64,000 nt of DNA from an uncultured SAR116 cluster alpha proteobacterium (GTDB lineage: Bacteria > Pseudomonadota > Alphaproteobacteria > Puniceispirillales > Puniceispirillaceae), in assembly GCA_902622515.1 (NCBI GenBank), contig CACNQE010000005.1, forward strand, positions 62,001 through 126,000, given 5' to 3'. The notes beneath the pieces were generated by a model. It was not told the origin of the DNA. It did not search any database and was given only the letters and a program-made list of their open reading frames with translations. Position numbers and translations under genes: made by a program. Shown here piece by piece: positions 1 to 64,000 of the stretch (its first letter is position 1; every line of letters begins with the position of its first letter).

Positions 1-1604
1 ATCTCACGAACTTTGATTGATAACGTTAATTTATTGTTTTTACTATCAATTTGAGAAATTATAGCGTCAACTTTTTCATCAACAGCGAAACGTTCCACCC
101 TTTGTTCTGACCTATCTCGCGCAAGATCACTGCGTTTAATAAAACCGGAAAGTGAGTCTCCCACACGGACTTCAAGACCTTGTTCCGTTACAGCTGTGAT
201 AACACACGTAACAGCATCACCTTTTTTAACTTTTTCAGCAGCGTCAGCGGCTGGGTTGCTTGTTAATTGCTTGATTCCCAGTGAAATACGTTCTTTTTCT
301 AGATCGATATCTAAGATTTTTGCTTCAATATTGTCGCCTTTTTTAAACCCCTCCAAGACTTCTTCACCAGATGAAGACCATGAGATATCTGATAAATGCA
401 CAAGGCCATCAATGTCGTCAGTGAGACCAACAAACAGTCCAAATTCAGTGATGTTATTTATTTCGCCCTTAATCACATCCCCTATGTTGTTATTAGTGTC
501 AAATTCTTCCCAAGGGTTATCAGTGGCTTGTTTTAGACCAAGAGATATACGTCGTTTCGTTAAATCAACCTCTAACACAACGACTTCAACTTCTTGACTA
601 GTGGAAACAATTTTTCCCGGATGTATATTTTTTTTCGTCCAACTCATTTCAGACACATGCACGAGTCCTTCGACGCCATCATCTAATTCAACAAATGCTC
701 CGTAATCGGTGATGTTCGTAACCCTGCCATTTAAACGAGTCCCAGTTTTAAACTTCTCGATTGCATTTTCCCACGGATCGCTTTGAAGCTGTTTCATTCC
801 AAGAGAAATTCGTTGCGTTTCCTCATTGAACCTAATTACTTGAACATCAACTGTTTGGCCAACTTTAAGTGCTTCAGATGGATGATTTATTCTTCGCCAA
901 GCGATGTCAGTAACGTGCAACAAACCGTCAACACCACCTAAATCAACGAAAGCACCGTAGTCAGTTATGTTCTTGACTACGCCTTTTAACTTTTGGCCTT
1001 CAACCAAGTTAGATACTAACTCACTTCGCGCCTCTGCGCGGGATTCTTCCAATACAGCTCTTCTAGAAACAACGATATTACCCCGGCGCCTATCAATTTT
1101 TAGTATTTGAAAAGGTTGTGGAGCACCCATCAGTGCGTTAACATCATTAATAGGCCGGATATCAACCTGGCTTCCAGGCAAAAATGCGGTGGCACCTGAT
1201 AAATCGACAGTGAAGCCTCCCTTAACTCTTCCGAATATCACCCCTGTAACACGCTCTTGGGCTTCAAATGCACGTTCTAGGATAACCCATGCTTCTTCTC
1301 TTCTGGCCTTCTCTCGGCTCAAAAGTGCCTGCCCGTCCTTATCTTCCATTCTTTCAACATAGACCTCTACGTTATCACCAACTTGTAATTCTGGATCTTG
1401 GCCTGGTGCTGTAAATTCTTTTAGGGGAATTCGCCCCTCGGATTTGAGGCCAACGTCAATTATTGCATGTTCCGCTTCAATCGCAATGATTTTACCTTTA
1501 ACTACACTACCTTCAATTGAAGTGCTTTCTGAAAAACTCTCAGCTAGCAAATCAGCAAAACTCTCTTCGACGAGTAAATTTTCGTCATCTTTTTGGTTTG
1601 ACAA
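1..1604 (-). CDS. rpsA: 30S ribosomal protein S1 (3' end outside the window)
   Basis: Reading leftwards from 1604, the frame stays open to the window edge (about 534 residues) and consists of successive S1/OB-fold repeats, each with the pattern of a VKNIT-type turn, a DLGG or ELDDG strand and a DVS/HMSE motif. The last visible residues, ending in LSIKVRE, match the end of the sixth S1 domain, so only a short tail is missing. S1 tethers mRNA to the 30S subunit. I place the start at a TTG (1602-1604) because GGAG lies seven bases upstream and no ATG precedes the conserved N-terminus. The gene follows cmk, a conserved order in Proteobacteria. The family call is firm; the TTG start is less so. 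Confidence 0.95.
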   Translation of the reverse strand, partial: MSNQKDDENLLVEESFADLLAESFSESTSIEGSVVKGKIIAIEAEHAIIDVGLKSEGRIPLKEFTAPGQDPELQVGDNVEVYVERMEDKDGQALLSREKARREEAWVILERAFEAQERVTGVIFGRVKGGFTVDLSGATAFLPGSQVDIRPINDVNALMGAPQPFQILKIDRRRGNIVVSRRAVLEESRAEARSELVSNLVEGQKLKGVVKNITDYGAFVDLGGVDGLLHVTDIAWRRINHPSEALKVGQTVDVQVIRFNEETQRISLGMKQLQSDPWENAIEKFKTGTRLNGRVTNITDYGAFVELDDGVEGLVHVSEMSWTKKNIHPGKIVSTSQEVEVVVLEVDLTKRRISLGLKQATDNPWEEFDTNNNIGDVIKGEINNITEFGLFVGLTDDIDGLVHLSDISWSSSGEEVLEGFKKGDNIEAKILDIDLEKERISLGIKQLTSNPAADAAEKVKKGDAVTCVITAVTEQGLEVRVGDSLSGFIKRSDLARDRSEQRVERFAVDEKVDAIISQIDSKNNKLTLSIKVRE

Positions 1605-1795
1605 TAAAAATCTCCGTGGGATGCTATTTTATAGGTATGTAACCTTTTATATTCTTGGCTGGTTTCAAGATTTTACCCGTCTAAACGTCCTCGATTTATA
1701 TTCAGAGGCGGATATTATTCAAATAGCAATTAAAGTTCCAGCAATTATTGAGTAAATTGTTAGGCACGGTTTAGAAAAATGCCAAACGACGTAAA

Positions 1796-2455
1796 TTAGC
1801 CTTTAATGTAATTTAACGCAATTTGCAAGACTTCATCCGCATTTAGTGCAGAACTATCGATAAAAAATGCATCTGGGACCCGTTTTAACGGTGCTATACG
1901 CCTTGTCTGATCTGCTTTATCACGCTTGATTAAATCGTTAAGAATAGTCTCCTCTTGAATTTCAGCGCTTAAACTTTTCAATTCAGCATACCTTCTTTTA
2001 GCGCGAATTTCAGGCTTTGCATCGATGAAAAATTTAATTTTTGCCTCTGGAAGAATAACTGAGCCAATGTCTCTCCCATCTAAAATAACGCCTGCTTTTG
2101 AGGGTGGTTTATTTGCAAATGTTCTTTGTTTTCTAACCAATATTTCTCGTATTTCTGGATTACTTGCAATAACTGCAGATAAATGAGATATTTCTTGTTT
2201 TCTCAAATCAGGGTGGTCTGATATTGGGAGTGTTAAATTAAGAGTGATATCAGCTAACATATTAATATTTGCATTAGGAATAATTCCCTTCTCATTAATT
2301 AATTTAGATTTTGTTAGCCCTTTCTTGCAGATATCTAATGCTAATCTGCGATAAAGTAATCCTGTATCCAAATAATCATATCCCAGTTCTTTTGCTAGCC
2401 CTTTTGCGAGGGTGCCTTTTCCTGATGCAGCTGTTCCATCTATTGCTATTTTCAT
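1796..2455 (-). CDS. cmk: Cytidylate kinase
   Basis: A 219-residue CMP/dCMP kinase, which phosphorylates CMP to CDP in the cytoplasm for nucleotide recycling. The P-loop GTAASGKGT sits at residues 7-15, followed by the LDTGLLYR substrate motif and, near residue 125, DGRDIG, the typical Cmk signature. The C-terminal lid region (RDKADQTRRIAPLK) is also standard. The length is normal for the family. It lies between aroA and rpsA on the same strand, with 191 bases to rpsA and 55 bases from aroA, the usual alphaproteobacterial arrangement. Confidence 0.97.
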   Translation of the reverse strand: MKIAIDGTAASGKGTLAKGLAKELGYDYLDTGLLYRRLALDICKKGLTKSKLINEKGIIPNANINMLADITLNLTLPISDHPDLRKQEISHLSAVIASNPEIREILVRKQRTFANKPPSKAGVILDGRDIGSVILPEAKIKFFIDAKPEIRAKRRYAELKSLSAEIQEETILNDLIKRDKADQTRRIAPLKRVPDAFFIDSSALNADEVLQIALNYIKG

Positions 2456-2510
2456 TTTAAATCTTTTTTATTAAGAATCATTTTTTTTATGCTAATCAAT
2501 ATTATTTAAA

Positions 2511-3866
2511 TTAAGTTTTATAGGGGTTTATGCGACCACCAAGTTCGTTAATGGTTCTAACAAAATCAGGAAAGCTCGTTTCGATTGTAGAGACACCATC
2601 AACGATAATTTTATGTTTGCTTACTAAACCAAGTATAAGAAAAGACATAGCTATTCTGTGATCATGCTGAGAGGAGATCCGAAATCCTCCGTTTATGCTA
2701 GAATTACCCCACTTATCTTTTGTACCATGTACACACATGCTGGTATCTGTTTCATCAACATTCACACCAGCAAGTCTCAATCCTTCGGCTATTACTGTTA
2801 TTCTATCTGCTTCCTTGTGTCTCAGCTCACCAATGTTTTCCATAAATGTCGGGCCAGATGCCATAGCTGCTGCTACACTAAGAATTGGATATTCATCAAT
2901 CATGGAAGGAGCTCTATCTGCTGGCACAGTTACACCCTTTAAAGAACTTGACCAAACAAAAATATCGGCTACCTCTTCACCGCCCACTTCCTTAAAATTG
3001 CTGATTTTAATATTTGCGCCCATTTCTTGGAGAGTAGAAATAAGTCCCATTCTTTGAGGGTTTATCCCTATGTTTGGAAGTGAAATATAGCTATCTTTCG
3101 TAATTAATGCAGCTACAATTAAAAAAGCGGCAGATGAAGGATCGCTTGGAACTGTAAAGTCTTTTGCTTTCAATTTCCCTCCTCCCATTAAACCAACTTT
3201 ATAATTTCCATCCAAATCATTTTTTGAAAATACAGATATACCATAGTGACCAAGCATACGTTCAGTATGGTCACGCGATTTTGTCGGTTCTGAAACACTC
3301 GTCATTCCTCGAGCATTCAGACCGGCGATTAGAATAGCTGATTTTATCTGCGCTGATGCCACAGGAGATTTGTAACTTATTGGAAGAGGGCTTGAACGCC
3401 CATTTACGGTAATTGGCAATAATCCATTATTATCATTAATTTCGACCCCCATTTGACTCAATGGCTCTGTTATTCTACGCATAGGTCTTTTTGAAAGGGA
3501 CTTGTCACCAATAAATGTAGCCGAGATTTGCTGAGACCCAATTAGTCCCATAAGAAGTCTTACACCAGTTCCGGAATTTCCAAGATCTAAAAAGTTAGAG
3601 GGTGTTTGTAATCCATGCATACCTGTTCCTGTAACTTCCACTAAACCTTGTTCTTGGATAGATATGTTAACACCAAGTTCACGCAAAGCATTCAATGTTG
3701 AATAGACATCTTTGCTTTTAAGTAAACCCCGAATTTTTGTTTTTCCTTCAGCTATTGAGCTGAATATCAGTGCTCTATGAGAAATAGATTTATCCCCAGC
3801 TACTGTACAAGTTCCATTCAACCCATTTATAACTTCAGATGAGAGAGAATCTGCGCTTTTTGTCAT
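2511..3866 (-). CDS. aroA: 3-phosphoshikimate 1-carboxyvinyltransferase (EPSP synthase, class II type)
   Basis: Joins shikimate-3-phosphate and phosphoenolpyruvate in the sixth step of the shikimate pathway. The 451-residue protein carries GDKSISHR (24-31), SAQIK and RDHTER, the motifs that separate class II enzymes, as in Agrobacterium CP4, from class I enzymes of enteric bacteria. The PEP-binding loop reads NSGTGVR, with glycine where CP4 has alanine. The loop after it is KRPMRR rather than the common KRPMGR. The second of two adjacent ATGs (3866) is chosen because TTAGGA is six bases upstream of it and only three from the first (3869). Confidence 0.96.
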   Translation of the reverse strand: MTKSADSLSSEVINGLNGTCTVAGDKSISHRALIFSSIAEGKTKIRGLLKSKDVYSTLNALRELGVNISIQEQGLVEVTGTGMHGLQTPSNFLDLGNSGTGVRLLMGLIGSQQISATFIGDKSLSKRPMRRITEPLSQMGVEINDNNGLLPITVNGRSSPLPISYKSPVASAQIKSAILIAGLNARGMTSVSEPTKSRDHTERMLGHYGISVFSKNDLDGNYKVGLMGGGKLKAKDFTVPSDPSSAAFLIVAALITKDSYISLPNIGINPQRMGLISTLQEMGANIKISNFKEVGGEEVADIFVWSSSLKGVTVPADRAPSMIDEYPILSVAAAMASGPTFMENIGELRHKEADRITVIAEGLRLAGVNVDETDTSMCVHGTKDKWGNSSINGGFRISSQHDHRIAMSFLILGLVSKHKIIVDGVSTIETSFPDFVRTINELGGRINPYKT

Positions 3867-4081
3867 CATAATTCCTAATCAGAACAAACGATATAACTTT
3901 TTGTTGAGTGCTTTTCCCACAACCAGCAATAATTTTCTAGGCATAAAAGTAATCTAAATAAAAATTATATTAAATAAATCTATTAAATCTGAATAAACTT
4001 AAGTTAGGAATGGTTAAAAACCAGTTTTTTCTTGATACCTAAAATATAATCCCTCATTCTTTTGTTTAATAAAAATTTACT

Positions 4082-4109
4082 TTGACATATACGCATTTTA
4101 TTGTGTTAT
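4082..4109 (+). promoter_or_regulatory. Predicted sigma-70 promoter of the TIGR02300 gene
   Basis: A perfect -35 TTGACA (4082-4087) is followed after 16 bases by TGTTAT (4104-4109), matching four of six -10 positions. The predicted start near 4116 leaves about 33 bases of leader before the ATG at 4149, which has an AGGA ribosome-binding site. It sits in the divergent region between aroA and this gene. Prediction only. Confidence 0.5.
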
Positions 4110-4148
4110 TCGCCATAGAAAATAAAAAAACATTATCAAGGATTTAAA

Positions 4149-4589
4149 ATGACTGAGATTGAACTTGGAGTTAAACGACGTTGCATTAGTTGTGGGATAA
4201 AATTTTATGATTTTTTGAAGGCTCCTATTATATGTCCAAAATGCGCTACAGAATTTGATCCCGAACAGTTATTAAAAAGCCGAAAAGGGAGGGTTTCTTC
4301 CAAATCAGCTATTATTGAAGTTGTAAAGAAAGAAAAAGATGATGAGGATTTTCAGGATGATACTCTGCTTAATGAAGCTGAATTGGATCCTGATATAGAT
4401 GATGTTGAAGATGAAGGACTTCCTTCTGATGAAAACGAATTCATTACAGTAAGTGTCGATGATGATGAAGCTACTACAACTTTTACAAATAATGAAGAAT
4501 TTATGGATAATTTGACTGAAGATGCAGGAGAAGATGACATTGATGAAGATGAAGAAACTAATCCATCTTCAAAAAAAGAAGAAAAATAG
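4149..4589 (+). CDS. TIGR02300 family acidic protein with N-terminal zinc ribbon
   Basis: A 146-residue protein of the FYDLN-acid family, found mainly in Alphaproteobacteria and of unknown function. The N-terminus has two CxxC pairs (C12/C15 and C29/C32) flanking a KFYDF segment, consistent with a small zinc ribbon. After about residue 60 the chain becomes an almost continuous Asp/Glu-rich tail that is probably disordered, ending in a short lysine-rich patch. Its position, divergent from aroA-cmk-rpsA and just before a tRNA-Ala, is the conserved alphaproteobacterial context and supports the call. An AGGA site precedes the ATG. Confidence 0.9.
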   Translation: MTEIELGVKRRCISCGIKFYDFLKAPIICPKCATEFDPEQLLKSRKGRVSSKSAIIEVVKKEKDDEDFQDDTLLNEAELDPDIDDVEDEGLPSDENEFITVSVDDDEATTTFTNNEEFMDNLTEDAGEDDIDEDEETNPSSKKEEK

Positions 4590-4652
4590 TCAGATATTGT
4601 TGACATAAGGGTCTGGTTTTTTTAACACAAAAAAAGTTTATATAAATTTATC

Positions 4653-4728
<76 letters not shown>

Positions 4729-4943
4729 ACTTTAAATAATAATAGAATATGAAATAAGTCTCTAAGCACCCTTTGATTTCAGCAACTTTTATCAAATGTT
4801 TTTTGAACTAAATCGGAATTAATTTGAGACTATTTATGAATCAAAATGTATCGAAGATGGTCTTACAATTAACTATTAAAATGGAGCAAAGTTAGAAGAA
4901 GTAGGTAGAATTTGTTTAAAAAACTATTGAAAGGAAATTTAAC

Positions 4944-5315
4944 ATGAAAACCTCACGTACAGAACTTGAAGCAGCGAATAATTTAGTGCCAAAAATTGGA
5001 ACAAAGGAAGGTATAGAAAAACACAGAGAAGGTATTTCCGTATTTATTGATGTTCGTGATGGTTTAGAGATAAGAGAAACTGGCACTATTAAGGGGGCGC
5101 ATCATATTCCAAGAGGTTTTATTGAATTCGCTGCAGACCCACAGACACCATTCCACAATAAGGCGCTTGAAAAGGATGCTGATATAGTTCTTGTATGTGG
5201 GGCCGGAGGTATGGCTGCGCTAACTGGCAAAACTCTAGTCGAAATGGGTTATCAGAAAGTTTCAAATGTTGGTGGTTTTTCTGATTGGAAAGCTGCTGGT
5301 GGCCCTGTTGAATAA
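4944..5315 (+). CDS. Rhodanese-like domain protein
   Basis: A single-domain rhodanese of 123 residues. It has the FIDVRDGLEI strand-loop (about 34-43), GAHHIPRG (51-58) and an active-site loop CGAGGMA beginning at Cys85, which would carry a persulfide. The closing motif NVGGFSDWKAAGGPV is characteristic. There is no signal peptide, so it is cytoplasmic. Its sulfur donor and acceptor cannot be read from the sequence. It stands alone between tRNA-Ala and the convergent lptB. A GGA ribosome-binding site precedes the ATG. The fold is certain and the biological role open. Confidence 0.9.
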   Translation: MKTSRTELEAANNLVPKIGTKEGIEKHREGISVFIDVRDGLEIRETGTIKGAHHIPRGFIEFAADPQTPFHNKALEKDADIVLVCGAGGMAALTGKTLVEMGYQKVSNVGGFSDWKAAGGPVE

Positions 5316-5418
5316 AAGTTAACAACTTTTATTTGTGAAGTCGGTGTCAAAAGACAATTGATTTTTTCATTTTTTGAAAAAGAATTATTGTTTTTATTAA
5401 ATTCAAATTTATGAGAAT

Positions 5419-6207
5419 TTAAAAGCTAAAACGTTTACCTAAATATACCTCACGGACACCTTGATGGTTGACAATCTGTTCAGGTGTTCCATGCATCAAT
5501 ACAGCGCCATCATGCAAAATGTAAGCTCTGTCAACTATATCTAAAGTTTCTCTTACATTATGATCGGTTATCAATACCCCTAAGCCGCTCTCCTTGAGAT
5601 GGGTGATCAGGTCTCTAACCTCTCCTACCGCTATTGGGTCTATTCCAGCTAAGGGCTCATCAAGAAGCAAAAATGTTGGTTTTGCTGCTAGCGCCCTTGC
5701 TATCTCAAGTCTCCGTCTTTCCCCTCCCGATAGATTGATTGCGGCTGTATTTCTAAGGTGTGCTATACTAAATTCAGCCATCAACTCCTCTAGCATGCCA
5801 TCGCGAACGTCTTTATCACTCTCTACAATCTCTAATACTGATTTGATGTTTTGTGCAACACTTAGACCTCGAAAAACACTCGACTCCTGAGGTAAATAGC
5901 CAAGACCAAGTCTCGCTCGATAAAACATTGGAGAATTAGTTACCTCGAGGCCATCTAAGAAAACGCGACCCTCATCTGCAGAAAGAAGTCCGCATAACAT
6001 ATAGAAAGTAGTTGTTTTGCCAGCTCCATTTGGGCCGAGGAGACCAATTGCTTCACCCCTCTGAACTCCAAAGCTCACATTGCGTACAACGCGCCGTTTA
6101 TTTATATATTTTCCAAGCCCATCGGCGATTAGACCGATATTAGTATCAATCAGTTTTAAATGGGTAGACCGATTATTTATGTTTTTTAGTGATTCGTTGA
6201 CCGTCAT
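5419..6207 (-). CDS. lptB: LPS export ABC transporter ATP-binding protein LptB
   Basis: The 262-residue ATPase powers the LptB2FG complex, which extracts lipopolysaccharide from the inner membrane and pushes it across the periplasmic bridge. The Walker A is GPNGAGKTT, the signature LSGGERRR, the Walker B region LLLDEPLAGIDP and the switch histidine lies in ITDHNV. The FDGLEVTNSPMFYRARLGLGYLPQE region is typical of LptB. It has an N-terminal extension of roughly 25 residues before the core. It lies downstream of lptC and lptA on the same strand, forming the usual cluster. The start is the ATG at 6207; a TTG two codons earlier is possible. Confidence 0.96.
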   Translation of the reverse strand: MTVNESLKNINNRSTHLKLIDTNIGLIADGLGKYINKRRVVRNVSFGVQRGEAIGLLGPNGAGKTTTFYMLCGLLSADEGRVFLDGLEVTNSPMFYRARLGLGYLPQESSVFRGLSVAQNIKSVLEIVESDKDVRDGMLEELMAEFSIAHLRNTAAINLSGGERRRLEIARALAAKPTFLLLDEPLAGIDPIAVGEVRDLITHLKESGLGVLITDHNVRETLDIVDRAYILHDGAVLMHGTPEQIVNHQGVREVYLGKRFSF

Positions 6208-6274
6208 TATCAATAAACTTGGTTTTAGTGGATGAGTTTAATAGAAACATATGAAAAAATACTTGATTTTGCAA

Positions 6275-7036
6275 TTAATTTGATGAACTCAGAATCAATT
6301 TCCCAGATACACGCTGATTTTTGCTACCAGCTAAAATTTTACTATATCCCGTCTTTACATTAATAATCGCAGTGTCGCCTTGTAATAGGTTTTTTCCATC
6401 TATGATTTCAACGGACTCTTTGAGGGTCATGTTGCCACTTTCGGCTTGATAAAATGCTTGGTTAGCGTGGGCAATTCGGCCCATCTCTTCAATCAATTTA
6501 ACTTTTTCAAGAGCTTTGATTGACTTTAACTCACCGTTATCTGAGAGCAAAACTTCAATTTGCTGGGCCTTTATTGTCCTCTCCCCAGAAATGGAGATTT
6601 GAGCGTCATCTTGAAGCAATAATTCACCATTTAATTCATCATATTGAATTCTATTAGATGCTTCAGCAACAAATTTTTCGGACCTAAACTCATTTCTATT
6701 ACCTGCTAGTATAAATAATCTTGAATCCATCTCGTAAGTGAGTGTTTCAGAATATCCTGAATTATCAGTGTCTGCAAATTTTACAGCACCCTCTGCTTCA
6801 ATTCTTACAATATTCCGATTTTCTTCGCTTTCATAAAATGCAGTTATTTTGTCAGCTTTTATAGAACGTGTGCCCTGAGAGGCGACTGCATTTCCATCAG
6901 CAATGTAGGAATTATTTTCCTGATTCCATTCTAGAAAACCGGATGCCTCTATTTCCAAATTTTCAGCCAATGAAGATTTGAAAAAAAGGAACAAACATAA
7001 AATAATACCAAAATAATAAGTTTTATATTTATTCAT
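6275..7036 (-). CDS. lptA: LPS transport periplasmic protein LptA
   Basis: A 253-residue OstA/LptA-fold protein that forms the periplasmic bridge for lipopolysaccharide between LptC and LptD. The first ~24 residues are a Sec signal peptide with a hydrophobic core (YYFGIILCLFLFF) and a likely cut after SSLA. The mature part is a run of beta-jellyroll repeats (IEASGFLEW, SIKADKITAFY, TIKAQQIEVLL). I take the ATG at 7036 over the GTG at 7048 because GGGGA just upstream fits as a ribosome-binding site and would otherwise be coding. It sits between lptC and lptB. It is longer than the enterobacterial protein, with added repeats. Confidence 0.9.
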   Translation of the reverse strand: MNKYKTYYFGIILCLFLFFKSSLAENLEIEASGFLEWNQENNSYIADGNAVASQGTRSIKADKITAFYESEENRNIVRIEAEGAVKFADTDNSGYSETLTYEMDSRLFILAGNRNEFRSEKFVAEASNRIQYDELNGELLLQDDAQISISGERTIKAQQIEVLLSDNGELKSIKALEKVKLIEEMGRIAHANQAFYQAESGNMTLKESVEIIDGKNLLQGDTAIINVKTGYSKILAGSKNQRVSGKLILSSSN

Positions 7037-7079
7037 TTCTTTCCCCACAAAATATTTTTATATATCATCTTTTCCCCAC

Positions 7080-7766
7080 CTATTTATCATCGCTAAAGGT
7101 AAGTTTTACATGACCACCAAAGGAGATTGTGCCTTTTTCCCCGTTCACACTCATATTTTTTCCTCTTATAGTTATATTTTCTGTAGATACATGCACGGGC
7201 TGGTTGCTCTCATATATTTTATTTATTAAATCTATAGATAACACTGATGCATTAATTTCTGTTTTTGGAACATCTTGTTGCATTTTTACAGAACCTTTGA
7301 AAATCGTAAATTCCCTTGATTGATCTAGAATAGCCTCCATTGAAGTAATTTCGATCACGTTACCTTTTTTTGTCCAGATTGTTCCATTTGGATTGGAAAG
7401 ATAAATGAGGCCTGTTTCTGGCGTGTTATCAATCGCCTTTTGGGCATTTATTTCGAAATTTTCACCATCGCTAGTTCTACTCGCAAAACGTGCTCCCGTC
7501 ATTACAGTATTTGTATCTTGGGATTGTGATACCTGTTCTATGTTCAATTCAATGTTACTATTTTTTTCAGCAAAGTTAAGCCACCAGATAATACTTCCAC
7601 TTACGAACATAAGCGGAATTAATAATATGTAGGAGCGCTTCAAGCCTCTTTTTTTTATATTGTTTTCCAATTTTAACTTTGAAAGCTTGGCCAAGTTTTT
7701 TGCAAAAATTCTTCTGCTACTGGGTATGCGAATATTATCACCACTGGAAATATTTTTTTCTGTCAT
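7080..7766 (-). CDS. lptC: LPS export protein LptC
   Basis: The 228-residue protein has a basic cytoplasmic N-terminus, one membrane anchor at about residues 46-65 (SYILLIPLMFVSGSIIWWLNF) and a periplasmic LptC/OstA-like domain with the typical MTGARFASRTSDGENFEI and GTISFGGHVKLTF strands. LptC receives lipopolysaccharide from LptBFG and hands it to LptA. It heads the lptC-lptA-lptB run and is followed by lptA after 43 bases. The N-terminal tail of about 45 residues is longer than in enteric LptC, which is common in Alphaproteobacteria. Confidence 0.9.
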   Translation of the reverse strand: MTEKNISSGDNIRIPSSRRIFAKNLAKLSKLKLENNIKKRGLKRSYILLIPLMFVSGSIIWWLNFAEKNSNIELNIEQVSQSQDTNTVMTGARFASRTSDGENFEINAQKAIDNTPETGLIYLSNPNGTIWTKKGNVIEITSMEAILDQSREFTIFKGSVKMQQDVPKTEINASVLSIDLINKIYESNQPVHVSTENITIRGKNMSVNGEKGTISFGGHVKLTFSDDK

Positions 7767-7850
7767 AAATTCTTTTCAACCAATCTTTCTAAAGAAAATT
7801 AAAGTAATAACGTCAATTTTTTAGCAGTGTTCCATTTCGTCATATAAAAT

Positions 7851-8465
7851 TTAGTGATGAAATATATCTAAGTCTTCAAAACCCGCTAGGTCTAGCGCTA
7901 CTCTGTGTGCTAAAAAATCAAAACAATGTTGAGCAATCTCGAGTCTTCCTTCTCTTCTGAGTTGTTCGCTTAATTTAACCTTTAGTCTATGTAAAAATAA
8001 GACATCACTTGCAGCATAATTTTTCTGAGCTTCACTCAAAACTTCAGAGCCCCAATCAGTTGATTGTTGTTGTTTTGATAATTCAATCGAAAGCAGTTCA
8101 GAACATAGCTCCTTCAATCCGTGTCGGTCAGAATAAGTTCTGGCTAATTTGGACGCAATTTTTGTGCAATATATAGGACCAAGCACAGGGGATATATCAC
8201 GCATTAGTACCGCTAGGTCAAATCTAGCGAAATGAAATAACTTCTCGACTGTTTCATCTTTTAAAAGGGCCTCGATATTAGGACTTTTCTGTTTTTTTTC
8301 AGCAGCAATTTGAACAAGATGTGCATCACCGTTACCGTCAGATAATTGAATTAAACATAACCTATCCCTATTAAGATTGAGGCCTTTTGTTTCTGTATCA
8401 ATAGCAATTGATTTTCCAAGAGAAACATTGTCTGGTAGGTCATTCTGATGAAGAAATATACTCAT
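7851..8465 (-). CDS. rnd: Ribonuclease D (short, single DEDD domain)
   Basis: A 3'-5' exonuclease of the DEDD superfamily, 204 residues long. Exo I is DTET (residues 23-26), exo II lies in FHFARFDLAVL, and exo III is YAASDVLFLHRL with its tyrosine and aspartate, the DEDDy type. It lacks the C-terminal HRDC domains of enterobacterial RNase D, as is normal in Alphaproteobacteria. It is expected to act in tRNA 3'-end trimming. Its ATG overlaps the stop of the upstream nitroreductase by four bases, indicating translational coupling, and GGAAGG is a strong ribosome-binding site inside that gene. Confidence 0.93.
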   Translation of the reverse strand: MSIFLHQNDLPDNVSLGKSIAIDTETKGLNLNRDRLCLIQLSDGNGDAHLVQIAAEKKQKSPNIEALLKDETVEKLFHFARFDLAVLMRDISPVLGPIYCTKIASKLARTYSDRHGLKELCSELLSIELSKQQQSTDWGSEVLSEAQKNYAASDVLFLHRLKVKLSEQLRREGRLEIAQHCFDFLAHRVALDLAGFEDLDIFHH

Positions 8466-9061
8466 TTTAGTTTGCCTTCCTCGATATCTTCACCATATCT
8501 TATGATGATTTTTGATAAATCAGGGCGATTTCTTTCATTTGGTTGTTTGGTCTTTTGCCCAATATAGATGAATCCAGCAATTTTGTCAGTCTCAGGATTT
8601 CCGCCAAGAGTTCTTATCATTAAATCATTATAAGAATACCAATGTGTTACCCATTGAGCCCCATAGCCGAGTGCAAGAGACGCAGTAAGTAAATTCTGGC
8701 AAACTGCACCAGCTGATAATTGCATTTCCCATTTTGGAATCTTAGCAGGAGTTACAGGTTTTGAAATTACACATAAAATAGCAGAAGCTCTGGTAAATCT
8801 GTTTTCTTCAAATTCAAGCATTTCTTTCGTAGCACCCGGATTAAGTCTTGCAAATTCAGCTCTTAGACAATACCTGCCAAGTTTTTTTCTCTGTTCGCCG
8901 CTGATAACGATAATTCGCCACGGTGCTAGCATGCCATGGTCCGGAACTCTTATTCCACACTCAAGTATAGATAATAGGTCAATCTCTGGTAATGGACAAG
9001 GATTGAATGTTCTTATCATAACGGAGCGACGTTGCTTTAAAAATGAGATAACAGAATTCAT
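8462..9061 (-). CDS. Nitroreductase family protein
   Basis: A 199-residue FMN-dependent nitroreductase-fold protein. The N-terminal RRSVMIRTF motif provides FMN phosphate contacts, VPDHGMLAPWRIIVI is the typical subfamily segment, and LSAGAVCQNLLTASLALGYGAQWVTHW is the conserved helix and loop near the flavin. Related alphaproteobacterial proteins are annotated as putative NAD(P)H nitroreductases, but the physiological substrate is unknown. It is coupled to rnd by a four-base overlap. No clear ribosome-binding site is seen before the chosen ATG, so the start is provisional. Confidence 0.88.
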   Translation of the reverse strand: MNSVISFLKQRRSVMIRTFNPCPLPEIDLLSILECGIRVPDHGMLAPWRIIVISGEQRKKLGRYCLRAEFARLNPGATKEMLEFEENRFTRASAILCVISKPVTPAKIPKWEMQLSAGAVCQNLLTASLALGYGAQWVTHWYSYNDLMIRTLGGNPETDKIAGFIYIGQKTKQPNERNRPDLSKIIIRYGEDIEEGKLK

Positions 9062-9161
9062 TTACTTTGCTAATTTTAAGTTCAATTTACACTGTATAGC
9101 ATAACTATTAAAAAGACATAAGCAAAAGCTTAGTGACTAAAAAATTGATATATTTGTTTTC

Positions 9162-9189
9162 TTGACAAAGTAAAATCTAATTATCAAAT
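9162..9189 (+). promoter_or_regulatory. Predicted promoter of the irr gene
   Basis: TTGACA (9162-9167) is followed after 16 bases by TCAAAT (9184-9189), matching four of six -10 positions. It would give a leader of about 25 bases before the ATG at 9220. Prediction only. Confidence 0.4.
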
Positions 9190-9219
9190 TTGTTTAGTAA
9201 CAATTAGTATGTTGGAAAT

Positions 9220-9630
9220 ATGTCTGATAATCAAAATACTATTGAAATGTTAAAAAAAGCAGGATTGCGACTGACTAAACAACGAATTTTCATAGGTGAT
9301 TTGCTATTTGGATCAAAACATAAGCATGTAAGTGCAGAGAGTTTGCATAAACAAATTGAGAAATTAGGAAAAAAAATGGCTTTGGCAACCGTTTACAATT
9401 GTTTGCATCATTTTCATAAAGCTGGATTACTCAAAAAAGTTAACGCTGTGAATGATATAATAATTTTTGATACTAATTTATGTTACCATCATCATTTCTT
9501 AAATGTAGATACGGGTGAGCTAACGGACATAGATGAATCTAACGTCTCAATAGCCGAATTACCATCACTCCCAGAAGGGTTTGAAACCGAGTCCATGGAA
9601 CTGACAATAAGAGTTAAACCGCAAACTTAA
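9220..9630 (+). CDS. irr: Iron response regulator Irr (Fur family)
   Basis: A 136-residue Fur-superfamily repressor. The winged helix covers residues 10-75, with recognition segment LATVYNCLHHFHKAGLL. The dimerisation half has a CYHHHF stretch (His90-92), which in rhizobial Irr corresponds to the haem-responsive histidine motif, and ends with the Irr-like pattern LPEGFETESMELTIRV. There are no C-terminal CxxC zinc pairs, unlike PerR or classical Fur. Irr senses haem and represses haem and iron-protein genes when iron is low. katG follows on the same strand, with an Irr-box-like palindrome between them. A PerR-like role is the main alternative. Confidence 0.82.
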   Translation: MSDNQNTIEMLKKAGLRLTKQRIFIGDLLFGSKHKHVSAESLHKQIEKLGKKMALATVYNCLHHFHKAGLLKKVNAVNDIIIFDTNLCYHHHFLNVDTGELTDIDESNVSIAELPSLPEGFETESMELTIRVKPQT

Positions 9631-9663
9631 TTTTTATTTTTTATCTGGTGACAAAAAGGATAC

Positions 9664-9680
9664 TTTAAAATCATTCTAAA
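9664..9680 (+). promoter_or_regulatory. Irr-box (ICE)-like palindrome upstream of katG
   Basis: TTTAAAATCATTCTAAA is an imperfect palindrome with half-sites TTTAAAA and TTCTAAA. It differs at one position from a symmetric TTTAGAA-N3-TTCTAAA, which resembles the iron-control element bound by Irr in Rhizobiales. It lies 34 bases after the irr stop and 106 bases before katG, close to an AT-rich TATAAA at 9701-9706. Binding is inferred. Confidence 0.45.
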
Positions 9681-9734
9681 TAGATTGACATCAACCAAAC
9701 TATAAATAAGATTAATTTTATAAGAAGGGTGTAA

Positions 9735-11924
<2,190 letters not shown>

Positions 11925-11942
11925 AAAATTTTTAAAAACGTT

Positions 11943-11975
11943 AAAACGGCCTTTTTTGAAAAGGCCGTTTTTTAT
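11943..11975 (+). terminator. Rho-independent terminator after katG, probably bidirectional
   Basis: Thirteen-base perfect stem: AAAACGGCCTTTT (11943-11955) and its complement (11959-11971) around a three-base loop, with T-runs on both strands. It lies between the ends of the converging katG and gap genes and could serve both. Confidence 0.9.
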
Positions 11976-11997
11976 TTAATTAAGAGTAAAAATAAGA

Positions 11998-12996
11998 TTA
12001 TCCCATGCAGGATGCGGTATCTAACATTCTGTTTGAAAAGCCCCATTCATTATCATACCAGCTAAATATACGTGTCATTCCATCTGGCATCACTCTAGTT
12101 TGGTCGAGGTGCGCTATTGAAGAAGCAGGGTGATGATTAAAATCTGTGGATACTAATTCTCTATCTGTAAAATCTAAAACACCTTTTAATTCGCTACTAG
12201 CTGCATTTATTATATATTGATTTATCTCCTCTGCAGACGTTTGTTTAAATGGTTCAAAAACAAAATCTACAGCTGACACATTTGGCGTGGGAACGCGAAT
12301 GGCAACACCGTCTAGTTTTCCGTTTAATTCTGGTAAAACAAGCCCAACTGCTTTTGCCGCTCCTGTTGTTGTAGGAATCATATTAACTGCCGCAGCACGT
12401 GAGCGATATAAGTCATTATGTTCCGTATCCAAAATGCGTTGGTCACCTGTGTAACTATGAATGGTTGTCATGAACCCTTGTTTTATGCCACATATATTAT
12501 TTAGTATATGAGCTATTGGAGCAAGACAGTTTGTTGTGCAGGAGGCATTAGAAATTATTTTGTGCTCTGAAGATATTAGAGTGTGATTTACACCATATAC
12601 TACTGTCAAATCTGCCCCCTTGGATGGGGCAGATACAAGTACCTTTTTGGCTCCGCCTGCTAAATGAACTGATGCTTTTTCTGCGTCAGTGAAAATACCT
12701 GTACATTCCAAAACGACATCTATATTTAAGGCACTCCAATCAAGATTTTCTGGATTACGCTCATTTAGAAATTTAACCTTATGACTGCCTACTTCCATAG
12801 TATTGCCGTTTGTAGAGACAGGTATAGGAAGTCTTCCATGCACAGAGTCAAACTCTAAAAGATATGCTGAGTCTGCGAGAGATGGGATGGTATTAACGGC
12901 TACCATTTCTAGTTCTTCTCGCGGATTTTCGATAAGTGCTCTGAATACGTTTCTACCTATCCTGCCAAATCCATTAATGGCTAATCTTATAGTCAT
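11998..12996 (-). CDS. gap: Type I glyceraldehyde-3-phosphate dehydrogenase
   Basis: The 332-residue enzyme of glycolysis and gluconeogenesis. The Rossmann motif is INGFGRIGRN (7-16), the catalytic cysteine is Cys153 in SNASCTTNCLAP, and the phosphate-binding segment TTTGAAKAVGLVLPEL is intact. The residue that usually holds the NAD adenosine ribose, an Asp after the second strand (VAINDL in most homologues), reads Asn35-Thr36 here, and the LPHKD loop is TEHND. Cofactor choice may therefore differ from strict NAD enzymes. The start is ATG 12996 with AGGGGGT just upstream, not the longer frame to 13074. Monocistronic by appearance. Confidence 0.95.
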   Translation of the reverse strand: MTIRLAINGFGRIGRNVFRALIENPREELEMVAVNTIPSLADSAYLLEFDSVHGRLPIPVSTNGNTMEVGSHKVKFLNERNPENLDWSALNIDVVLECTGIFTDAEKASVHLAGGAKKVLVSAPSKGADLTVVYGVNHTLISSEHKIISNASCTTNCLAPIAHILNNICGIKQGFMTTIHSYTGDQRILDTEHNDLYRSRAAAVNMIPTTTGAAKAVGLVLPELNGKLDGVAIRVPTPNVSAVDFVFEPFKQTSAEEINQYIINAASSELKGVLDFTDRELVSTDFNHHPASSIAHLDQTRVMPDGMTRIFSWYDNEWGFSNRMLDTASCMG

Positions 12997-13287
12997 GTTA
13001 CCCCCTGTTCGATTTTTAAGATTTTTTTTAATTTTTCCATTTAAGAATTGTAAAAAATTAACTGTTGCTGGCACGCCTATTTAAATTTCGAATTTCAATT
13101 TTAAACTAATCTATCATCAAGATATTTTAGTTAAGCCTTTTGTGTTCAAGTGAATGTAGTTCAAAGAATATTTAAGTAAATATTTTTATTTTTATGAACA
13201 AAAATTTTCAATAAAAAAATTAACAAAATGATTTCCTTAATTTCTTAATAGTAGGATTGTTTTTTAATGTCGAAATATTTTATAAAA

Positions 13288-13785
13288 TTAGTGATTATGT
13301 TTTTCATGATTCAATTTTTCGTCATTTTCAGAGGGCTTTACCAAGGCACGAACAGCAATTGTGCCTAGATTCTTAAATGTGAGATTAATTACGTAAGTTT
13401 CCATTGGAGTCATTTGCTTCTTGAGACCAAAAAACATGAGGTGGAAATCACCTGGTTTTAGATATGTGGTGGAATTAGCTGGGATAATTAAACCATCTTT
13501 TAATGGGCGCATTTTCATAATATCATTATCAATGCTCATTTTATGAATTTCAATTTTCTTAGCAATTGAACTGCCAACTGCTATCAATTTAGTATCTGAA
13601 TTGCTTGTGTTATGTATTGTGAGATAACCGGCAGTAATCGGATGGTTAAATGGGTTATCTTTAATCCAAACGTTTTGAATGACTAAAGTTTTAAATGTAT
13701 TTTTTTCAGCAAATGCGCTTGGGATTTCAGTTAAAAGAGTTCCTAAAATAACAATAATTATAGTTTTTATCATCTTGTATTTCAA
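13288..13785 (-). CDS. PCuAC-type periplasmic copper chaperone
   Basis: A 165-residue protein with a Sec signal peptide (cut likely after SAFA, residue 26) and a PCu(A)C domain. The copper motif is visible as His81, Met92, His115 and Met117 (EIHKM, KMRPL, GDFHLMFF), close to the family spacing H-x10-M-x21-H-x-M. The C-terminus has a histidine-rich tail (NHEKHNH) that could add metal binding. Such proteins deliver Cu(I) to the CuA or CuB site of cytochrome oxidase, often next to a Sco protein. No Sco gene is present here, so it stands alone. Confidence 0.9.
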   Translation of the reverse strand: MKYKMIKTIIIVILGTLLTEIPSAFAEKNTFKTLVIQNVWIKDNPFNHPITAGYLTIHNTSNSDTKLIAVGSSIAKKIEIHKMSIDNDIMKMRPLKDGLIIPANSTTYLKPGDFHLMFFGLKKQMTPMETYVINLTFKNLGTIAVRALVKPSENDEKLNHEKHNH

Positions 13786-14393
13786 ATTGCGCTAGGTTGA
13801 TTAAGATTTTTTTTTCTAAATTTACTTATCTATTTGAAACAAATTCTAAAAATATGTCTAAATTTCATTCCTTATGTTAGAGGTATGAAGAACAAACAGT
13901 AACCGAATAATTTTAAATGATCCTTTAAAAAATATAGTTTTCTATCAAAATATTTATTTTGGCAAATACAAGGTTCAGGATAACATATATAGTTTATAGG
14001 TCTAAAAATTTAATAGGATAAAAATGTGCGCTTAGAAAGTAATTAAGAAATCAATTTTTTGTTGGCTTTTTGTGAGAGTAATTGGAAAAAACTATTTCGG
14101 TTTTGCCTGTGAAAAATGGCAGGCTTTATTTTTTTTTTATCACTGTTTAGAGCATAATCATGTATGAATTTTAAAGATTGAAAAACATAACGAAAATGTT
14201 GTTAATATCTAAAATTATAAGAAAAATTTTGTATTCTGGGCAAATACAAGTTAGCAATACAATTTGAATAATAACTTAAAATGAAATTTTGTCTATTTGT
14301 TGAATAGGGCTTTGATTTTCTTGTTTGAACTACAAGACTTTTATATAAGCTAAAAATCTTCCATTGAAAACAAATGTATAAATAGGGTTAAAC
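13786..14393 (+). other. Long non-coding region (608 bases) between the copper chaperone and an NDUFA9-like gene
   Basis: Very AT-rich, with no convincing reading frame on either strand. It must hold the promoters of both flanking divergent genes. A hairpin with a T-rich tail at 14105-14141 lies mid-way on the plus strand, where no protein gene ends, which points to a small transcript. Nothing else stands out. Confidence 0.6.
13993..14141 (+). ncRNA. Candidate small RNA with its own promoter and terminator
   Basis: TTGGCA (13959-13964), 16 bases, then TAACAT (13981-13986) could be a promoter, giving a start near 13993. The hairpin GCCTG-N10-CAGGC (14105-14124), followed by a T-rich run to 14141, would end a transcript of roughly 140 bases. 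I recognise no known RNA family in it. Both the promoter and the short five-base stem are modest signals. Confidence 0.3.
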
Positions 14394-15344
14394 ATGAAAT
14401 TGCGAAATAAAACTGTAAGTATAATTGGAGGTTCGGGGTTTATTGGTCGGGCTTTGGTTAAAAAATTGGCACTTGCTGGCGCTAAGATAAATGTGCTTAC
14501 GCGGAATGCTGTTCGCTCAAAAAATATTAAGACAGCGGGTGATGTTGGTCAGGTCACTGTGATGTCGGGAGACGCCTTAGTCGATGAGGATATTATAAAT
14601 TCTATACAGTTCGCTGATTATGTAGTTAATTTAGTGGGTATTTTTCATCCTTCAGGCAAGCAAAATTTTCTAAATTCACAAGCAGAGTTACCGAAAAGAT
14701 TAGGGCAAATAGCAAAAAAGTTGGATGTAAAAAAAATCGTACATGTTTCCGCAATTGGAGCGGATTTGGGATCTAAAAGCCAATATCAAAAAACTAAAGC
14801 AGAGGGTGAGAGAAACTTGCTTCGTATTTCTCCTGGTAGCACTATTCTTCGCCCATCAATTGTTTTTGGTCCTGGCGATGGTTTTTTTGATAGATTTGCA
14901 AAAATAGCGATGATTTCGCCAGCTTTACCGTTAATAGGAGGCGGCAAAATTAAGTTTCAACCAATTTTTGTTGGGGATGTAGCTGAGTCTGTCCTTTTTT
15001 GCTTGGGTCACAGCCAAACTGACGGTCAGATATATGAGTTGGGGGGGCCATCAAAGTATAGTTTCAAAGAGTTGCTGAGCTATACGCTTGAATCTATAGG
15101 AAAGAAAAGAGCTTTGATACCAATTTCGAATTTTACAATGCAAATCCCTGCCGCTCTGTTTTCTATTTTACCAAACCCGCCAATAACACTGGATCAATTG
15201 AGAATGTTAGAAAGAGACAATGTTGTTAATGAAAACATGCCCAATATATCCGCATTTGGGATCACCCCGCAGCCAATCGAAGCTCACGTTCCATATTATC
15301 TTTCTTGCTACCGTCAAGGTGGAATTTTTGCTTCAAATCAATAG
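14394..15344 (+). CDS. Complex I NDUFA9-subunit family NAD(P)H-binding protein
   Basis: A 316-residue atypical short-chain dehydrogenase. The dinucleotide motif GGSGFIGRAL lies near residues 12-21. The core continues with VVNLVGIF, VHVSAIGAD and YQKTKAEGE, where the YxxxK pair is retained. ILRPSIVFGPGDGFF and the QPIFVGDVAES segment are typical of the NDUFA9 branch. Mitochondrial NDUFA9 is an accessory complex I subunit; the bacterial proteins may act in quinone or lipid metabolism or in complex I assembly, which the sequence does not settle. The stop overlaps the end of the convergent uppP by seven bases. Confidence 0.87.
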   Translation: MKLRNKTVSIIGGSGFIGRALVKKLALAGAKINVLTRNAVRSKNIKTAGDVGQVTVMSGDALVDEDIINSIQFADYVVNLVGIFHPSGKQNFLNSQAELPKRLGQIAKKLDVKKIVHVSAIGADLGSKSQYQKTKAEGERNLLRISPGSTILRPSIVFGPGDGFFDRFAKIAMISPALPLIGGGKIKFQPIFVGDVAESVLFCLGHSQTDGQIYELGGPSKYSFKELLSYTLESIGKKRALIPISNFTMQIPAALFSILPNPPITLDQLRMLERDNVVNENMPNISAFGITPQPIEAHVPYYLSCYRQGGIFASNQ

Positions 15345-16174
15345 ATTACAAAAAGAATTATGAACCCCAGCGCAAGCCTGTAATAAACAAACCAGCTAAA
15401 ATCCCTTTTTCTAAGCCAACTCATCATGGCATGAATTACGGCCAAAGCCACAAAAAACGAGGCTATCATAATAATGAAAGCTGTGTTTAATAAAAATAAA
15501 TTCTCGCTCTTTAAAAGTTCTAGAGTTTGCAAAAACCCTGCAGCAATAATGACTGGAATTGATAATAATAAAGAAAATCGAGCGGCAACTATTCTTCCAA
15601 ACCCAAGATACCTTGCCATCGTAATGGTAACCCCACTTCTCGATGTTCCCGGGATAATTGCAAGCATTTGTGCAAGTCCTATAAAAAAAGCTTCTTTCAA
15701 TCCCATTTTGTCCAAATCCTGCTTGTTTTGATGGTTTTTATCTGAATGCCAAAGAAACAACGCAAATATGATATTTGCAACCGCTACGGTTTGAACAAGT
15801 CTTAGAAACTCTAGTTTATAAAGAGAAACAAAGAAACCAGCAATGATAACAGGTATGGTGGCAATTATTATCAACTTGAAAATTAGGATATACTGTCTGT
15901 CAACAATGGTATTTGAGTGTGGGTAAAGTTTTCCTAATATGAGATTTCGAAGAGCAAGGTATATTTTAAAGATTTCAGAACGAACATAAATAATAACGGC
16001 TAGCAAAGTTCCAATATGTGCGGCAACATCGATGGATAAACCCTGATCTGCATTCCCTAAAATATCTGGTAATAAAACAAGGTGACCAGAAGATGATACC
16101 GGCAGAAACTCTGTGATGCCCTGCACAACGGCTACAAGAGAATAGTAAAAAAAATCAGACAAAGAAAACGCCAT
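15338..16174 (-). CDS. uppP: Undecaprenyl-diphosphate phosphatase
   Basis: An integral membrane protein of about 278 residues and eight predicted helices that converts undecaprenyl diphosphate to the monophosphate, recycling the lipid carrier for peptidoglycan and LPS. Family signatures are present: GITEFLPVSSSGHLVL near residues 18-33 and the second half-motif PGTSRSGVTITMARYLG. The frame runs open to 16315, but the conserved N-terminus begins at MAFSLSDFF, so ATG 16174 is preferred; ribosome-binding sites are weak for all candidates. It is also linked to bacitracin tolerance in other bacteria. Confidence 0.95.
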   Translation of the reverse strand: MAFSLSDFFYYSLVAVVQGITEFLPVSSSGHLVLLPDILGNADQGLSIDVAAHIGTLLAVIIYVRSEIFKIYLALRNLILGKLYPHSNTIVDRQYILIFKLIIIATIPVIIAGFFVSLYKLEFLRLVQTVAVANIIFALFLWHSDKNHQNKQDLDKMGLKEAFFIGLAQMLAIIPGTSRSGVTITMARYLGFGRIVAARFSLLLSIPVIIAAGFLQTLELLKSENLFLLNTAFIIMIASFFVALAVIHAMMSWLRKRDFSWFVYYRLALGFIILFVIY

Positions 16175-16537
16175 TTTATGCAAAGCCTTGTCTAAGTATC
16201 CAAAACAAGTTCTCATATTAGTATTTTCACAGTAAATGTAAATAAAAGAAGTAAATAAGTAAAATAGGTTTTCCTTTATCAAAAATTTGTTCCGATGTGA
16301 GACTAAATAATTCACTATTTGGAGAAAAGATCTTTGGACTTCGTTTAAAAGTTGAAACTACATGTAAAATATGGTAGCCTTGTTGACCAATTAGGTTTAA
16401 CACAATTTTGCAAAACTAAAACAAAACTTGTTTATGAAATGATTCTGTTTTTAATTTTGATTATATGACGAGATAATAGAAATTCTCATCCAAGATTAAA
16501 GACCAAGGAAATTGCTTTTACTTGTAGGGAGACGTCT
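16175..16537 (+). other. Divergent intergenic region between uppP and gltD (363 bases)
   Basis: AT-rich and without a credible gene. It must contain the promoters for uppP and for gltD-gltB. I could not pick a promoter with confidence; a TTGACC at 16383-16388 has no good -10 partner. The strong GGGAG site at its right end belongs to gltD. Confidence 0.5.
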
Positions 16538-17977
16538 ATGTCGTCTAAAATGCTTAAATTTATCAATACCAAAAAGGCAATGCCACAAAAGAGAAAAGCA
16601 GAAAAACGTAAGTTTGATTTTGCTGAAATATATGCTGAATTTAGTAAAAATAAAGTTGCGGAGCAAGCAGGTAGATGCTCTCAATGCGGAGTTCCTTTTT
16701 GTCAGGTAAATTGCCCGCTACATAATAATATTCCTGACTGGTTGATGCTTACCGCAGAAGGAAGGATGCAAGAGGCATACGAGGTGTCTTCGGTTACAAA
16801 CACCTTTCCAGAAATTTGTGGCAGAATTTGCCCCCAAGATAGGTTGTGCGAGGGTAATTGCGTTATTGAAAAAGGGTTTGAGTCAGTGACAATAGGAGCA
16901 GTTGAAAAACATATTACCGAAACCGCATTTGACAACGGCTGGGTAAAACCCATTGCGCCAAAAGTTGAAAAGGAATATTCAGTTGGAATTATAGGTGCAG
17001 GTCCGGCTGGGCTTGCAGCTGCTGACCTGTTACGCAGAAAGGGATATCAGGTAATTGTTTATGACCGTTATGATAGGGTAGGGGGGCTTCTTATATATGG
17101 CATTCCAGGCTTTAAACTCGAAAAAGAAATCGTAACTAGGAGACATGAATTGCTCGAGCAAGGAGGTGTTTATTTCCAGCTTGAATGCGAAATTGGACGC
17201 GATATTTCATTTACAGATTTGCAAGAAAAACATGACGCAGTGTTAATTGCTACAGGCGTATATAAAGCGCGGGACATTGATTTAGTTGGCAGCAGATTAA
17301 TGGGTGTTGTGCCTGCATTAGATTATCTTATTGCTTCAAATCGCAAATCATTGGGTGACGATGTTCCATCTTTTAATGAAGGCACTTTAAATGCTGCCAA
17401 TAAAAACGTTGTGGTTGTTGGAGGTGGTGATACAGCTATGGATTGTGTCCGAACAGCTATCCGCCAAAATGCAAAATCTGTTACTTGTCTTTACAGACGT
17501 GACAGAGCCAACATGCCTGGTTCTCAGCGTGAAGTTCAGAACGCAGAGGAAGAAGGTGTGAACTTTCAATGGCTTTCTGCTCCTACCCAATTTTTAGGAG
17601 AGAGTAAGGTGTCTTCCGTTAAGGCTCAGCGTATTCATTTAGGCCAACCTGATTCAACAGGAAGACAAGTGCCAAATTTGGTGCCTGGCTCTGAATTTGA
17701 TATTTCAGCAGATATAGTTGTCAAAGCACTCGGCTTTGACCCAGAAAATTTACCTAGTATGTTTAATCAGCCAGCTCTTGAGGTTTCAAAATGGGGAACT
17801 TTATCAATTAATTGGAAAACGATGCAAACGTCTATCAAAGGTGTGTTTGCCGCAGGTGACATTGTTCGAGGAGCCTCTCTTGTAGTCTGGGGAGTGAGAG
17901 ATGGAAGGGATGCAGCCGAGCAAATTGATAAATATATTACAAAAAACAGTCAGAAAAAAATTGTGGCAGCTGAATAG
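16538..17977 (+). CDS. gltD: Glutamate synthase, small (beta) subunit
   Basis: The 479-residue FAD- and iron-sulfur-containing subunit passes electrons from NADPH to the large subunit. The N-terminal domain has cysteine clusters CSQCGVPFCQVNCP and CGRICPQDRLCEGNC that bind two 4Fe-4S centres. FAD binds at GAGPAGLAAADLL and NADPH at VVVGGGDTAMDCVRTA. The C-terminal AAGDIVRGASLVVWGVRDGRDAAE is the usual FAD-contacting end. A GGGAG site sits six bases before the ATG. It precedes gltB by only 34 bases, so the pair is co-transcribed, in the reverse order to the E. coli gltBD operon. Confidence 0.97.
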   Translation: MSSKMLKFINTKKAMPQKRKAEKRKFDFAEIYAEFSKNKVAEQAGRCSQCGVPFCQVNCPLHNNIPDWLMLTAEGRMQEAYEVSSVTNTFPEICGRICPQDRLCEGNCVIEKGFESVTIGAVEKHITETAFDNGWVKPIAPKVEKEYSVGIIGAGPAGLAAADLLRRKGYQVIVYDRYDRVGGLLIYGIPGFKLEKEIVTRRHELLEQGGVYFQLECEIGRDISFTDLQEKHDAVLIATGVYKARDIDLVGSRLMGVVPALDYLIASNRKSLGDDVPSFNEGTLNAANKNVVVVGGGDTAMDCVRTAIRQNAKSVTCLYRRDRANMPGSQREVQNAEEEGVNFQWLSAPTQFLGESKVSSVKAQRIHLGQPDSTGRQVPNLVPGSEFDISADIVVKALGFDPENLPSMFNQPALEVSKWGTLSINWKTMQTSIKGVFAAGDIVRGASLVVWGVRDGRDAAEQIDKYITKNSQKKIVAAE

Positions 17978-18011
17978 GGTCTATTATACCGATTTTTAGA
18001 AAGTTAATCAG

Positions 18012-21000
18012 ATGAGTTTTGATGCAAGTAAATATATCCGAAAAAGAGTGATCAATGAAGAATTACTTCGTGATGCTGGTATCTATGACCCTTCGTGGGA
18101 ACATGATAATTGCGGCGTAGGGTTAGTTGCAGCCATTAATGGTAGACCCTCACGTGCTGTAGTAGAAGCAGCTATTAACGCACTTCGGGCAATTTGGCAT
18201 AGGGGAGCTGTCGATGCTGATGGAATGACGGGAGATGGAGCTGGGATACATATCGCAATTCCTCGAGAATTTTTCATGGAGCATGTTGCGAGAACAGGAC
18301 ATAAAGATAATGGTGAAAGGCTTGCTGTTGGGATGGTATTTCTTCCAAGGCTAGACTTGGGAGCACAAGAAACTTGTCGTTGTATCGTTGAGCGCGAAAT
18401 TCTCAAGATGGAATATAACATATATGGTTGGCGCCAGGTACCTGTGGACATTAAGGCGCTGGGAGAAAAAGCCAACGCTACACGCCCTGAGATAGAACAA
18501 ATTATGTTTTCCATGCCTTCGTCAATGTCAGAGGAAGAAGCTGAGCGCGAGCTTTTTTTGATACGGAGAAGAATAGAAAAAGCTGTTCTTGCTGAATTAA
18601 TAAATGATTTTTACATTTGCTCACTATCATCTAGGTCGATCATTTATAAAGGTATGTTTCTTGCTGAACAAGTTACGGAATTTTATCCGGACCTAGACGA
18701 TAAGCTATTCATTTCTGATTTTGCGGTTTATCATCAACGTTATTCTACCAATACATTTCCAACATGGAGGCTAGCTCAACCGTTCAGAGTTCTTGCGCAT
18801 AACGGTGAGATTAATACTGTTAGAGGAAACATTAATTGGATGTCTTGCCATGAAGACCGTATGGAAAGCGAATTCTTTGAAAATAATATAGAAGACTTAA
18901 AACCAGTGATAGCAAAGGGAAGTTCAGATTCTGCTGCTTTAGATTCCGTGTTTGAGCTTCTATTGCAATCTGGGCGTGACCTTCCCATGGTAAAAACAAT
19001 GATGATTCCGCAGGCAGTAACTCCAGATGTTTCTTCAGAATTATCCGGTTTATATGGTTATTGTAATGCAGTAATGGAGCCATGGGACGGACCTGCAGCA
19101 ATTGCAGCATTCTCGGGAAATTGGGTTATTGGAGGTATGGATAGAAACGGTTTACGTCCATTAAGATACACAATCACAAAAGGTGGACTGCTTCTAGCCG
19201 GCTCAGAGACCGGAATGGTCTCTATCCCGCCTTCTGATGTCCAGGAGTTGGGAAGACTGGGCCCGGGAGAGATGATAGGAGTAAATTTAGCAGAAGGTAA
19301 ACTAATAAAGGATAAAGAACTTAAAGCCGAATTGTCAAAGCGTGCAGATTGGAATAGTTGGGTTGGAAAATCACAACAATTAGATGAGATTTTAGCTAAG
19401 AAGCAGGAGATGGCTCCACAGCGTCCCTCATCTGACATTATTAGACGTAGACAGTTGCTCGCTGGTTGGAGTTTAGAGGATATGGAGCTAATACTTCAGC
19501 CAATGATTGAAACTGGCAAAGAAGCTGTTGGTTCGATGGGTGATGATACCCCCCTTGCTGTATTGTCATCTCACTATCGTGGATTGCATCATTTTTTTAG
19601 GCAGAATTTCTCACAGGTAACCAATCCCCCAATAGACTCATTACGTGAAAGACATGTAATGACATTGCGAACTCGCCTTGGCAATCTTGGTAACATATTA
19701 GATCAATCTGCAGAGCAATGTGACCACTTGCTTCTTAATTCCCCCGTTTTAACAAATTCAGAGTGGACATATCTTATTGAACATCTTGAATCAAAGGCTG
19801 TCATTATTGATTGTCATTTTGATATAGATGGGGGTGAGAATAGTCTTAAGAACGCCTTGGAAGAAATTCAAAAATTAGCTGAAAACGCTGTTCGTGGTGG
19901 ATGTGAGCATGTAATGCTTTCTGACAGTCGAATTTCTGAATCTAAAGCACCTATTCCTATGATATTAGCTGTTGGTGCAGTGCATTCACATCTAGTACGT
20001 CAACAATTACGCACTTTTGCTTCTGTGAATGTAGCGACAGGTGAATGTTTAGATGTACACCATTTTGCTGTATTGATTGGAGTTGGGGCTACTACAGTGA
20101 ATCCATATGGAGCAGAATGGGCAATAGAAGAGCGAAAAGAAAAGGGACTTATTGAGAAACTCGCTTTAGTTGATGCAGTAAATAACTACAAAACAGCAAT
20201 TGAAACTGGATTGTTGAAAATCATGTCCAAAATGGGGATATCTGTTTTATCATCGTACAGAGGTGGATATAATTTTGAGGCACTTGGGCTCTCACGATCC
20301 CTTGTTGTAGATTATTTTCCTTCAATGTCGTCCAGAATATCTGGGCTTGGATTAAATGGAATTCAAACCCGAGTTTTAGAGATGCACCAGCGTGCTTTTT
20401 CGAACGAAGTTACATATCTACCAGTTGGAGGACAGTTCAAATATCGCAAGTCTGGTGAAGCTCATGCGTTTGATGGCCAGGTGATTCATGCTATGCAACA
20501 CGCTTGTAATACAGGTTCATACGATAGTTGGAAAAAATATGTGTCTATGGTCAGTCGGCAGGGACCAATAAATTTACGGGATTTGTTAGATTTTACTCCA
20601 AAAAAACAACCGATCTCTGTAGAGAAAGTGGAGAGTATAACCGATATAAGAAGGCGTCTAGTATCTCCAGGTATAAGTCTAGGCGCATTGAGCCCGGAGG
20701 CGCACGAAACCCTATCTATAGCAATGAACAGGATTGGTGCAAAATCTGATTCAGGGGAGGGGGGAGAAGATCCTGATAGATATCGTTTGCGTGAAAATGG
20801 GGATGATCCATCTAGCGCGATTAAGCAGGTTGCGTCTGGTAGATTTGGGGTTACGGCAGAATATCTCAATAATTGCAAAGAGATAGAGATTAAAATAGCT
20901 CAAGGTGCTAAGCCCGGAGAAGGCGGACAGCTTCCAGGAATAAAGGTCGATAGTCTTATAGCCAGATTGCGTTACTCTACTCCTGGAGTAACTCTAATTT

Positions 21001-22547
21001 CACCACCACCTCACCATGATATATATTCCATAGAGGACTTAGCGCAGCTGATATATGATTTAAAACAAATAAATCCTGAAGCAAAAGTATGTGTTAAGTT
21101 AGTCGCGTCTACTGGTATTGGAACAATTGCAGCAGGGGTAGCTAAAGCAAAAGCTGATACAATCTTGATTTCAGGACATGGTGGTGGAACTGGCGCAAGT
21201 CCGCAAACTTCAATAAAATACGCTGGTATGCCTTGGGAAATGGGACTTACAGAGGTACATCAGGTGCTTACGATGAATGGGCTAAGAGAAACTGTTGTAT
21301 TAAGAACTGATGGCGGTTTAAAAACAGGCCGAGACGTCGTCATGGCAGCAATTCTAGGTGCAGATGAATATGGTATTGGAACTTCTTCACTGCTTGCTAT
21401 GGGATGTGTAATGGTTCGTCAGTGTCATGCAAATACCTGTCCTGTAGGCGTTTGTACACAAAGAGAAGACTTGCGAGCAAAATTTGAGGGAACGCCTGAA
21501 AAAGTTGTTCAATTGTTTACACATATCGCTGAGGAGGTAAGAGAGATCGTTGCCTCCCTTGGGTATAAGAATATTTCAGAGTTAATAGGTCGAACAGAAT
21601 TACTTGCACAAGTCTCACGTGGTGATTCTGCCTTGGATGACTTGGACCTTAACCCTATTCTTGTACAGGCTGATGTTCAAGCAAAGCAACGTGGAGGTAA
21701 CCGTGATGCAGGAAGAATGGAGGTTCCCGACACACTTGATGCACAGATGGTGAAAGATACGGAAAAAGCACTTGCGACTGGCGGAAAAATGCAACTATCT
21801 TACAATATTGAAAATACTCAAAGAGCTATTGGTACAAGACTTTCATCGCATATTGTTCGGAAGTTTGGACTTGCAGGCATGAAGCATGGTCAAATATCTG
21901 CTCGTCTACGTGGCTCTGCAGGTCAGTCTTTGGGTGCATTTGCGACGCAAGGACTTCGCCTCGATATTATTGGAGATGCAAATGATTACGTTGGTAAAGG
22001 ACTATCAGGTGGAATGATAACAGTTCGTCCTTCAGCAGACTCTTCTTTTACGGCATCAGAAAATACCATAATTGGCAACACGGTTTTGTATGGAGCAACA
22101 AGTGGTATGCTATTCGCAGCAGGTCAGGCTGGAGAGCGTTTTTGTGTGCGAAACTCAGGTGCTACCGGTGTTGTCGAGGGTTGTGGTTCTAACGGTTGTG
22201 AATACATGACTGGAGGAAGCGCGGTAATTCTTGGACCTATTGGTTCAAATTTTGGTGCTGGTATGACGGGGGGTATGGCGTTTTTGTACGATCCAGAGGG
22301 TGATAGCCTTAAGGATTTTAATATTGAAACCTTGCATATTTCTCGTCTGCAATCAGGATTTTGGAGTGATAGCTTGTTAGAAATATTAAAACAACATGCC
22401 CGAGAAACCAATTCTGAAATAGCTAAGCGTCTTGTAAATGATTGGCTTTTGGAAATAGAAAATTTTTGGCATGTGGTCCCCACTGAGATACTTAAAACGT
22501 TAGAGCCCCCATTAGACAGTGAAAATATAGTAGGTAAAATTGCTTGA
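18012..22547 (+). CDS. gltB: Glutamate synthase, large (alpha) subunit
   Basis: A 1511-residue enzyme that makes two glutamates from glutamine and 2-oxoglutarate. The class II glutaminase domain starts at Cys34 (HDNCGVGL) after removal of a 33-residue propeptide. The FMN-binding synthase domain contains ISGHGGGTGASP. The 3Fe-4S cluster cysteines are in CVMVRQCHANTCPVGVC. The C-terminal glycine-rich beta-helix (GGSAVILGPIGSNFGAGMTGG) is complete. Together with gltD it forms the ammonium-assimilating GOGAT, working with glutamine synthetase encoded elsewhere. Length and domain order are standard. Confidence 0.98.
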   Translation: MSFDASKYIRKRVINEELLRDAGIYDPSWEHDNCGVGLVAAINGRPSRAVVEAAINALRAIWHRGAVDADGMTGDGAGIHIAIPREFFMEHVARTGHKDNGERLAVGMVFLPRLDLGAQETCRCIVEREILKMEYNIYGWRQVPVDIKALGEKANATRPEIEQIMFSMPSSMSEEEAERELFLIRRRIEKAVLAELINDFYICSLSSRSIIYKGMFLAEQVTEFYPDLDDKLFISDFAVYHQRYSTNTFPTWRLAQPFRVLAHNGEINTVRGNINWMSCHEDRMESEFFENNIEDLKPVIAKGSSDSAALDSVFELLLQSGRDLPMVKTMMIPQAVTPDVSSELSGLYGYCNAVMEPWDGPAAIAAFSGNWVIGGMDRNGLRPLRYTITKGGLLLAGSETGMVSIPPSDVQELGRLGPGEMIGVNLAEGKLIKDKELKAELSKRADWNSWVGKSQQLDEILAKKQEMAPQRPSSDIIRRRQLLAGWSLEDMELILQPMIETGKEAVGSMGDDTPLAVLSSHYRGLHHFFRQNFSQVTNPPIDSLRERHVMTLRTRLGNLGNILDQSAEQCDHLLLNSPVLTNSEWTYLIEHLESKAVIIDCHFDIDGGENSLKNALEEIQKLAENAVRGGCEHVMLSDSRISESKAPIPMILAVGAVHSHLVRQQLRTFASVNVATGECLDVHHFAVLIGVGATTVNPYGAEWAIEERKEKGLIEKLALVDAVNNYKTAIETGLLKIMSKMGISVLSSYRGGYNFEALGLSRSLVVDYFPSMSSRISGLGLNGIQTRVLEMHQRAFSNEVTYLPVGGQFKYRKSGEAHAFDGQVIHAMQHACNTGSYDSWKKYVSMVSRQGPINLRDLLDFTPKKQPISVEKVESITDIRRRLVSPGISLGALSPEAHETLSIAMNRIGAKSDSGEGGEDPDRYRLRENGDDPSSAIKQVASGRFGVTAEYLNNCKEIEIKIAQGAKPGEGGQLPGIKVDSLIARLRYSTPGVTLISPPPHHDIYSIEDLAQLIYDLKQINPEAKVCVKLVASTGIGTIAAGVAKAKADTILISGHGGGTGASPQTSIKYAGMPWEMGLTEVHQVLTMNGLRETVVLRTDGGLKTGRDVVMAAILGADEYGIGTSSLLAMGCVMVRQCHANTCPVGVCTQREDLRAKFEGTPEKVVQLFTHIAEEVREIVASLGYKNISELIGRTELLAQVSRGDSALDDLDLNPILVQADVQAKQRGGNRDAGRMEVPDTLDAQMVKDTEKALATGGKMQLSYNIENTQRAIGTRLSSHIVRKFGLAGMKHGQISARLRGSAGQSLGAFATQGLRLDIIGDANDYVGKGLSGGMITVRPSADSSFTASENTIIGNTVLYGATSGMLFAAGQAGERFCVRNSGATGVVEGCGSNGCEYMTGGSAVILGPIGSNFGAGMTGGMAFLYDPEGDSLKDFNIETLHISRLQSGFWSDSLLEILKQHARETNSEIAKRLVNDWLLEIENFWHVVPTEILKTLEPPLDSENIVGKIA

Positions 22548-22559
22548 GAGCGTCTATTG

Positions 22560-23096
22560 ATGCCGCAGAGGTTCGTTATACGAGGTTATCTTCACCGACA
22601 TAAATCCGCAGTAAAACGATTAACAGAGGAGACCTTTGGCCCTGCGCACCATAAACGGTCTGTTTGGAATTTAAGAAAAGCAAAACCAATCATTAGACTG
22701 GGATTGATCGTAGAAGATATGAACATGGAATCTCTCGATAGTTATGGTCAGAATGGCAGAATAGTTGGGAGTTTACAATTTTGGCCCATTAGAATTGGAA
22801 ACTATCCATCTCTTCTTCTTGGCCCACTTGCAGTTAAGGAGCATCTAAGGGGTCTTGGGGTAGGTCGATTGCTGATTGAAGAATCATTACAAAAAATACG
22901 GAAAAGCTATTGGCATTTTTGTATAGTTTCTGGAGAACCAGATTATTATCCTAAGTTCGGATTTAAACCGATACCTAAAAATGTAATTTGGCCTGGTCCT
23001 ATCGAAAGACAGAGGCTACAATATATCAATTTAGGATATTCCAAATTAGAAACATTATCCAACGAACCATTACATATCTTGTCAGAAATTTCATGA
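22560..23096 (+). CDS. GNAT family N-acetyltransferase
   Basis: A 178-residue acetyltransferase-fold protein. The acetyl-CoA loop is visible as LGPLAVKEHLRGLGVGRLLIEE (conserved R/Q-x-x-G-x-G/A), preceded by the strand IVGSLQFWPIRIG, and followed by SGEPDYYPKFGFKPI near the C-terminus. Alphaproteobacterial relatives are common, small-molecule or protein acetylation being possible; the substrate is unknown. It starts 12 bases after gltB and could be on the same transcript. ATG 22560 is chosen over the TTG just before it. Confidence 0.85.
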   Translation: MPQRFVIRGYLHRHKSAVKRLTEETFGPAHHKRSVWNLRKAKPIIRLGLIVEDMNMESLDSYGQNGRIVGSLQFWPIRIGNYPSLLLGPLAVKEHLRGLGVGRLLIEESLQKIRKSYWHFCIVSGEPDYYPKFGFKPIPKNVIWPGPIERQRLQYINLGYSKLETLSNEPLHILSEIS

Positions 23097-23138
23097 GATT
23101 ATATGGTATCATGACGGTAGATTAGACAAATTTATTAC

Positions 23139-23816
23139 ATGAATTATAAATCTCAGTTACACCATTTTGCATTATCAGCGGCAAGCAGACTCATACGACT
23201 TCAGCTTGCAGAATATCAATATGATTTTACATTAATTAATCATTTTCCGTGGAAAAGAGACGAGAATTTTCTTGCTATTAACCCCTCTGGTTCATTGCCG
23301 GTTTTTCAATTTAATAATGATATTATTATATCTGGGTCGAGAGCAATTAGTGAATGGATAGAAGAAACAACGGCCACGTCGAGATTGCTTGCAGGCTCAA
23401 GCATGCATCGAGCAGAAATAAGACGTTTGCTAGATTGGTTTGAAGATAAATTTTACTATGAGGTTGGTTTGCCGCTTTTGCATGAGAGGGTGATTAAGCG
23501 ATTTGAGAGTGGTGCAGATGCCTCTTCGGTAATCATTCGAACAGCACTTTCGAATGCACAAGTGCATTTTGAATATCTAAATTGGTTAGCTGACCAAAAT
23601 AACTGGCTTGTAGGCACACAGCTATCACTCGCTGATTTTTCCGCAGCTGCTCATATTTCTATAATGGATTATTTTGGTGATATTCAATGGGATAAATACC
23701 CAGCGGCGGCTTCATGGTATATGAAGATTAAATCTCGACCTTGTTTTCGTGCTCTTTTAAGTGACCAGCTTATGGGTGTTACACCCTCTTCTCATTACGC
23801 AGAACTTGATTTCTAG
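23139..23816 (+). CDS. fzlA: FzlA-like glutathione S-transferase-fold protein
   Basis: A 225-residue GST-fold protein, with a thioredoxin-like N-terminal domain (LHHFALSAASRLIRLQLAE; NPSGSLPVF) and an all-helical C-terminal domain. The stretch LLHERVIKRF, WLVGTQLSLADFSAAAHISIMDYFGDI and the closing pattern KSRPCFRALLSDQ...HYAELDF match the alphaproteobacterial FzlA group. In Caulobacter FzlA binds FtsZ, curves its filaments and is needed for constriction, and lacks ordinary GST activity. The division role here is inferred from similarity. A generic GST is the alternative. Confidence 0.8.
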   Translation: MNYKSQLHHFALSAASRLIRLQLAEYQYDFTLINHFPWKRDENFLAINPSGSLPVFQFNNDIIISGSRAISEWIEETTATSRLLAGSSMHRAEIRRLLDWFEDKFYYEVGLPLLHERVIKRFESGADASSVIIRTALSNAQVHFEYLNWLADQNNWLVGTQLSLADFSAAAHISIMDYFGDIQWDKYPAAASWYMKIKSRPCFRALLSDQLMGVTPSSHYAELDF

Positions 23817-23905
23817 AGCTTATTTTTTGGTATTAGAGGAGGCCTAAATTGTTTTTTACTTTCTTTCGACAAATTTACTCTTGTATTTTTTTATTGGTTC
23901 TATTT

Positions 23906-24706
23906 TTAGGAAGCCAGTTCTTCAAGGCTGTTGATGAGCGAATTTATTTGTTCAGGTTCTGAGTATCGATGGTTAGCTGTTTTATCGAGTAGAATTTTAA
24001 CATTATCTGAGCATAGCTTTTCTGCTATTTTTAGAGATGTTTGCCATGGAACCTCCTCATCAAGTAAACCATGATGTAAAATGGCTCGGCCATAAAATTC
24101 AATATTATTCTCTAAAATTAGGTGTTTTTTAGCTTCTTGAATAAGTTGGAAGGGATACTTTACCTTTGTTTTATAGTAAGGGTTAGGAATTGTTATAACA
24201 CCTTGTTTACGGAATTCATTCTTTTGAGATTTATTCAAGGTTTCCCAAATTAGTGACTTTGTAAAATCAGGTGCTGCTGCTATTCCTATCAGACTATCTA
24301 TTTTTTCCAGACGATATTTGCAGAGAGACAGCATAAGCCAACCACCAAGAGATGAACCAATCAAAATTTGTTTTTTATTAATTATCTTGTCGAAAATATC
24401 GCAACTATCTTTGATCCATTGACCTATGGTAGCAGACATTATATCTCCTCCGCTTTGACCATGCCCATATAAATCAAATCTAGTAAATTCTATTTTGTTT
24501 TGGATTGACCATTCCATAATCGCTTCTGCTTTACTTCCAAACATGTCAGAACCGTGACCATGGAGAAATAGTATTCCAATCCTCTCTGTTGATGGATTTT
24601 TAGGTATGTATTGTTGGTAGGCAATTTCATAGCCACGCATCGTTGGTAACATTTTTATATCTATCAAATGATTGGCTTTCATAATGGATGCTTTTTTATT
24701 ATACAA
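23906..24706 (-). CDS. Alpha/beta hydrolase
   Basis: A 266-residue serine hydrolase. The oxyanion region is LFLHGHGSDMFGSKA, the nucleophile elbow GSSLGG places Ser119, an acidic residue lies in HHGLLDEEVPW and the catalytic histidine in ANHRYSE. The arrangement resembles the ABHD10-like thioesterase/esterase group, but no substrate can be named. There is no signal peptide. It is transcribed toward fzlA, from which it is separated by 89 bases. Start uncertain: ATG 24706 or the ATG eight codons downstream; neither has a clear ribosome-binding site. Confidence 0.82.
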   Translation of the reverse strand: MYNKKASIMKANHLIDIKMLPTMRGYEIAYQQYIPKNPSTERIGILFLHGHGSDMFGSKAEAIMEWSIQNKIEFTRFDLYGHGQSGGDIMSATIGQWIKDSCDIFDKIINKKQILIGSSLGGWLMLSLCKYRLEKIDSLIGIAAAPDFTKSLIWETLNKSQKNEFRKQGVITIPNPYYKTKVKYPFQLIQEAKKHLILENNIEFYGRAILHHGLLDEEVPWQTSLKIAEKLCSDNVKILLDKTANHRYSEPEQINSLINSLEELAS

Positions 24707-24828
24707 ATAATTTTGTTTTTGACTTCAGCGTTATTTAATATTCATATTGCCTAAAACACCAACTAAGCTTAAAAATATTTTTGTAATTAATGTTACGCAG
24801 GCTTTGATCATAAGAAATCTATCTTAAT

Positions 24829-26016
24829 ATGTCCAAAAAAACAAACTTGATTAGACCAGTTATTGCTCAAATAATACCAGCGTTAAATAATGGGGGGGTA
24901 GAACGAGGAACTATTGAAACCGCACAGGCAATTAGTGACATTGGGTGGAATCCTATTGTAATCAGTTCAGGTGGCATGCTTGAATCTCAGTTGAAACGGG
25001 CTGGAGCAAAACATCTTAATCTTCCTGTAAATAAAAAAAATCCAGTTTCTTGGCAATTTACAAAAAATAAATTACGAAAAATTTTAAAAGATGAAAATGT
25101 AGATATTGTGCATGTTCGTTCAAGAGTTCCTGCGTGGGTAGGTCTTCCTGTTGCAAAAGTCCTTGATATACCAACTGTTTCGACAATACATGGAAAGTTT
25201 GAGGCATATAACTTATTGAAACGAGCATATAATAAACAGCTGCTTAAAGCTGATGAAATTATTGCAATATCAAAATTCACTAAATCTGTAATTGAGCGTC
25301 AGTTTCCTAAATTATTGCCTAATATATCTCTAAATGTAATTCATAGAGGCGTTGATACTTCAGTATTCAACCCAACTAACGTTACGCAACAACGGATTAT
25401 TAATGAAGCAGAAAGAATTGGATTACCAGATGATTTGCCTGTAGTTATGTTGCCTGCTCGTCCTTCGAGCTGGAAAGGACATCTTATCTTGCTACGTGCA
25501 CTTGCTCGGCTGGAACATTTGCAAGTTGCAATTGTATTATTGGGAGCAGGGGACTTCAATACTGGATATGCTGAAATGTTGGAGAAAACATCAATTGAAT
25601 TGGGGCTTGGCGCGAATGTAAGAATTACAACTTCATCAAGGGATATGCCAGCTGCTTTAATGCTAGCCGATGTTGTTGTAATGCCTTCTATTCATCCAGA
25701 GCCATTCGGAAGGATTGCGATTGAGGCACAAGCAATGGGAAGGCCAGTTATAGCATTTGACCATGGAGGTGCAAGAGAGACTATCTTAGAGGGAAAAACG
25801 GGATGGCTTGCAAAGCCAAATGATATTGATAGCTTATCTGAAAATCTTAAGACAGCTTTAAGTATTTCTAAGTCAAAAAGAAATGAATTATCTAATTTGG
25901 CACAATCTAGTGTAAAACGACGATTTAGTGTCAGGAAAATGACCAACTCAACTTTAGAAATTTATCGAAAACTTCTTCTCAAAAAGGGTTTTTCTCCACT
26001 TGTTTTAGGGAAGTGA
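24829..26016 (+). CDS. Glycosyltransferase family 4
   Basis: A 395-residue GT-B glycosyltransferase. The acceptor domain begins with IIPALNNGGVERGTIETAQA, and the donor-sugar domain contains LPARPSSWKGH, DVVVMPSIHPEPFGRIAIEAQAMGRPVIA with the E-x7-E motif, and GGARETILEGKTGWL. Retaining transferases of this type build LPS core, O-antigen or other surface glycans. No other polysaccharide genes are adjacent, so the acceptor is unknown. It lies between the divergent hydrolase and thrS; the 54-base gap to thrS allows shared transcription. Confidence 0.9.
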   Translation: MSKKTNLIRPVIAQIIPALNNGGVERGTIETAQAISDIGWNPIVISSGGMLESQLKRAGAKHLNLPVNKKNPVSWQFTKNKLRKILKDENVDIVHVRSRVPAWVGLPVAKVLDIPTVSTIHGKFEAYNLLKRAYNKQLLKADEIIAISKFTKSVIERQFPKLLPNISLNVIHRGVDTSVFNPTNVTQQRIINEAERIGLPDDLPVVMLPARPSSWKGHLILLRALARLEHLQVAIVLLGAGDFNTGYAEMLEKTSIELGLGANVRITTSSRDMPAALMLADVVVMPSIHPEPFGRIAIEAQAMGRPVIAFDHGGARETILEGKTGWLAKPNDIDSLSENLKTALSISKSKRNELSNLAQSSVKRRFSVRKMTNSTLEIYRKLLLKKGFSPLVLGK

Positions 26017-26070
26017 ACAAGTTAAATTCTCGTAAGTATTTTTTAGTCTTGGTAAAGGGAAAAAAATTTG

Positions 26071-28002
26071 ATGCTAAAAATAGCTCTACCAGATGGGTCT
26101 GAGCGGCACTACAATGCTCCAGTAACAGCGGCTCAAATTGCAGCTGACATTGGTTCGGGTCTCGCAAAAGCAGCTATTGCCGCAGAAGTAAATGGTGAAA
26201 ATTGGGATATAAACAGAGTCATTAATGTAGATAGTGAAATCCGTTTAATTACTTTTAAAGATGATTATTCTCTTGAGCTGATTAGACATGATTGCGCCCA
26301 CATTTTAGCAGAGGCTGTTTTGGAACTATTTCCTGAAACACAAGTTACTATAGGGCCTGCGATAGAAACCGGTTTTTATTATGATTTTTATAGAAAAAGT
26401 CCTTTCAGCACTGATGATTTAGCAACTATAGAGCAGAGAATGCATGAAATAGTGGACCGCGACGAAGAAATCACTCGTGGTGAATGGAGCAGAGAAGAAG
26501 CAATCCGGTTTTACAAAGATCGTAATGAGCCTTTCAAAATTGAATTGGTAGACGCAATCCCTGAAAAAGAAACAGTCAGTTACTACCAGCAAGGAAATTT
26601 TATTGACCTCTGTAGAGGTCCACATATGGTCTCCACAAAAAAAGTTGGCCATGCATTTAAGCTAATGAAAGTAGCTGGGGCTTATTGGCGCGGGGACTCT
26701 AACAATCCAATGCTACAGAGAATCTACGGTACTGCGTTTGCAAGTCAAGCGGACCTTCGAGCCTATTTGAATATGTTGGAAGAGGCTGAAAAAAGAGACC
26801 ATAGAAAATTAGGTAAAGCGCTGAATTTATTTCATATGCAGGAAGAAGCCACAGGTTCAATTTTTTGGCATCCAAATGGTTGGACGCTTTATCGTGAGAT
26901 AGAAAATTATATAAGAAGACGACTTGCGACTGAGAATTATAAGGAAGTTAAAACCCCTCAAATGATAGATAGAAGCTTATGGGAAGCATCTGGACATTGG
27001 GAAAAATTTGGTGAGAATATGTTCACCGCAAATACACAAGAAGACAAAACCTTGGCACTAAAACCAATGAATTGTCCTGGGCATGTGCAAATTTATCGAC
27101 AGGGAGTAAAATCCTATCGTGATTTACCTCTTCGTATGTCAGAATTTGGTTCTTGTCATAGGAATGAGCCATCTGGTGCCTTGCATGGTATTATGAGAGT
27201 AAGAGCTTTTACTCAGGATGATGCACATATTTTTTGCACGGAGGAGCAAATTAATTCAGAATCTGTCGCTTTTTGTAATTTGTTAAAGGATATTTATAAG
27301 GATTTCGGATTTTCAAACATAAGAGTAAAATTTTCGGATCGTCCCGAAGTTCGAGCCGGTGATGATACGACATGGGATAAAGCAGAACAAGCTCTCACTT
27401 CAGCAACTAAGGCTGCGGGTATAGAAACTTCCTCAAATCCTGGAGAGGGTGCATTCTATGGTCCCAAATTGGAATTTGTGTTAACTGATGCTATTGGTCG
27501 TGATTGGCAATGTGGAACGTTGCAAGTTGATTTTATTTTACCAGAAAGACTTGATGCAGAATATGTTGACGAGGACGGTCTCCGGAAACGTCCTGTGATG
27601 TTACATCGTGCTATTTTAGGGTCGCTAGAGAGATGGATTGGAATCTTAATTGAACAGTACTCTGGAAAAATGCCTGCATGGTTATCGCCTGTCCAAGTTG
27701 TTATCGCTCCAATCACTGAGACGACGAATGATTATGCAAAATTTATTTATCAATTATTAAAAGATTCCGGATTGAGGGTGGATATCGACCTTAGAAACGA
27801 GAAAATCGGCTATAAGATCAGAGAACATAGCACTTCAAAGGTTCCTTTTATTCTTGCCGTTGGTGCTCGAGAGGAAGAAGCTAAAACTGTCGCATTGCGT
27901 CAATTAGGGTCGCAAAACCAAGAGGTTATGACACTTGATAAGGTTTCTTCATTTCTTCAATCACAATGTATGCCACCTGATTTATTAAATAATATTAAAT
28001 AA
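26071..28002 (+). CDS. thrS: Threonyl-tRNA synthetase
   Basis: A 643-residue class II synthetase with the full bacterial layout: TGS domain (1-60), the HxxxH-type editing domain ([10 protein letters not shown], then a GPHMVS segment), a catalytic core whose zinc ligands appear in MNCPGHV, DDAHIF and LHRAILGS, and the anticodon-binding C-terminal domain ([20 protein letters not shown]). It charges tRNA-Thr. ATG 26071 is preferred to the TTG just before it. It opens a translation-gene run with infC, rpmI, rplT, pheS and pheT, a well conserved order. Confidence 0.98.
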
Positions 28003-28108
28003 GAAAAATCGCTTACTTGCAATCTAATACATTTCAACGTATGACTTAACAATTAGAGCCTATTTAATATAATTAGTGTTAACAGGTTGAAAACTTTCGA
28101 TAACTATT

Positions 28109-28657
28109 ATGGAGAATTCAATAGTACGTACAAGACAAGAAATGCCATCTTCATCAGATGGTCCGCGAATAAATGAAATGATTAATTCTCGGTCCGTTAG
28201 ATGTATCGATCCAGATGGCGAACAACTTGGAATATTATCTATCGATGAAGCAATGAATAAAGCTGAAGAACTAGGGCTTGATCTGGTTGAACTCCAGCCA
28301 AATGCCGACCCTCCCGTTTGTAAAATACTTGATTATGGTAAACATAAATACCAAGCTCAAAAACGTGCTAACGAAGCGCGAAAAAAACAAAAAATAATAG
28401 AAGTTAAGGAAATTAAGCTAAGGCCCAATATCGACCAGCATGATTATCAAGTAAAAATGAAAGCCGTCCGAAAGTTTATTGATGGAGGCGATAAGGTAAA
28501 AATCACATTGAGGTTTAGGGGCCGTGAAATGGCTCATGTCGAACTTGGAACAGATTTGTTGTCTCGCGTTCAGGAAGATATAGATGATTTTGCAAAAATA
28601 GAGTCTATGCCAAAGATGGAAGGTCGACAAATGACAATGATACTTGCTCCCAAGTAA
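28109..28657 (+). CDS. infC: Translation initiation factor IF-3
   Basis: The 182-residue factor controls start-codon fidelity and keeps 30S subunits free. The N-terminal domain contains [19 protein letters not shown] and [22 protein letters not shown]; the C-terminal domain carries [15 protein letters not shown] and [15 protein letters not shown]. The start is ambiguous. ATG 28109 has no ribosome-binding site, while an in-frame ATA at 28121 lies six bases after GGAG (28111-28114). IF-3 genes often use rare AUU/AUA starts for autoregulation, so the shorter form is plausible. The coordinates given use the ATG. Confidence 0.95.
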
Positions 28658-28753
28658 CGATTTTTCCGTTAAGCTCATTTCAGCTAATCTCTTAATCTGA
28701 AGGTTTACTTCTTTTATAGAGGTATATCCTGCTAAAAGACTGTGAAATTATTA

Positions 28754-28782
28754 TTGCTTTTATCGTGCTCAGCTAGTATAAA
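28754..28782 (+). promoter_or_regulatory. Predicted promoter of rpmI-rplT (and possibly pheST)
   Basis: TTGCTT (28754-28759), exactly 17 bases, then TATAAA (28777-28782), five of six to the -10 consensus. The start would be near 28789, giving a leader of about 80 bases with a small hairpin (ATGCC/GGCAT near 28823-28837) before rpmI. This could be the place for L20 feedback, but no L20-binding structure is proven. Confidence 0.45.
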
Positions 28783-28867
28783 GCGCGGAATTGTAAGTCG
28801 AGTATAGGCTATGAAAGGGCATGCCTTGCCGGCATAAATGTTTTAAATAATAAGAAATGAGGATAAA

Positions 28868-29065
28868 ATGCCCAAACTAAAAACGAAGAGTGGTGCAAAA
28901 AAGCGTTTCTCTCTTACAGCTAAAGGAAAAGTGCGCGGGTCAGCGGCTTTCCTAAGCCATAATTTACGAAGGCGTTCTCAAAAAATGAAAAGACAAGCTC
29001 GGGGAACGATGATACTACATCCCGCCGATGCGAAGATAGTTAAGGGATTTCTTCCCTACGCCTAA
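28868..29065 (+). CDS. rpmI: 50S ribosomal protein L35
   Basis: A 65-residue, strongly basic ribosomal protein with the family N-terminus PKLKTKSGAKKRFSLTAKGKV and the conserved C-terminal HPADAKIVKGFLPYA. It binds 23S rRNA in the large subunit. It is followed by rplT after 23 bases. A GAGGATAAA ribosome-binding region precedes the ATG. Standard length and position. Confidence 0.97.
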   Translation: MPKLKTKSGAKKRFSLTAKGKVRGSAAFLSHNLRRRSQKMKRQARGTMILHPADAKIVKGFLPYA

Positions 29066-29088
29066 ATTAGCTAAATAGGAGAAGTGCA

Positions 29089-29445
29089 ATGGCTCGTGTG
29101 AGTAGAGGTACGACGACACATGCTCGTCATCGTAAAGTAATTAGGGCCGCCAAAGGTTATTATGGTCGCCGCAAAAACACATTTAAGGTTGCAAAGCAAG
29201 CAGTTGATAAAGCTAGGCAATATGCATATCGCGATAGACGAGTGCGTAAACGTGAATTCAGGGCATTATGGATACAAAGAATAAATGCAGCAGCACGGTT
29301 GCATGGCGTTACCTACTCAACGCTTATGGGTGGTCTCATAAAAGCGGGTGTTGAAGTAGACCGGAAGATGCTTGCTGATTTGGCAGTTCATGAGCCCACA
29401 GCATTTGCAGAATTAGTTGCAATCTCACAGAAAGCTGCAAGTTAG
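29089..29445 (+). CDS. rplT: 50S ribosomal protein L20
   Basis: The 118-residue early-assembly protein of the large subunit. The extended basic N-terminal tail ([23 protein letters not shown]) and globular RNA-binding domain ([42 protein letters not shown]) are complete. In many bacteria L20 represses its own infC-rpmI-rplT operon. An AGGAG site lies six bases before the ATG. It lies directly before pheS. Confidence 0.98.
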
Positions 29446-29468
29446 CAGGATTGGCCCCTGATAGTATC

Positions 29469-30542
29469 ATGGCAGATATAGATTATCTAAAGGAAAAATT
29501 TCTTAGTGATATAAGTCAAGCAAGTGATTTAGAACAGCTCAATGAAGTTAAAATAGCAGCTTTGGGCAAGAAAGGTGCAATTTCCGAAGAGCTTTCCAAA
29601 CTTGGTAAGATGGATGCTGATGAGCGAAGAGAGGCGGGCCAAATTATTAATTCTGTAAAGCAGGATTTAAATTTCGCGCTAACTGAGAGACATGCGACTT
29701 TAGCAAAACAGGCATTAGAAAAAAAACTGGAAACTGAGAAAATCGATGTTTCATTACCTTCAAGGCCCTCAGTGCATGCCAAAATACACCCTCTTTCTAG
29801 GACAATGGAAGAAATTTCTGCGATTTTCTCTGATATGGGTTTTGTTATTGCCGAGGGTCCTGAAATAGAGACGGACGAACACAATTTTACGGCACTTAAC
29901 ATACCTCCTGAACATCCTGCAAGACAAGAACATGATACTTTTTATTTAAAACCTGATGATTCAGGTGAGCGACCCGTGCTTAGAACGCATACATCACCTG
30001 TTCAAATAAGAACAATGCGTTCTAAAGAACCTCCAATTAGAATCATTGTCCCTGGTCGGACTTACCGGTCAGATCATGATGCAACCCATTCCCCAATGTT
30101 TCATCAATGCGAAGGATTAGTGATTGGGCCAAATATCCATATGGGACATCTGAAGGCGACATTAATTGATTTCTGTCGAAGCTTTTTTGGAGTAGTGGAA
30201 TTGCCGGTCAGATTTCGCCCAAGCTATTTTCCGTTTACAGAACCCTCAGCAGAGGTGGATATAGGATGTAGCAGAGAGGATGGTGGGTTAAAGATTGGAG
30301 CAGGTAATAATTGGCTAGAAATTCTTGGAAGTGGAATGGTTAATCCTCGTGTGCTCGAAAATTGTGGGTATGACCCCTCCACTACACAGGGCTTTGCATT
30401 TGGGATGGGTATTGAAAGGCTTGCGATGCTGAAATACGGTATACCTGACTTACGTACTTTTTATGACTCGGATTTGCGGTGGTTGCATCATTATGGTTTC
30501 ATGCCTCATGATGTGGCAGGTTTACACACAGGTATAGTGTAG
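29469..30542 (+). CDS. pheS: Phenylalanyl-tRNA synthetase alpha subunit
   Basis: A 357-residue catalytic subunit of the (alpha-beta)2 enzyme. It has an N-terminal coiled coil (residues 1-90), then motif 2 RTHTSPVQIRTM...RTYRSDHDATHSPMFHQ and motif 3 GFAFGMGIERLAMLKYGI. The start is chosen at ATG 29469 because MADIDYLKEKFL aligns with the family N-terminus; a TTG at 29451 is in frame but abuts its AGGA. It begins 23 bases after rplT and ends 13 bases before pheT, indicating one transcript. Confidence 0.97.
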   Translation: MADIDYLKEKFLSDISQASDLEQLNEVKIAALGKKGAISEELSKLGKMDADERREAGQIINSVKQDLNFALTERHATLAKQALEKKLETEKIDVSLPSRPSVHAKIHPLSRTMEEISAIFSDMGFVIAEGPEIETDEHNFTALNIPPEHPARQEHDTFYLKPDDSGERPVLRTHTSPVQIRTMRSKEPPIRIIVPGRTYRSDHDATHSPMFHQCEGLVIGPNIHMGHLKATLIDFCRSFFGVVELPVRFRPSYFPFTEPSAEVDIGCSREDGGLKIGAGNNWLEILGSGMVNPRVLENCGYDPSTTQGFAFGMGIERLAMLKYGIPDLRTFYDSDLRWLHHYGFMPHDVAGLHTGIV

Positions 30543-30555
30543 GGGGAGTGACCAA

Positions 30556-32955
30556 ATGAAATTCACTCTTAACTGGCTTCGTGATCATTTAGATACATCT
30601 CGCTCCTTAGACGAAATCTGTGAAGGGTTAGTAAGTTTAGGTCATGAAGTAGAGGAGGTTATTGATCCTGCTAAGAATTTGTATGATTTCAGAATTGTTG
30701 AAATTAGAGATGTAAATCCCCATCCAGAAGCTGATAGACTCAAGGTTTGCTCAGTTGATGATAATGGCACACTTCTTCAGATTGTATGTGGTGCTCCAAA
30801 TGCACGTGTTGGTTTAAAAACAGTATTAGCACCTGTTGGTAGTTACGTTCCAGGGATTGATATCATTATAAAAAAAAGCAATATCCGTGGTCAGGAATCA
30901 AACGGTATGTTATGCGCCTTTTCTGAGCTTGCGCTGGATGGCAATAGTGATGGTATTATTGAATTGGCAGAGCATGCAGAAATAGGCACTTCCTACATTG
31001 AATACGCAGAATTAAATGACCCTATAATTGAAATCGCGATAACGCCAAATCGCGGTGATTGCCTAGGCGTCAGAGGAATAGCTCGTGATTTATCTGCTGC
31101 TGGTTTTGGTAAATTAAAGTCTTTAGATACTTCTGAATGTTCAGGCGTGTTTGATAGTCCAATTCATTGGGAACTAGCGCAAGATTGTAAAGAAATTGCA
31201 CCACGGGTTACGGGCAGATTTTTTCGAAATGTTTCAAATGGTGACTGTCCGAATTGGATGGCAAAAAGATTAAATGCAATTGGTCAGCGGCCTATCTCTG
31301 CTTTAGTAGATATAACCAATTATATCATGATTGATTTATGCAGACCATTACATGCTTTTGATGCTGATAAAATCAATGGAGATAAACTTTTTATAAGACG
31401 CGCAGAAAATGAAGAGAAAATATTTGCTCTTAACGAAAAAGAATACACATGCACCTCAGATATGTTAGTCATAGGCGATAAAGATGGAGCTGATGATATT
31501 GCAGGCATCATGGGTGGGCAGAGAACAGGAATAAGTAATACCACTAAAAATCTTTTTTTAGAGATAGCTGTGTTTGACCCTGTCAGTGTTGCTACTACCG
31601 GACGAAGCCTTAATATACATTCTGACGCAAGATATCGCTTCGAGCGCGGATTGGATGGTGAGTCTCCTGATTCGTTATCTGGTTATATTGCGCGGTTTGT
31701 CCAGAAAATTTGTGGCGGTGAAATAAGTCGTGTCGTTAGTGTGGGCGATGGTGTTGAATGGCAACGCAAAATCACATTTAAGCCTGAATTAACAAGACAA
31801 CTAACAGGCATTGAATTGGCACACACAGAACAGAGCAATATTTTAAAAGATTTAGGCTTTGTTGTTAAAAATGACCAGGATCATAGCTGGGAAGTGCTGC
31901 CCCCTGCATGGCGAAATGACGTGGATGGTGAGGCAGATTTAGTAGAAGAAATAGTTAGAATAGCTGGATACGACAAATTACCTATGGTTTCGCTGCCCGC
32001 AACGAGTGTTGTGGCTAAGCCAGTCTATTCGCAAGAACAATTAAGACCTGTTCTTCTTCGGCGTATGCTGGTGGCAGCTGGACTTTATGAGGCTGTTACA
32101 TTTTCGTTTATGGCGCAGTCAGATGCTGTATTGTTTGATGGCGGGGATGAGGCACTGACTCTGGTAAACCCCATTAGTAGTGAACTTGATTGTATGAGAC
32201 CATCTATCCTGCCTAATCTTCTACAAGCATTATCGCGTAACATGAACCGTGGTACGAAGAATATACGGCTTTTTGAAATTGGCCCAGTATTTCACGGTAC
32301 AAAAGAGACAGACCAAACGCTTTCTTGTTCAGGGGTGTTAAGTGGGGATTTTCAGTATGGTGATTGGCAAAGTAATGCACGCTCAGTTGACGTATTTGAT
32401 GTAAAAAAAATAATGGAGCAAATATGCGAAACACTCTCCATTTCTTCTCATTCGTTGATAATGAAAACCCCTGGACCAAAGTGGTTCCATCCAGGTCAAT
32501 CTGCAACCATGATGTTGGGTAAAATTGCCATTGGGAGCTTTGGAATGATACATCCCGAAATTCTTCGTGAATTTGATATAAAAGTGCCTGTTGCAGCGTT
32601 TGATTGTTCCATTGATGCAGTACCAACAACGCGCAAGAAATCAGTTGCACGTGCTTTATTTAAACCTTCAGCCTTTCAGACTGTTGAAAGAGATTTTGCA
32701 TTTGTTCTTGACCAAAATGTAAGTGCCTCTTTACTTCTGCGGGCGGTTAAAGCGGCCGCCAAAGAGCAGATATCTGACGTTGGTATCTTTGATGTTTATG
32801 AGGGAGATGAAATTGGACACGGTAAAAAATCAATTGCAGTCAAAATACAGCTTACTCCCACTGATGCAACATTTACGGAGGCAGAGCTTCAAAAAATAAG
32901 TGATGATATAATCAAATCTGTCGAAAAACAGTGTTCAGCTACATTACGCGGATAA
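30556..32955 (+). CDS. pheT: Phenylalanyl-tRNA synthetase beta subunit
   Basis: A 799-residue subunit with all standard modules: the tRNA-binding OB domain (residues about 40-150, VCSVDDNGTLLQIVCGAPN), B3/B4 editing domain (ISALVDITNYIMIDLCRPLHAFDADKI pattern), B5 (HIDS-like DVDGEADLVEEIVRIAGYDKLP), the catalytic-like core and the C-terminal FDX-ACB anticodon domain (FKPSAFQTVERDFAFVLD). GGGGGAG precedes the ATG. With pheS it charges tRNA-Phe and edits mischarged tyrosine. It faces leuA tail to tail; I see no good terminator between them. Confidence 0.98.
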   Translation: MKFTLNWLRDHLDTSRSLDEICEGLVSLGHEVEEVIDPAKNLYDFRIVEIRDVNPHPEADRLKVCSVDDNGTLLQIVCGAPNARVGLKTVLAPVGSYVPGIDIIIKKSNIRGQESNGMLCAFSELALDGNSDGIIELAEHAEIGTSYIEYAELNDPIIEIAITPNRGDCLGVRGIARDLSAAGFGKLKSLDTSECSGVFDSPIHWELAQDCKEIAPRVTGRFFRNVSNGDCPNWMAKRLNAIGQRPISALVDITNYIMIDLCRPLHAFDADKINGDKLFIRRAENEEKIFALNEKEYTCTSDMLVIGDKDGADDIAGIMGGQRTGISNTTKNLFLEIAVFDPVSVATTGRSLNIHSDARYRFERGLDGESPDSLSGYIARFVQKICGGEISRVVSVGDGVEWQRKITFKPELTRQLTGIELAHTEQSNILKDLGFVVKNDQDHSWEVLPPAWRNDVDGEADLVEEIVRIAGYDKLPMVSLPATSVVAKPVYSQEQLRPVLLRRMLVAAGLYEAVTFSFMAQSDAVLFDGGDEALTLVNPISSELDCMRPSILPNLLQALSRNMNRGTKNIRLFEIGPVFHGTKETDQTLSCSGVLSGDFQYGDWQSNARSVDVFDVKKIMEQICETLSISSHSLIMKTPGPKWFHPGQSATMMLGKIAIGSFGMIHPEILREFDIKVPVAAFDCSIDAVPTTRKKSVARALFKPSAFQTVERDFAFVLDQNVSASLLLRAVKAAAKEQISDVGIFDVYEGDEIGHGKKSIAVKIQLTPTDATFTEAELQKISDDIIKSVEKQCSATLRG

Positions 32956-33022
32956 ATTTTCTTAATTCGGTTCATTATTTATTTTCATTTTTTACTAATA
33001 AACATGTAACGCAAAAAGATTA

Positions 33023-34699
33023 CTAAATTCTGTTTATTGCTGAAATGAGCGCTCGTATCGGAGCCTGAGTAATAGATGTATCTATGCCTGCACCAAATAC
33101 AGATACTCCATTATCGTCGGGAACTTTAAGCTCAACATAAGCGGCAGCTTCAGCTTGGGAGGTGCTTGAACGTGTATTCTGTCCAAAATCAGCTAGTCTA
33201 AACGAAATATTAAAAGTTTTTCGAAAGCCGTTTACAAAAGCTGAAACTGGACCATTTCCAGTTTCAACAAAGGAAAATTCTTCTCCTTGATAGTTCACAG
33301 TTGCTGATACTTGCTCTTTTCCCGAAGAGCGGGAAACTGGATAGGATTGGAATGACACAAGTTCAAAGGGTTTAGAGACGTTGATGTAGAATTGATTATA
33401 AATTTCCCAAATTTTAGAAGCTGTTATTTCAGAACCGCTGATATCCGCCTCTTTTTGCACTAATTGGCTGAATTCTATTTCCATGGCTCTTGGTATTCTC
33501 ACATGATGCTCTGTTTCTAGTAACCAAGCAGAACCTGCTTTGCCTGATTGTGAATTCACTCGGATAATTGCTTCATAGGTGCGGCCAATATCGGCAGGGT
33601 CGATTGGCAAATAAGGAACTTGCCATAACGTTTCATTAGATTTGCTATTTGCTTCCATACCTTTTCGAATAGCATCTTGGTGTGAACCTGAAAATGCCGT
33701 ATGTACTAATTGTCCGGCATAAGGATGACGCTGATGCACAGGAATTTGATTACAAAATTCTGCAACTTCAACTAGTGATTGTATGTCAGATAAATCAAGA
33801 TTTGGGTCAGTACCTTGGGTCATCATATTTAGTCCAAGCGTAATAATATCTACATTTCCTGTTCGCTCACCATTACCAAACAATGTGCCCTCAACTCTAT
33901 CGGCACCTGCCATTAAACCAAACTCTGTTGCAGCAATTCCTGTCCCTCTGTCATTATGCGGGTGAAGTGACAAAATTACAGAATTTCTCTTGGTAAAATG
34001 TCTATGCATCCATTCAATTTGATCTGCATAAATATTGGGAGTAGACATCTCTACCGTTGCAGGAAGATTTATAATAACCTTCTTTTCTTCAGAGGCTTGC
34101 CAGATTTGAAGCACTTCCTCACATACCTCAAGTGCGTATTCAAGTTCTGTCCCTGTAAAGCTTTCAGGGGAGTATTGTAATCTGATGTTTGTCTCTGAAC
34201 TTAGTTTGCTAAGCTTATCAGCAACAAGCTTAGCTCCATCTGTTGCGATTTCTTTTACACCTTCTCTATCAGAATTAAATACAACGCGTCTCTGCAGAGT
34301 TGAAGTCGAATTATATAAATGCAAAATAGCCTTTTTTGCACCCTCGAGAGACTCAATGGTTCTATCTATTAAGTGCTCTCTTGCTTGAGTTAGAACTTGA
34401 ATTGTGACATCGTTGGGTATGTGATCATTTTCAATTAAATCTCTTAAAAATTGAAAATCAGTTTCCGAAGCAGATGGAAATCCAACTTCAATCTCCTTAA
34501 AGCCCATATTAACAAGAGTTTGGAACATTTTCATTTTTCGGCTACTATCCATCGGCTCAATCAATGATTGATTGCCATCTCTTAAGTCAACGGAGCACCA
34601 TGTTGGCGCTTCAGATATAATGTTAGAAGGCCATGTTCTATCTGCTAGACCAATTGGTGGGAAGGGCTGGTATTTATGTACCGGCATTTTGGTGCGCAT
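33023..34699 (-). CDS. leuA: 2-isopropylmalate synthase (long, LeuA type 2)
   Basis: First committed step of leucine synthesis, condensing acetyl-CoA with 2-oxoisovalerate. The 558-residue length and the N-terminus MPVHKYQPFPPIGLADRTWP identify the type 2 form common in Actinobacteria and some Alphaproteobacteria. The TIM-barrel motifs are SVDLRDGNQSLIEPM, LSLHPHNDRGTG with metal-binding histidines and LVHTAFSGSHQDAI. The C-terminal LeuA dimer domain, which mediates leucine feedback, is complete. No leucine-rich leader peptide or attenuator was found upstream. Alternative start at the ATG four codons in. Confidence 0.96.
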   Translation of the reverse strand: MRTKMPVHKYQPFPPIGLADRTWPSNIISEAPTWCSVDLRDGNQSLIEPMDSSRKMKMFQTLVNMGFKEIEVGFPSASETDFQFLRDLIENDHIPNDVTIQVLTQAREHLIDRTIESLEGAKKAILHLYNSTSTLQRRVVFNSDREGVKEIATDGAKLVADKLSKLSSETNIRLQYSPESFTGTELEYALEVCEEVLQIWQASEEKKVIINLPATVEMSTPNIYADQIEWMHRHFTKRNSVILSLHPHNDRGTGIAATEFGLMAGADRVEGTLFGNGERTGNVDIITLGLNMMTQGTDPNLDLSDIQSLVEVAEFCNQIPVHQRHPYAGQLVHTAFSGSHQDAIRKGMEANSKSNETLWQVPYLPIDPADIGRTYEAIIRVNSQSGKAGSAWLLETEHHVRIPRAMEIEFSQLVQKEADISGSEITASKIWEIYNQFYINVSKPFELVSFQSYPVSRSSGKEQVSATVNYQGEEFSFVETGNGPVSAFVNGFRKTFNISFRLADFGQNTRSSTSQAEAAAYVELKVPDDNGVSVFGAGIDTSITQAPIRALISAINRI

Positions 34700-34997
34700 A
34701 GTCGTAACCAGTTCTATTAAAAATAATTTTCTTTCCGTTCATCTTTTACCATTACTTACTTGTGGGTCAAGATTCATCACTATTTTTTCTATTTATTATA
34801 TGTTTTCGAGTACTAAACAGTTAAAAAAGAGCCTTTAATATCTTCTTATAATGAATGCTGGATCTACTTATCAGATAATGGAAGAAAACACCAAAAAGAC
34901 TTGCATTTATTAGTTTAAGTACACAAATTGTTCATTGAATATCATTGTTGCTATCTAGTTTAAGCGTTAACAATAAGTCTGGAGAAAACATTAAACA

Positions 34998-36800
34998 ATG
35001 AGCCAGCTTTCTCATATTCGAAACTTTTCTATTGTAGCCCATATCGATCATGGTAAATCGACCTTGGCTGATAGATTGATTCAATTCTGTGGCGGACTTT
35101 CAGAGCGAGAGATGTCTGAACAGGTTTTAGATAACATGGATATTGAGAGAGAGAGAGGTATTACAATAAAGGCACAAACTGTTCGCCTTTCATATACGGC
35201 AAAGAATGGGCAAGTATATCAACTAAATTTGATGGATACGCCTGGACATGTGGATTTTGGTTATGAAGTATCTCGCTCTCTTGCAGCCTGCGAAGGGTCA
35301 TTGCTTGTTGTGGATGCTAGTCAGGGGGTTGAGGCTCAAACACTGGCGAATGTCTATAAGGCAATCGATGTTGATCATGAAATCGTTGTAGTCCTTAATA
35401 AGATGGATCTGCCTTCAGCTGAGCCTGACCGGATAAAAGCTCAAATCGAAGAGGTTGTAGGTCTACCAGCAGATGAAGCAATTGCAATATCAGCAAAAAC
35501 TGGACTTGGTATCGATGAAGTATTGGAAGCACTTGTGCATGATTTAGCCCCGCCAGAAGGAAATAGGGAAGCGCCTTTGAAAGCTCTGCTTGTTGATAGC
35601 TGGTATGATGCATATTTAGGTGTGATGACATTGGTTCGCGTTCGAGATGGCGTTTTAAAAAAAGGTATGAAAATTAGGATGTGTGCTACTGGAGCAACTC
35701 ATACTATCGAACGTGTTGGAATTTTTGGTCCTAAAGCAACCATTATTGATGAATTGGGTCCAGGAGAGGTTGGATTTATTAATGCGGGGGTTAAAACAGT
35801 ATCTGATGCTAAAGTAGGGGACACCATTACGGATGACCGCAGACCCTGTGAGGAGATTCTGCCAGGCTTCAAGCCATCTGTTCCTGTTGTCTTTTGCGGC
35901 TTGTTTCCTATAGACAGTGCTGATTTTCCAGAGCTTAGATCTGCGCTTGAAAAGTTGAGTTTGAACGATAGCTCATTTTCTTTTGAGGCTGAGACCTCTG
36001 CTGCCATTGGATTTGGTTTCCGTTGTGGCTTTTTGGGTTTACTTCATATGGAAGTCATTAGAGAGAGATTAAATCGAGAATTCGGACTTGAATTAATTTC
36101 AACCGCTCCATCAGTCGTTTATGAAATTGAACTTACAGATGGCAAGGTTGAAAAGCTTCATAATCCCGCAGATATGCCAGAGGTGACAAAAATCAACAAT
36201 CTTTCTGAGCCTTGGATTACGGCTACTATAATGACACCTGACGAGTATCTTGGGCCGGTATTAAGTTTATGCACCGAAAGAAGAGGTGAGCAAATAGACC
36301 TCACATATACCGGCACAAGAGCAATGGTGGTTTATAGGCTTCCACTCAATGAAGTTGTGTTTGATTTTTATGATAAGTTAAAGTCCATAACCAGAGGATA
36401 TGCAAGTTTTGACTATCAGATTGCAGATTATAAAGTGGGCGATTTAGTAAAGGTCTCCATATTAGTGAATGGCGACCCAGTAGATGCATTGTCTATGATT
36501 GTCCACCGAGAACAAGCGGAAATTAGGGGTAGAGCAATTTGTTTGAGACTAAAAGACCTTATACCTCGTCAAATGTACAAAGTGGCTTTGCAAGCGGCAA
36601 TAGGTGGCAAGGTAATTGCTCGAGAAACAATAGCTGCTTTGAGAAAAGACGTCACTGCAAAATGTTACGGTGGGGACGTATCACGTAAAAGAAAATTATT
36701 GGACAAGCAAAAAGAAGGTAAAAAGAGAATGCGACAATTTGGAAAAGTTGATATTCCTCAGAATGCATTCTTTGAAGCACTAAAGATGGGTGATAATTAA
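34998..36800 (+). CDS. lepA: Elongation factor 4 (LepA)
   Basis: A 600-residue ribosome-binding GTPase. The GTPase loops are AHIDHGKST (G1), the RGITIKAQT switch (G2), DTPGH (G3), NKMD (G4) and SAKTG (G5). The LepA-specific C-terminus ends in [14 protein letters not shown], and [19 protein letters not shown] is the positively charged ribosome-contacting segment. It affects translation under ionic or cold stress and 30S biogenesis. GGAG lies upstream of the ATG. Its last four bases overlap the end of the convergent small membrane-protein gene. Confidence 0.98.
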
Positions 36801-37168
36801 CGACGTCCGTCGCGCCACAAGTTATTATACATTAGTCTTCGTCCACGCCTGCGCGGTAACCATTTTGACACCAATAGGAAAAAAACTCCTAAAGCAAGGA
36901 AAAATAATGATGCCGGTAATTGGAGAGCGCTAGATATTGTTGGATGCCATAAAAAAGAGGGGCAGCCTAAGATACTTATCAGACTACATGGATCTACATA
37001 TCTATCTATGATAGCTTCAGCTAATTGAAGAGATGCAGGTGAGTTGTTATACCACACTTCTCCCAATAAAGTTGAACTTTCTTTTTGCTGTAATCTATCG
37101 GTTAGAAAAAACCAAAAAGACAGTAAACAAGACAATATACATAATATATTTAAAATCAATCTAGGCAT
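36797..37168 (-). CDS. Small two-helix membrane protein of unknown function
   Basis: I take the ATG at 37168, giving 123 residues; the frame is open further, to 37312, but the upstream part is not helical in a consistent way. The protein has a first membrane helix at about residues 3-22, a soluble loop ([25 protein letters not shown]) and a second hydrophobic helix near residues 85-105, then a very basic tail (RRRGRRL). I recall similar two-helix proteins with a conserved SLNLLQA..RY loop in other Alphaproteobacteria, but no function. It overlaps the lepA stop by four bases. Confidence 0.6.
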
Positions 37169-37361
37169 AAGTACATACTGTTCAATTAACTCTTTGTATG
37201 CAACAAAAATAAGGCCTAAAAAACATCTCACACTTTGTACAAGTTTATTTGCAAAAATAGGCTCTTTTGGGGTAAAAACACTACAGTATAAAAAACTAAA
37301 CTCATCGCTCAAAAAAATGCAAGTGATTTATTGAAGGAATAAACGTTATTATACATAAAAT

Positions 37362-37451
37362 GGAGGGATGGCCGAGTGGTTTAAGGCGCACGCCTGGAAA
37401 GCGTGTTGGGGTTAACGCCCCTCCGGGGTTCGAATCCCCGTCCCTCCGCCA
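37362..37451 (+). tRNA. tRNA-Ser (anticodon GGA)
   Basis: A 90-base class II tRNA with encoded CCA. Acceptor arms GGAGGGA and TCCCTCC pair perfectly. The anticodon stem CACGC/GCGTG encloses CTGGAAA, giving GGA. The long variable arm (TTGGGGTTAACGCCCC) is typical of tRNA-Ser. The T loop is TTCGAAT. Confidence 0.98.
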
Positions 37452-37518
37452 CACTACCCTAATTAGTAACATCTTTTAATCAAAAATATCTCGATAACTC
37501 GATAAATGGATTTTATAA

Positions 37519-38109
37519 ATGATTGCCTTTGTTTTGGCTATTTTCTTGTTAATTTTGACGCCTGGTCCAGGCGTTTTATCACTTGCTGGAGTTGGTGCAG
37601 CATTTGGTTGGCACCAAGGAATTAAATATTTAATTGGATTATTTATTGGCTATAATATTGCCTTTTTGGCAGCTATTTTTGGCCTTTCCACAATAATGTT
37701 AGCAAATCCAACAGTTCGCACGGGATTATTGTTTATATCAGTTTCGTATCTTGGTTATTTAGCCATAAGGATTGCTTTTGCAAGAACTAATATATCATTT
37801 ATAAATATTCCTAAACCTGGATTACTAACTGGGTTAACTTTCCAGCTCATAAACCCAAAAGTATATGCTGTAAATATGACGATTCTCAGCGGTTTTGCTT
37901 TTCATCCTCAAAATTTTATAGTTGAAACTAGTCTAAAATTTTTAATAACTAATGTAATTTGGACCCTTCTTCATTGTTTGTGGTTATTCATTGGCATTAA
38001 AATAAATCAATTGGATTTATCTGAGCATATGCAAAAAAATATAAATATATTCATGGCAATCAGCCTTGTGGTGGTGGTTGGATTATCTGTTTGGTCAATT
38101 TTAATTTAG
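37519..38109 (+). CDS. LysE/RhtB family amino-acid exporter
   Basis: A 196-residue membrane protein with about six hydrophobic helices. The family N-terminus LLILTPGPGVLSLAGVGAAFGW and GLLTGLTFQLINPKVYAVNMTIL (the conserved N-P-K segment) are clear. LysE/RhtB proteins export basic or neutral amino acids or homoserine lactones; specificity cannot be read here. It stands alone after tRNA-Ser. A small reading frame on the other strand overlaps its last nine bases. Confidence 0.9.
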   Translation: MIAFVLAIFLLILTPGPGVLSLAGVGAAFGWHQGIKYLIGLFIGYNIAFLAAIFGLSTIMLANPTVRTGLLFISVSYLGYLAIRIAFARTNISFINIPKPGLLTGLTFQLINPKVYAVNMTILSGFAFHPQNFIVETSLKFLITNVIWTLLHCLWLFIGIKINQLDLSEHMQKNINIFMAISLVVVVGLSVWSILI

Positions 38110-38172
38110 ATAGGGTATTTTACCAATCTCTTCTAAATTACGGCGAGTTGGAACGTCATATTGTGAATACAT
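38101..38172 (-). CDS. Possible 23-residue small protein or remnant of a lost gene
   Basis: The frame beginning MYSQYDVPTRRNLEE and ending in a PYLN stop reads like real protein, unlike the low-complexity AT-rich DNA around it. The open frame continues upstream for at least 17 further codons (ending HTFISVKGI). AAAGG lies just before the ATG. It could be a tiny gene or the C-terminal scrap of a decayed one. I do not recognise it. Low confidence. Confidence 0.25.
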   Translation of the reverse strand: MYSQYDVPTRRNLEEIGKIPYLN

Positions 38173-38423
38173 AATGCCTTTAACGCTGATAAAGGTATGT
38201 AAAATATTCCTTATTTTTTTTCTACTTGCCTTCGTACAAACTAGAGTTTTGTATGACTAAAAATAAAAATCAACCTAACTTAATAATATTGCATCTTTTG
38301 TCTCTTACATATTGCATTATCAACATTTTTATTTTGTAATTATTAACTAGCATTATTATTAAGCCTAATCATATTGTTTGACCTATTAATCAATGCAACG
38401 CTTTTAATTGGAGATAAAATTAA
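38173..38423 (+). other. Intergenic region after the LysE gene
   Basis: Rich in A and T, with no second gene visible. It presumably carries the promoter for the 114-aa gene at 38424; no promoter stands out. Confidence 0.4.
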
Positions 38424-38768
38424 ATGGTAAAACCTATGACTAAGGAAATTCTATTCATGAACTGTATGGAATTAGACTTTGCTACTAAAGTTGAGCTTGA
38501 ACATTGGATGGCCACTTTTGAAGAAAAAGTATGGACAAATGATATTATGAAAAAATTATCAAAAGCTGGATTAGTTAGAACCACAGCGGCTCAAGTTTGG
38601 AATAAAGAAAATCACAGAATCACCCGGATTTTTGAATATGAAAACGAAAAAGCTTATAAAAATTGTCAGGAAATAATAGCAAAAGAAATCATGCCTAAAG
38701 CAATGGCTCATTACAGTCCAAGGATGCGAAATAATAGGGGTATTGTTTTTTATGATTATAGAAGCTGA
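38424..38768 (+). CDS. Unknown protein, possibly dimeric alpha/beta-barrel (NIPSNAP-like) fold
   Basis: A 114-residue soluble protein that I cannot assign. The predicted pattern is strand (ILFMNCMEL), helix (VELEHWMATFEEKVW), strand (RTTAAQVWNK), strand (RITRIFEYE), helix (AYKNCQEIIAKEIMPKAMAHY) and strand (RGIVFYDYRS). This fits small ferredoxin-like dimeric alpha/beta barrels, a fold used by monooxygenases and NIPSNAP proteins, but the fold call is inference. GGAG is ten bases before the ATG. It is followed by a DUF2652 gene after 73 bases, so the two may form an operon. Confidence 0.7.
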   Translation: MVKPMTKEILFMNCMELDFATKVELEHWMATFEEKVWTNDIMKKLSKAGLVRTTAAQVWNKENHRITRIFEYENEKAYKNCQEIIAKEIMPKAMAHYSPRMRNNRGIVFYDYRS

Positions 38769-38841
38769 ATCAATTAAATAGATTAGATGTTTAAAATAAT
38801 CGAAATTGGTCTCAAATCCAAAAATTTTATAAGGAACTTTG

Positions 38842-39564
38842 ATGCAAAAAAAGACAGGATTTTTATTAATCGCGGATATAAGTGGTTATACACCTTTTAT
38901 CAAAAATCATTCGATGAGAAAGAAACCACTTATTGGAAAAAAAATTGCAGATTTTTGGGACAGCCATGCAGATAAACTGATCAATACTTTACTGGAAGAA
39001 ATAATTAAAAATTTTGAGTTAGTCATGAAGTTTAATAAGCTGGAAGGTGACGCTGCTCTTTTTTTTCTAGAAGAGCTTAATGGTGAAAACCAATTACAGG
39101 GTATTTATAACAAAATGTTAATTACTAGAGAAAAATTTAACTCAAAAGTAAATTCATTACAGTTCGTGCAATCTTGTCCTTGCGACCCATGTCAGCAATC
39201 CAAAAATTTAAAGTTGAAAATGTTCCTTCACAAAGGCTTTTTTCATCAAACAGAAATTAGAAATAATCAAGAGTTATCGGGTGAAGCTCTGATTTTTATT
39301 CATCGAATGTTAAAAAATAAAATAAAATCTTCTGAATATTTTTTGTTTTCAGAGGCTGTTTTGAAGAACTTAGATAAGCATTTAGAGTTTTCACTGATCA
39401 CACAAAAAGTAGACGATTTTGGTAAACAGAAATTTGGATTTATTGACTTCGAAAATAAAACTAATTTTGTGGCAGACAATACCTTTGCGCAGAAATTTCT
39501 GGATACTTATAAAATGCTAAGTTTTTTTACAAATAAAAAAAAAAACCAACATTCTGAAGCATAG
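38842..39564 (+). CDS. DUF2652 protein with class III nucleotidyl-cyclase-like fold
   Basis: A 240-residue protein resembling the DUF2652 family. It keeps the general outline of class III adenylate/guanylate cyclases: ADISGYTPF with Asp12, KLEGDAALFF with Asp70 (the two expected metal-binding aspartates) and a LSGEALIFIHRMLKN helix in the position of the transition-state Asn/Arg helix, with Arg kept and Asn replaced by His. A cysteine cluster CPCDPC (112-117) is a DUF2652 hallmark and could bind metal. Whether it makes a cyclic nucleotide is unknown. AAGGA lies eight bases before ATG 38842. Confidence 0.8.
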   Translation: MQKKTGFLLIADISGYTPFIKNHSMRKKPLIGKKIADFWDSHADKLINTLLEEIIKNFELVMKFNKLEGDAALFFLEELNGENQLQGIYNKMLITREKFNSKVNSLQFVQSCPCDPCQQSKNLKLKMFLHKGFFHQTEIRNNQELSGEALIFIHRMLKNKIKSSEYFLFSEAVLKNLDKHLEFSLITQKVDDFGKQKFGFIDFENKTNFVADNTFAQKFLDTYKMLSFFTNKKKNQHSEA

Positions 39565-39737
39565 GACGGTGTTTCCTATCAAGATGTCACCAGGTTTGTA
39601 TCTGACTAGATTTCATAAATCAAAAATCAGAAAAAACTTAACTTTAAAGAAAACAGTCGTTATTTTAAGCAATTCATGTTTTTTTCCTACAACAGGACAG
39701 CCTTTGCGCTGTCCTTCTTTTATGGCAAGATGACTAT

Positions 39738-40172
39738 ATGAAAATAAAACTTGGATTAAAAAAAACAAAATTATGGTTTTATTTTTTTCTTGTATGTCAC
39801 CTTTGCGTCTCGTTGGAAGTAAATTCAATGATTTTAGATAAATACGCTTGGACTAATCGACTAGTCATAGTAGTTACTGAGAAAACCAAAAATAAACTAG
39901 AGAAAGATGTAAGACAGTTCTTTGAGCTTTATCGTTGTGATGTTAATGATAGAAATCTAAAATTACTCAGTTTTTTCACAGATAATCCAATAGTGCAACA
40001 GTTGCCAACCTCTGTCCAGTCTCAAACTGGTATGTGGCTTATTGGATATGATGGGAATATTAAAGCTTACAGTGAAGATGGCCAACTTTTAACAAAGCTA
40101 TTTGAAATTATTGATAAGATGCCAATGCGAAAAGGTGAAATAAAATCAGGTAGCGGTGACTGTATCAAATGA
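39738..40172 (+). CDS. DUF4174 domain protein, probably exported
   Basis: A 144-residue protein with a hydrophobic N-terminal segment (about residues 13-26) that may be a signal peptide or anchor. The DUF4174 domain follows: KYAWTNRLVIVV at its start and GMWLIGYDGNIKAYSEDGQLLTKLFEIIDKMPMRKGEI at its end, the MPMRxxE motif being diagnostic. The fold is thioredoxin-like without a CxxC. Its function is unknown. It follows the DUF2652 gene by 173 bases and faces queF. Confidence 0.85.
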   Translation: MKIKLGLKKTKLWFYFFLVCHLCVSLEVNSMILDKYAWTNRLVIVVTEKTKNKLEKDVRQFFELYRCDVNDRNLKLLSFFTDNPIVQQLPTSVQSQTGMWLIGYDGNIKAYSEDGQLLTKLFEIIDKMPMRKGEIKSGSGDCIK

Positions 40173-40259
40173 ATGCGTATTCTGTAACAACATATGATGG
40201 TTAGGTAGTTGGTCATAACCGTAATTATTTTAATTTAAAGGTATGAATTATGCACTGTA

Positions 40260-41189
40260 TTATTGTCGAAATGTTTTGGAGAAAGGTGTTTTTAGATCCA
40301 ATAAAGAATTTAAAAGTGCGACTTCATTTAACAGGCTTTCATCACTTATTCGAATCGGATTGATATCTATGCCGCCTCGCCTTGTATAAAGACAGGCTAC
40401 GAGTATTTTACTGTGAGGAAGTAAATCACATAATGTTTTAAAAACATGTTCACAAATCTCTTCATGAAAATGATTTTCTTGTCTCATAGATATGATGTAC
40501 TTGAGAAGTGATATTTTTGTCGGAACTTGGTCCCCAATAATTTTAATAAAGATGTCTCCCCAGTCTGGCTGGTTTGTTACTCTGCAGTTAGAACGTAAAG
40601 CTCTTGAGGATACTTGAAAATCAGCGACCTCAGTAATTTGTTCGGTCTGAAGCAAAGAAGGGTTTTGTTCAAATATATCAAAGTCTTCTCTCTCAAAATC
40701 GATACTATTTTCAAGTGGAGTAAAACCAGTAAAAATATTTTTTGGTTCTAGTGTGTTTTTGTCATGGAAAGATGCACCGACTTCCGTTTTCAATAGCTTA
40801 CTCAAAATTTCAATAACCTTATTAGTCGCTTTCTTTGTTGCACTCTTGTAGTCACCTTCAAATTTTACAAAATTGAAGGAGTTTAAAAAAAGTTTGAGTG
40901 ATTTAGACTCTACTATATTTAGTGATTCACACGGATAAATTATTTTTAAAAGTCCAGTCACAGGATAGCTATTCGACAATAAGAACGAAAATTCAAAAGC
41001 ATGCCAGACATCCCATCCTAAAAATGGAAGGTTTTCACTTTTAATTTTATCATGTTCTCGATTTAGTGCTCGGGGTATACATACCAATAGGTTTTCGTCT
41101 ATTTCAAATTGACTCTGATATTTTTTATTTAGACCACCATTGGATTTTTTTCCTAGATGTTTTGACGCAATTTTGTCGATTTCATCCAT
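40260..41189 (-). CDS. queF: NADPH-dependent 7-cyano-7-deazaguanine reductase QueF (bimodular)
   Basis: Reduces preQ0 to preQ1, the last free-base step before queuosine is inserted into tRNA. The 309-residue length marks the two-domain type known from E. coli. The QueF motif ESKSLKLF is at 95-102. The catalytic cysteine is Cys202 in RSNCRVTNQPDWGD, with Asp209 also kept. HFHEEICEHVF and ACLYTRRGGIDINPIR complete the active-site region. A GAGG site precedes the ATG. No other queuosine genes and no clear preQ1 riboswitch are nearby. It is somewhat longer than the E. coli enzyme. Confidence 0.96.
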   Translation of the reverse strand: MDEIDKIASKHLGKKSNGGLNKKYQSQFEIDENLLVCIPRALNREHDKIKSENLPFLGWDVWHAFEFSFLLSNSYPVTGLLKIIYPCESLNIVESKSLKLFLNSFNFVKFEGDYKSATKKATNKVIEILSKLLKTEVGASFHDKNTLEPKNIFTGFTPLENSIDFEREDFDIFEQNPSLLQTEQITEVADFQVSSRALRSNCRVTNQPDWGDIFIKIIGDQVPTKISLLKYIISMRQENHFHEEICEHVFKTLCDLLPHSKILVACLYTRRGGIDINPIRISDESLLNEVALLNSLLDLKTPFSKTFRQ

Positions 41190-41346
41190 CTCACATCCTC
41201 ATATCCCAATTTCACCAAAAATCATCAAGAAGGTTTGTTAGTTTTATCTCCAAAAGTATGTTTTTGAAAGCTATTCGTCTAAATAAAATCCAATATGCTT
41301 ATTGTTGCGTATAAAAAAGGACAATATGTCGCACAGGGAGTGAAGT

Positions 41347-41640
41347 ATGGGTAAAGCAATAGTCAATATGTGGAACTTGATTATGGACCATAATGTTAAT
41401 CCATTAAAGAATATTCAGGATCTACAGACAAGACATCTATTTATGCAATTGTTAGCTTGGATGTGGTGCGTTATTTTCGCAAGTAGCCTAGGTTCTTTTT
41501 TAGCGTTTGGTGTTAGCGCTATATTACATTCACTATTAATAGCCGCAGTGGCAATAACGGTTGCTACCTTTGAAATGGCAAAAAAACAACCCCAATATTT
41601 TGGAGGTTTAGGTCGTTCAGCCAACGGTGAACATGAGTAA
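41347..41640 (+). CDS. Small membrane protein of unknown function
   Basis: A 97-residue protein with a soluble N-terminal 30 residues, two hydrophobic segments (about 33-52 and 55-75) and a short hydrophilic C-terminus with KKQPQYFGG. GGGAG precedes the ATG. It is 41 bases upstream of the PsiE-family gene and on the same strand, so they may be co-transcribed. I do not recognise a family. Confidence 0.7.
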   Translation: MGKAIVNMWNLIMDHNVNPLKNIQDLQTRHLFMQLLAWMWCVIFASSLGSFLAFGVSAILHSLLIAAVAITVATFEMAKKQPQYFGGLGRSANGEHE

Positions 41641-41681
41641 GTTGACCTGATATAAAAACAAATTAGAATAAGCTGGTTTAA

Positions 41682-42059
41682 ATGAATAATATTGGCACAT
41701 CCGTAATAGGGTTTTTAGAAAAAAGCCTTTTGACTGTGGTGGCAGTTTTAACAGTCATTGCCACTTTGCAAGAACTCTTGGCTATTTTTGATGCTCGAAA
41801 AGTGCAATTAGCTGACCTACTTCTCCTTTTTCTTTACACTGAGGTTCTTGGAATGGTTGGAGCCTTTTATAAAAGTAAGAAAATTCCGATTACACTTCCA
41901 CTTTTTATTGCGATGACTGCACTTGCAAGGTTGATAATTTTGCAAGGTAAAGAGATGGATGCCATCATATTACTATATGAAGCTGGCGCTATTTTAATTC
42001 TAGCATTGGCATGTTTGGCTATTCGCTTTAGACCTCCGTCTATAGAAGAAAAAGAATAA
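41682..42059 (+). CDS. psiE: PsiE family (phosphate-starvation-inducible) membrane protein
   Basis: A 125-residue protein with four hydrophobic helices. The family core is clear: VQLADLLLLFLYTEVLGMVGAFYKSKKIPITLPLFIAMTALARLIIL pattern, here split over residues 41-88. E. coli psiE is induced by phosphate and carbon starvation, but its action is unknown. I found no Pho box directly upstream. It lies 3 kb from the pst-pho module and near ppk2, which fits a phosphate-related region. Confidence 0.88.
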   Translation: MNNIGTSVIGFLEKSLLTVVAVLTVIATLQELLAIFDARKVQLADLLLLFLYTEVLGMVGAFYKSKKIPITLPLFIAMTALARLIILQGKEMDAIILLYEAGAILILALACLAIRFRPPSIEEKE

Positions 42060-42350
42060 GCTGTAATATAATAAGTCCCAAATTAATTATTTCTTTTAAA
42101 AGAAGGTCCTCATATGCTTGTTGTGGTCATGAAAGGCTTTTATGTTTTAACAGAAAATAGCTCATTTTATAAATAAACTTAAAACGGTTTTCAGTTTTTT
42201 CATTATGTATTCGTTAACATGAATACAAAAAACAAATGAATCTTCGACATCCATTTGATGTGCTTTTACAGAATTTGCACGGAAATGCCTTTTATGACAT
42301 CTTACTAATGTTAATATTCAAGACCAAACTTCTAACTTCTTGAGAGATAG

Positions 42351-43529
42351 ATGAGCATAAATAAACCAGTCAGAGCACGAGATGGCCAACAATGGATATA
42401 TGATTATCTAATGAGAACAACCGGCCGTGCTATCCATTTTGAGATTGATGGTCGCCAACTTCCCTCTCCGGTAAAATCAATTAAAATGGCAGCAAAGTAT
42501 CTCTCAAAGAAAGCGGAAAAGGCCGAGAAATTAGCTTCGTTATCTAAGTCCAACGGTGATTTAATAAGTGCTCGAATTTTATATCGAAAAGCCTCTGAAA
42601 TGTTTCGTGAGGCTCAGCATTTTACAGTGCCAATCATAAGTGATTATAGATGGGGCCTATATGAAAAATGTCTCTCTTGTACTGAGGAGCTTCATAAACT
42701 CTCAGAATATAAAATTCAGAAAGTGTATCTTGAATCGGAAATTGGTCCCATACCAGCATTATGGCACAATTTTGATGCTGAGGTAGAAGCGCCTGCAGTA
42801 GTCTTTATTCCCGGAATGGACAATACGAAAGAAAACTATCCAAACCCTCTAGAAAACGAATTTCATATGAGAGGGATGCATGTATTGGCGATTGATGGTC
42901 CGGGGCAAGGTGAAATGCTTAGGGATGGTGTTTATGTAACACATGATAATCATATTATTGCCGCTAGAGCTGCATATGAATTTCTGGCAAGACAAAAATC
43001 GGTGGATGAGAAGAAGATTGGCATATGCGGAAGAAGTTTTGGCACTTTTTGGTCAATGAGAGCAGCCGCGGCAGAACCAAGATTTGCCGCCCTGGCAGGT
43101 GCGGTGGCATGTTATTTTTGGGATAATCTCAATATTTTCGATGAGGCACCAATTCGATTCAAACAGATATTTATGGAAATGGCAGGCACTCATTCGGAGG
43201 ATCAATTTGACTTAATGTGTCAGGATTATAGTCTCAAACCAGATGTTGAGAAGATCTCTTGTCCAACGCTAATGGCAACTGGTGAATTTGACCCGTTGAG
43301 CCCATTAGAGGATGCGGACGCGATTTTCAGCAAACTAAATGCTCCAAAAGAGATGTGGGTGTTTGAAGATGAATTTCATCCTATCCGAACTCCAGAGGCA
43401 CTGTCAGGGCACAGCGTTTTTCACTATATCGCCCATTGGATGAGACAAGCGTTGGATGGAAATCTTCCTTCTAAATATGAAAAGAGGCGCTATATTTCAA
43501 AAAATGGTGATGGCATGTTTGACATATAA
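42351..43529 (+). CDS. FrsA / dihydroxypseudooxynicotine-hydrolase-like alpha/beta hydrolase
   Basis: A 392-residue hydrolase with a helical N-terminal cap domain (residues 1-120, including a helix-turn-helix repeat-like stretch rich in Lys and Ala) followed by an alpha/beta hydrolase domain. The nucleophile is Ser229 in CGRSFGT, the acid is Asp314 in GEFDPLSP and the base His343 in DEFHPI. IDGPGQGEMLRDG is characteristic of the group that includes the C-C bond hydrolase of nicotine breakdown and fungal polyketide hydrolases. The substrate is unknown. It stands alone, 291 bases after psiE. Confidence 0.85.
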   Translation: MSINKPVRARDGQQWIYDYLMRTTGRAIHFEIDGRQLPSPVKSIKMAAKYLSKKAEKAEKLASLSKSNGDLISARILYRKASEMFREAQHFTVPIISDYRWGLYEKCLSCTEELHKLSEYKIQKVYLESEIGPIPALWHNFDAEVEAPAVVFIPGMDNTKENYPNPLENEFHMRGMHVLAIDGPGQGEMLRDGVYVTHDNHIIAARAAYEFLARQKSVDEKKIGICGRSFGTFWSMRAAAAEPRFAALAGAVACYFWDNLNIFDEAPIRFKQIFMEMAGTHSEDQFDLMCQDYSLKPDVEKISCPTLMATGEFDPLSPLEDADAIFSKLNAPKEMWVFEDEFHPIRTPEALSGHSVFHYIAHWMRQALDGNLPSKYEKRRYISKNGDGMFDI

Positions 43530-43573
43530 TATTATCTTTTCCAAGGAAGAAAGATTATGCGACCTATCTCGAT

Positions 43574-44482
43574 TTAAAATATTTTAGGAACATAAAGGGT
43601 ATCAGGTAGAGTTCTACGTTCATAATCTGGGTTAAATTGCCTTTCAGGAAGAGAGATTTTCTGATGCGGAATTTCAACATAAGGAATTTTAGAAAGTATA
43701 TGACTAATGCAATTTAGGCGTTCACGTCTTTTATCATTACCTTCAACGATGTACCAAGGGGCAACATCAGTTGATGTTCTCTCAAACATCTCTTCTTTTG
43801 CTTTTGTATATTCTTCCCATTTTATTCTGCTTTGAAGATCCATTTCAGATAATTTCCATTGTTTTAATGGATCGTGAATTCTCAGCATGAAACGAAACTG
43901 CTGTTCCTCATCTGTTATTGAAAACCAATACTTAAGTAATATTATATCAGCTCGCACTAGCATCTTTTCGAACTCAATCACGTCCTTAAAAAACTGTTCT
44001 ACTTCTTTATTGGTTGCGAAACCCATAACCTTTTCTACCCCAGCACGATTGTACCAAGACCGATCAAACAAAACAATCTCTCCTCCTGATGGGAGGTGAG
44101 GAACAAAACGTTGGAAATACCACTGTGTCATTTCACGTTCCGTTGGTTTTGGCAACGCAACGATCCGAGATACTCTAGGGTCCATTCTTTGGGTAATACG
44201 CTTTATAACGCCACCCTTTCCGGCACTGTCTCGGCCTTCACATAATATTACAATCTTAGAGTTGGTCGCGACGACCCAATCTTGTAATTTAATTAATTCT
44301 GATTGTAGCTCTAAAAGATATTTATAATAGGTATCATTTTTTAGGGTTGATTTTTGTCTCTCTAAATAATTATGTTGCAGTTCTGGTGGGATAGTATCTT
44401 CAAGTTCTAGTTCAAATGTGTCTTCAAGCATGCCGCTTACAAACTCGGCTGTAAACTTCGGTTTTGAATCTCTATCGCGCAT
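43574..44482 (-). CDS. ppk2: Polyphosphate kinase 2 (PPK2)
   Basis: A 302-residue PPK2-family kinase that transfers phosphate between polyphosphate and nucleoside di- or monophosphates. Walker A GRDSAGKGG is at 83-91, the lid has PKPTEREMTQWYFQRFVPHLP and Walker B is IVLFDRSWYNR. The motif set and size fit the common one-domain class I enzymes (GDP/ADP phosphorylation). A Pho box lies 58 bases upstream of the ATG, so phosphate limitation probably induces it. It ends facing the FrsA-like gene. Confidence 0.95.
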   Translation of the reverse strand: MRDRDSKPKFTAEFVSGMLEDTFELELEDTIPPELQHNYLERQKSTLKNDTYYKYLLELQSELIKLQDWVVATNSKIVILCEGRDSAGKGGVIKRITQRMDPRVSRIVALPKPTEREMTQWYFQRFVPHLPSGGEIVLFDRSWYNRAGVEKVMGFATNKEVEQFFKDVIEFEKMLVRADIILLKYWFSITDEEQQFRFMLRIHDPLKQWKLSEMDLQSRIKWEEYTKAKEEMFERTSTDVAPWYIVEGNDKRRERLNCISHILSKIPYVEIPHQKISLPERQFNPDYERRTLPDTLYVPKIF

Positions 44483-44539
44483 CAGTTAAACCTAAAAAAC
44501 AAACAATCCCTTTATCTTGTAAATAGCTAAAAAATAAAT

Positions 44540-44557
44540 ATGACACTTTTATTACAG
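44540..44557 (-). promoter_or_regulatory. Pho box upstream of ppk2
   Basis: Read on the minus strand: CTGTAAT, AAAA, GTGTCAT. Two seven-base half-sites spaced by four bases, each with one mismatch to the CTGTCAT PhoB half-site. It is located between the NUDIX stop and the ppk2 ATG and points toward ppk2. Confidence 0.7.
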
Positions 44558-44561
44558 TTTT

Positions 44562-45020
44562 TTAAATTAAATTGCCGGGGTTAATACTAGATACAAAATC
44601 AGAATTAATTTTCTGATTATTTATTTGGCTATAGGTGTTTAGACCTTTATTTGAATAAGGGTTTAATAATTCTTTAACGACTTTCTTAGTATAAACGTTG
44701 GTTTCTATTAATAAAATTTCATGAAGTGTTAGAAAACATCTTGTTCGGTATTTTTCCTCAGGCCATCTTTTCTTTACTTTTTCTATTTTTACGAAAAAGT
44801 AAAGTATTTCAGGTTTATTTAAAAATAAAGTACCATACTTAGTTTTTATTTTTCCATAAACTCCTGCCTCTTCATAAAGCTCTCTCAAAGCAGCAGCGGT
44901 TAATTTTTCGTCTTCACGGACATTGCCTTTTGGAAACGTAAATAGATTTTGCTTATTTGTTATAAGGCAAAATTTTGGTTCTGTTTCTGTTTTTAAATAA
45001 GCAAGTGAGGCAACTTTCAT
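44562..45020 (-). CDS. NUDIX hydrolase
   Basis: A 152-residue NUDIX protein. The box is complete: Gly32, Glu38, Arg46-Glu47, Glu50-Glu51 and Gly53 in the order G-x5-E-x7-RE-x2-EE-x-G, giving a metal-dependent pyrophosphohydrolase of a nucleotide or similar diphosphate. I take ATG 45020; the frame is open to 45107 but the upstream residues come from the shared promoter DNA. TATATT lies about seven bases before the ATG and there is no ribosome-binding site, so the message may be leaderless. It is divergent from a small XRE regulator. Substrate unknown. Confidence 0.85.
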   Translation of the reverse strand: MKVASLAYLKTETEPKFCLITNKQNLFTFPKGNVREDEKLTAAALRELYEEAGVYGKIKTKYGTLFLNKPEILYFFVKIEKVKKRWPEEKYRTRCFLTLHEILLIETNVYTKKVVKELLNPYSNKGLNTYSQINNQKINSDFVSSINPGNLI

Positions 45021-45042
45021 GTTGATAATATAACAGATATAT

Positions 45043-45078
45043 GCAAAATGTACATAAAAAATACGCAAAATGTACATA
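45043..45078. repeat. Pair of 14-base direct repeats (operator-like) between NUDIX and XRE genes
   Basis: GCAAAATGTACATA occurs at 45043-45056 and again, exactly, at 45065-45078, a 22-base period equal to about two helical turns. Each copy contains the palindrome ATGTACAT. The whole divergent region is only 77 bases, so the repeats overlap both promoters. A binding site for the adjacent XRE protein is the obvious reading. Confidence 0.75.
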
Positions 45079-45097
45079 TTTATTGTAATTTGATCCC

Positions 45098-45358
45098 ATG
45101 AAACCAAAGGAATTTAAAAACTGGCGTAAAGCTAACGGATTTAATCAGACGGTGGCTGCGCGTAAACTCGGTTTAAAATTAAGAACCGTACAATACTATG
45201 AAAAAGGTGAACGAAAGGGAAAAAAAATACCTATACCAAAAGCCGTATCACTTGCCTGTTTTGCTATTTCTTGTGGAGTAACTAATGTTGACTTTTCTGA
45301 TCCTAGGGGTCTGCCAAAGAAGAACCAGAATTACTTTAATCTTACGGTAAAAAACTAA
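45098..45358 (+). CDS. Small XRE-type helix-turn-helix regulator
   Basis: An 86-residue DNA-binding protein. The HTH covers residues 4-36: FKNWRKANGFNQTVAARKLGLKLRTVQYYEKGER, the YEKGxR end being typical of XRE/Cro-like proteins. The C-terminal 40 residues are a short dimer or effector region. There is no ribosome-binding site, and TGTAAT (45084-45089) ends nine bases before the ATG, so the transcript may start at the ATG (leaderless). The repeats upstream suggest that it represses itself and the divergent NUDIX gene. Phage or toxin-antitoxin genes are absent nearby. Confidence 0.8.
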   Translation: MKPKEFKNWRKANGFNQTVAARKLGLKLRTVQYYEKGERKGKKIPIPKAVSLACFAISCGVTNVDFSDPRGLPKKNQNYFNLTVKN

Positions 45359-45379
45359 AAATTATAATACAAAATGAGT

Positions 45380-46066
45380 TTATATTTTAAAATCGATTTT
45401 AGGCCGCTCCTCATCCAACATTTTGCCATGTTCAATAAAATAAATTTGCTCAGCTATACTTGTGCAGTAATCGCCTATGCGTTCTATATTTTTTGCTATG
45501 AATAATGCGTTAATTTCTGCTGGGCTCGAACCCTTTTCTACCATCCTACGATATATTCGTTTATAAACTACGCTATGTTGAGCGTCCAATTCTACATCAC
45601 CCTCCCAGACTAATTTCGCCTTTTTAGAATCAAGTCGCCCAAGTGCATCAAGAACATCTGTAAGTAATTCCCTCGCTATCTCAGAAATATCATTAAGTTT
45701 TTGTAAAATGTGTAAATCGCTATCCTCTGCAATCATAAATTCGCGCCTTTTTATGATATTTTTCGAATAATCGCCAATTCGCTCAAGGAATGTAGCAATC
45801 TTTGGAGCTGTAATTATTCGTCTTAAATCATTTGCTTGAGGTGATCTAATAGCAATGATCTCTACAGTCTTATTATAGATTTCACTTTCCAGTTGGTCTA
45901 TTTTTTTATCATTTTTAATTAAACTCTTGAGATTTGCCTCTTCATTTGCCATACCATCAGTAACTGCGATGAATTGACTGAAGGCTAAGCTACCCATTTT
46001 TGTAATAAGTGTATCCAACTCACTTAAATCATCGTCAAAGGCAGAGTTAATATGTTCTCTAGTCAT
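45380..46066 (-). CDS. phoU: Phosphate transport regulator PhoU
   Basis: A 228-residue all-helical protein made of two PhoU three-helix repeats, each with the E/DxxxD metal-binding pattern (for example RIGDYSKNI and RIGDYCTSIAEQIYFIEHG). PhoU links the PstB transporter state to PhoR so that the Pho response is shut off when phosphate is sufficient. It is the last gene of the pst run, starting nine bases after pstB, with a GGA ribosome-binding site. Confidence 0.97.
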   Translation of the reverse strand: MTREHINSAFDDDLSELDTLITKMGSLAFSQFIAVTDGMANEEANLKSLIKNDKKIDQLESEIYNKTVEIIAIRSPQANDLRRIITAPKIATFLERIGDYSKNIIKRREFMIAEDSDLHILQKLNDISEIARELLTDVLDALGRLDSKKAKLVWEGDVELDAQHSVVYKRIYRRMVEKGSSPAEINALFIAKNIERIGDYCTSIAEQIYFIEHGKMLDEERPKIDFKI

Positions 46067-46075
46067 TTTAATTTC

Positions 46076-46846
46076 CTAACCAATTTTACCAGATATATAG
46101 GCTTCGGTCTGAGTGTCTTTTGGGCGAACAAATATTTCTTTAGTATCCCCATACTCAATTAAATTACCAAGATGAAAGTAGGCAGTTTTCTGAGACACTC
46201 TCGCAGCCTGTTGCATTGAGTGAGTTACAATTATAATTGTATATTCCTTTGCCAACTCTGACATTAGGTCTTCAATCTTTGATGTCGCTATTGGGTCGAG
46301 GGCAGAACATGGCTCGTCCATAAGTATGATTTGAGGTTCTACTGCAATTGTTCTAGCGATACATAAACGCTGTTGCTGCCCTCCTGACAAGCCTGTCCCA
46401 GATTCATTAAGTCGGTCTCTTGCTTCATTCCATAATCCGGCACCTTTCAGCGCTTTTTCTACTATTTCATCAAGTTCGGATTTACTTGATGCTAGTCCAT
46501 GTATGCGCGGGCCATAAGCAACATTTTCGTAAATTGATTTTGGGAATGGATTCGGTTTTTGAAAGACCATCCCAACTTTTGCTCTAAGCGGTACAACATC
46601 AACGGATGGATCATAGATATCTTGTCCATCAACAATTACACTTCCTTCTATTTTACAATGTTCAATGGTGTCGTTCATACGATTTATAGTTCTTAAAAAA
46701 GTGGACTTACCACAACCGGATGGTCCAATAAAAGCAGTAATAGATTTTTTTTCAATGCCAATGCTTACACTATTTATTGCTTTATTTTCTCCATAATATA
46801 CTGATACATCTCTGCACTTTACTATATTCTCAATATTTTGGTTCAT
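46076..46846 (-). CDS. pstB: Phosphate ABC transporter ATP-binding protein PstB
   Basis: A 256-residue ATPase of the high-affinity phosphate importer. Walker [10 protein letters not shown] (near 38-46), signature [13 protein letters not shown], Walker [13 protein letters not shown] and switch [12 protein letters not shown] are all intact. The [10 protein letters not shown] and [25 protein letters not shown] segments are PstB-specific. A GGGG site precedes the ATG. It lies 14 bases after pstA. Confidence 0.98.
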
Positions 46847-46860
46847 GCAAATCCCCTAGA

Positions 46861-48141
46861 TTACCAACGACGTTCCAACTTTCGACGAAGCCAAACGGCC
46901 CCTCCATTCATTATCATTAAAAATAATAATAATATAATGATTGCTGCACTAGTTTTCTGAATAAACATTCTTTCTGCAAAATCAGCCCACATAAATATTT
47001 GCACAGGTAGTACGGTTCCTGGATCTGTTACTGATCCTGGTATATCAACAATGAATGCTACCATTCCTATCATTAACAAAGGAGCCGTCTCACCAAGTGC
47101 TTGAGCCATGCCAATTATTGTGCCAGTGAGCATTCCTGGAATAGCTAGTGGTACTACATGATGAAAGGTTGCCTGCATGGGAGAAGCCCCAATTCCAAGC
47201 GCTCCATCCCGTATGCTTGGGGGGACGGCTCTTATAGCTGCTCGGCTTGAAATTATAATCGTTGGAAGGGTCATTAAAGCTAAAACCATGCCGCCAACTA
47301 AAGGGATTGATCTTGGCATACCAAAAAGATTTATAAAAATCGCCAGTCCTAGAATTCCAAAAACAACGGATGGAACTGCTGCTAAATTATTAATATTTAT
47401 TTCAATTAATTCAGTAAATTTATTTTTTGGAGCAAATTCTTCTAGATAAACCGCAGTGGCAACACCAATAGGGAATGATATAATGAAGCAAATTGCTAAG
47501 GTAAACATAGAACCGATAAATGCACCTTTTATGCCGGCCATCTCCGCATTTCTTGAAGCACTACCAAAAAATAGATAATCAGATACTTCATATGAGATAA
47601 GACCTTCTTTTTTCATTTTGTCTAGATACGAAATTTCTATATCTGAGAGTCTTCTTTGTTTTTCCGGTGTTTCCTTCTTAATAAATCCACGAAAATAAGA
47701 ATCCGCATCATCGTCTAAAGCAAATTTAATTTTTTGCATTGTATCCAATTTATCGGTATTGTTTTTAACAAATTCTACTAGACGCACATCTGACCCGTTA
47801 GATAAGAGACTGCGCGCAGCTTTTTTTTCACTTCGATTTTTTGCGCCAGTAAATTCTAAAACTGCTTCATTAATGATCTTTTTTGCTTGTCCTTCAAACA
47901 GGGACTGGTCTGACATGTCACCCCTAGGGTCGAGTCGTTCTCTTGTTAATTCAACTTCAAAAATTGCATAGTATTGAAAAAATCCGGGTGCTCCCTTTGA
48001 TACGATAGAAACTAAAAGAATTGCCAAAAAAATCACAGCAAGGGCTATAGCTGAGACACCAAACAATCTAAAATTTCGCTCTTTTTTGCCTCTAGCTTTT
48101 AAACTATCAATTACTATCTTTTCGGTGCGTGTTTGAGCCAT
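46861..48141 (-). CDS. pstA: Phosphate ABC transporter permease PstA (long form with N-terminal domain)
   Basis: A 426-residue permease. The C-terminal half is the normal binding-protein-dependent transport domain, with the EAA-type loop GALGIGASPMQATFHHVVPLAIPG. The N-terminal half adds a membrane helix (about 29-48) and a roughly 150-residue charged domain (the DUF3333 type), found in many alphaproteobacterial PstA proteins and absent from E. coli. With PstC it forms the membrane channel. It follows pstC by 11 bases. Confidence 0.95.
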   Translation of the reverse strand: MAQTRTEKIVIDSLKARGKKERNFRLFGVSAIALAVIFLAILLVSIVSKGAPGFFQYYAIFEVELTRERLDPRGDMSDQSLFEGQAKKIINEAVLEFTGAKNRSEKKAARSLLSNGSDVRLVEFVKNNTDKLDTMQKIKFALDDDADSYFRGFIKKETPEKQRRLSDIEISYLDKMKKEGLISYEVSDYLFFGSASRNAEMAGIKGAFIGSMFTLAICFIISFPIGVATAVYLEEFAPKNKFTELIEININNLAAVPSVVFGILGLAIFINLFGMPRSIPLVGGMVLALMTLPTIIISSRAAIRAVPPSIRDGALGIGASPMQATFHHVVPLAIPGMLTGTIIGMAQALGETAPLLMIGMVAFIVDIPGSVTDPGTVLPVQIFMWADFAERMFIQKTSAAIIILLLFLMIMNGGAVWLRRKLERRW

Positions 48142-48152
48142 CTTAAGTTTCT

Positions 48153-49538
48153 CTATTCGTATTGTTCTTTATATTTTTTTACAATTTGTAAAGCAAAGAA
48201 GTTAAGTATTAGCGTTATAACAATCAAAGTTAAGGCAAGAGCGAAAGCCGACAGTGTTTTAGCTGATTCGAATTCTTGGTCGCCAACTAATATTGTAACA
48301 ATTTGTGCTGTAACAGTGGTTACAGCATCAAGTGGGTTTATTGAAAGATTAGCTGCTAAGCCTGCTGCCATAACAACAATCATTGTTTCACCAACTGCTC
48401 GTGATACTGCTAGAATAATACTTGCAACTATGCCGGGTAATGCTGCTGGTAAAACTACCTTTTTTATAGATTCACTTTTAGTTGAACCGAGTCCTAGTGC
48501 GGCATCTCTTAATGACTGTGGAACGGCACTTATTACATCATCTGACAAAGACGATACAAAAGGTATTATCATGATACCCATAACAAAGCCTGCTGCGAGA
48601 GCTGATTCTGAAGCTACATCAAGTCCGATTAAACTGCCGGTTTGACGGAAAAATGGCGCTATAGTCAGTGCGGCAAAAAAACCATAAACAACTGTTGGTA
48701 CCCCAGCAAGAACCTCAAGCATTGGTTTGAAAATGCCACGTACTTTTTTGCTAGCGTACTCAGAGAGATATATTGCGGATAAAAGGCCAACGGGAACAGA
48801 CACGCTGAGGGCGATAATTGATATAAGAAAAGTGCCTACAAACAGTGGAATCGAGCCGTAACTCGAAAGACCAGCTTGGTCAGAGCCAGCTCGAGCAGCT
48901 CCCTCAAATTCAGGATTCCAGGTCAACCCAGTTAAAAACTCCAACGGAGGTATAAGTCGAAAAAACCTTAATGATTCAAAAATAACTGAAAAAACAATTC
49001 CGATTGTTGTGATAATTGCTATCAATGAGCAGACAACTAAACCAATCATCATCAATTTTTCGACGGCTATTCTCGCTCTAAATTCAATTTTTATTTTGGT
49101 CAAAGAAAAATAACCTAAGGTAACGCTCAGTAGTATACTCGATATTGCAATCATAATATTTGAGTAGCCACGCCAAACTATTAACTTTTCTGCTAAGGAA
49201 ATGACCCATTGTTCCGGTTTCCCAACTATGATACCTGATGCAATATTTTGTATTTTGGCGATTAGGATCAGAACTGTTTGGTTTCCATCTATAATTAAAT
49301 TATCTGGGAAACGATTTTTTAGCATTTGATTAAAAATAACGTCATCAAAACCTATCCATAAGGATAAAAGCACCAATGAGGGAGCTATGCCTAAAATAGC
49401 TGGAAAAAATCCATAGTAAATGTATAGAGAATGAGGCCTTTTATCTTCAGCTTTAGAAATGCTGACGATTTTATTTCTTCCGATAAAAAATAAACTACAT
49501 CCTGTTATTATTATTATTATGTAAGTTGTAAGAAGCAT
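48153..49538 (-). CDS. pstC: Phosphate ABC transporter permease PstC (long form)
   Basis: A 461-residue permease with the standard transport domain in its second half (EAA-type loop ALGLGSTKSESIKKVVLPAALPGIVAS; GETMIVVMAAG). The first ~200 residues add two or three extra membrane helices and a periplasmic loop, an alphaproteobacterial extension. It lies 70 bases downstream of pstS, separated by a strong hairpin terminator, so it should be made in smaller amounts than PstS. Confidence 0.95.
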   Translation of the reverse strand: MLLTTYIIIIITGCSLFFIGRNKIVSISKAEDKRPHSLYIYYGFFPAILGIAPSLVLLSLWIGFDDVIFNQMLKNRFPDNLIIDGNQTVLILIAKIQNIASGIIVGKPEQWVISLAEKLIVWRGYSNIMIAISSILLSVTLGYFSLTKIKIEFRARIAVEKLMMIGLVVCSLIAIITTIGIVFSVIFESLRFFRLIPPLEFLTGLTWNPEFEGAARAGSDQAGLSSYGSIPLFVGTFLISIIALSVSVPVGLLSAIYLSEYASKKVRGIFKPMLEVLAGVPTVVYGFFAALTIAPFFRQTGSLIGLDVASESALAAGFVMGIMIIPFVSSLSDDVISAVPQSLRDAALGLGSTKSESIKKVVLPAALPGIVASIILAVSRAVGETMIVVMAAGLAANLSINPLDAVTTVTAQIVTILVGDQEFESAKTLSAFALALTLIVITLILNFFALQIVKKYKEQYE

Positions 49539-49550
49539 TTTTATCTCTAT

Positions 49551-49588
49551 AAAAAAAGGGCGTCAGTATTAAGATTTAACTGACGCCC
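49551..49588 (-). terminator. Attenuating terminator between pstS and pstC
   Basis: Ten-base perfect stem GGGCGTCAGT/ACTGACGCCC (49558-49567 and 49579-49588) with an 11-base loop, followed on the minus strand by a run of seven T. It sits directly after the pstS stop inside the operon and should end most transcripts there. Confidence 0.9.
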
Positions 49589-49608
49589 CATTGTAACACA
49601 AATGTTTT

Positions 49609-50643
49609 CTACAGCATATCAGCAGTAAGTTTTGGCAACTCTGACATTGCCTTTTTGTACTTAGCTTGTTCGTCTGCAGGCATAGGAACCATTCCTGCGT
49701 CAGCTAATACACCATCATCACCCCAATGCTTTGTCCACTCTTCCATGTATTCAGCTATGCCAGGCACAACACCAACATGAGCATGCTTCACGTAAAAATA
49801 CAAAGCCCTTGAAATAGCATAGTCTCCACTTGCAATTGCCTCAAAGGTTGCTCCACCCCCGTCAATAATTGCACTCTGAAGTGTGTCTCTGTTTTGGTCT
49901 AAATAGGAGAATCCAAATATACCGTATGTTAAACTATCTTCTTGAAGCTTTTGCACAATTAAATTGTCCTGTTCACCAGCTTCGATGAAGGCCCCGTCTG
50001 TTCGCATGGCACGGCATTTCTTACCTTTCTTATCGTCTCTTGCTGCTGACGCTTTTTTTGCCAACTCATCTTTTGCACAGTATGCCTTCTGATTTACCAT
50101 TTCAGCAAATGATGCGCGCGTACCAGATGTCGTTGGAGGACCATAAACTCTTATTTCTATATCTGGATAACTTGGGTTAATTTCACTCCATTTTTTGTAA
50201 GGGTTAGGAATCCAAGAACCATCCTCTTGAGGAATTTCTGCAGTTAGTGCTTTACCCAAATCTGCTTTTGAAATTTTTAGAGTCTCACCATTAATAGAGT
50301 TGGCTACTGCGATTCCGTCGTATCCAACTTTTATTTCAGTTAGGTCTACACCATTTTTGTCGCAATATTCTAATTCAGATGTTTTCATTCGTGATGAAGC
50401 GTTCCCAATATCGATGTATTCGGTTCCAATTCCGTCGCAAACTCCTTTTTTACCAACCGAGGAGCCACCAGATTCAACAACCGGGGTTTTGAAAGATGGG
50501 TTTTTACCCATTTCTTCTGCTATTATGGTCGCAAAAGGTAAAACAGTTGAGGAACCGGCTAAACTTAATTGATCTCTAGCCTGAGCTACACCAGCTATCG
50601 ATATAGATAACGCCAGTGTTGTAAATACTTGTGAAAAACGCAT
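49609..50643 (-). CDS. pstS: Phosphate-binding periplasmic protein PstS
   Basis: A 344-residue binding protein with a Sec signal peptide (cut likely after AQA, residue 22). Phosphate-binding loops are recognisable: LAGSSTVLPF, SGGSSVGKKGVCDG, GNASSRM and GPPTTSGTRASFAEM. It captures phosphate for PstCAB. It has a strong AAAAGGAG ribosome-binding site and a Pho box about 50 bases upstream, and is followed by a terminator, consistent with high expression under phosphate stress. It carries a cysteine-containing loop (CAKDELAKK...KKC) that may form a disulfide. Confidence 0.97.
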   Translation of the reverse strand: MRFSQVFTTLALSISIAGVAQARDQLSLAGSSTVLPFATIIAEEMGKNPSFKTPVVESGGSSVGKKGVCDGIGTEYIDIGNASSRMKTSELEYCDKNGVDLTEIKVGYDGIAVANSINGETLKISKADLGKALTAEIPQEDGSWIPNPYKKWSEINPSYPDIEIRVYGPPTTSGTRASFAEMVNQKAYCAKDELAKKASAARDDKKGKKCRAMRTDGAFIEAGEQDNLIVQKLQEDSLTYGIFGFSYLDQNRDTLQSAIIDGGGATFEAIASGDYAISRALYFYVKHAHVGVVPGIAEYMEEWTKHWGDDGVLADAGMVPMPADEQAKYKKAMSELPKLTADML

Positions 50644-50674
50644 AAAATTCTCCTTTTAAATAGTTTATTCGCGA

Positions 50675-50708
50675 GTCATAAATGTCTATTATTACACTTT
50701 TGTGACAA
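50675..50708 (-). promoter_or_regulatory. Pho box and -10 element of pstS
   Basis: On the minus strand TTGTCAC-AAAA-GTGTAAT (50691-50708): two PhoB half-sites with four-base spacing. Ten bases further lies TATGAC (50675-50680), a fair -10 element, so the box takes the place of the -35, as in known Pho promoters. Confidence 0.75.
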
Positions 50709-50725
50709 AAAAGGTTTTTATAAGA

Positions 50726-51445
50726 TTAATTATGATCACTCAAAGCTAGAGCATAACCTGAGCTTCTCACTGTCCGAATAACGTCTCCCCAGTCTCTACC
50801 GTTAGATTGCTTTTGAAGAGCTTTTCTTAATCTTCCAATATGTACATCAACAGTTCTATCTTCAACGAACACTCCATGTCCCCAGGCATTATCCAATAAT
50901 TGTGACCTACTATACACTTGCCCTGGTCGCTCCATTAAGGTCGACAAAATATTAAACTCTTTTGGTCCGAGACTGATTGCTATCCCATCTCTTTCAACTA
51001 ATTTTTTTCCAGGATATAGTTTTAAATTCCCGTGCTCTATTACTTCATTAACAACGGAGGGTTTAGCTCTTCTCAATATAGCCTTGATTCGAGCAATAAG
51101 TTCTTTCGGTGAGAAAGGTTTGGTAATATAATCATCTGCACCAATGTCAAGTCCCAGCGTTCGGTCGCCTTCCTCTCCTCTTGCGCTTAACATGATTATC
51201 GGAATATGTTTTGTAAATGATTTCGAGCGTAATTCTCGGCAAACTTCAATACCAGATAAAACTGGCATCATCCAGTCCAAGATTATAATGTCTGGCAAAT
51301 AATCTTCGGCATAGCTTATTGTGTCCTCTCCATTTTCGCAGGATATGACGTTAAAGTCGGCTTGTTTGAGATTATAACGCAAGAGTTCTAATTGATTAGG
51401 CTCGTCATCCGCAATAAGAACTTTCACTTTGGGTTTATTTTTCAT
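50726..51445 (-). CDS. phoB: Phosphate regulon response regulator PhoB
   Basis: A 239-residue OmpR-family regulator. The receiver domain has the acidic pair ADDE, phospho-acceptor Asp57 in IILDWMMP and the switch Lys in ITKPFSPKEL. The winged-helix domain (LGPKEFNILSTLMERPGQVYSRSQLLDNAWG...RTVDVHIGRLRKAL) is typical PhoB. It would bind the boxes upstream of pstS, ppk2 and its own gene. It is located between phoR and pstS on the same strand, with its own Pho box, so it is autoregulated. Confidence 0.96.
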   Translation of the reverse strand: MKNKPKVKVLIADDEPNQLELLRYNLKQADFNVISCENGEDTISYAEDYLPDIIILDWMMPVLSGIEVCRELRSKSFTKHIPIIMLSARGEEGDRTLGLDIGADDYITKPFSPKELIARIKAILRRAKPSVVNEVIEHGNLKLYPGKKLVERDGIAISLGPKEFNILSTLMERPGQVYSRSQLLDNAWGHGVFVEDRTVDVHIGRLRKALQKQSNGRDWGDVIRTVRSSGYALALSDHN

Positions 51446-51481
51446 ACTGAATATTCCGCCGCAAATCTTAACATATCCTCA

Positions 51482-51513
51482 ATTATAACAGAAATATGAC
51501 ACTGATGTGACAA
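51482..51513 (-). promoter_or_regulatory. Pho box (up to three half-sites) and -10 of phoB
   Basis: On the minus strand TTGTCAC, ATCA, GTGTCAT, ATTT, CTGTTAT: three half-sites in an 11-base period (51485-51513). The third overlaps a perfect -10, TATAAT (51482-51487), so it may simply be promoter sequence. This is the best PhoB site in the window. Confidence 0.85.
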
Positions 51514-51528
51514 TTTCGGGCCAGACAA

Positions 51529-52629
51529 TTATTCGTTTAATCTTAAACCTGAGAGTAAAGTATGAAAATATGGTACCGAAATTTGAAACATTGTTTCCTT
51601 TTTAAGTTCACTTTCTATCTTAAGCGTCCCTCTATGCTTGTGAATAATATGTTTGACAATTGCAAGACCGAGACCTGTTCCACCCATTTGTCGCGAACGA
51701 CCTTTGTCAACCCGATAAAAGCGTTCTGTTAATCTTGGTAAATGCTCCGCTTCAATACCATCTCCTTCATTTTTAATCTTAACAGTTATTTGACCAACGA
51801 CTGTTTCTGTTAGTTGTATCGTTATCTTAGACTCAGGGTAGCTATATTTGAGAGCATTATCGATCAGATTATGAAATACCTCAGTGATTTCATCAGTTTC
51901 TCCTCTAATGATGGGTTCATCAGTTATGTTTTTTCGTTTGTCTTGAAAATCGATTATGTGCCCTGTTTTTATTGCTCTATTATTAAATGAAGCAATAACT
52001 GAGGCTAAAACTGTTTTGATAAATACTTTTCCGGTTGGTACAATATGCTCTTCTGCTTCTACTCTTGATAATGACATTAAATCATCGATCAGTCGCGACA
52101 TTCGCTTTGCTTCATCTTCCATAATTTTCAGAAAGCGTTCCTTCATATCATTTTCAATATCGGGCGTATTCTGCATTGTTTCTACGAACCCCATAAGGCT
52201 AGTTAGTGGAGACCTCAATTCATGACTTACATTAGCTACAAAATCACGACGTATTTTTTCGAGATTGTGTTGCAACGTCATATCCATTAAAAGGACAATA
52301 GCTCGCTGGTTTCCAATACCTATTATACGTCCTTTGAGGTGATGATATTTATCATTTTTTAGAGTTGCATTAAATTCAGTTATTTTGCCTTCTTGAATAA
52401 GTTCCTGTGATTTATTTTCTAATTCTATATGATTTAATCTTTGATCTAGTAACGTACCAATTAAATTATCGCCAAGTAATCGCTTGGCTGGAGCGTTGGC
52501 ATTCGTAACACAATGTTCAAGGTCGATCTCTAATAATGCATCATCCATCACCTTACCCAAGTATAAAATAGTACTAGGAGTTTTAGTGTTCGGACTTTGA
52601 ACTATTTCTTTTTCATTGGGTTCAGTCAT
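51529..52629 (-). CDS. phoR: Phosphate regulon sensor kinase PhoR, apparently without a membrane anchor
   Basis: A 366-residue histidine kinase. A PAS-like domain (about 25-120) precedes the HisKA helix with His136 in FVANVSHELRSPLTSL and the ATPase with N box HNLIDNALKYS and G boxes GGTGLGLAIVKHI. Unlike E. coli PhoR, no hydrophobic helix is present at the N-terminus, which begins with about 20 polar residues. The start is well fixed: AAGGA lies just upstream and an in-frame TAA (52645-52647) lies six codons before the ATG. It precedes phoB and would be the cytosolic partner of PstB/PhoU. Confidence 0.93.
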   Translation of the reverse strand: MTEPNEKEIVQSPNTKTPSTILYLGKVMDDALLEIDLEHCVTNANAPAKRLLGDNLIGTLLDQRLNHIELENKSQELIQEGKITEFNATLKNDKYHHLKGRIIGIGNQRAIVLLMDMTLQHNLEKIRRDFVANVSHELRSPLTSLMGFVETMQNTPDIENDMKERFLKIMEDEAKRMSRLIDDLMSLSRVEAEEHIVPTGKVFIKTVLASVIASFNNRAIKTGHIIDFQDKRKNITDEPIIRGETDEITEVFHNLIDNALKYSYPESKITIQLTETVVGQITVKIKNEGDGIEAEHLPRLTERFYRVDKGRSRQMGGTGLGLAIVKHIIHKHRGTLKIESELKKETMFQISVPYFHTLLSGLRLNE

Positions 52630-52678
52630 AGACGCGTCCTTATATTATAATACCTTTTTTATTTAGAAAAATCGATTT

Positions 52679-52696
52679 AACAAGTATGTTCTTGTT
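52679..52696. promoter_or_regulatory. Inverted repeat between phoR and the EamA gene
   Basis: AACAAG-TATGTT-CTTGTT is a perfect six-base inverted repeat with a six-base spacer in the 125-base divergent region. It could be an operator or a weak hairpin. No T-run follows. Unassigned. Confidence 0.35.
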
Positions 52697-52754
52697 ATCG
52701 TCATAAAAAAAATAGTTACTATCTTCTCTTTAATTTGTGTTTTACCCTTATGCA

Positions 52755-53663
52755 ATGAAATTGATTTATCGTTATATTTATTCTAGCGCCCCTGCAATGC
52801 TTGTGCTGGCAACATTAGCTTGGGGGAGCCATACAATAGCAGGAAAACTATCTGTTGGCGAAGTAAACCCAATGATGCTTATTTTTTTGAGATGGGCAAT
52901 TGTTGCGTTGTTGATTTGGTCAATTAACGGACGCGCTATGATTTCCTTATGGCCTGTAATGAGTAAGAAATTAAAATGGGTATTTTTGATGGGTGGATGT
53001 GGTTTAAGTTTATTTAATGCATTTTTTTACTTAGCGGCTCATTTTACAAGTGCGATTAATTTGGGAATTATTCAGAGTATTATGCCTGCAATGATATTAC
53101 TCGGTTCTTACTTAATATTTGGCACTGTAGTCAATAGGTTGCAGGTTACTGGTTTAGTTTTGACCTTTTTAGGATGTATAATCGTAGCTGCTCAAGGTTC
53201 GATTGGTAATTTACTACTTTTAACTTTTAATATTGGCGATTTGTTGATTCTACTAGCAATTTTATTCTACGCTGGTTATTCTCTCGGATTAAAGAATAGA
53301 CCATCGATTCCCGGGTTGGCCATGATGGGTTACTTCTCAATAGCAGCACTGATAATGTCCATTCCTTTGGTTGTTATAGAATCTTTGGTTAGTGGTTTTA
53401 GATTTCCAACAGAAAATGGATGGTATATAGTTTTTTATATTGCACTGATTCCTTCATTTTTATCTCAAGTTTTTTTTATGAGGGGAGTCGATTTAGTTGG
53501 TCCAAATTCAGCAGGTCTTTACGCAAACTTAGTTCCCATTTTTTCTGCCCTAATGGCTATTTTAATTTTAGATGAGACCATTAGATTTTATCATCTAACT
53601 GCAATGCTAATTATTTTCTCTGGCATTTTCTTATTTGAAAACAAAAAACCTAATTTAGGTTAA
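52755..53663 (+). CDS. EamA/DMT family transporter
   Basis: A 302-residue membrane protein with ten hydrophobic helices arranged as two EamA repeats (first LATLAWGSHTIAGKL...PMMLIFLRW; second DLLILLAILFYAGYSLGLKNR...AGLYANLVPIFSALMAILILDE). This family exports metabolites or takes up nucleotide-sugar-like compounds; the substrate is unknown. ATG 52755 is chosen over a GTG six codons earlier. It is divergent from phoR and directly before the M24 peptidase (52 bases), perhaps co-transcribed. Confidence 0.9.
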   Translation: MKLIYRYIYSSAPAMLVLATLAWGSHTIAGKLSVGEVNPMMLIFLRWAIVALLIWSINGRAMISLWPVMSKKLKWVFLMGGCGLSLFNAFFYLAAHFTSAINLGIIQSIMPAMILLGSYLIFGTVVNRLQVTGLVLTFLGCIIVAAQGSIGNLLLLTFNIGDLLILLAILFYAGYSLGLKNRPSIPGLAMMGYFSIAALIMSIPLVVIESLVSGFRFPTENGWYIVFYIALIPSFLSQVFFMRGVDLVGPNSAGLYANLVPIFSALMAILILDETIRFYHLTAMLIIFSGIFLFENKKPNLG

Positions 53664-53715
53664 ACATTTTTCAGATTTATAGCTACGCTAATAATCTAAG
53701 GAGATTTAATTTTTT

Positions 53716-54957
53716 ATGGCAAATCTAGATAGAAACAGGGCAGAGAAACTAATGTTGGAAATAGGTGTGGAAGCATTAATTCTTCTTTCTCCCGAAAGCT
53801 TTGTTTATGCCACTGGGGTAAATGCAGGTGTTGCAACAATGTGGCGCAGGTCAGGCGCTGTAGCTGTTTTAATTCCTCGGGACCATAGAATTGCTGAAAC
53901 TGCTATTGTAAGCGATTTATTTTTGGAAAATTTTCGGGCCTATAGTCACATAAAAGATTTGAGAGAGAGCCCAATTTGGGTTGAGACAGCAAACCTTACA
54001 ATGGAAGATAAAAGTAAAAGTGCGAAAGAACAAATTTCATCTTTTGTAGCTGGTCAGAGCAGACCTGAAGAATTCAACCGCCCCACTACTTTTGAGCCAA
54101 AAATCTGTTATCAGCATTTACGTGATGTAATTTTTGAGCATGGTCTAGCTGATTCCCGAATTGGATATGAGGCTTCAGCTATATCTGTATCCGAGTATCC
54201 AGAAATCAGAACTATTTTTAAAAAAATAGAATTGGTAGAGGCGGATAATATGATTAACCAGCTCAAAATGGTAAAAAATAAAAGAGAGATAGAGCACCTT
54301 AGGCTAGCTTCTGAGATCGCAGAGAGTGGAATGATTGCAATTAGAGATGCGATAGAGGAGGGTATTTCAAGAGATGAATTGGAAATAATCTGGAAAGAAG
54401 CAATTTACAGCCATTCTAAGAGTGCCGCATTGAATGGTTCATGGGAATATATCTCTGTTGGGGATAACCCGTGGGGAGGAAATGCCAGAGTGAAAGAGGG
54501 GGATTTAATAAAAGTTGATGTTGGATGTCTTGTTGATGGTTATAGTTCAGATGGAGCTCGCACCTTTATATTTGGGGAACCAAGTAATACAAAATTAGAA
54601 ATATACGATGCCTTGCTTTCAGGGTTTCAAGCAGGATGTAGCCAGTTGCATCCGGGAAAACAATTAAAAGATATTTATTGGGCTACACTATCAGCCATAA
54701 GAGCCCGCGGCTTTAGCTCTTACACAAGGGGGCACTTTGGACATGGGCTTGGTAATGGCTTAGGAAGTGAGCAGTGGCCATTTATCTCAGCCGATGCAGA
54801 AACAAGATTAGAGCCTGGCATGGTCATGGCATTTGAATGCCCTTGGTATATAGATGGCTTAGGGGGTATGATCATTGAGAATCAATTTCTTGTTTGTGAT
54901 ACTGGATGCGAAATGATGAATTCACTTCCGATACAACTCCAGTCAATAGAAAAATAA
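53716..54957 (+). CDS. M24 family metallopeptidase (Xaa-Pro peptidase / creatinase fold)
   Basis: A 413-residue pita-bread enzyme. All five metal ligands are visible: Asp268 (IKVDVGC), Asp279 (SSDGART), His343 (GHFGHGLG), Glu374 (AFECPWY) and Glu388 (IIENQF), so it is likely active. The N-terminal creatinase-type domain (1-160) carries a charged insertion of about 30 residues near position 100. The family includes proline dipeptidases, creatinase and ectoine hydrolase; the substrate is not determined. GGAG precedes the ATG. It faces the TRAP operon tail to tail with four bases between the stops. Confidence 0.9.
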   Translation: MANLDRNRAEKLMLEIGVEALILLSPESFVYATGVNAGVATMWRRSGAVAVLIPRDHRIAETAIVSDLFLENFRAYSHIKDLRESPIWVETANLTMEDKSKSAKEQISSFVAGQSRPEEFNRPTTFEPKICYQHLRDVIFEHGLADSRIGYEASAISVSEYPEIRTIFKKIELVEADNMINQLKMVKNKREIEHLRLASEIAESGMIAIRDAIEEGISRDELEIIWKEAIYSHSKSAALNGSWEYISVGDNPWGGNARVKEGDLIKVDVGCLVDGYSSDGARTFIFGEPSNTKLEIYDALLSGFQAGCSQLHPGKQLKDIYWATLSAIRARGFSSYTRGHFGHGLGNGLGSEQWPFISADAETRLEPGMVMAFECPWYIDGLGGMIIENQFLVCDTGCEMMNSLPIQLQSIEK

Positions 54958-54961
54958 ATCA

Positions 54962-56257
54962 CTACATTAGTCTGGAAGGTAAAAATAAGGCAATTTCTGG
55001 TGCCAGCGTTAGTATGCCAATACCTAGAAGTAGTATAAGCCAGTAAGGCATTGTGGCCAGGGCGGTTTCTCCCAGAGATACCTTCTCCTTCGTAACAGAT
55101 ACAAGAACGGATAAGTTAAGACCCACCGGTGGTGTTACCTGCCCAATTTCAATCATTATTGTTACGATAACACCAAGCCAGATTGGGTCATAACCTAGCC
55201 CCATCATAAGAGGCAATAGTATGGGGAGGGTCATAATCATCAATGAAAGTCCATCAAAAAAACAACCTAAAATTAGATAAACAAGAATAACAGTAATTAA
55301 AACGGCAATTGGACCGAGGTTTGTTTCTTTAACTGTTTCTAATATAGATTGAGGAATTCCGAGTAAACTAACTGCTTGGGCGAGGATAGTCGCGCCAATA
55401 ACAACAAACATAATTGAAGCATAAAGTAATGTTGCAGTGTAAATAGCTTCAACTAGTTTTCTAAATGTTAATGAACCCCATAGCTTTCCGAGGATGATAG
55501 TTGCTATCACACCAACCCCCGCTGCTTCCGTCGGCGTTGCGATACCAAAAGTAATGCTTCCCATGATCGCAAAAACTACAATTAAAAATGGCCATATACT
55601 GAGAATATTAATAATGATATTGGTGAATTTAAATACTGAGTCCTCAGCAGGTGCAAGAAAAGGTTGGCGCATACATTTAAAATAAATATAAATCATAAAC
55701 ATTACAGCGAATAGAACACCTGGAACTATTCCAGCTAAAAAGAGCTGTCCAATAGATGTTTCTGTTAGTGCCCCATAAATTAAAAGCGACAGGCTAGGTG
55801 GAATCAAAAGACCGAGTGTGCCACCACCAGCAAGTGAACCCACAACCATTTTCTTGTCATATCCTCTTTCAGTCATTTCTGGATAGGCGACCGAGCCTAC
55901 TGCCGCTGCTGTAGATAAACTTGAACCACTCACTGCTCCGAACAATGTGCAAACGGCTATATTTGTATGCAAAAGCCCTCCAGGTATATTTTGAAACAAA
56001 GGAGATAAAGCAACATAAATTTTTTTGCTGACTTCGCTTCGGAGCATAATTTCCCCTAGAATAATGAACAATGGAATAGCACTCAGAGTGAAGGAATTGA
56101 GAACATTCCAAACAGCATCCACTGCAACAAATGTGATTCCATCAGCAACAAAATGGAGAAGTATTAGGCCTGTTAGACCAAGAGAGGCTCCCAAAGCCAA
56201 GCCGCTCCCTGCCAGTAGTGATAAGCCACCAGTTAAAATTACCCAAAAAGATGTCAT
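54962..56257 (-). CDS. dctM: TRAP transporter large permease subunit (DctM type)
   Basis: A 431-residue protein with about twelve hydrophobic helices, the ion-coupled channel of a TRAP importer. Family features are AVSGSSLSTAAAVGSVAYPEM, GGTLGLLIPPSLSLLIYGALTE, ATPTEAAGVGV and QVTPPVGLNLSV. Its ATG overlaps the dctQ stop (ATGA), so the two are translationally coupled. It ends four bases from the convergent M24 stop. The substrate is set mainly by DctP and is not known. Confidence 0.96.
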   Translation of the reverse strand: MTSFWVILTGGLSLLAGSGLALGASLGLTGLILLHFVADGITFVAVDAVWNVLNSFTLSAIPLFIILGEIMLRSEVSKKIYVALSPLFQNIPGGLLHTNIAVCTLFGAVSGSSLSTAAAVGSVAYPEMTERGYDKKMVVGSLAGGGTLGLLIPPSLSLLIYGALTETSIGQLFLAGIVPGVLFAVMFMIYIYFKCMRQPFLAPAEDSVFKFTNIIINILSIWPFLIVVFAIMGSITFGIATPTEAAGVGVIATIILGKLWGSLTFRKLVEAIYTATLLYASIMFVVIGATILAQAVSLLGIPQSILETVKETNLGPIAVLITVILVYLILGCFFDGLSLMIMTLPILLPLMMGLGYDPIWLGVIVTIMIEIGQVTPPVGLNLSVLVSVTKEKVSLGETALATMPYWLILLLGIGILTLAPEIALFLPSRLM

Positions 56258-56778
56258 TTGATTTTCTCAGTATTACCCAAAATACCTCTGATAAAAAATG
56301 CAACGATGGTTAGAGCCATTGAAATTGGTAGAATCAACATCCAAGGGTACATTAACAGTCGTCCCACCTCTGTTTTTATTTGTCTGTCGAAGGCAAACTG
56401 GAACCAAGGAACACACAAATAAAAAAACCAGAAACAGAAGCCGCATCCAAATAAGCAAGCTAGGGCGTTCACCCATATTTTAAGCCTCTCTGGCACATAA
56501 GATAGAACTATTAAAACACGCACGTGTTTTGCTTTTAAGGTTATTATTGGTAAAGCAAGAAAAAAGGAGGCTGTCATCAAAAGCCCAACTAATTCTTCAG
56601 TGAAACGAAATGGTGCATACGCCAGATATCGCATCGTCACGCTAGTACCTATAAGTGCGATTATCATAATGCTAGCTAAAGAGGCCAAAATAGCCATTGC
56701 GTAAAAGATAGGAGTTACAAACATTTCAGTTGTTTTGCAAACTACAAAGAGTTTTTTTTGAAATGTTTGTTCTCCCAA
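56254..56778 (-). CDS. dctQ: TRAP transporter small permease subunit (DctQ type)
   Basis: A 174-residue protein with four hydrophobic helices. The conserved DctQ motif appears as FRFTEELVGLLMTASFFLALPIITLKAKHVRVLIV. It pairs with DctM in the membrane. I keep the TTG start at 56778 because GGAG lies seven bases before it and the next in-frame ATG would remove part of the first helix context. It begins 30 bases after dctP and overlaps dctM by four bases. Confidence 0.93.
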   Translation of the reverse strand: MGEQTFQKKLFVVCKTTEMFVTPIFYAMAILASLASIMIIALIGTSVTMRYLAYAPFRFTEELVGLLMTASFFLALPIITLKAKHVRVLIVLSYVPERLKIWVNALACLFGCGFCFWFFYLCVPWFQFAFDRQIKTEVGRLLMYPWMLILPISMALTIVAFFIRGILGNTEKIK

Positions 56779-56808
56779 ATTATTACTCCACTAATAGTAA
56801 CGCTCTGC

Positions 56809-57819
56809 TTAACGTCCAAGAACGTCCAATATACGTTGACGATACTCTGGAGCTTTTCCGCCTGCATCAGATGCCATTGCCTTCCAGGTTTCTGATGCTG
56901 CAGATAAAAATTCACTTCTATCCTCTTCTGAAAAATCGGCTAAAAATTCAATTCCTTGATCGGAAAGTTTCTTTCTTGCGTCATTTTCTTTTTGGTCAGC
57001 CTGTGAATATTCATTTGTTCTAGCCCAGACATTATTAGCAGCAGTGGTTATAGCATTTCTTTCAATATCAGAAAGTGCGTTCCAAGCTTCTTTCGATGCA
57101 CCCAATACATACGGAACTCCTGCTACAGGGTATAAGTATGATGCATATTTTGTTACTTCTTGTAATGAAATAGTATGTGCGAAGAGCGCTGGATAAACCG
57201 CACAGTCTACAACACCAGTCTGTAATGCTACATATAGGTCATTTTGACCGACGATTTGGGCAGAAACCCCTAATTTTGTAAAAGTTTCAACCTGATCATT
57301 ACTCCATACACGCAGTTTTCGAGTTTTAAGATCCGCCAGGCTGCGAACAGGTTTTTCACGACAAAAGATAGATGCTTTTAGAATTGGTAATGCCATAAAT
57401 CCTGTTGGGACTATATCAAGTTCAGTAAGCACTTCTTTATAAATCTCTTGTATCTCCGGTAAGGCTGTTATCAATTCTTCTGAACTTCCGACGGAACCTT
57501 GTATCATAACAGCATTTAATGCAGGAACATCGCGACCAAGGTAATTGGCCCATACAAGTCCCATTTCAACTGCACCCTGAGGCAACCAACGCGCTACATC
57601 GTTATCTTTCAGGTTTAATGACCCACCATGAAACACATCTATTTTTAAGCTCCCGTTTGTTAAATCGGACACTTCGGCAGCAAAGGTCTCTAGTTGTTTC
57701 GACTCACCACGTCCCTCAGGTAAGCCATTATTAAATTTCCATTGGCTCGCTCCAACCACGCTAGTGCTAAGCCCTAATGCTAAAAGGCTGATAAATGTAG
57801 TGTAAAGTTTCTTAAGCAA
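56809..57819 (-). CDS. dctP: TRAP transporter substrate-binding protein (DctP family)
   Basis: A 336-residue periplasmic binding protein with a signal peptide (about residues 1-23, cut after VVGA). The DctP fold shows in [62 protein letters not shown], with the arginine of KLRVW being the usual carboxylate-clamping residue. That suggests an organic acid ligand. It starts with TTG, preceded by GGAG at six bases. 263 bases of AT-rich DNA separate it from the 134-aa gene upstream. Confidence 0.93.
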
Positions 57820-58082
57820 TTTTTTCTCCGTAAAATATATTTTTAAGATTTATACAATTTTATTTTTATTTCGGGCATAAAATAATTTATTTGAACATAA
57901 ATTTTTTAAATTCTTTTATTATTATAAAATAAAATTCCTATATTTAATAAGAAAGCAGGCTAAATGCCTCCAAATTTGAAGCTCTTAATTAATGAGTATT
58001 TGATAAAATTTTCTAAACACAGGAAATGGCTTTAAGGTACTAAAGTGTATTTTAAGTTTTGAAAAACCTCTCACCTAGGAAA

Positions 58083-58487
58083 TCATACTTTTTTTTCCTT
58101 AAAATGTTTATCTGCAATCCAATTGATTAAGTTGATTTCCTGTTTTTCGTGAAGAGAGACATAAGTAAAAATCATATTTGTTACATTAGTGACTAATTCT
58201 TTAGGATAAGGCAAATACGTAAGTTCTTGCCTTCCAAAAGAAGGACTTGCCGTCCCAAGTTGCCAATTTGTCTCAATCCTTGTATTTACAAGTTTGAGCG
58301 TTGGACCTCCCGTTTTTGACTCTATTTCATTTGGAAAATCAGATAGTTTTAAATAGGCAATTTTATCATTTGATTGCGTGAATCCATCTATAAATTCAGT
58401 TGATAATAGCAATATATCTTTCTTTATATCATTCTCAGACATGTGAGAATGCAAGAACCCATCATGCATATGGATATTTGATAACAT
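58083..58487 (-). CDS. Unrecognised 134-residue protein downstream of the ureohydrolase
   Basis: A soluble, charged protein with no signal peptide, no hydrophobic helix and no motif I know. The N-terminal part is histidine-rich (MLSNIHMHDGFLHSHMSEND), which may bind a metal. The middle contains IESKTGGPTLKLVNTRIETNWQLGTASPSFGRQ, with strand and loop character; the end is helical (LVTNVTNMIFTYVSLHEKQEINLINWIADKHF). GGA precedes the ATG and it begins only 21 bases after the ureohydrolase stop, so the two are almost surely co-transcribed. Real gene, unknown function. Confidence 0.75.
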   Translation of the reverse strand: MLSNIHMHDGFLHSHMSENDIKKDILLLSTEFIDGFTQSNDKIAYLKLSDFPNEIESKTGGPTLKLVNTRIETNWQLGTASPSFGRQELTYLPYPKELVTNVTNMIFTYVSLHEKQEINLINWIADKHFKEKKV

Positions 58488-58508
58488 TTTGAATATTCCT
58501 TATATGTC

Positions 58509-59741
58509 TCAATCGATATTAGACCACCTGCTTCCTTCAAACTCTCCAGCAGGAATTTCAACAGGTTTATCAATATGTTTACGATGCTTGCCGAGGCTCC
58601 CCGAAACGGTCATTGCTCCAAGAACCTCAACGATAACTCGGGTACCCATAAGGGCGGTGATTTCAGATTGGTCATATGGCGGTGACACCTCTACTAATTC
58701 CATTCCACAAATACCTTCAGCTGCGACACCAGCAACAAGTTGCAATGCCTCTCGTGGGAGAAAACCTCCAGGCTCAGGCCAACCTGTACCAGGAACAAAT
58801 CCGCAGTCTATGCTATCAATGTCAAACGACATATATACCATGTCCGTATCTTTCCAGGCCAGTTCAAGAGCTATTTCTATAGTTTTCTCAATACCTAATT
58901 TTTCCACATCACTCATGGTTAAAATATTAGTATTACGCTCTCTTGCAACTTCCACTGCCTCCCTTGGTACCTGCCAACCACCAATTCCTACTTGAACCAG
59001 GTTTTCTGGTTTAACATTATCTAAATTTGTTGCGTGAAACCAAGGAGTTGTATGCATACGCTCATCGAGGTCTTTTTCCTGGATATCAGCATGTCGGTCA
59101 AAGTGAATTATTCCAATCCTTTTCGAAGTGCATTCTGCAATGCCTCGAACAGTTGGAAATCCGATTGAGTGGTCCCCTCCAAGGATAATTGGAAGTGAAC
59201 CACTTGAAAAAACGTGAGAGCAAGCCCGCGAAATTTGGTCAAAAGTTTTCTCTATATTTGCAGGTATCGTAAAAATATCTCCTGCATCACATAATGTCAT
59301 CTGCTCTCGGAGATCTACTGCCATTTCATAATTATATGGGGTATACAAAGCAGAAATTTTTCGAATTCCTTGAGGGCCAAATCTCGTACCTGGTCGGTAG
59401 GTGGTTCCTCCATCGAACGGAGCGCCAAGTATCGTAGCATCATAGTTTTTTACATCATTTACATTTTCGGCATATGGCGCTTTCAAAAAGGTATTTATTC
59501 CAGCGAAATGTGGTAATTCTCCTCGAGAGAAAGTCGGGATACTTTTATCTTCTATGCTGTCTGCACCGGTTAGACCCATCTTCAAAGCCCATGATTTTTC
59601 TTCATTAAGCCTATTTTTGGGAATTTTTCCTTCTTCTTTTGCAGATTTCCATCCCTGAAGTTCATCTAAATTGGGGTGATGAAACCTTTTTTCAATTTTG
59701 CTTTTAAAATCCAAAACTCTTCTTATATCGTCTCTCGACAT
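58509..59741 (-). CDS. Ureohydrolase (arginase/agmatinase family), guanidine-hydrolase-like subgroup
   Basis: A 410-residue ureohydrolase, longer than agmatinase (about 310) because of an N-terminal extension of about 95 residues. All six metal ligands are present: His191 (LGGDHS), Asp215/His217/Asp219 (HFDRHADIQ) and Asp307/Asp309 (SFDIDSIDCGF). The usual DAHxD is DRHAD and the usual GTGTPEPGG is GTGWPEPGG (Trp321). These changes, with IGGWQVPR, resemble what I recall of the GdmH Ni-dependent guanidine hydrolases first annotated as agmatinases. Guanidino-acid hydrolysis is the alternative. Products would include urea or ammonia. A GGAA site precedes the ATG. Confidence 0.88.
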   Translation of the reverse strand: MSRDDIRRVLDFKSKIEKRFHHPNLDELQGWKSAKEEGKIPKNRLNEEKSWALKMGLTGADSIEDKSIPTFSRGELPHFAGINTFLKAPYAENVNDVKNYDATILGAPFDGGTTYRPGTRFGPQGIRKISALYTPYNYEMAVDLREQMTLCDAGDIFTIPANIEKTFDQISRACSHVFSSGSLPIILGGDHSIGFPTVRGIAECTSKRIGIIHFDRHADIQEKDLDERMHTTPWFHATNLDNVKPENLVQVGIGGWQVPREAVEVARERNTNILTMSDVEKLGIEKTIEIALELAWKDTDMVYMSFDIDSIDCGFVPGTGWPEPGGFLPREALQLVAGVAAEGICGMELVEVSPPYDQSEITALMGTRVIVEVLGAMTVSGSLGKHRKHIDKPVEIPAGEFEGSRWSNID

Positions 59742-59912
59742 TAAAACTTCCTTTCAAAAAACCAGACACCAATTTATATTACAAATTGATAACCAACATC
59801 GATGTTTTTTTTGCATCACACTGGTTTAAAATTAGCACATGACTCATTCAAAAAAAAAGGCTAACTTTAATCGCACAATAATGTCAACAGTCAACATAAT
59901 ATCATAGGCGCT

Positions 59913-61385
59913 ATGTTTTCCTCCTCCACTTCAAACGAGCTAAATGATAAAACAGCTACTGAACTTCTCGACTTAATTAAGAAACGAGAGATAGGCTGTG
60001 TTGAGTTAATAAATAGTTGCATAAACCGTTATGAGAAGATAAATCATTCCATAAATGCAATTGTTGAGACAAATTTCGATGAGGCTATAAAAATTTGCGA
60101 AACACTAGATAGTGATTCTAGCAAAAAAACAAATGGAACAACTAGCCTCCCATTACCTATTGGCATAAAAGATTTGAACGATGTAAAGGGTCTAAAAACA
60201 TCATACGGGTCACCACTTTTTAAAGATAACGTCGCTGAGGAAGATGATGATGTTGTTAGTAGTTTAAGAAGATTTTCTGCTATAATTTTCGGGAAAACTA
60301 ATGTACCAGAGCACGGGTTTGGCGCCACAACAACTAATCCGTTACAAGGCAGCACAGGTAACCCATTCAATCCAGATTTAAGTGCTGGTGCATCAACGGG
60401 CGGAGGGGCTGCCGCAGTGGCATCTGGTATTGTTCCACTTGCCACAGGTTCTGATTTTGCTGGATCGTTAAGAACGCCAGCAGGTTTTTGCGGTATCGCT
60501 GGAATGAGGCCGTCTAATGGCATAGTCTCAACAGATAGAAGGTCAAATATGTGGTCACCCTTCGATGTAGAAGGGCCTATGGGTAGAACAGCAGCCGATT
60601 GTAAATTATTACTCGCAAGGATGGCGAAGTCGCATCCCCTAGATCCATTCTCAAAAGACCCTGATGGTTCACTCTTTTTCCCAGCAAAAGAAATAGATTT
60701 AAAGAAATTAAAAGTCGCAATATCTCATGACCTTGGGTTCGCGGTGATGTCAAACTCCTACAGGGATACGTTTTATTCGAAGTTTGCTCTTTTTGAAGAA
60801 CTTTTTGAACAAACAAACAGAGAGCATATGGATTTATCTAAAGCTGAAACTACGTTTATGACGTTACGAAGCATTGGATTTCTCGGCGATTTTGGATTGA
60901 TGGAAAAAGATTTTGGTGATGAATTGGGTGAGGTGATCATAAAAGAGCTTGAGATTGCCAGACAACTCTCTTCAGAGGATGTTGCTCAATCTTTCTTGGA
61001 TCATAGTGAAATAGTTCGCAAAAGTAATAAATTTTTTGAAACTTATGACCTTCTCATTACACCTGCTGCTTCTGTCACTCCTTTTCCGCATGAAATAGAA
61101 TACCCATCGCATATCGATGAAGTATTTTATAAGGGTTACTTAGACTGGGAAGCTATCAGCTGGGGGATTACGTTAACACAGTGTCCATCTGTAGTCATTA
61201 ATTGCGGTGAAGATACAAACAGGATGCCGTTTGGCATTCAGATTATAGCTAAACAAAATAGGGATGCGTTTTTACTTGATGCTGCGCACTCCATTGAAAA
61301 GGCATTTTTGGGGATTGATGAATTATCCAGACCATTCCCAAATTTGGAAAAGTTGGCTGCCATGAATGCGTTAACTTTAACTTAA
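59913..61385 (+). CDS. Amidase signature family enzyme
   Basis: A 490-residue amidase. The Ser-cisSer-Lys triad is intact with family spacing: Lys86 (GIKDL), Ser161 (GASTGGG) and Ser185 (AGSLRTPAG), separated by 75 and 24 residues. Two sites differ from the common form: GGSSGG is GASTGG, and the oxyanion GGS is AGS. Substrate unknown; a small amide or an aryl/peptide amide is likely. It is not GatA, as the C-terminus and context differ. It heads a run with an ABC amino-acid importer and is divergent from the ureohydrolase across 171 bases. Confidence 0.92.
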   Translation: MFSSSTSNELNDKTATELLDLIKKREIGCVELINSCINRYEKINHSINAIVETNFDEAIKICETLDSDSSKKTNGTTSLPLPIGIKDLNDVKGLKTSYGSPLFKDNVAEEDDDVVSSLRRFSAIIFGKTNVPEHGFGATTTNPLQGSTGNPFNPDLSAGASTGGGAAAVASGIVPLATGSDFAGSLRTPAGFCGIAGMRPSNGIVSTDRRSNMWSPFDVEGPMGRTAADCKLLLARMAKSHPLDPFSKDPDGSLFFPAKEIDLKKLKVAISHDLGFAVMSNSYRDTFYSKFALFEELFEQTNREHMDLSKAETTFMTLRSIGFLGDFGLMEKDFGDELGEVIIKELEIARQLSSEDVAQSFLDHSEIVRKSNKFFETYDLLITPAASVTPFPHEIEYPSHIDEVFYKGYLDWEAISWGITLTQCPSVVINCGEDTNRMPFGIQIIAKQNRDAFLLDAAHSIEKAFLGIDELSRPFPNLEKLAAMNALTLT

Positions 61386-61404
61386 ATCAACAAAGGAGAA
61401 AAAA

Positions 61405-62223
61405 ATGTTGAGAATTATATTAGTAGGTATCATAGCTCTGCTATTACCTTTTAAAATGGTTACTGCAGATACATTGAGTGATGTAAAATCAAGCGGTAAA
61501 CTAATATTTGGCCTCGAAGCAGGTTATAAACCATTTGAGTTTTTAGATGAAAACAATAAGTTAGTCGGTTATGACATCGATGTTGGATCTGAAATAGGTA
61601 AGCGCCTTGGTGGTGTTGAACCAACACCAAAAGACACAAATTGGTCTACAGTTATTCAATCGCTTTATAATGGAGATTTCAATCTTATTTTGGGTGGCAT
61701 GACTGCAACAGAAGAAAGATATAAGCGCGTGAACTTTTCCTACCCGTATATGGATGCAAGTTCAGGTTTATTGGTAATGAAGGATTCAGGCATAACCTCA
61801 CCATCAATGCTCGGTGGAAAGACTGTTTCTGCAGGAGCTGGTACACCCCAAATCAATCAGCTAAATCTTGCAGCCAAGGAACATGGAATTAGTTATAATG
61901 GTGATATCAAAACCTATGATAAAGACGAAGTTGCCTATGCTGCAATGCGTTCAGGAAGGTTAGACGCATATGCTTCTACCTTAGTAAGCTTGCTAGCCTT
62001 TGCTCAAACTAGTGATGATTTTACAGTTATTCCATTTACTTCAAACATGTGGAAAGCTGAATATACTGCTATGGCATTCCGTAAAGAAGACGAGTCATTT
62101 AGGTCTGCAATAAACCAAATTATCGTAGATATGAAAAATGATGGAACATTAGCTTCTCTTCAAGAGAAGTGGTTTGGTCAATCATTTGTTGACTTACTTC
62201 CAAATGAGGCTCCTACTTGGTAA
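61405..62223 (+). CDS. Amino-acid ABC transporter, substrate-binding protein (family 3)
   Basis: A 272-residue periplasmic protein with a signal peptide (cut likely after VTA, residue 21). The SBP family 3 core is clear: LIFGLEAGYKPFEFLDENNKLVGYDIDVGSEIGKRL, then LGGMTATEERYKRVNFSYPYM. Members bind polar amino acids, histidine, glutamine or opine-like compounds. GGAG lies seven bases before the ATG and 19 bases after the amidase stop, so amidase and binding protein are in one operon. The ligand cannot be named. Confidence 0.93.
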   Translation: MLRIILVGIIALLLPFKMVTADTLSDVKSSGKLIFGLEAGYKPFEFLDENNKLVGYDIDVGSEIGKRLGGVEPTPKDTNWSTVIQSLYNGDFNLILGGMTATEERYKRVNFSYPYMDASSGLLVMKDSGITSPSMLGGKTVSAGAGTPQINQLNLAAKEHGISYNGDIKTYDKDEVAYAAMRSGRLDAYASTLVSLLAFAQTSDDFTVIPFTSNMWKAEYTAMAFRKEDESFRSAINQIIVDMKNDGTLASLQEKWFGQSFVDLLPNEAPTW

Positions 62224-62251
62224 GCCAAATTTAAGAAGTGAAACTTAATAA

Positions 62252-62929
62252 ATGGATTTCATTTTTATAATAGACCAAATGCCCCGGCTTTTGCCGGGGC
62301 TAATGCTTACGATAGAATTAAGTCTTCTTGGCTTTTTAATTGCCACGATTATTGGAGTTCCTTTAGGTATATTAAGAGCGTATAAAATTCCTTTCTTTTT
62401 ATCCTGGGTTATAGACTTTTATGTATTTGTTGTTCGTGGCACTCCAATTTTAGTTCAAATATACGCAGCCTATTTTCTACTTCCTATTTTTGGAATTAAG
62501 ATATCACCTTTCTGGATCGGGATTGTGGCACTCTCTTTTAATAGTGCAGGATATCAAATAGAAATAGCAAGAGCTGCTATACTTTCAATGGATGATGGAC
62601 AATATGAAGGAGCTTTCGCTCTTGGTCTTGCTAAATCCTATACTCTATTTTTCATCATATTACCGCAGGCAGTTATTAGAATGCTTCCACCTATGGCGAA
62701 TGAAATGTCAAACTTGATAAAGGCTTCTTCGGTTTTATCTGTTATAACCGTTTTTGAGCTCCATAAGGCTGCAAACGCAATCATCTCAGATAGCTTCAAA
62801 TTTTTGGAGATGTTGTTTGCACAAGCGGTTTTATACGTGGCTTTTGTAGTTGCTATGACCCAATTGTCTATTTATCTCGAGAAAAAAATAGGCGCTAACC
62901 TTCAGATAAAAAATCTTTCACAACGTTAA
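62252..62929 (+). CDS. Amino-acid ABC transporter permease (first)
   Basis: A 225-residue His/Glu/Gln/Arg/opine-type permease with five hydrophobic helices. The family features VVRGTPILVQIY and the EAA-type loop EGAFALGLAKSYTLFFIILPQAVIRMLPPMANEMSNLIKASSV are intact. It forms a heterodimer with the second permease. It starts 28 bases after the binding-protein gene. Confidence 0.94.
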   Translation: MDFIFIIDQMPRLLPGLMLTIELSLLGFLIATIIGVPLGILRAYKIPFFLSWVIDFYVFVVRGTPILVQIYAAYFLLPIFGIKISPFWIGIVALSFNSAGYQIEIARAAILSMDDGQYEGAFALGLAKSYTLFFIILPQAVIRMLPPMANEMSNLIKASSVLSVITVFELHKAANAIISDSFKFLEMLFAQAVLYVAFVVAMTQLSIYLEKKIGANLQIKNLSQR

Positions 62930-62949
62930 CGTTTTAATTAGGAGTAAAA

Positions 62950-63600
62950 ATGGCATTAGATTTAGCTTTCATGTTGCAAATATTGCCAGATATGATAGCG
63001 GCCTTTTGGCTCACAATTAAAATAAGTCTCATAACGGTTGTTGCCTCGGTAATAGCTGGGATTCTATTAACAGCAACTAGAATGATGGGCGGAAAAATTT
63101 CTAGATATTCTATAATTGCATTTGTGGAGTTTACGCGAGGAGCACCACCCCTAGTTCATATATCTATTATTTATTTTCTGCTCCCTGAATTTGGTATTGT
63201 TTTCAACGAATTTTGGACCGGTGTTATTGCTCTTTCACTTATTGGGGCAGGTTATTCTGTTGAGATTTTTAGGGGTGCAATTGACTCGATCGGTTCATCG
63301 CAAGTAGATGCTTCAAAAGCAATAGGCTTGTCTCGCATTCAAACTTTTAGACTAGTTCTAATACCGCAAGCATTGCGTTTGAGTCTCCCGCCTTTGACAA
63401 ATGAATTGGCTAATGTAATCAAGGCCTCTTCTTTATTATCAGTTATCTCAGTGAATGAATTGACCAAAGTTGCAAACGACCTAATTTTTGTTCATTTTGT
63501 TGTAATCGAGGTTCTAATTGAACTTACTTGTCTTTATCTCATCATTGTAGGTTTTTTAATGTTTCTTTCAAAATATATGGAAGCAAAATTTAAATATTGA
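62950..63600 (+). CDS. Amino-acid ABC transporter permease (second)
   Basis: A 216-residue permease of the same HisMQ-type family. It has FTRGAPPLVHISIIYFLLPEFGI and the EAA-type loop DASKAIGLSRIQTFRLVLIPQALRLSLPPLTNELANVIKASSL. AGGAG precedes the ATG. The usual ATP-binding gene does not follow; an M16 peptidase begins 18 bases later. The ATPase may lie beyond the window or be shared from another system. Confidence 0.94.
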   Translation: MALDLAFMLQILPDMIAAFWLTIKISLITVVASVIAGILLTATRMMGGKISRYSIIAFVEFTRGAPPLVHISIIYFLLPEFGIVFNEFWTGVIALSLIGAGYSVEIFRGAIDSIGSSQVDASKAIGLSRIQTFRLVLIPQALRLSLPPLTNELANVIKASSLLSVISVNELTKVANDLIFVHFVVIEVLIELTCLYLIIVGFLMFLSKYMEAKFKY

Positions 63601-63618
63601 TGCTTCGTAGTGATTTTT

Positions 63619-64000
63619 ATGACAGAAACTAATATAACACAATTTTCAAATTCATTTAGAGTTGCAAGTTACTTTGACAAAGCCTCCAAAGGTGCAAGTT
63701 TATGTTTATGGGTAAAAACAGGTGCTTGTTGTGATCCAGAAAATAAAGAAGGCCTGTCACACTTACTCGAGCATACTCTTTTTGGTCTTCGTAAATCGGC
63801 AAATATATCTCATATTTATTCGTCAATTATCAACAGGCAGTTAAACATAAAAGCATTTACCAAGGCTGAACATACCGCATTTATTATTAAGTCAGTAGAT
63901 AAGTTCGATCTTAAAAAATGCATAGATATTTTATGGGAGATTTATTCTGGAAGATGGTTATCGGATGAGGCCCTTTATGATGCCAAAATAGATATCAGTA
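63619..64000 (+). CDS. M16 family zinc peptidase (5' part, runs off the window)
   Basis: The first 127 residues are visible. The zinc motif HLLEH (His48, Glu51, His52) is in GLSHLLEHTLFG, the inverted HxxEH of pitrilysin/insulinase-type peptidases, and the preceding GASLCLWVKTGACCDPENKEG strand is typical of the family. The shorter processing-peptidase (PqqF or MPP-like) type is likely but cannot be settled. ATG 63619 is in frame with the preceding stop; a GTG at 63610 is the alternative start. It appears joined to the transporter operon. Confidence 0.88.
   Translation, partial: MTETNITQFSNSFRVASYFDKASKGASLCLWVKTGACCDPENKEGLSHLLEHTLFGLRKSANISHIYSSIINRQLNIKAFTKAEHTAFIIKSVDKFDLKKCIDILWEIYSGRWLSDEALYDAKIDIS

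Follow-up and report, generated by a model that had tools for sequence, protein, structure and literature searches.

Paired operator-like sites between divergent NUDIX and XRE genes suggest a small autoregulatory switch linked to PPK2 in a SAR116-cluster bacterium

In the window, the whole 64-kb stretch of DNA analysed here, a NUDIX hydrolase gene and a gene for a small XRE regulator diverge from a gap of 77 bases (45021–45097), and the question raised by this arrangement is what the repeats within the gap do for the two genes. The initial annotation had described two identical 14-base repeats at a 22-base period, which proved correct: the exact 14-mer GCAAAATGTACATA is found at 45043–45056 and 45065–45078, with a spacing of 22, and the repeats can be extended to 18-nt copies that agree at 17 of 18 positions. 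When the gap was shuffled with its dinucleotides preserved, the longest exact repeat reached 14 in 1 of 2000 shuffles, and it did so in none of 831 tiles of 77 bp taken from the window. The palindrome originally drawn, ATGTACAT, did not hold as the binding unit. It occurs at 45048–45055 and 45070–45077, with a third copy in the 64-kb window at 50840, a number that 12 of 100 shuffles reach, which makes the 8-mer by itself unremarkable; we rejected it as the unit since the homologues place the symmetry centre 3 bases to its left. The unit is instead a 17-bp palindrome of the GCAC-N3-GTGC type, TAYGCAA-AAT-GTACATA in the window and TGCGCAC-N3-GTGCGCA in GC-rich relatives, with its centre at the middle A of AAT; ATGTACAT corresponds to the eight bases just before the final one in each 17-mer. 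The two operator sites are termed O1 and O2 (Table 1). In G005 (L003, upstream of XRE), one and the same T-to-A substitution is found in the middle three bases of both repeats, which looks like concerted change of the two copies.

Table 1. Coordinates of the features of the NUDIX–XRE gap and its surroundings (window positions)
Feature	Coordinates	Strand	Description	Basis
PPK2 polyphosphate kinase	43574..44482	-	302 aa	
PHO-box-like site	44540..44557	-	2 mismatches; NUDIX–PPK2 gap, before PPK2	
NUDIX hydrolase	44562..45020	-	152 aa, intact Nudix box	
NUDIX promoter-like site	45027..45054	-	TGTACA, 16 nt, TATATT; TG before second hexamer (9 of 12)	consensus scan
Operator O1	45040..45056	.	TATGCAAAATGTACATA; centre 45048; overlaps the -35-like TGTACA (45054-45049) of the NUDIX promoter	
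Operator O2	45062..45078	.	TACGCAAAATGTACATA; centre 45070, spaced 22 bp from O1; XRE -10-like TGTAAT follows 5 bp downstream	
XRE -10-like TGTAAT	45084..45089	+	8 nt between its end and the XRE ATG (45098)	sequence
XRE gene	45098..45358	+	putative autorepressor of 86 aa with one HTH_3 domain	
PHO-box-like site	51485-51502	-	2 mismatches; before PhoB-like gene	

A contig scan for XRE relatives returned 77 loci, 71 of them distant (L048–L118); the nearest records of the XRE loci by sequence are SAR116-cluster genomes, the top one at 99% identity. The GC-rich consensus was picked by eye from the upstream regions of the 71 distant loci, where it is often present in 2–3 copies each, and because it was chosen on the same loci, their own downstream 250 bp served as the control. 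Within 250 bp upstream of the distant XRE genes, sites matching at least 11 of 14 positions were found at least once in 53 of 71 loci and at least twice in 41, with 18 loci having none, compared with 1 and 0 of 71 downstream; composition shuffles gave a mean of 0.85 loci with at least one site and none with two or more.

The divergent gene in 31 of the 71 distant loci encodes a small protein of about 50–100 aa belonging to one family (e.g. L087:3519-3755 (-) and L105:3567-3812 (-)). The members scanned had no Pfam, NCBIfam or PHROG match, with one Tudor_2 match at 0.12, and a search of the PDB with the AF2 model (pLDDT 95.2) returned no fold at E 0.001, the best having E 0.52. At least two operators were found in 30 of these 31 loci versus 11 of the 40 other distant loci.

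For transfer to the window, we built a symmetrised matrix from 112 sites of the 71 distant loci, with zero sequences of the window's family included. In the 110 bp before XRE, the matrix ranks O2 first (3.9 bits) and O1 second (-1.0 bits), and composition shuffles reach the best window score in 8 of 1000 cases and the second-best in 5 of 1000; the scores are low in absolute terms, the sites being degenerate with respect to the GC-rich consensus. Applied to 12 related loci, with the window counted among them, the same scan placed its two best sites at a spacing of exactly 22 bp in 11 (the window, G005, G045, G039, two G022 copies, G049, G043, G026, G020 and Curvivirga), which are not independent cases because the loci are homologous by descent, with G045/G039 and the two G022 copies near identical. 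The distance from the paired sites to the XRE start varies among the loci with 22-bp spacing. The twelfth locus, G010, has a broken XRE with 22 residues left and two weak sites 20 bp apart, and the paired site is gone in G040 and G036, the two scanned XRE-less genomes without an XRE remnant. The window's family and Curvivirga have NUDIX as the divergent gene and an operator spacing of 22 bp; in the distant loci with the small protein, spacings are mostly 27–34 bp, the exceptions being two at 24 bp and one at 66 bp. Both the 22-bp and the 27–34-bp spacings fit whole DNA turns, so that dimers would lie on one face and could bind cooperatively.

The comparison supports reading the repeats as operators that belong to the XRE family and are phased by two DNA turns, and the occurrence of the same kind of paired site beside related alphaproteobacterial regulators makes it very likely that they are the XRE protein's own control switch. 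Of the cooperative XRE binding proposed at the outset, the phased operators stand, and cooperativity itself is probable from their spacing.

The regulator scores above the Pfam gathering threshold of HTH_3 (PF01381; 25.4 bits, cut-off 23), and in an alignment of 56 of the 83 available sequences 22 of its 86 columns are invariant, many of them in helices 2–3 of the HTH. Its AF2 model (pLDDT 89.2) has four helices forming a helix-turn-helix fold; the comparison of operator sites suggests that XRE would bind them sequence-specifically. A Foldseek search with the model found NE0471, HigA2, Aca1/Aca2, SinR and P22 c2 as the closest folds, all weakly (best E 0.003), and a PDB sequence search gave no match at E 0.01. 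The protein is a bare HTH in which no sensor domain was found, and it falls below the cut-offs of antitoxin families (MqsA family 18.4 of 61.8, Y4mF 14.6 of 71.65, HipB 13.1 of 79). A phage origin was rejected: in viral contigs, 5 stretches matched a pattern and none of them encodes a relative. Among phage and plasmid records, 4 phage and 4 plasmid matches to XRE were obtained, with <60% identity and <80% covered; none of the 4 phage records matched is phiCbK.

A consensus scan for promoters found 3 sites, with 0.9 expected. The placement of -10-like elements seven to nine bases from the two ATGs, as first annotated, was about right: on the minus strand, 6 nt separate the end of TATATT (45032-45027) from the NUDIX ATG at 45020, and the end of TGTAAT lies 8 nt from that of XRE. 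The start point of the predicted NUDIX promoter would coincide with the ATG; before XRE, the scan found no matching -35 and no plus-strand promoter using TGTAAT. As the initial annotation had stated, neither gene has a ribosome-binding site, in that no 4-mer of AAGGAGGT lies at -18 to -4 of NUDIX or XRE, but such absence is common here, since only 16 of 47 long window ORFs (first ATG taken) carry such a 4-mer and 31 do not (control position, 5 of 47). Shine-Dalgarno-like 4-mers were found in 6 of 11 other NUDIX loci (G049, G043, G026, G020, G010 and G036) and in 3 of 10 other XRE loci. The suggested leaderless messages are thus possible in the window and in G005, where the hexamer positions fit them for both NUDIX and XRE, but given the 4-mers in relatives and their frequent absence in the window, they are no more than a possibility and not a feature that is conserved with the device.

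The XRE–NUDIX pair has a patchy distribution in the window's family, in which the loss of one of the two genes has left remnants. XRE is present in 9 of 61 genomes and a NUDIX orthologue (E 1e-12) in 10, with both in 7 (Fisher p 9e-6 for 61 genomes that are related and partly incomplete); XRE occurs without NUDIX in G039 and G045, and NUDIX without XRE in G010, which has the XRE remnant, G036 and G040. At L042, which has the same arrangement, an 18-codon frame, MKVGSIAHKSALNELVAH, lies at the expected NUDIX start, where NUDIX relatives begin MKVGAIAY, and we read it as a probable NUDIX remnant. PPK2 (E 1e-80) was found in 16 of 61 genomes, including all 10 with NUDIX, and a second Fisher test, ignoring kinship and genome incompleteness, gave 9e-8. 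In 9 of the 10 NUDIX genomes PPK2 adjoins the pair or NUDIX; in G022, PPK2 lies about 1.5 kb from XRE in one of the two pair copies, with another reading frame between, and no PPK2 was present within the 12 kb fetched around the other copy. Gene order differs: PPK2 and NUDIX share one strand and XRE is divergent from NUDIX, with XRE between PPK2 and NUDIX in most genomes and outside in the window and G005. Comparison thus shows the operator motif, its pairing and its tie to this XRE family, and also that operator, XRE and NUDIX are conserved jointly and decay jointly.

Taking these observations together, we consider it probable, at about 72%, that the gap works as a bidirectional switch with two operators, through which a small XRE protein regulates its own gene and would repress both promoters. 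One XRE dimer would occupy each 17-bp palindrome and, with O1 and O2 two helical turns apart on the same face, binding would probably be cooperative. Because O1 covers the NUDIX -35-like hexamer and O2 lies just upstream of the XRE -10-like element, bound XRE should repress both genes. XRE would thereby be kept low, and NUDIX, perhaps together with PPK2 by read-through, would remain silent as long as XRE is neither removed nor displaced. The parts of this model that we infer are the binding, its sign (repression and not activation), an inducer, and a substrate such as a dinucleoside polyphosphate or a polyphosphate end.

Other explanations of the same gap differ in how well they accommodate the comparison. 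That the repeats arose by chance or as low-complexity AT-rich sequence, or serve another regulator unrelated to XRE, would be in keeping with the AT-rich DNA and the low absolute matrix scores, but is highly improbable in view of the shuffles (1 of 2000), the same motif beside distant XRE homologues and the constant 22-bp spacing. A switch like that of restriction-modification controller proteins, in which XRE activates NUDIX or itself when low and represses when high, would likewise use two phased operators, and C.Kpn2I, C.AhdI and C.BclI are among the 50 best Foldseek matches, all of them weak (E 0.04 to 0.13). The overlap of O1 with the -35-like hexamer of NUDIX suits repression better, however, and NUDIX is kept in the XRE-less G040, G036 and G010, so that no activator is needed there; we regard this arrangement as unlikely.

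XRE could also be held and released by a protein partner, in the manner of an antitoxin or antirepressor system, with NUDIX replacing the small partner of the distant relatives. The bare HTH would be in line with this, as would the presence of HigA2 and MqsA among the weak fold matches and the enrichment of paired operators at the 31 distant loci with the small divergent protein, and there is a precedent in the antirepressor CinS, which acts on the XRE protein PraR according to an excerpt of PMC10688885. Yet no similarity was detected between NUDIX and the small protein, the catalytic box of NUDIX is intact, and XRE and NUDIX have each been lost singly in a few genomes; control by a partner is therefore quite improbable, and a repressing, autoregulating XRE is the reading that we retain.

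The enzyme under this putative control scores 42.6 bits against PF00293 (cut-off 21.1), and its box GNVREDEKLTAAALRELYEEAGV fits GX5EX7REUXEEXGU; the Nudix box was intact in all NUDIX loci looked at. Against named subfamilies (RppH, MutT, NudE and others) it gave 16 NCBIfam matches, 0 at cut-off. The best solved relatives are an Ap4A hydrolase (3i7u, 2.7e-6), DIPP enzymes and Ndx1, to which the likeness is weak and mainly across the Nudix-box half; it makes a nucleotide or polyphosphate substrate plausible. Of the nucleotide-sensing switch envisaged initially, this substrate stays plausible; in XRE no domain that could do the sensing was found. The neighbouring PPK2 scores above the TIGR03707 NCBIfam cut-off (348.3 versus 301.8 bits). 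An excerpt of PMC11352482 names yeast DDP1 among endopolyphosphatases, and by analogy a polyphosphate role for NUDIX beside PPK2 is a fair guess, no more.

The position next to a phosphate island, also pointed out in the initial annotation, is real but partly accidental. PstB, PstA, PstC and PhoU score above their NCBIfam cut-offs, with PhoB (291.9 of 296.2) and PstS (124.1 of 206.6) below. In G004 and G009, of the same genus, the slot between a hydrolase gene and phoU holds a different NUDIX of 150 aa, 27–28% identical (L194:6369-6821 (-), L195:6278-6730 (-)), and no PPK2 or XRE. Identity to G004 is 93–97% left of 43.5 kb, 66–90% from 45.4 to about 54.4 kb and 94–99.8% beyond, a profile that puts the PPK2–NUDIX–XRE cassette at the left edge of a diverged block of roughly 10.8 kb (43520-54400) with phoU, pstB, pstA, pstC, PstS-like and PhoB-like genes. 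The block looks like an exchange of the pst–phoU region that included the cassette. Adjacency to pst/phoU as the defining context was rejected, because in other genomes of the family the pair lies away from pst, with PPK2 staying close. A scan with the PHO-box pattern at 2 mismatches found just two sites in the window, as many as in 5 of 100 shuffles; the one before PPK2 is also present in G005 and was absent at 2 mismatches from the other 11 PPK2 upstream stretches scanned. The best reading is that the phosphate link of the pair is PPK2, not adjacency to pst.

A broader idea, speculative and rather unlikely as a whole, is that the XRE family is a partner-swapping module, in which operator and regulator would be kept while the divergent gene is exchanged: it encodes the undescribed small protein at 31 of the 71 distant loci, and NUDIX both in the window's family and in Curvivirga. 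Along with the partner, the spacing would change by one helical turn, from mostly 27–34 bp to 22 bp. In the window's family the module would control a NUDIX that acts together with PPK2 on dinucleoside polyphosphates or polyphosphate and would be the bacterial equivalent of DIPP-type endopolyphosphatases; the inducer of XRE would be its divergent partner. Among known systems, the Aca1/Aca2/Aca10 autorepressors are likewise small bare HTH proteins with a fold similar to the XRE model (Foldseek E 0.016–0.11, none below 0.001), and PDB titles name palindromic DNA targets for Aca1; these are phage genes beside anti-CRISPR genes, whereas XRE is chromosomal with NUDIX, PPK2 and phoU/pst as neighbours. 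PraR/CdxA/RtrB are, in the excerpt of PMC10688885, also XRE regulators widespread in Alphaproteobacteria; compared by description only, their ChIP motif there has one strong and one weak half-site with dozens of targets, in contrast to the symmetrical paired operator at the regulator's own gene seen here.

As gene control the switch would otherwise be ordinary, and the result is sound but modest. It offers a testable paired operator (GCAC-N3-GTGC) for small alphaproteobacterial regulators that libraries name just HTH, and a NUDIX enzyme linked to PPK2 in uncultured marine bacteria; if polyphosphate is what this enzyme acts on, it would give bacteria a regulated step of polyphosphate trimming next to the operon for phosphate uptake.

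Sites may extend beyond the XRE genes. In the window's own 2.1-Mb genome, O1 and O2 are the only matches to ATGCAAAATGTACAT at 0–1 mismatch; at up to 3 mismatches there are 156, compared with 70 for the reversed pattern, so a wider regulon or further targets are possible. In 16 whole genomes, the exact 15-mer core GCGCACNNNGTGCGC was found at 58 places versus 19 for the reversed pattern and was present in 13 of the 16, with no excess over the control in four (G103, G110, G114 and G116). Thalassobaculum-type genomes have paired sites also away from XRE. At L158:2328-2364 and L159:2455-2491, paired exact copies of GCGCACNNNGTGCGC lie 22 bp apart with no XRE homologue nearby, and they precede look-alike small reading frames (MIVVCSLNGDVCTYR.., MLALIIACSPGQDVCTYR..).
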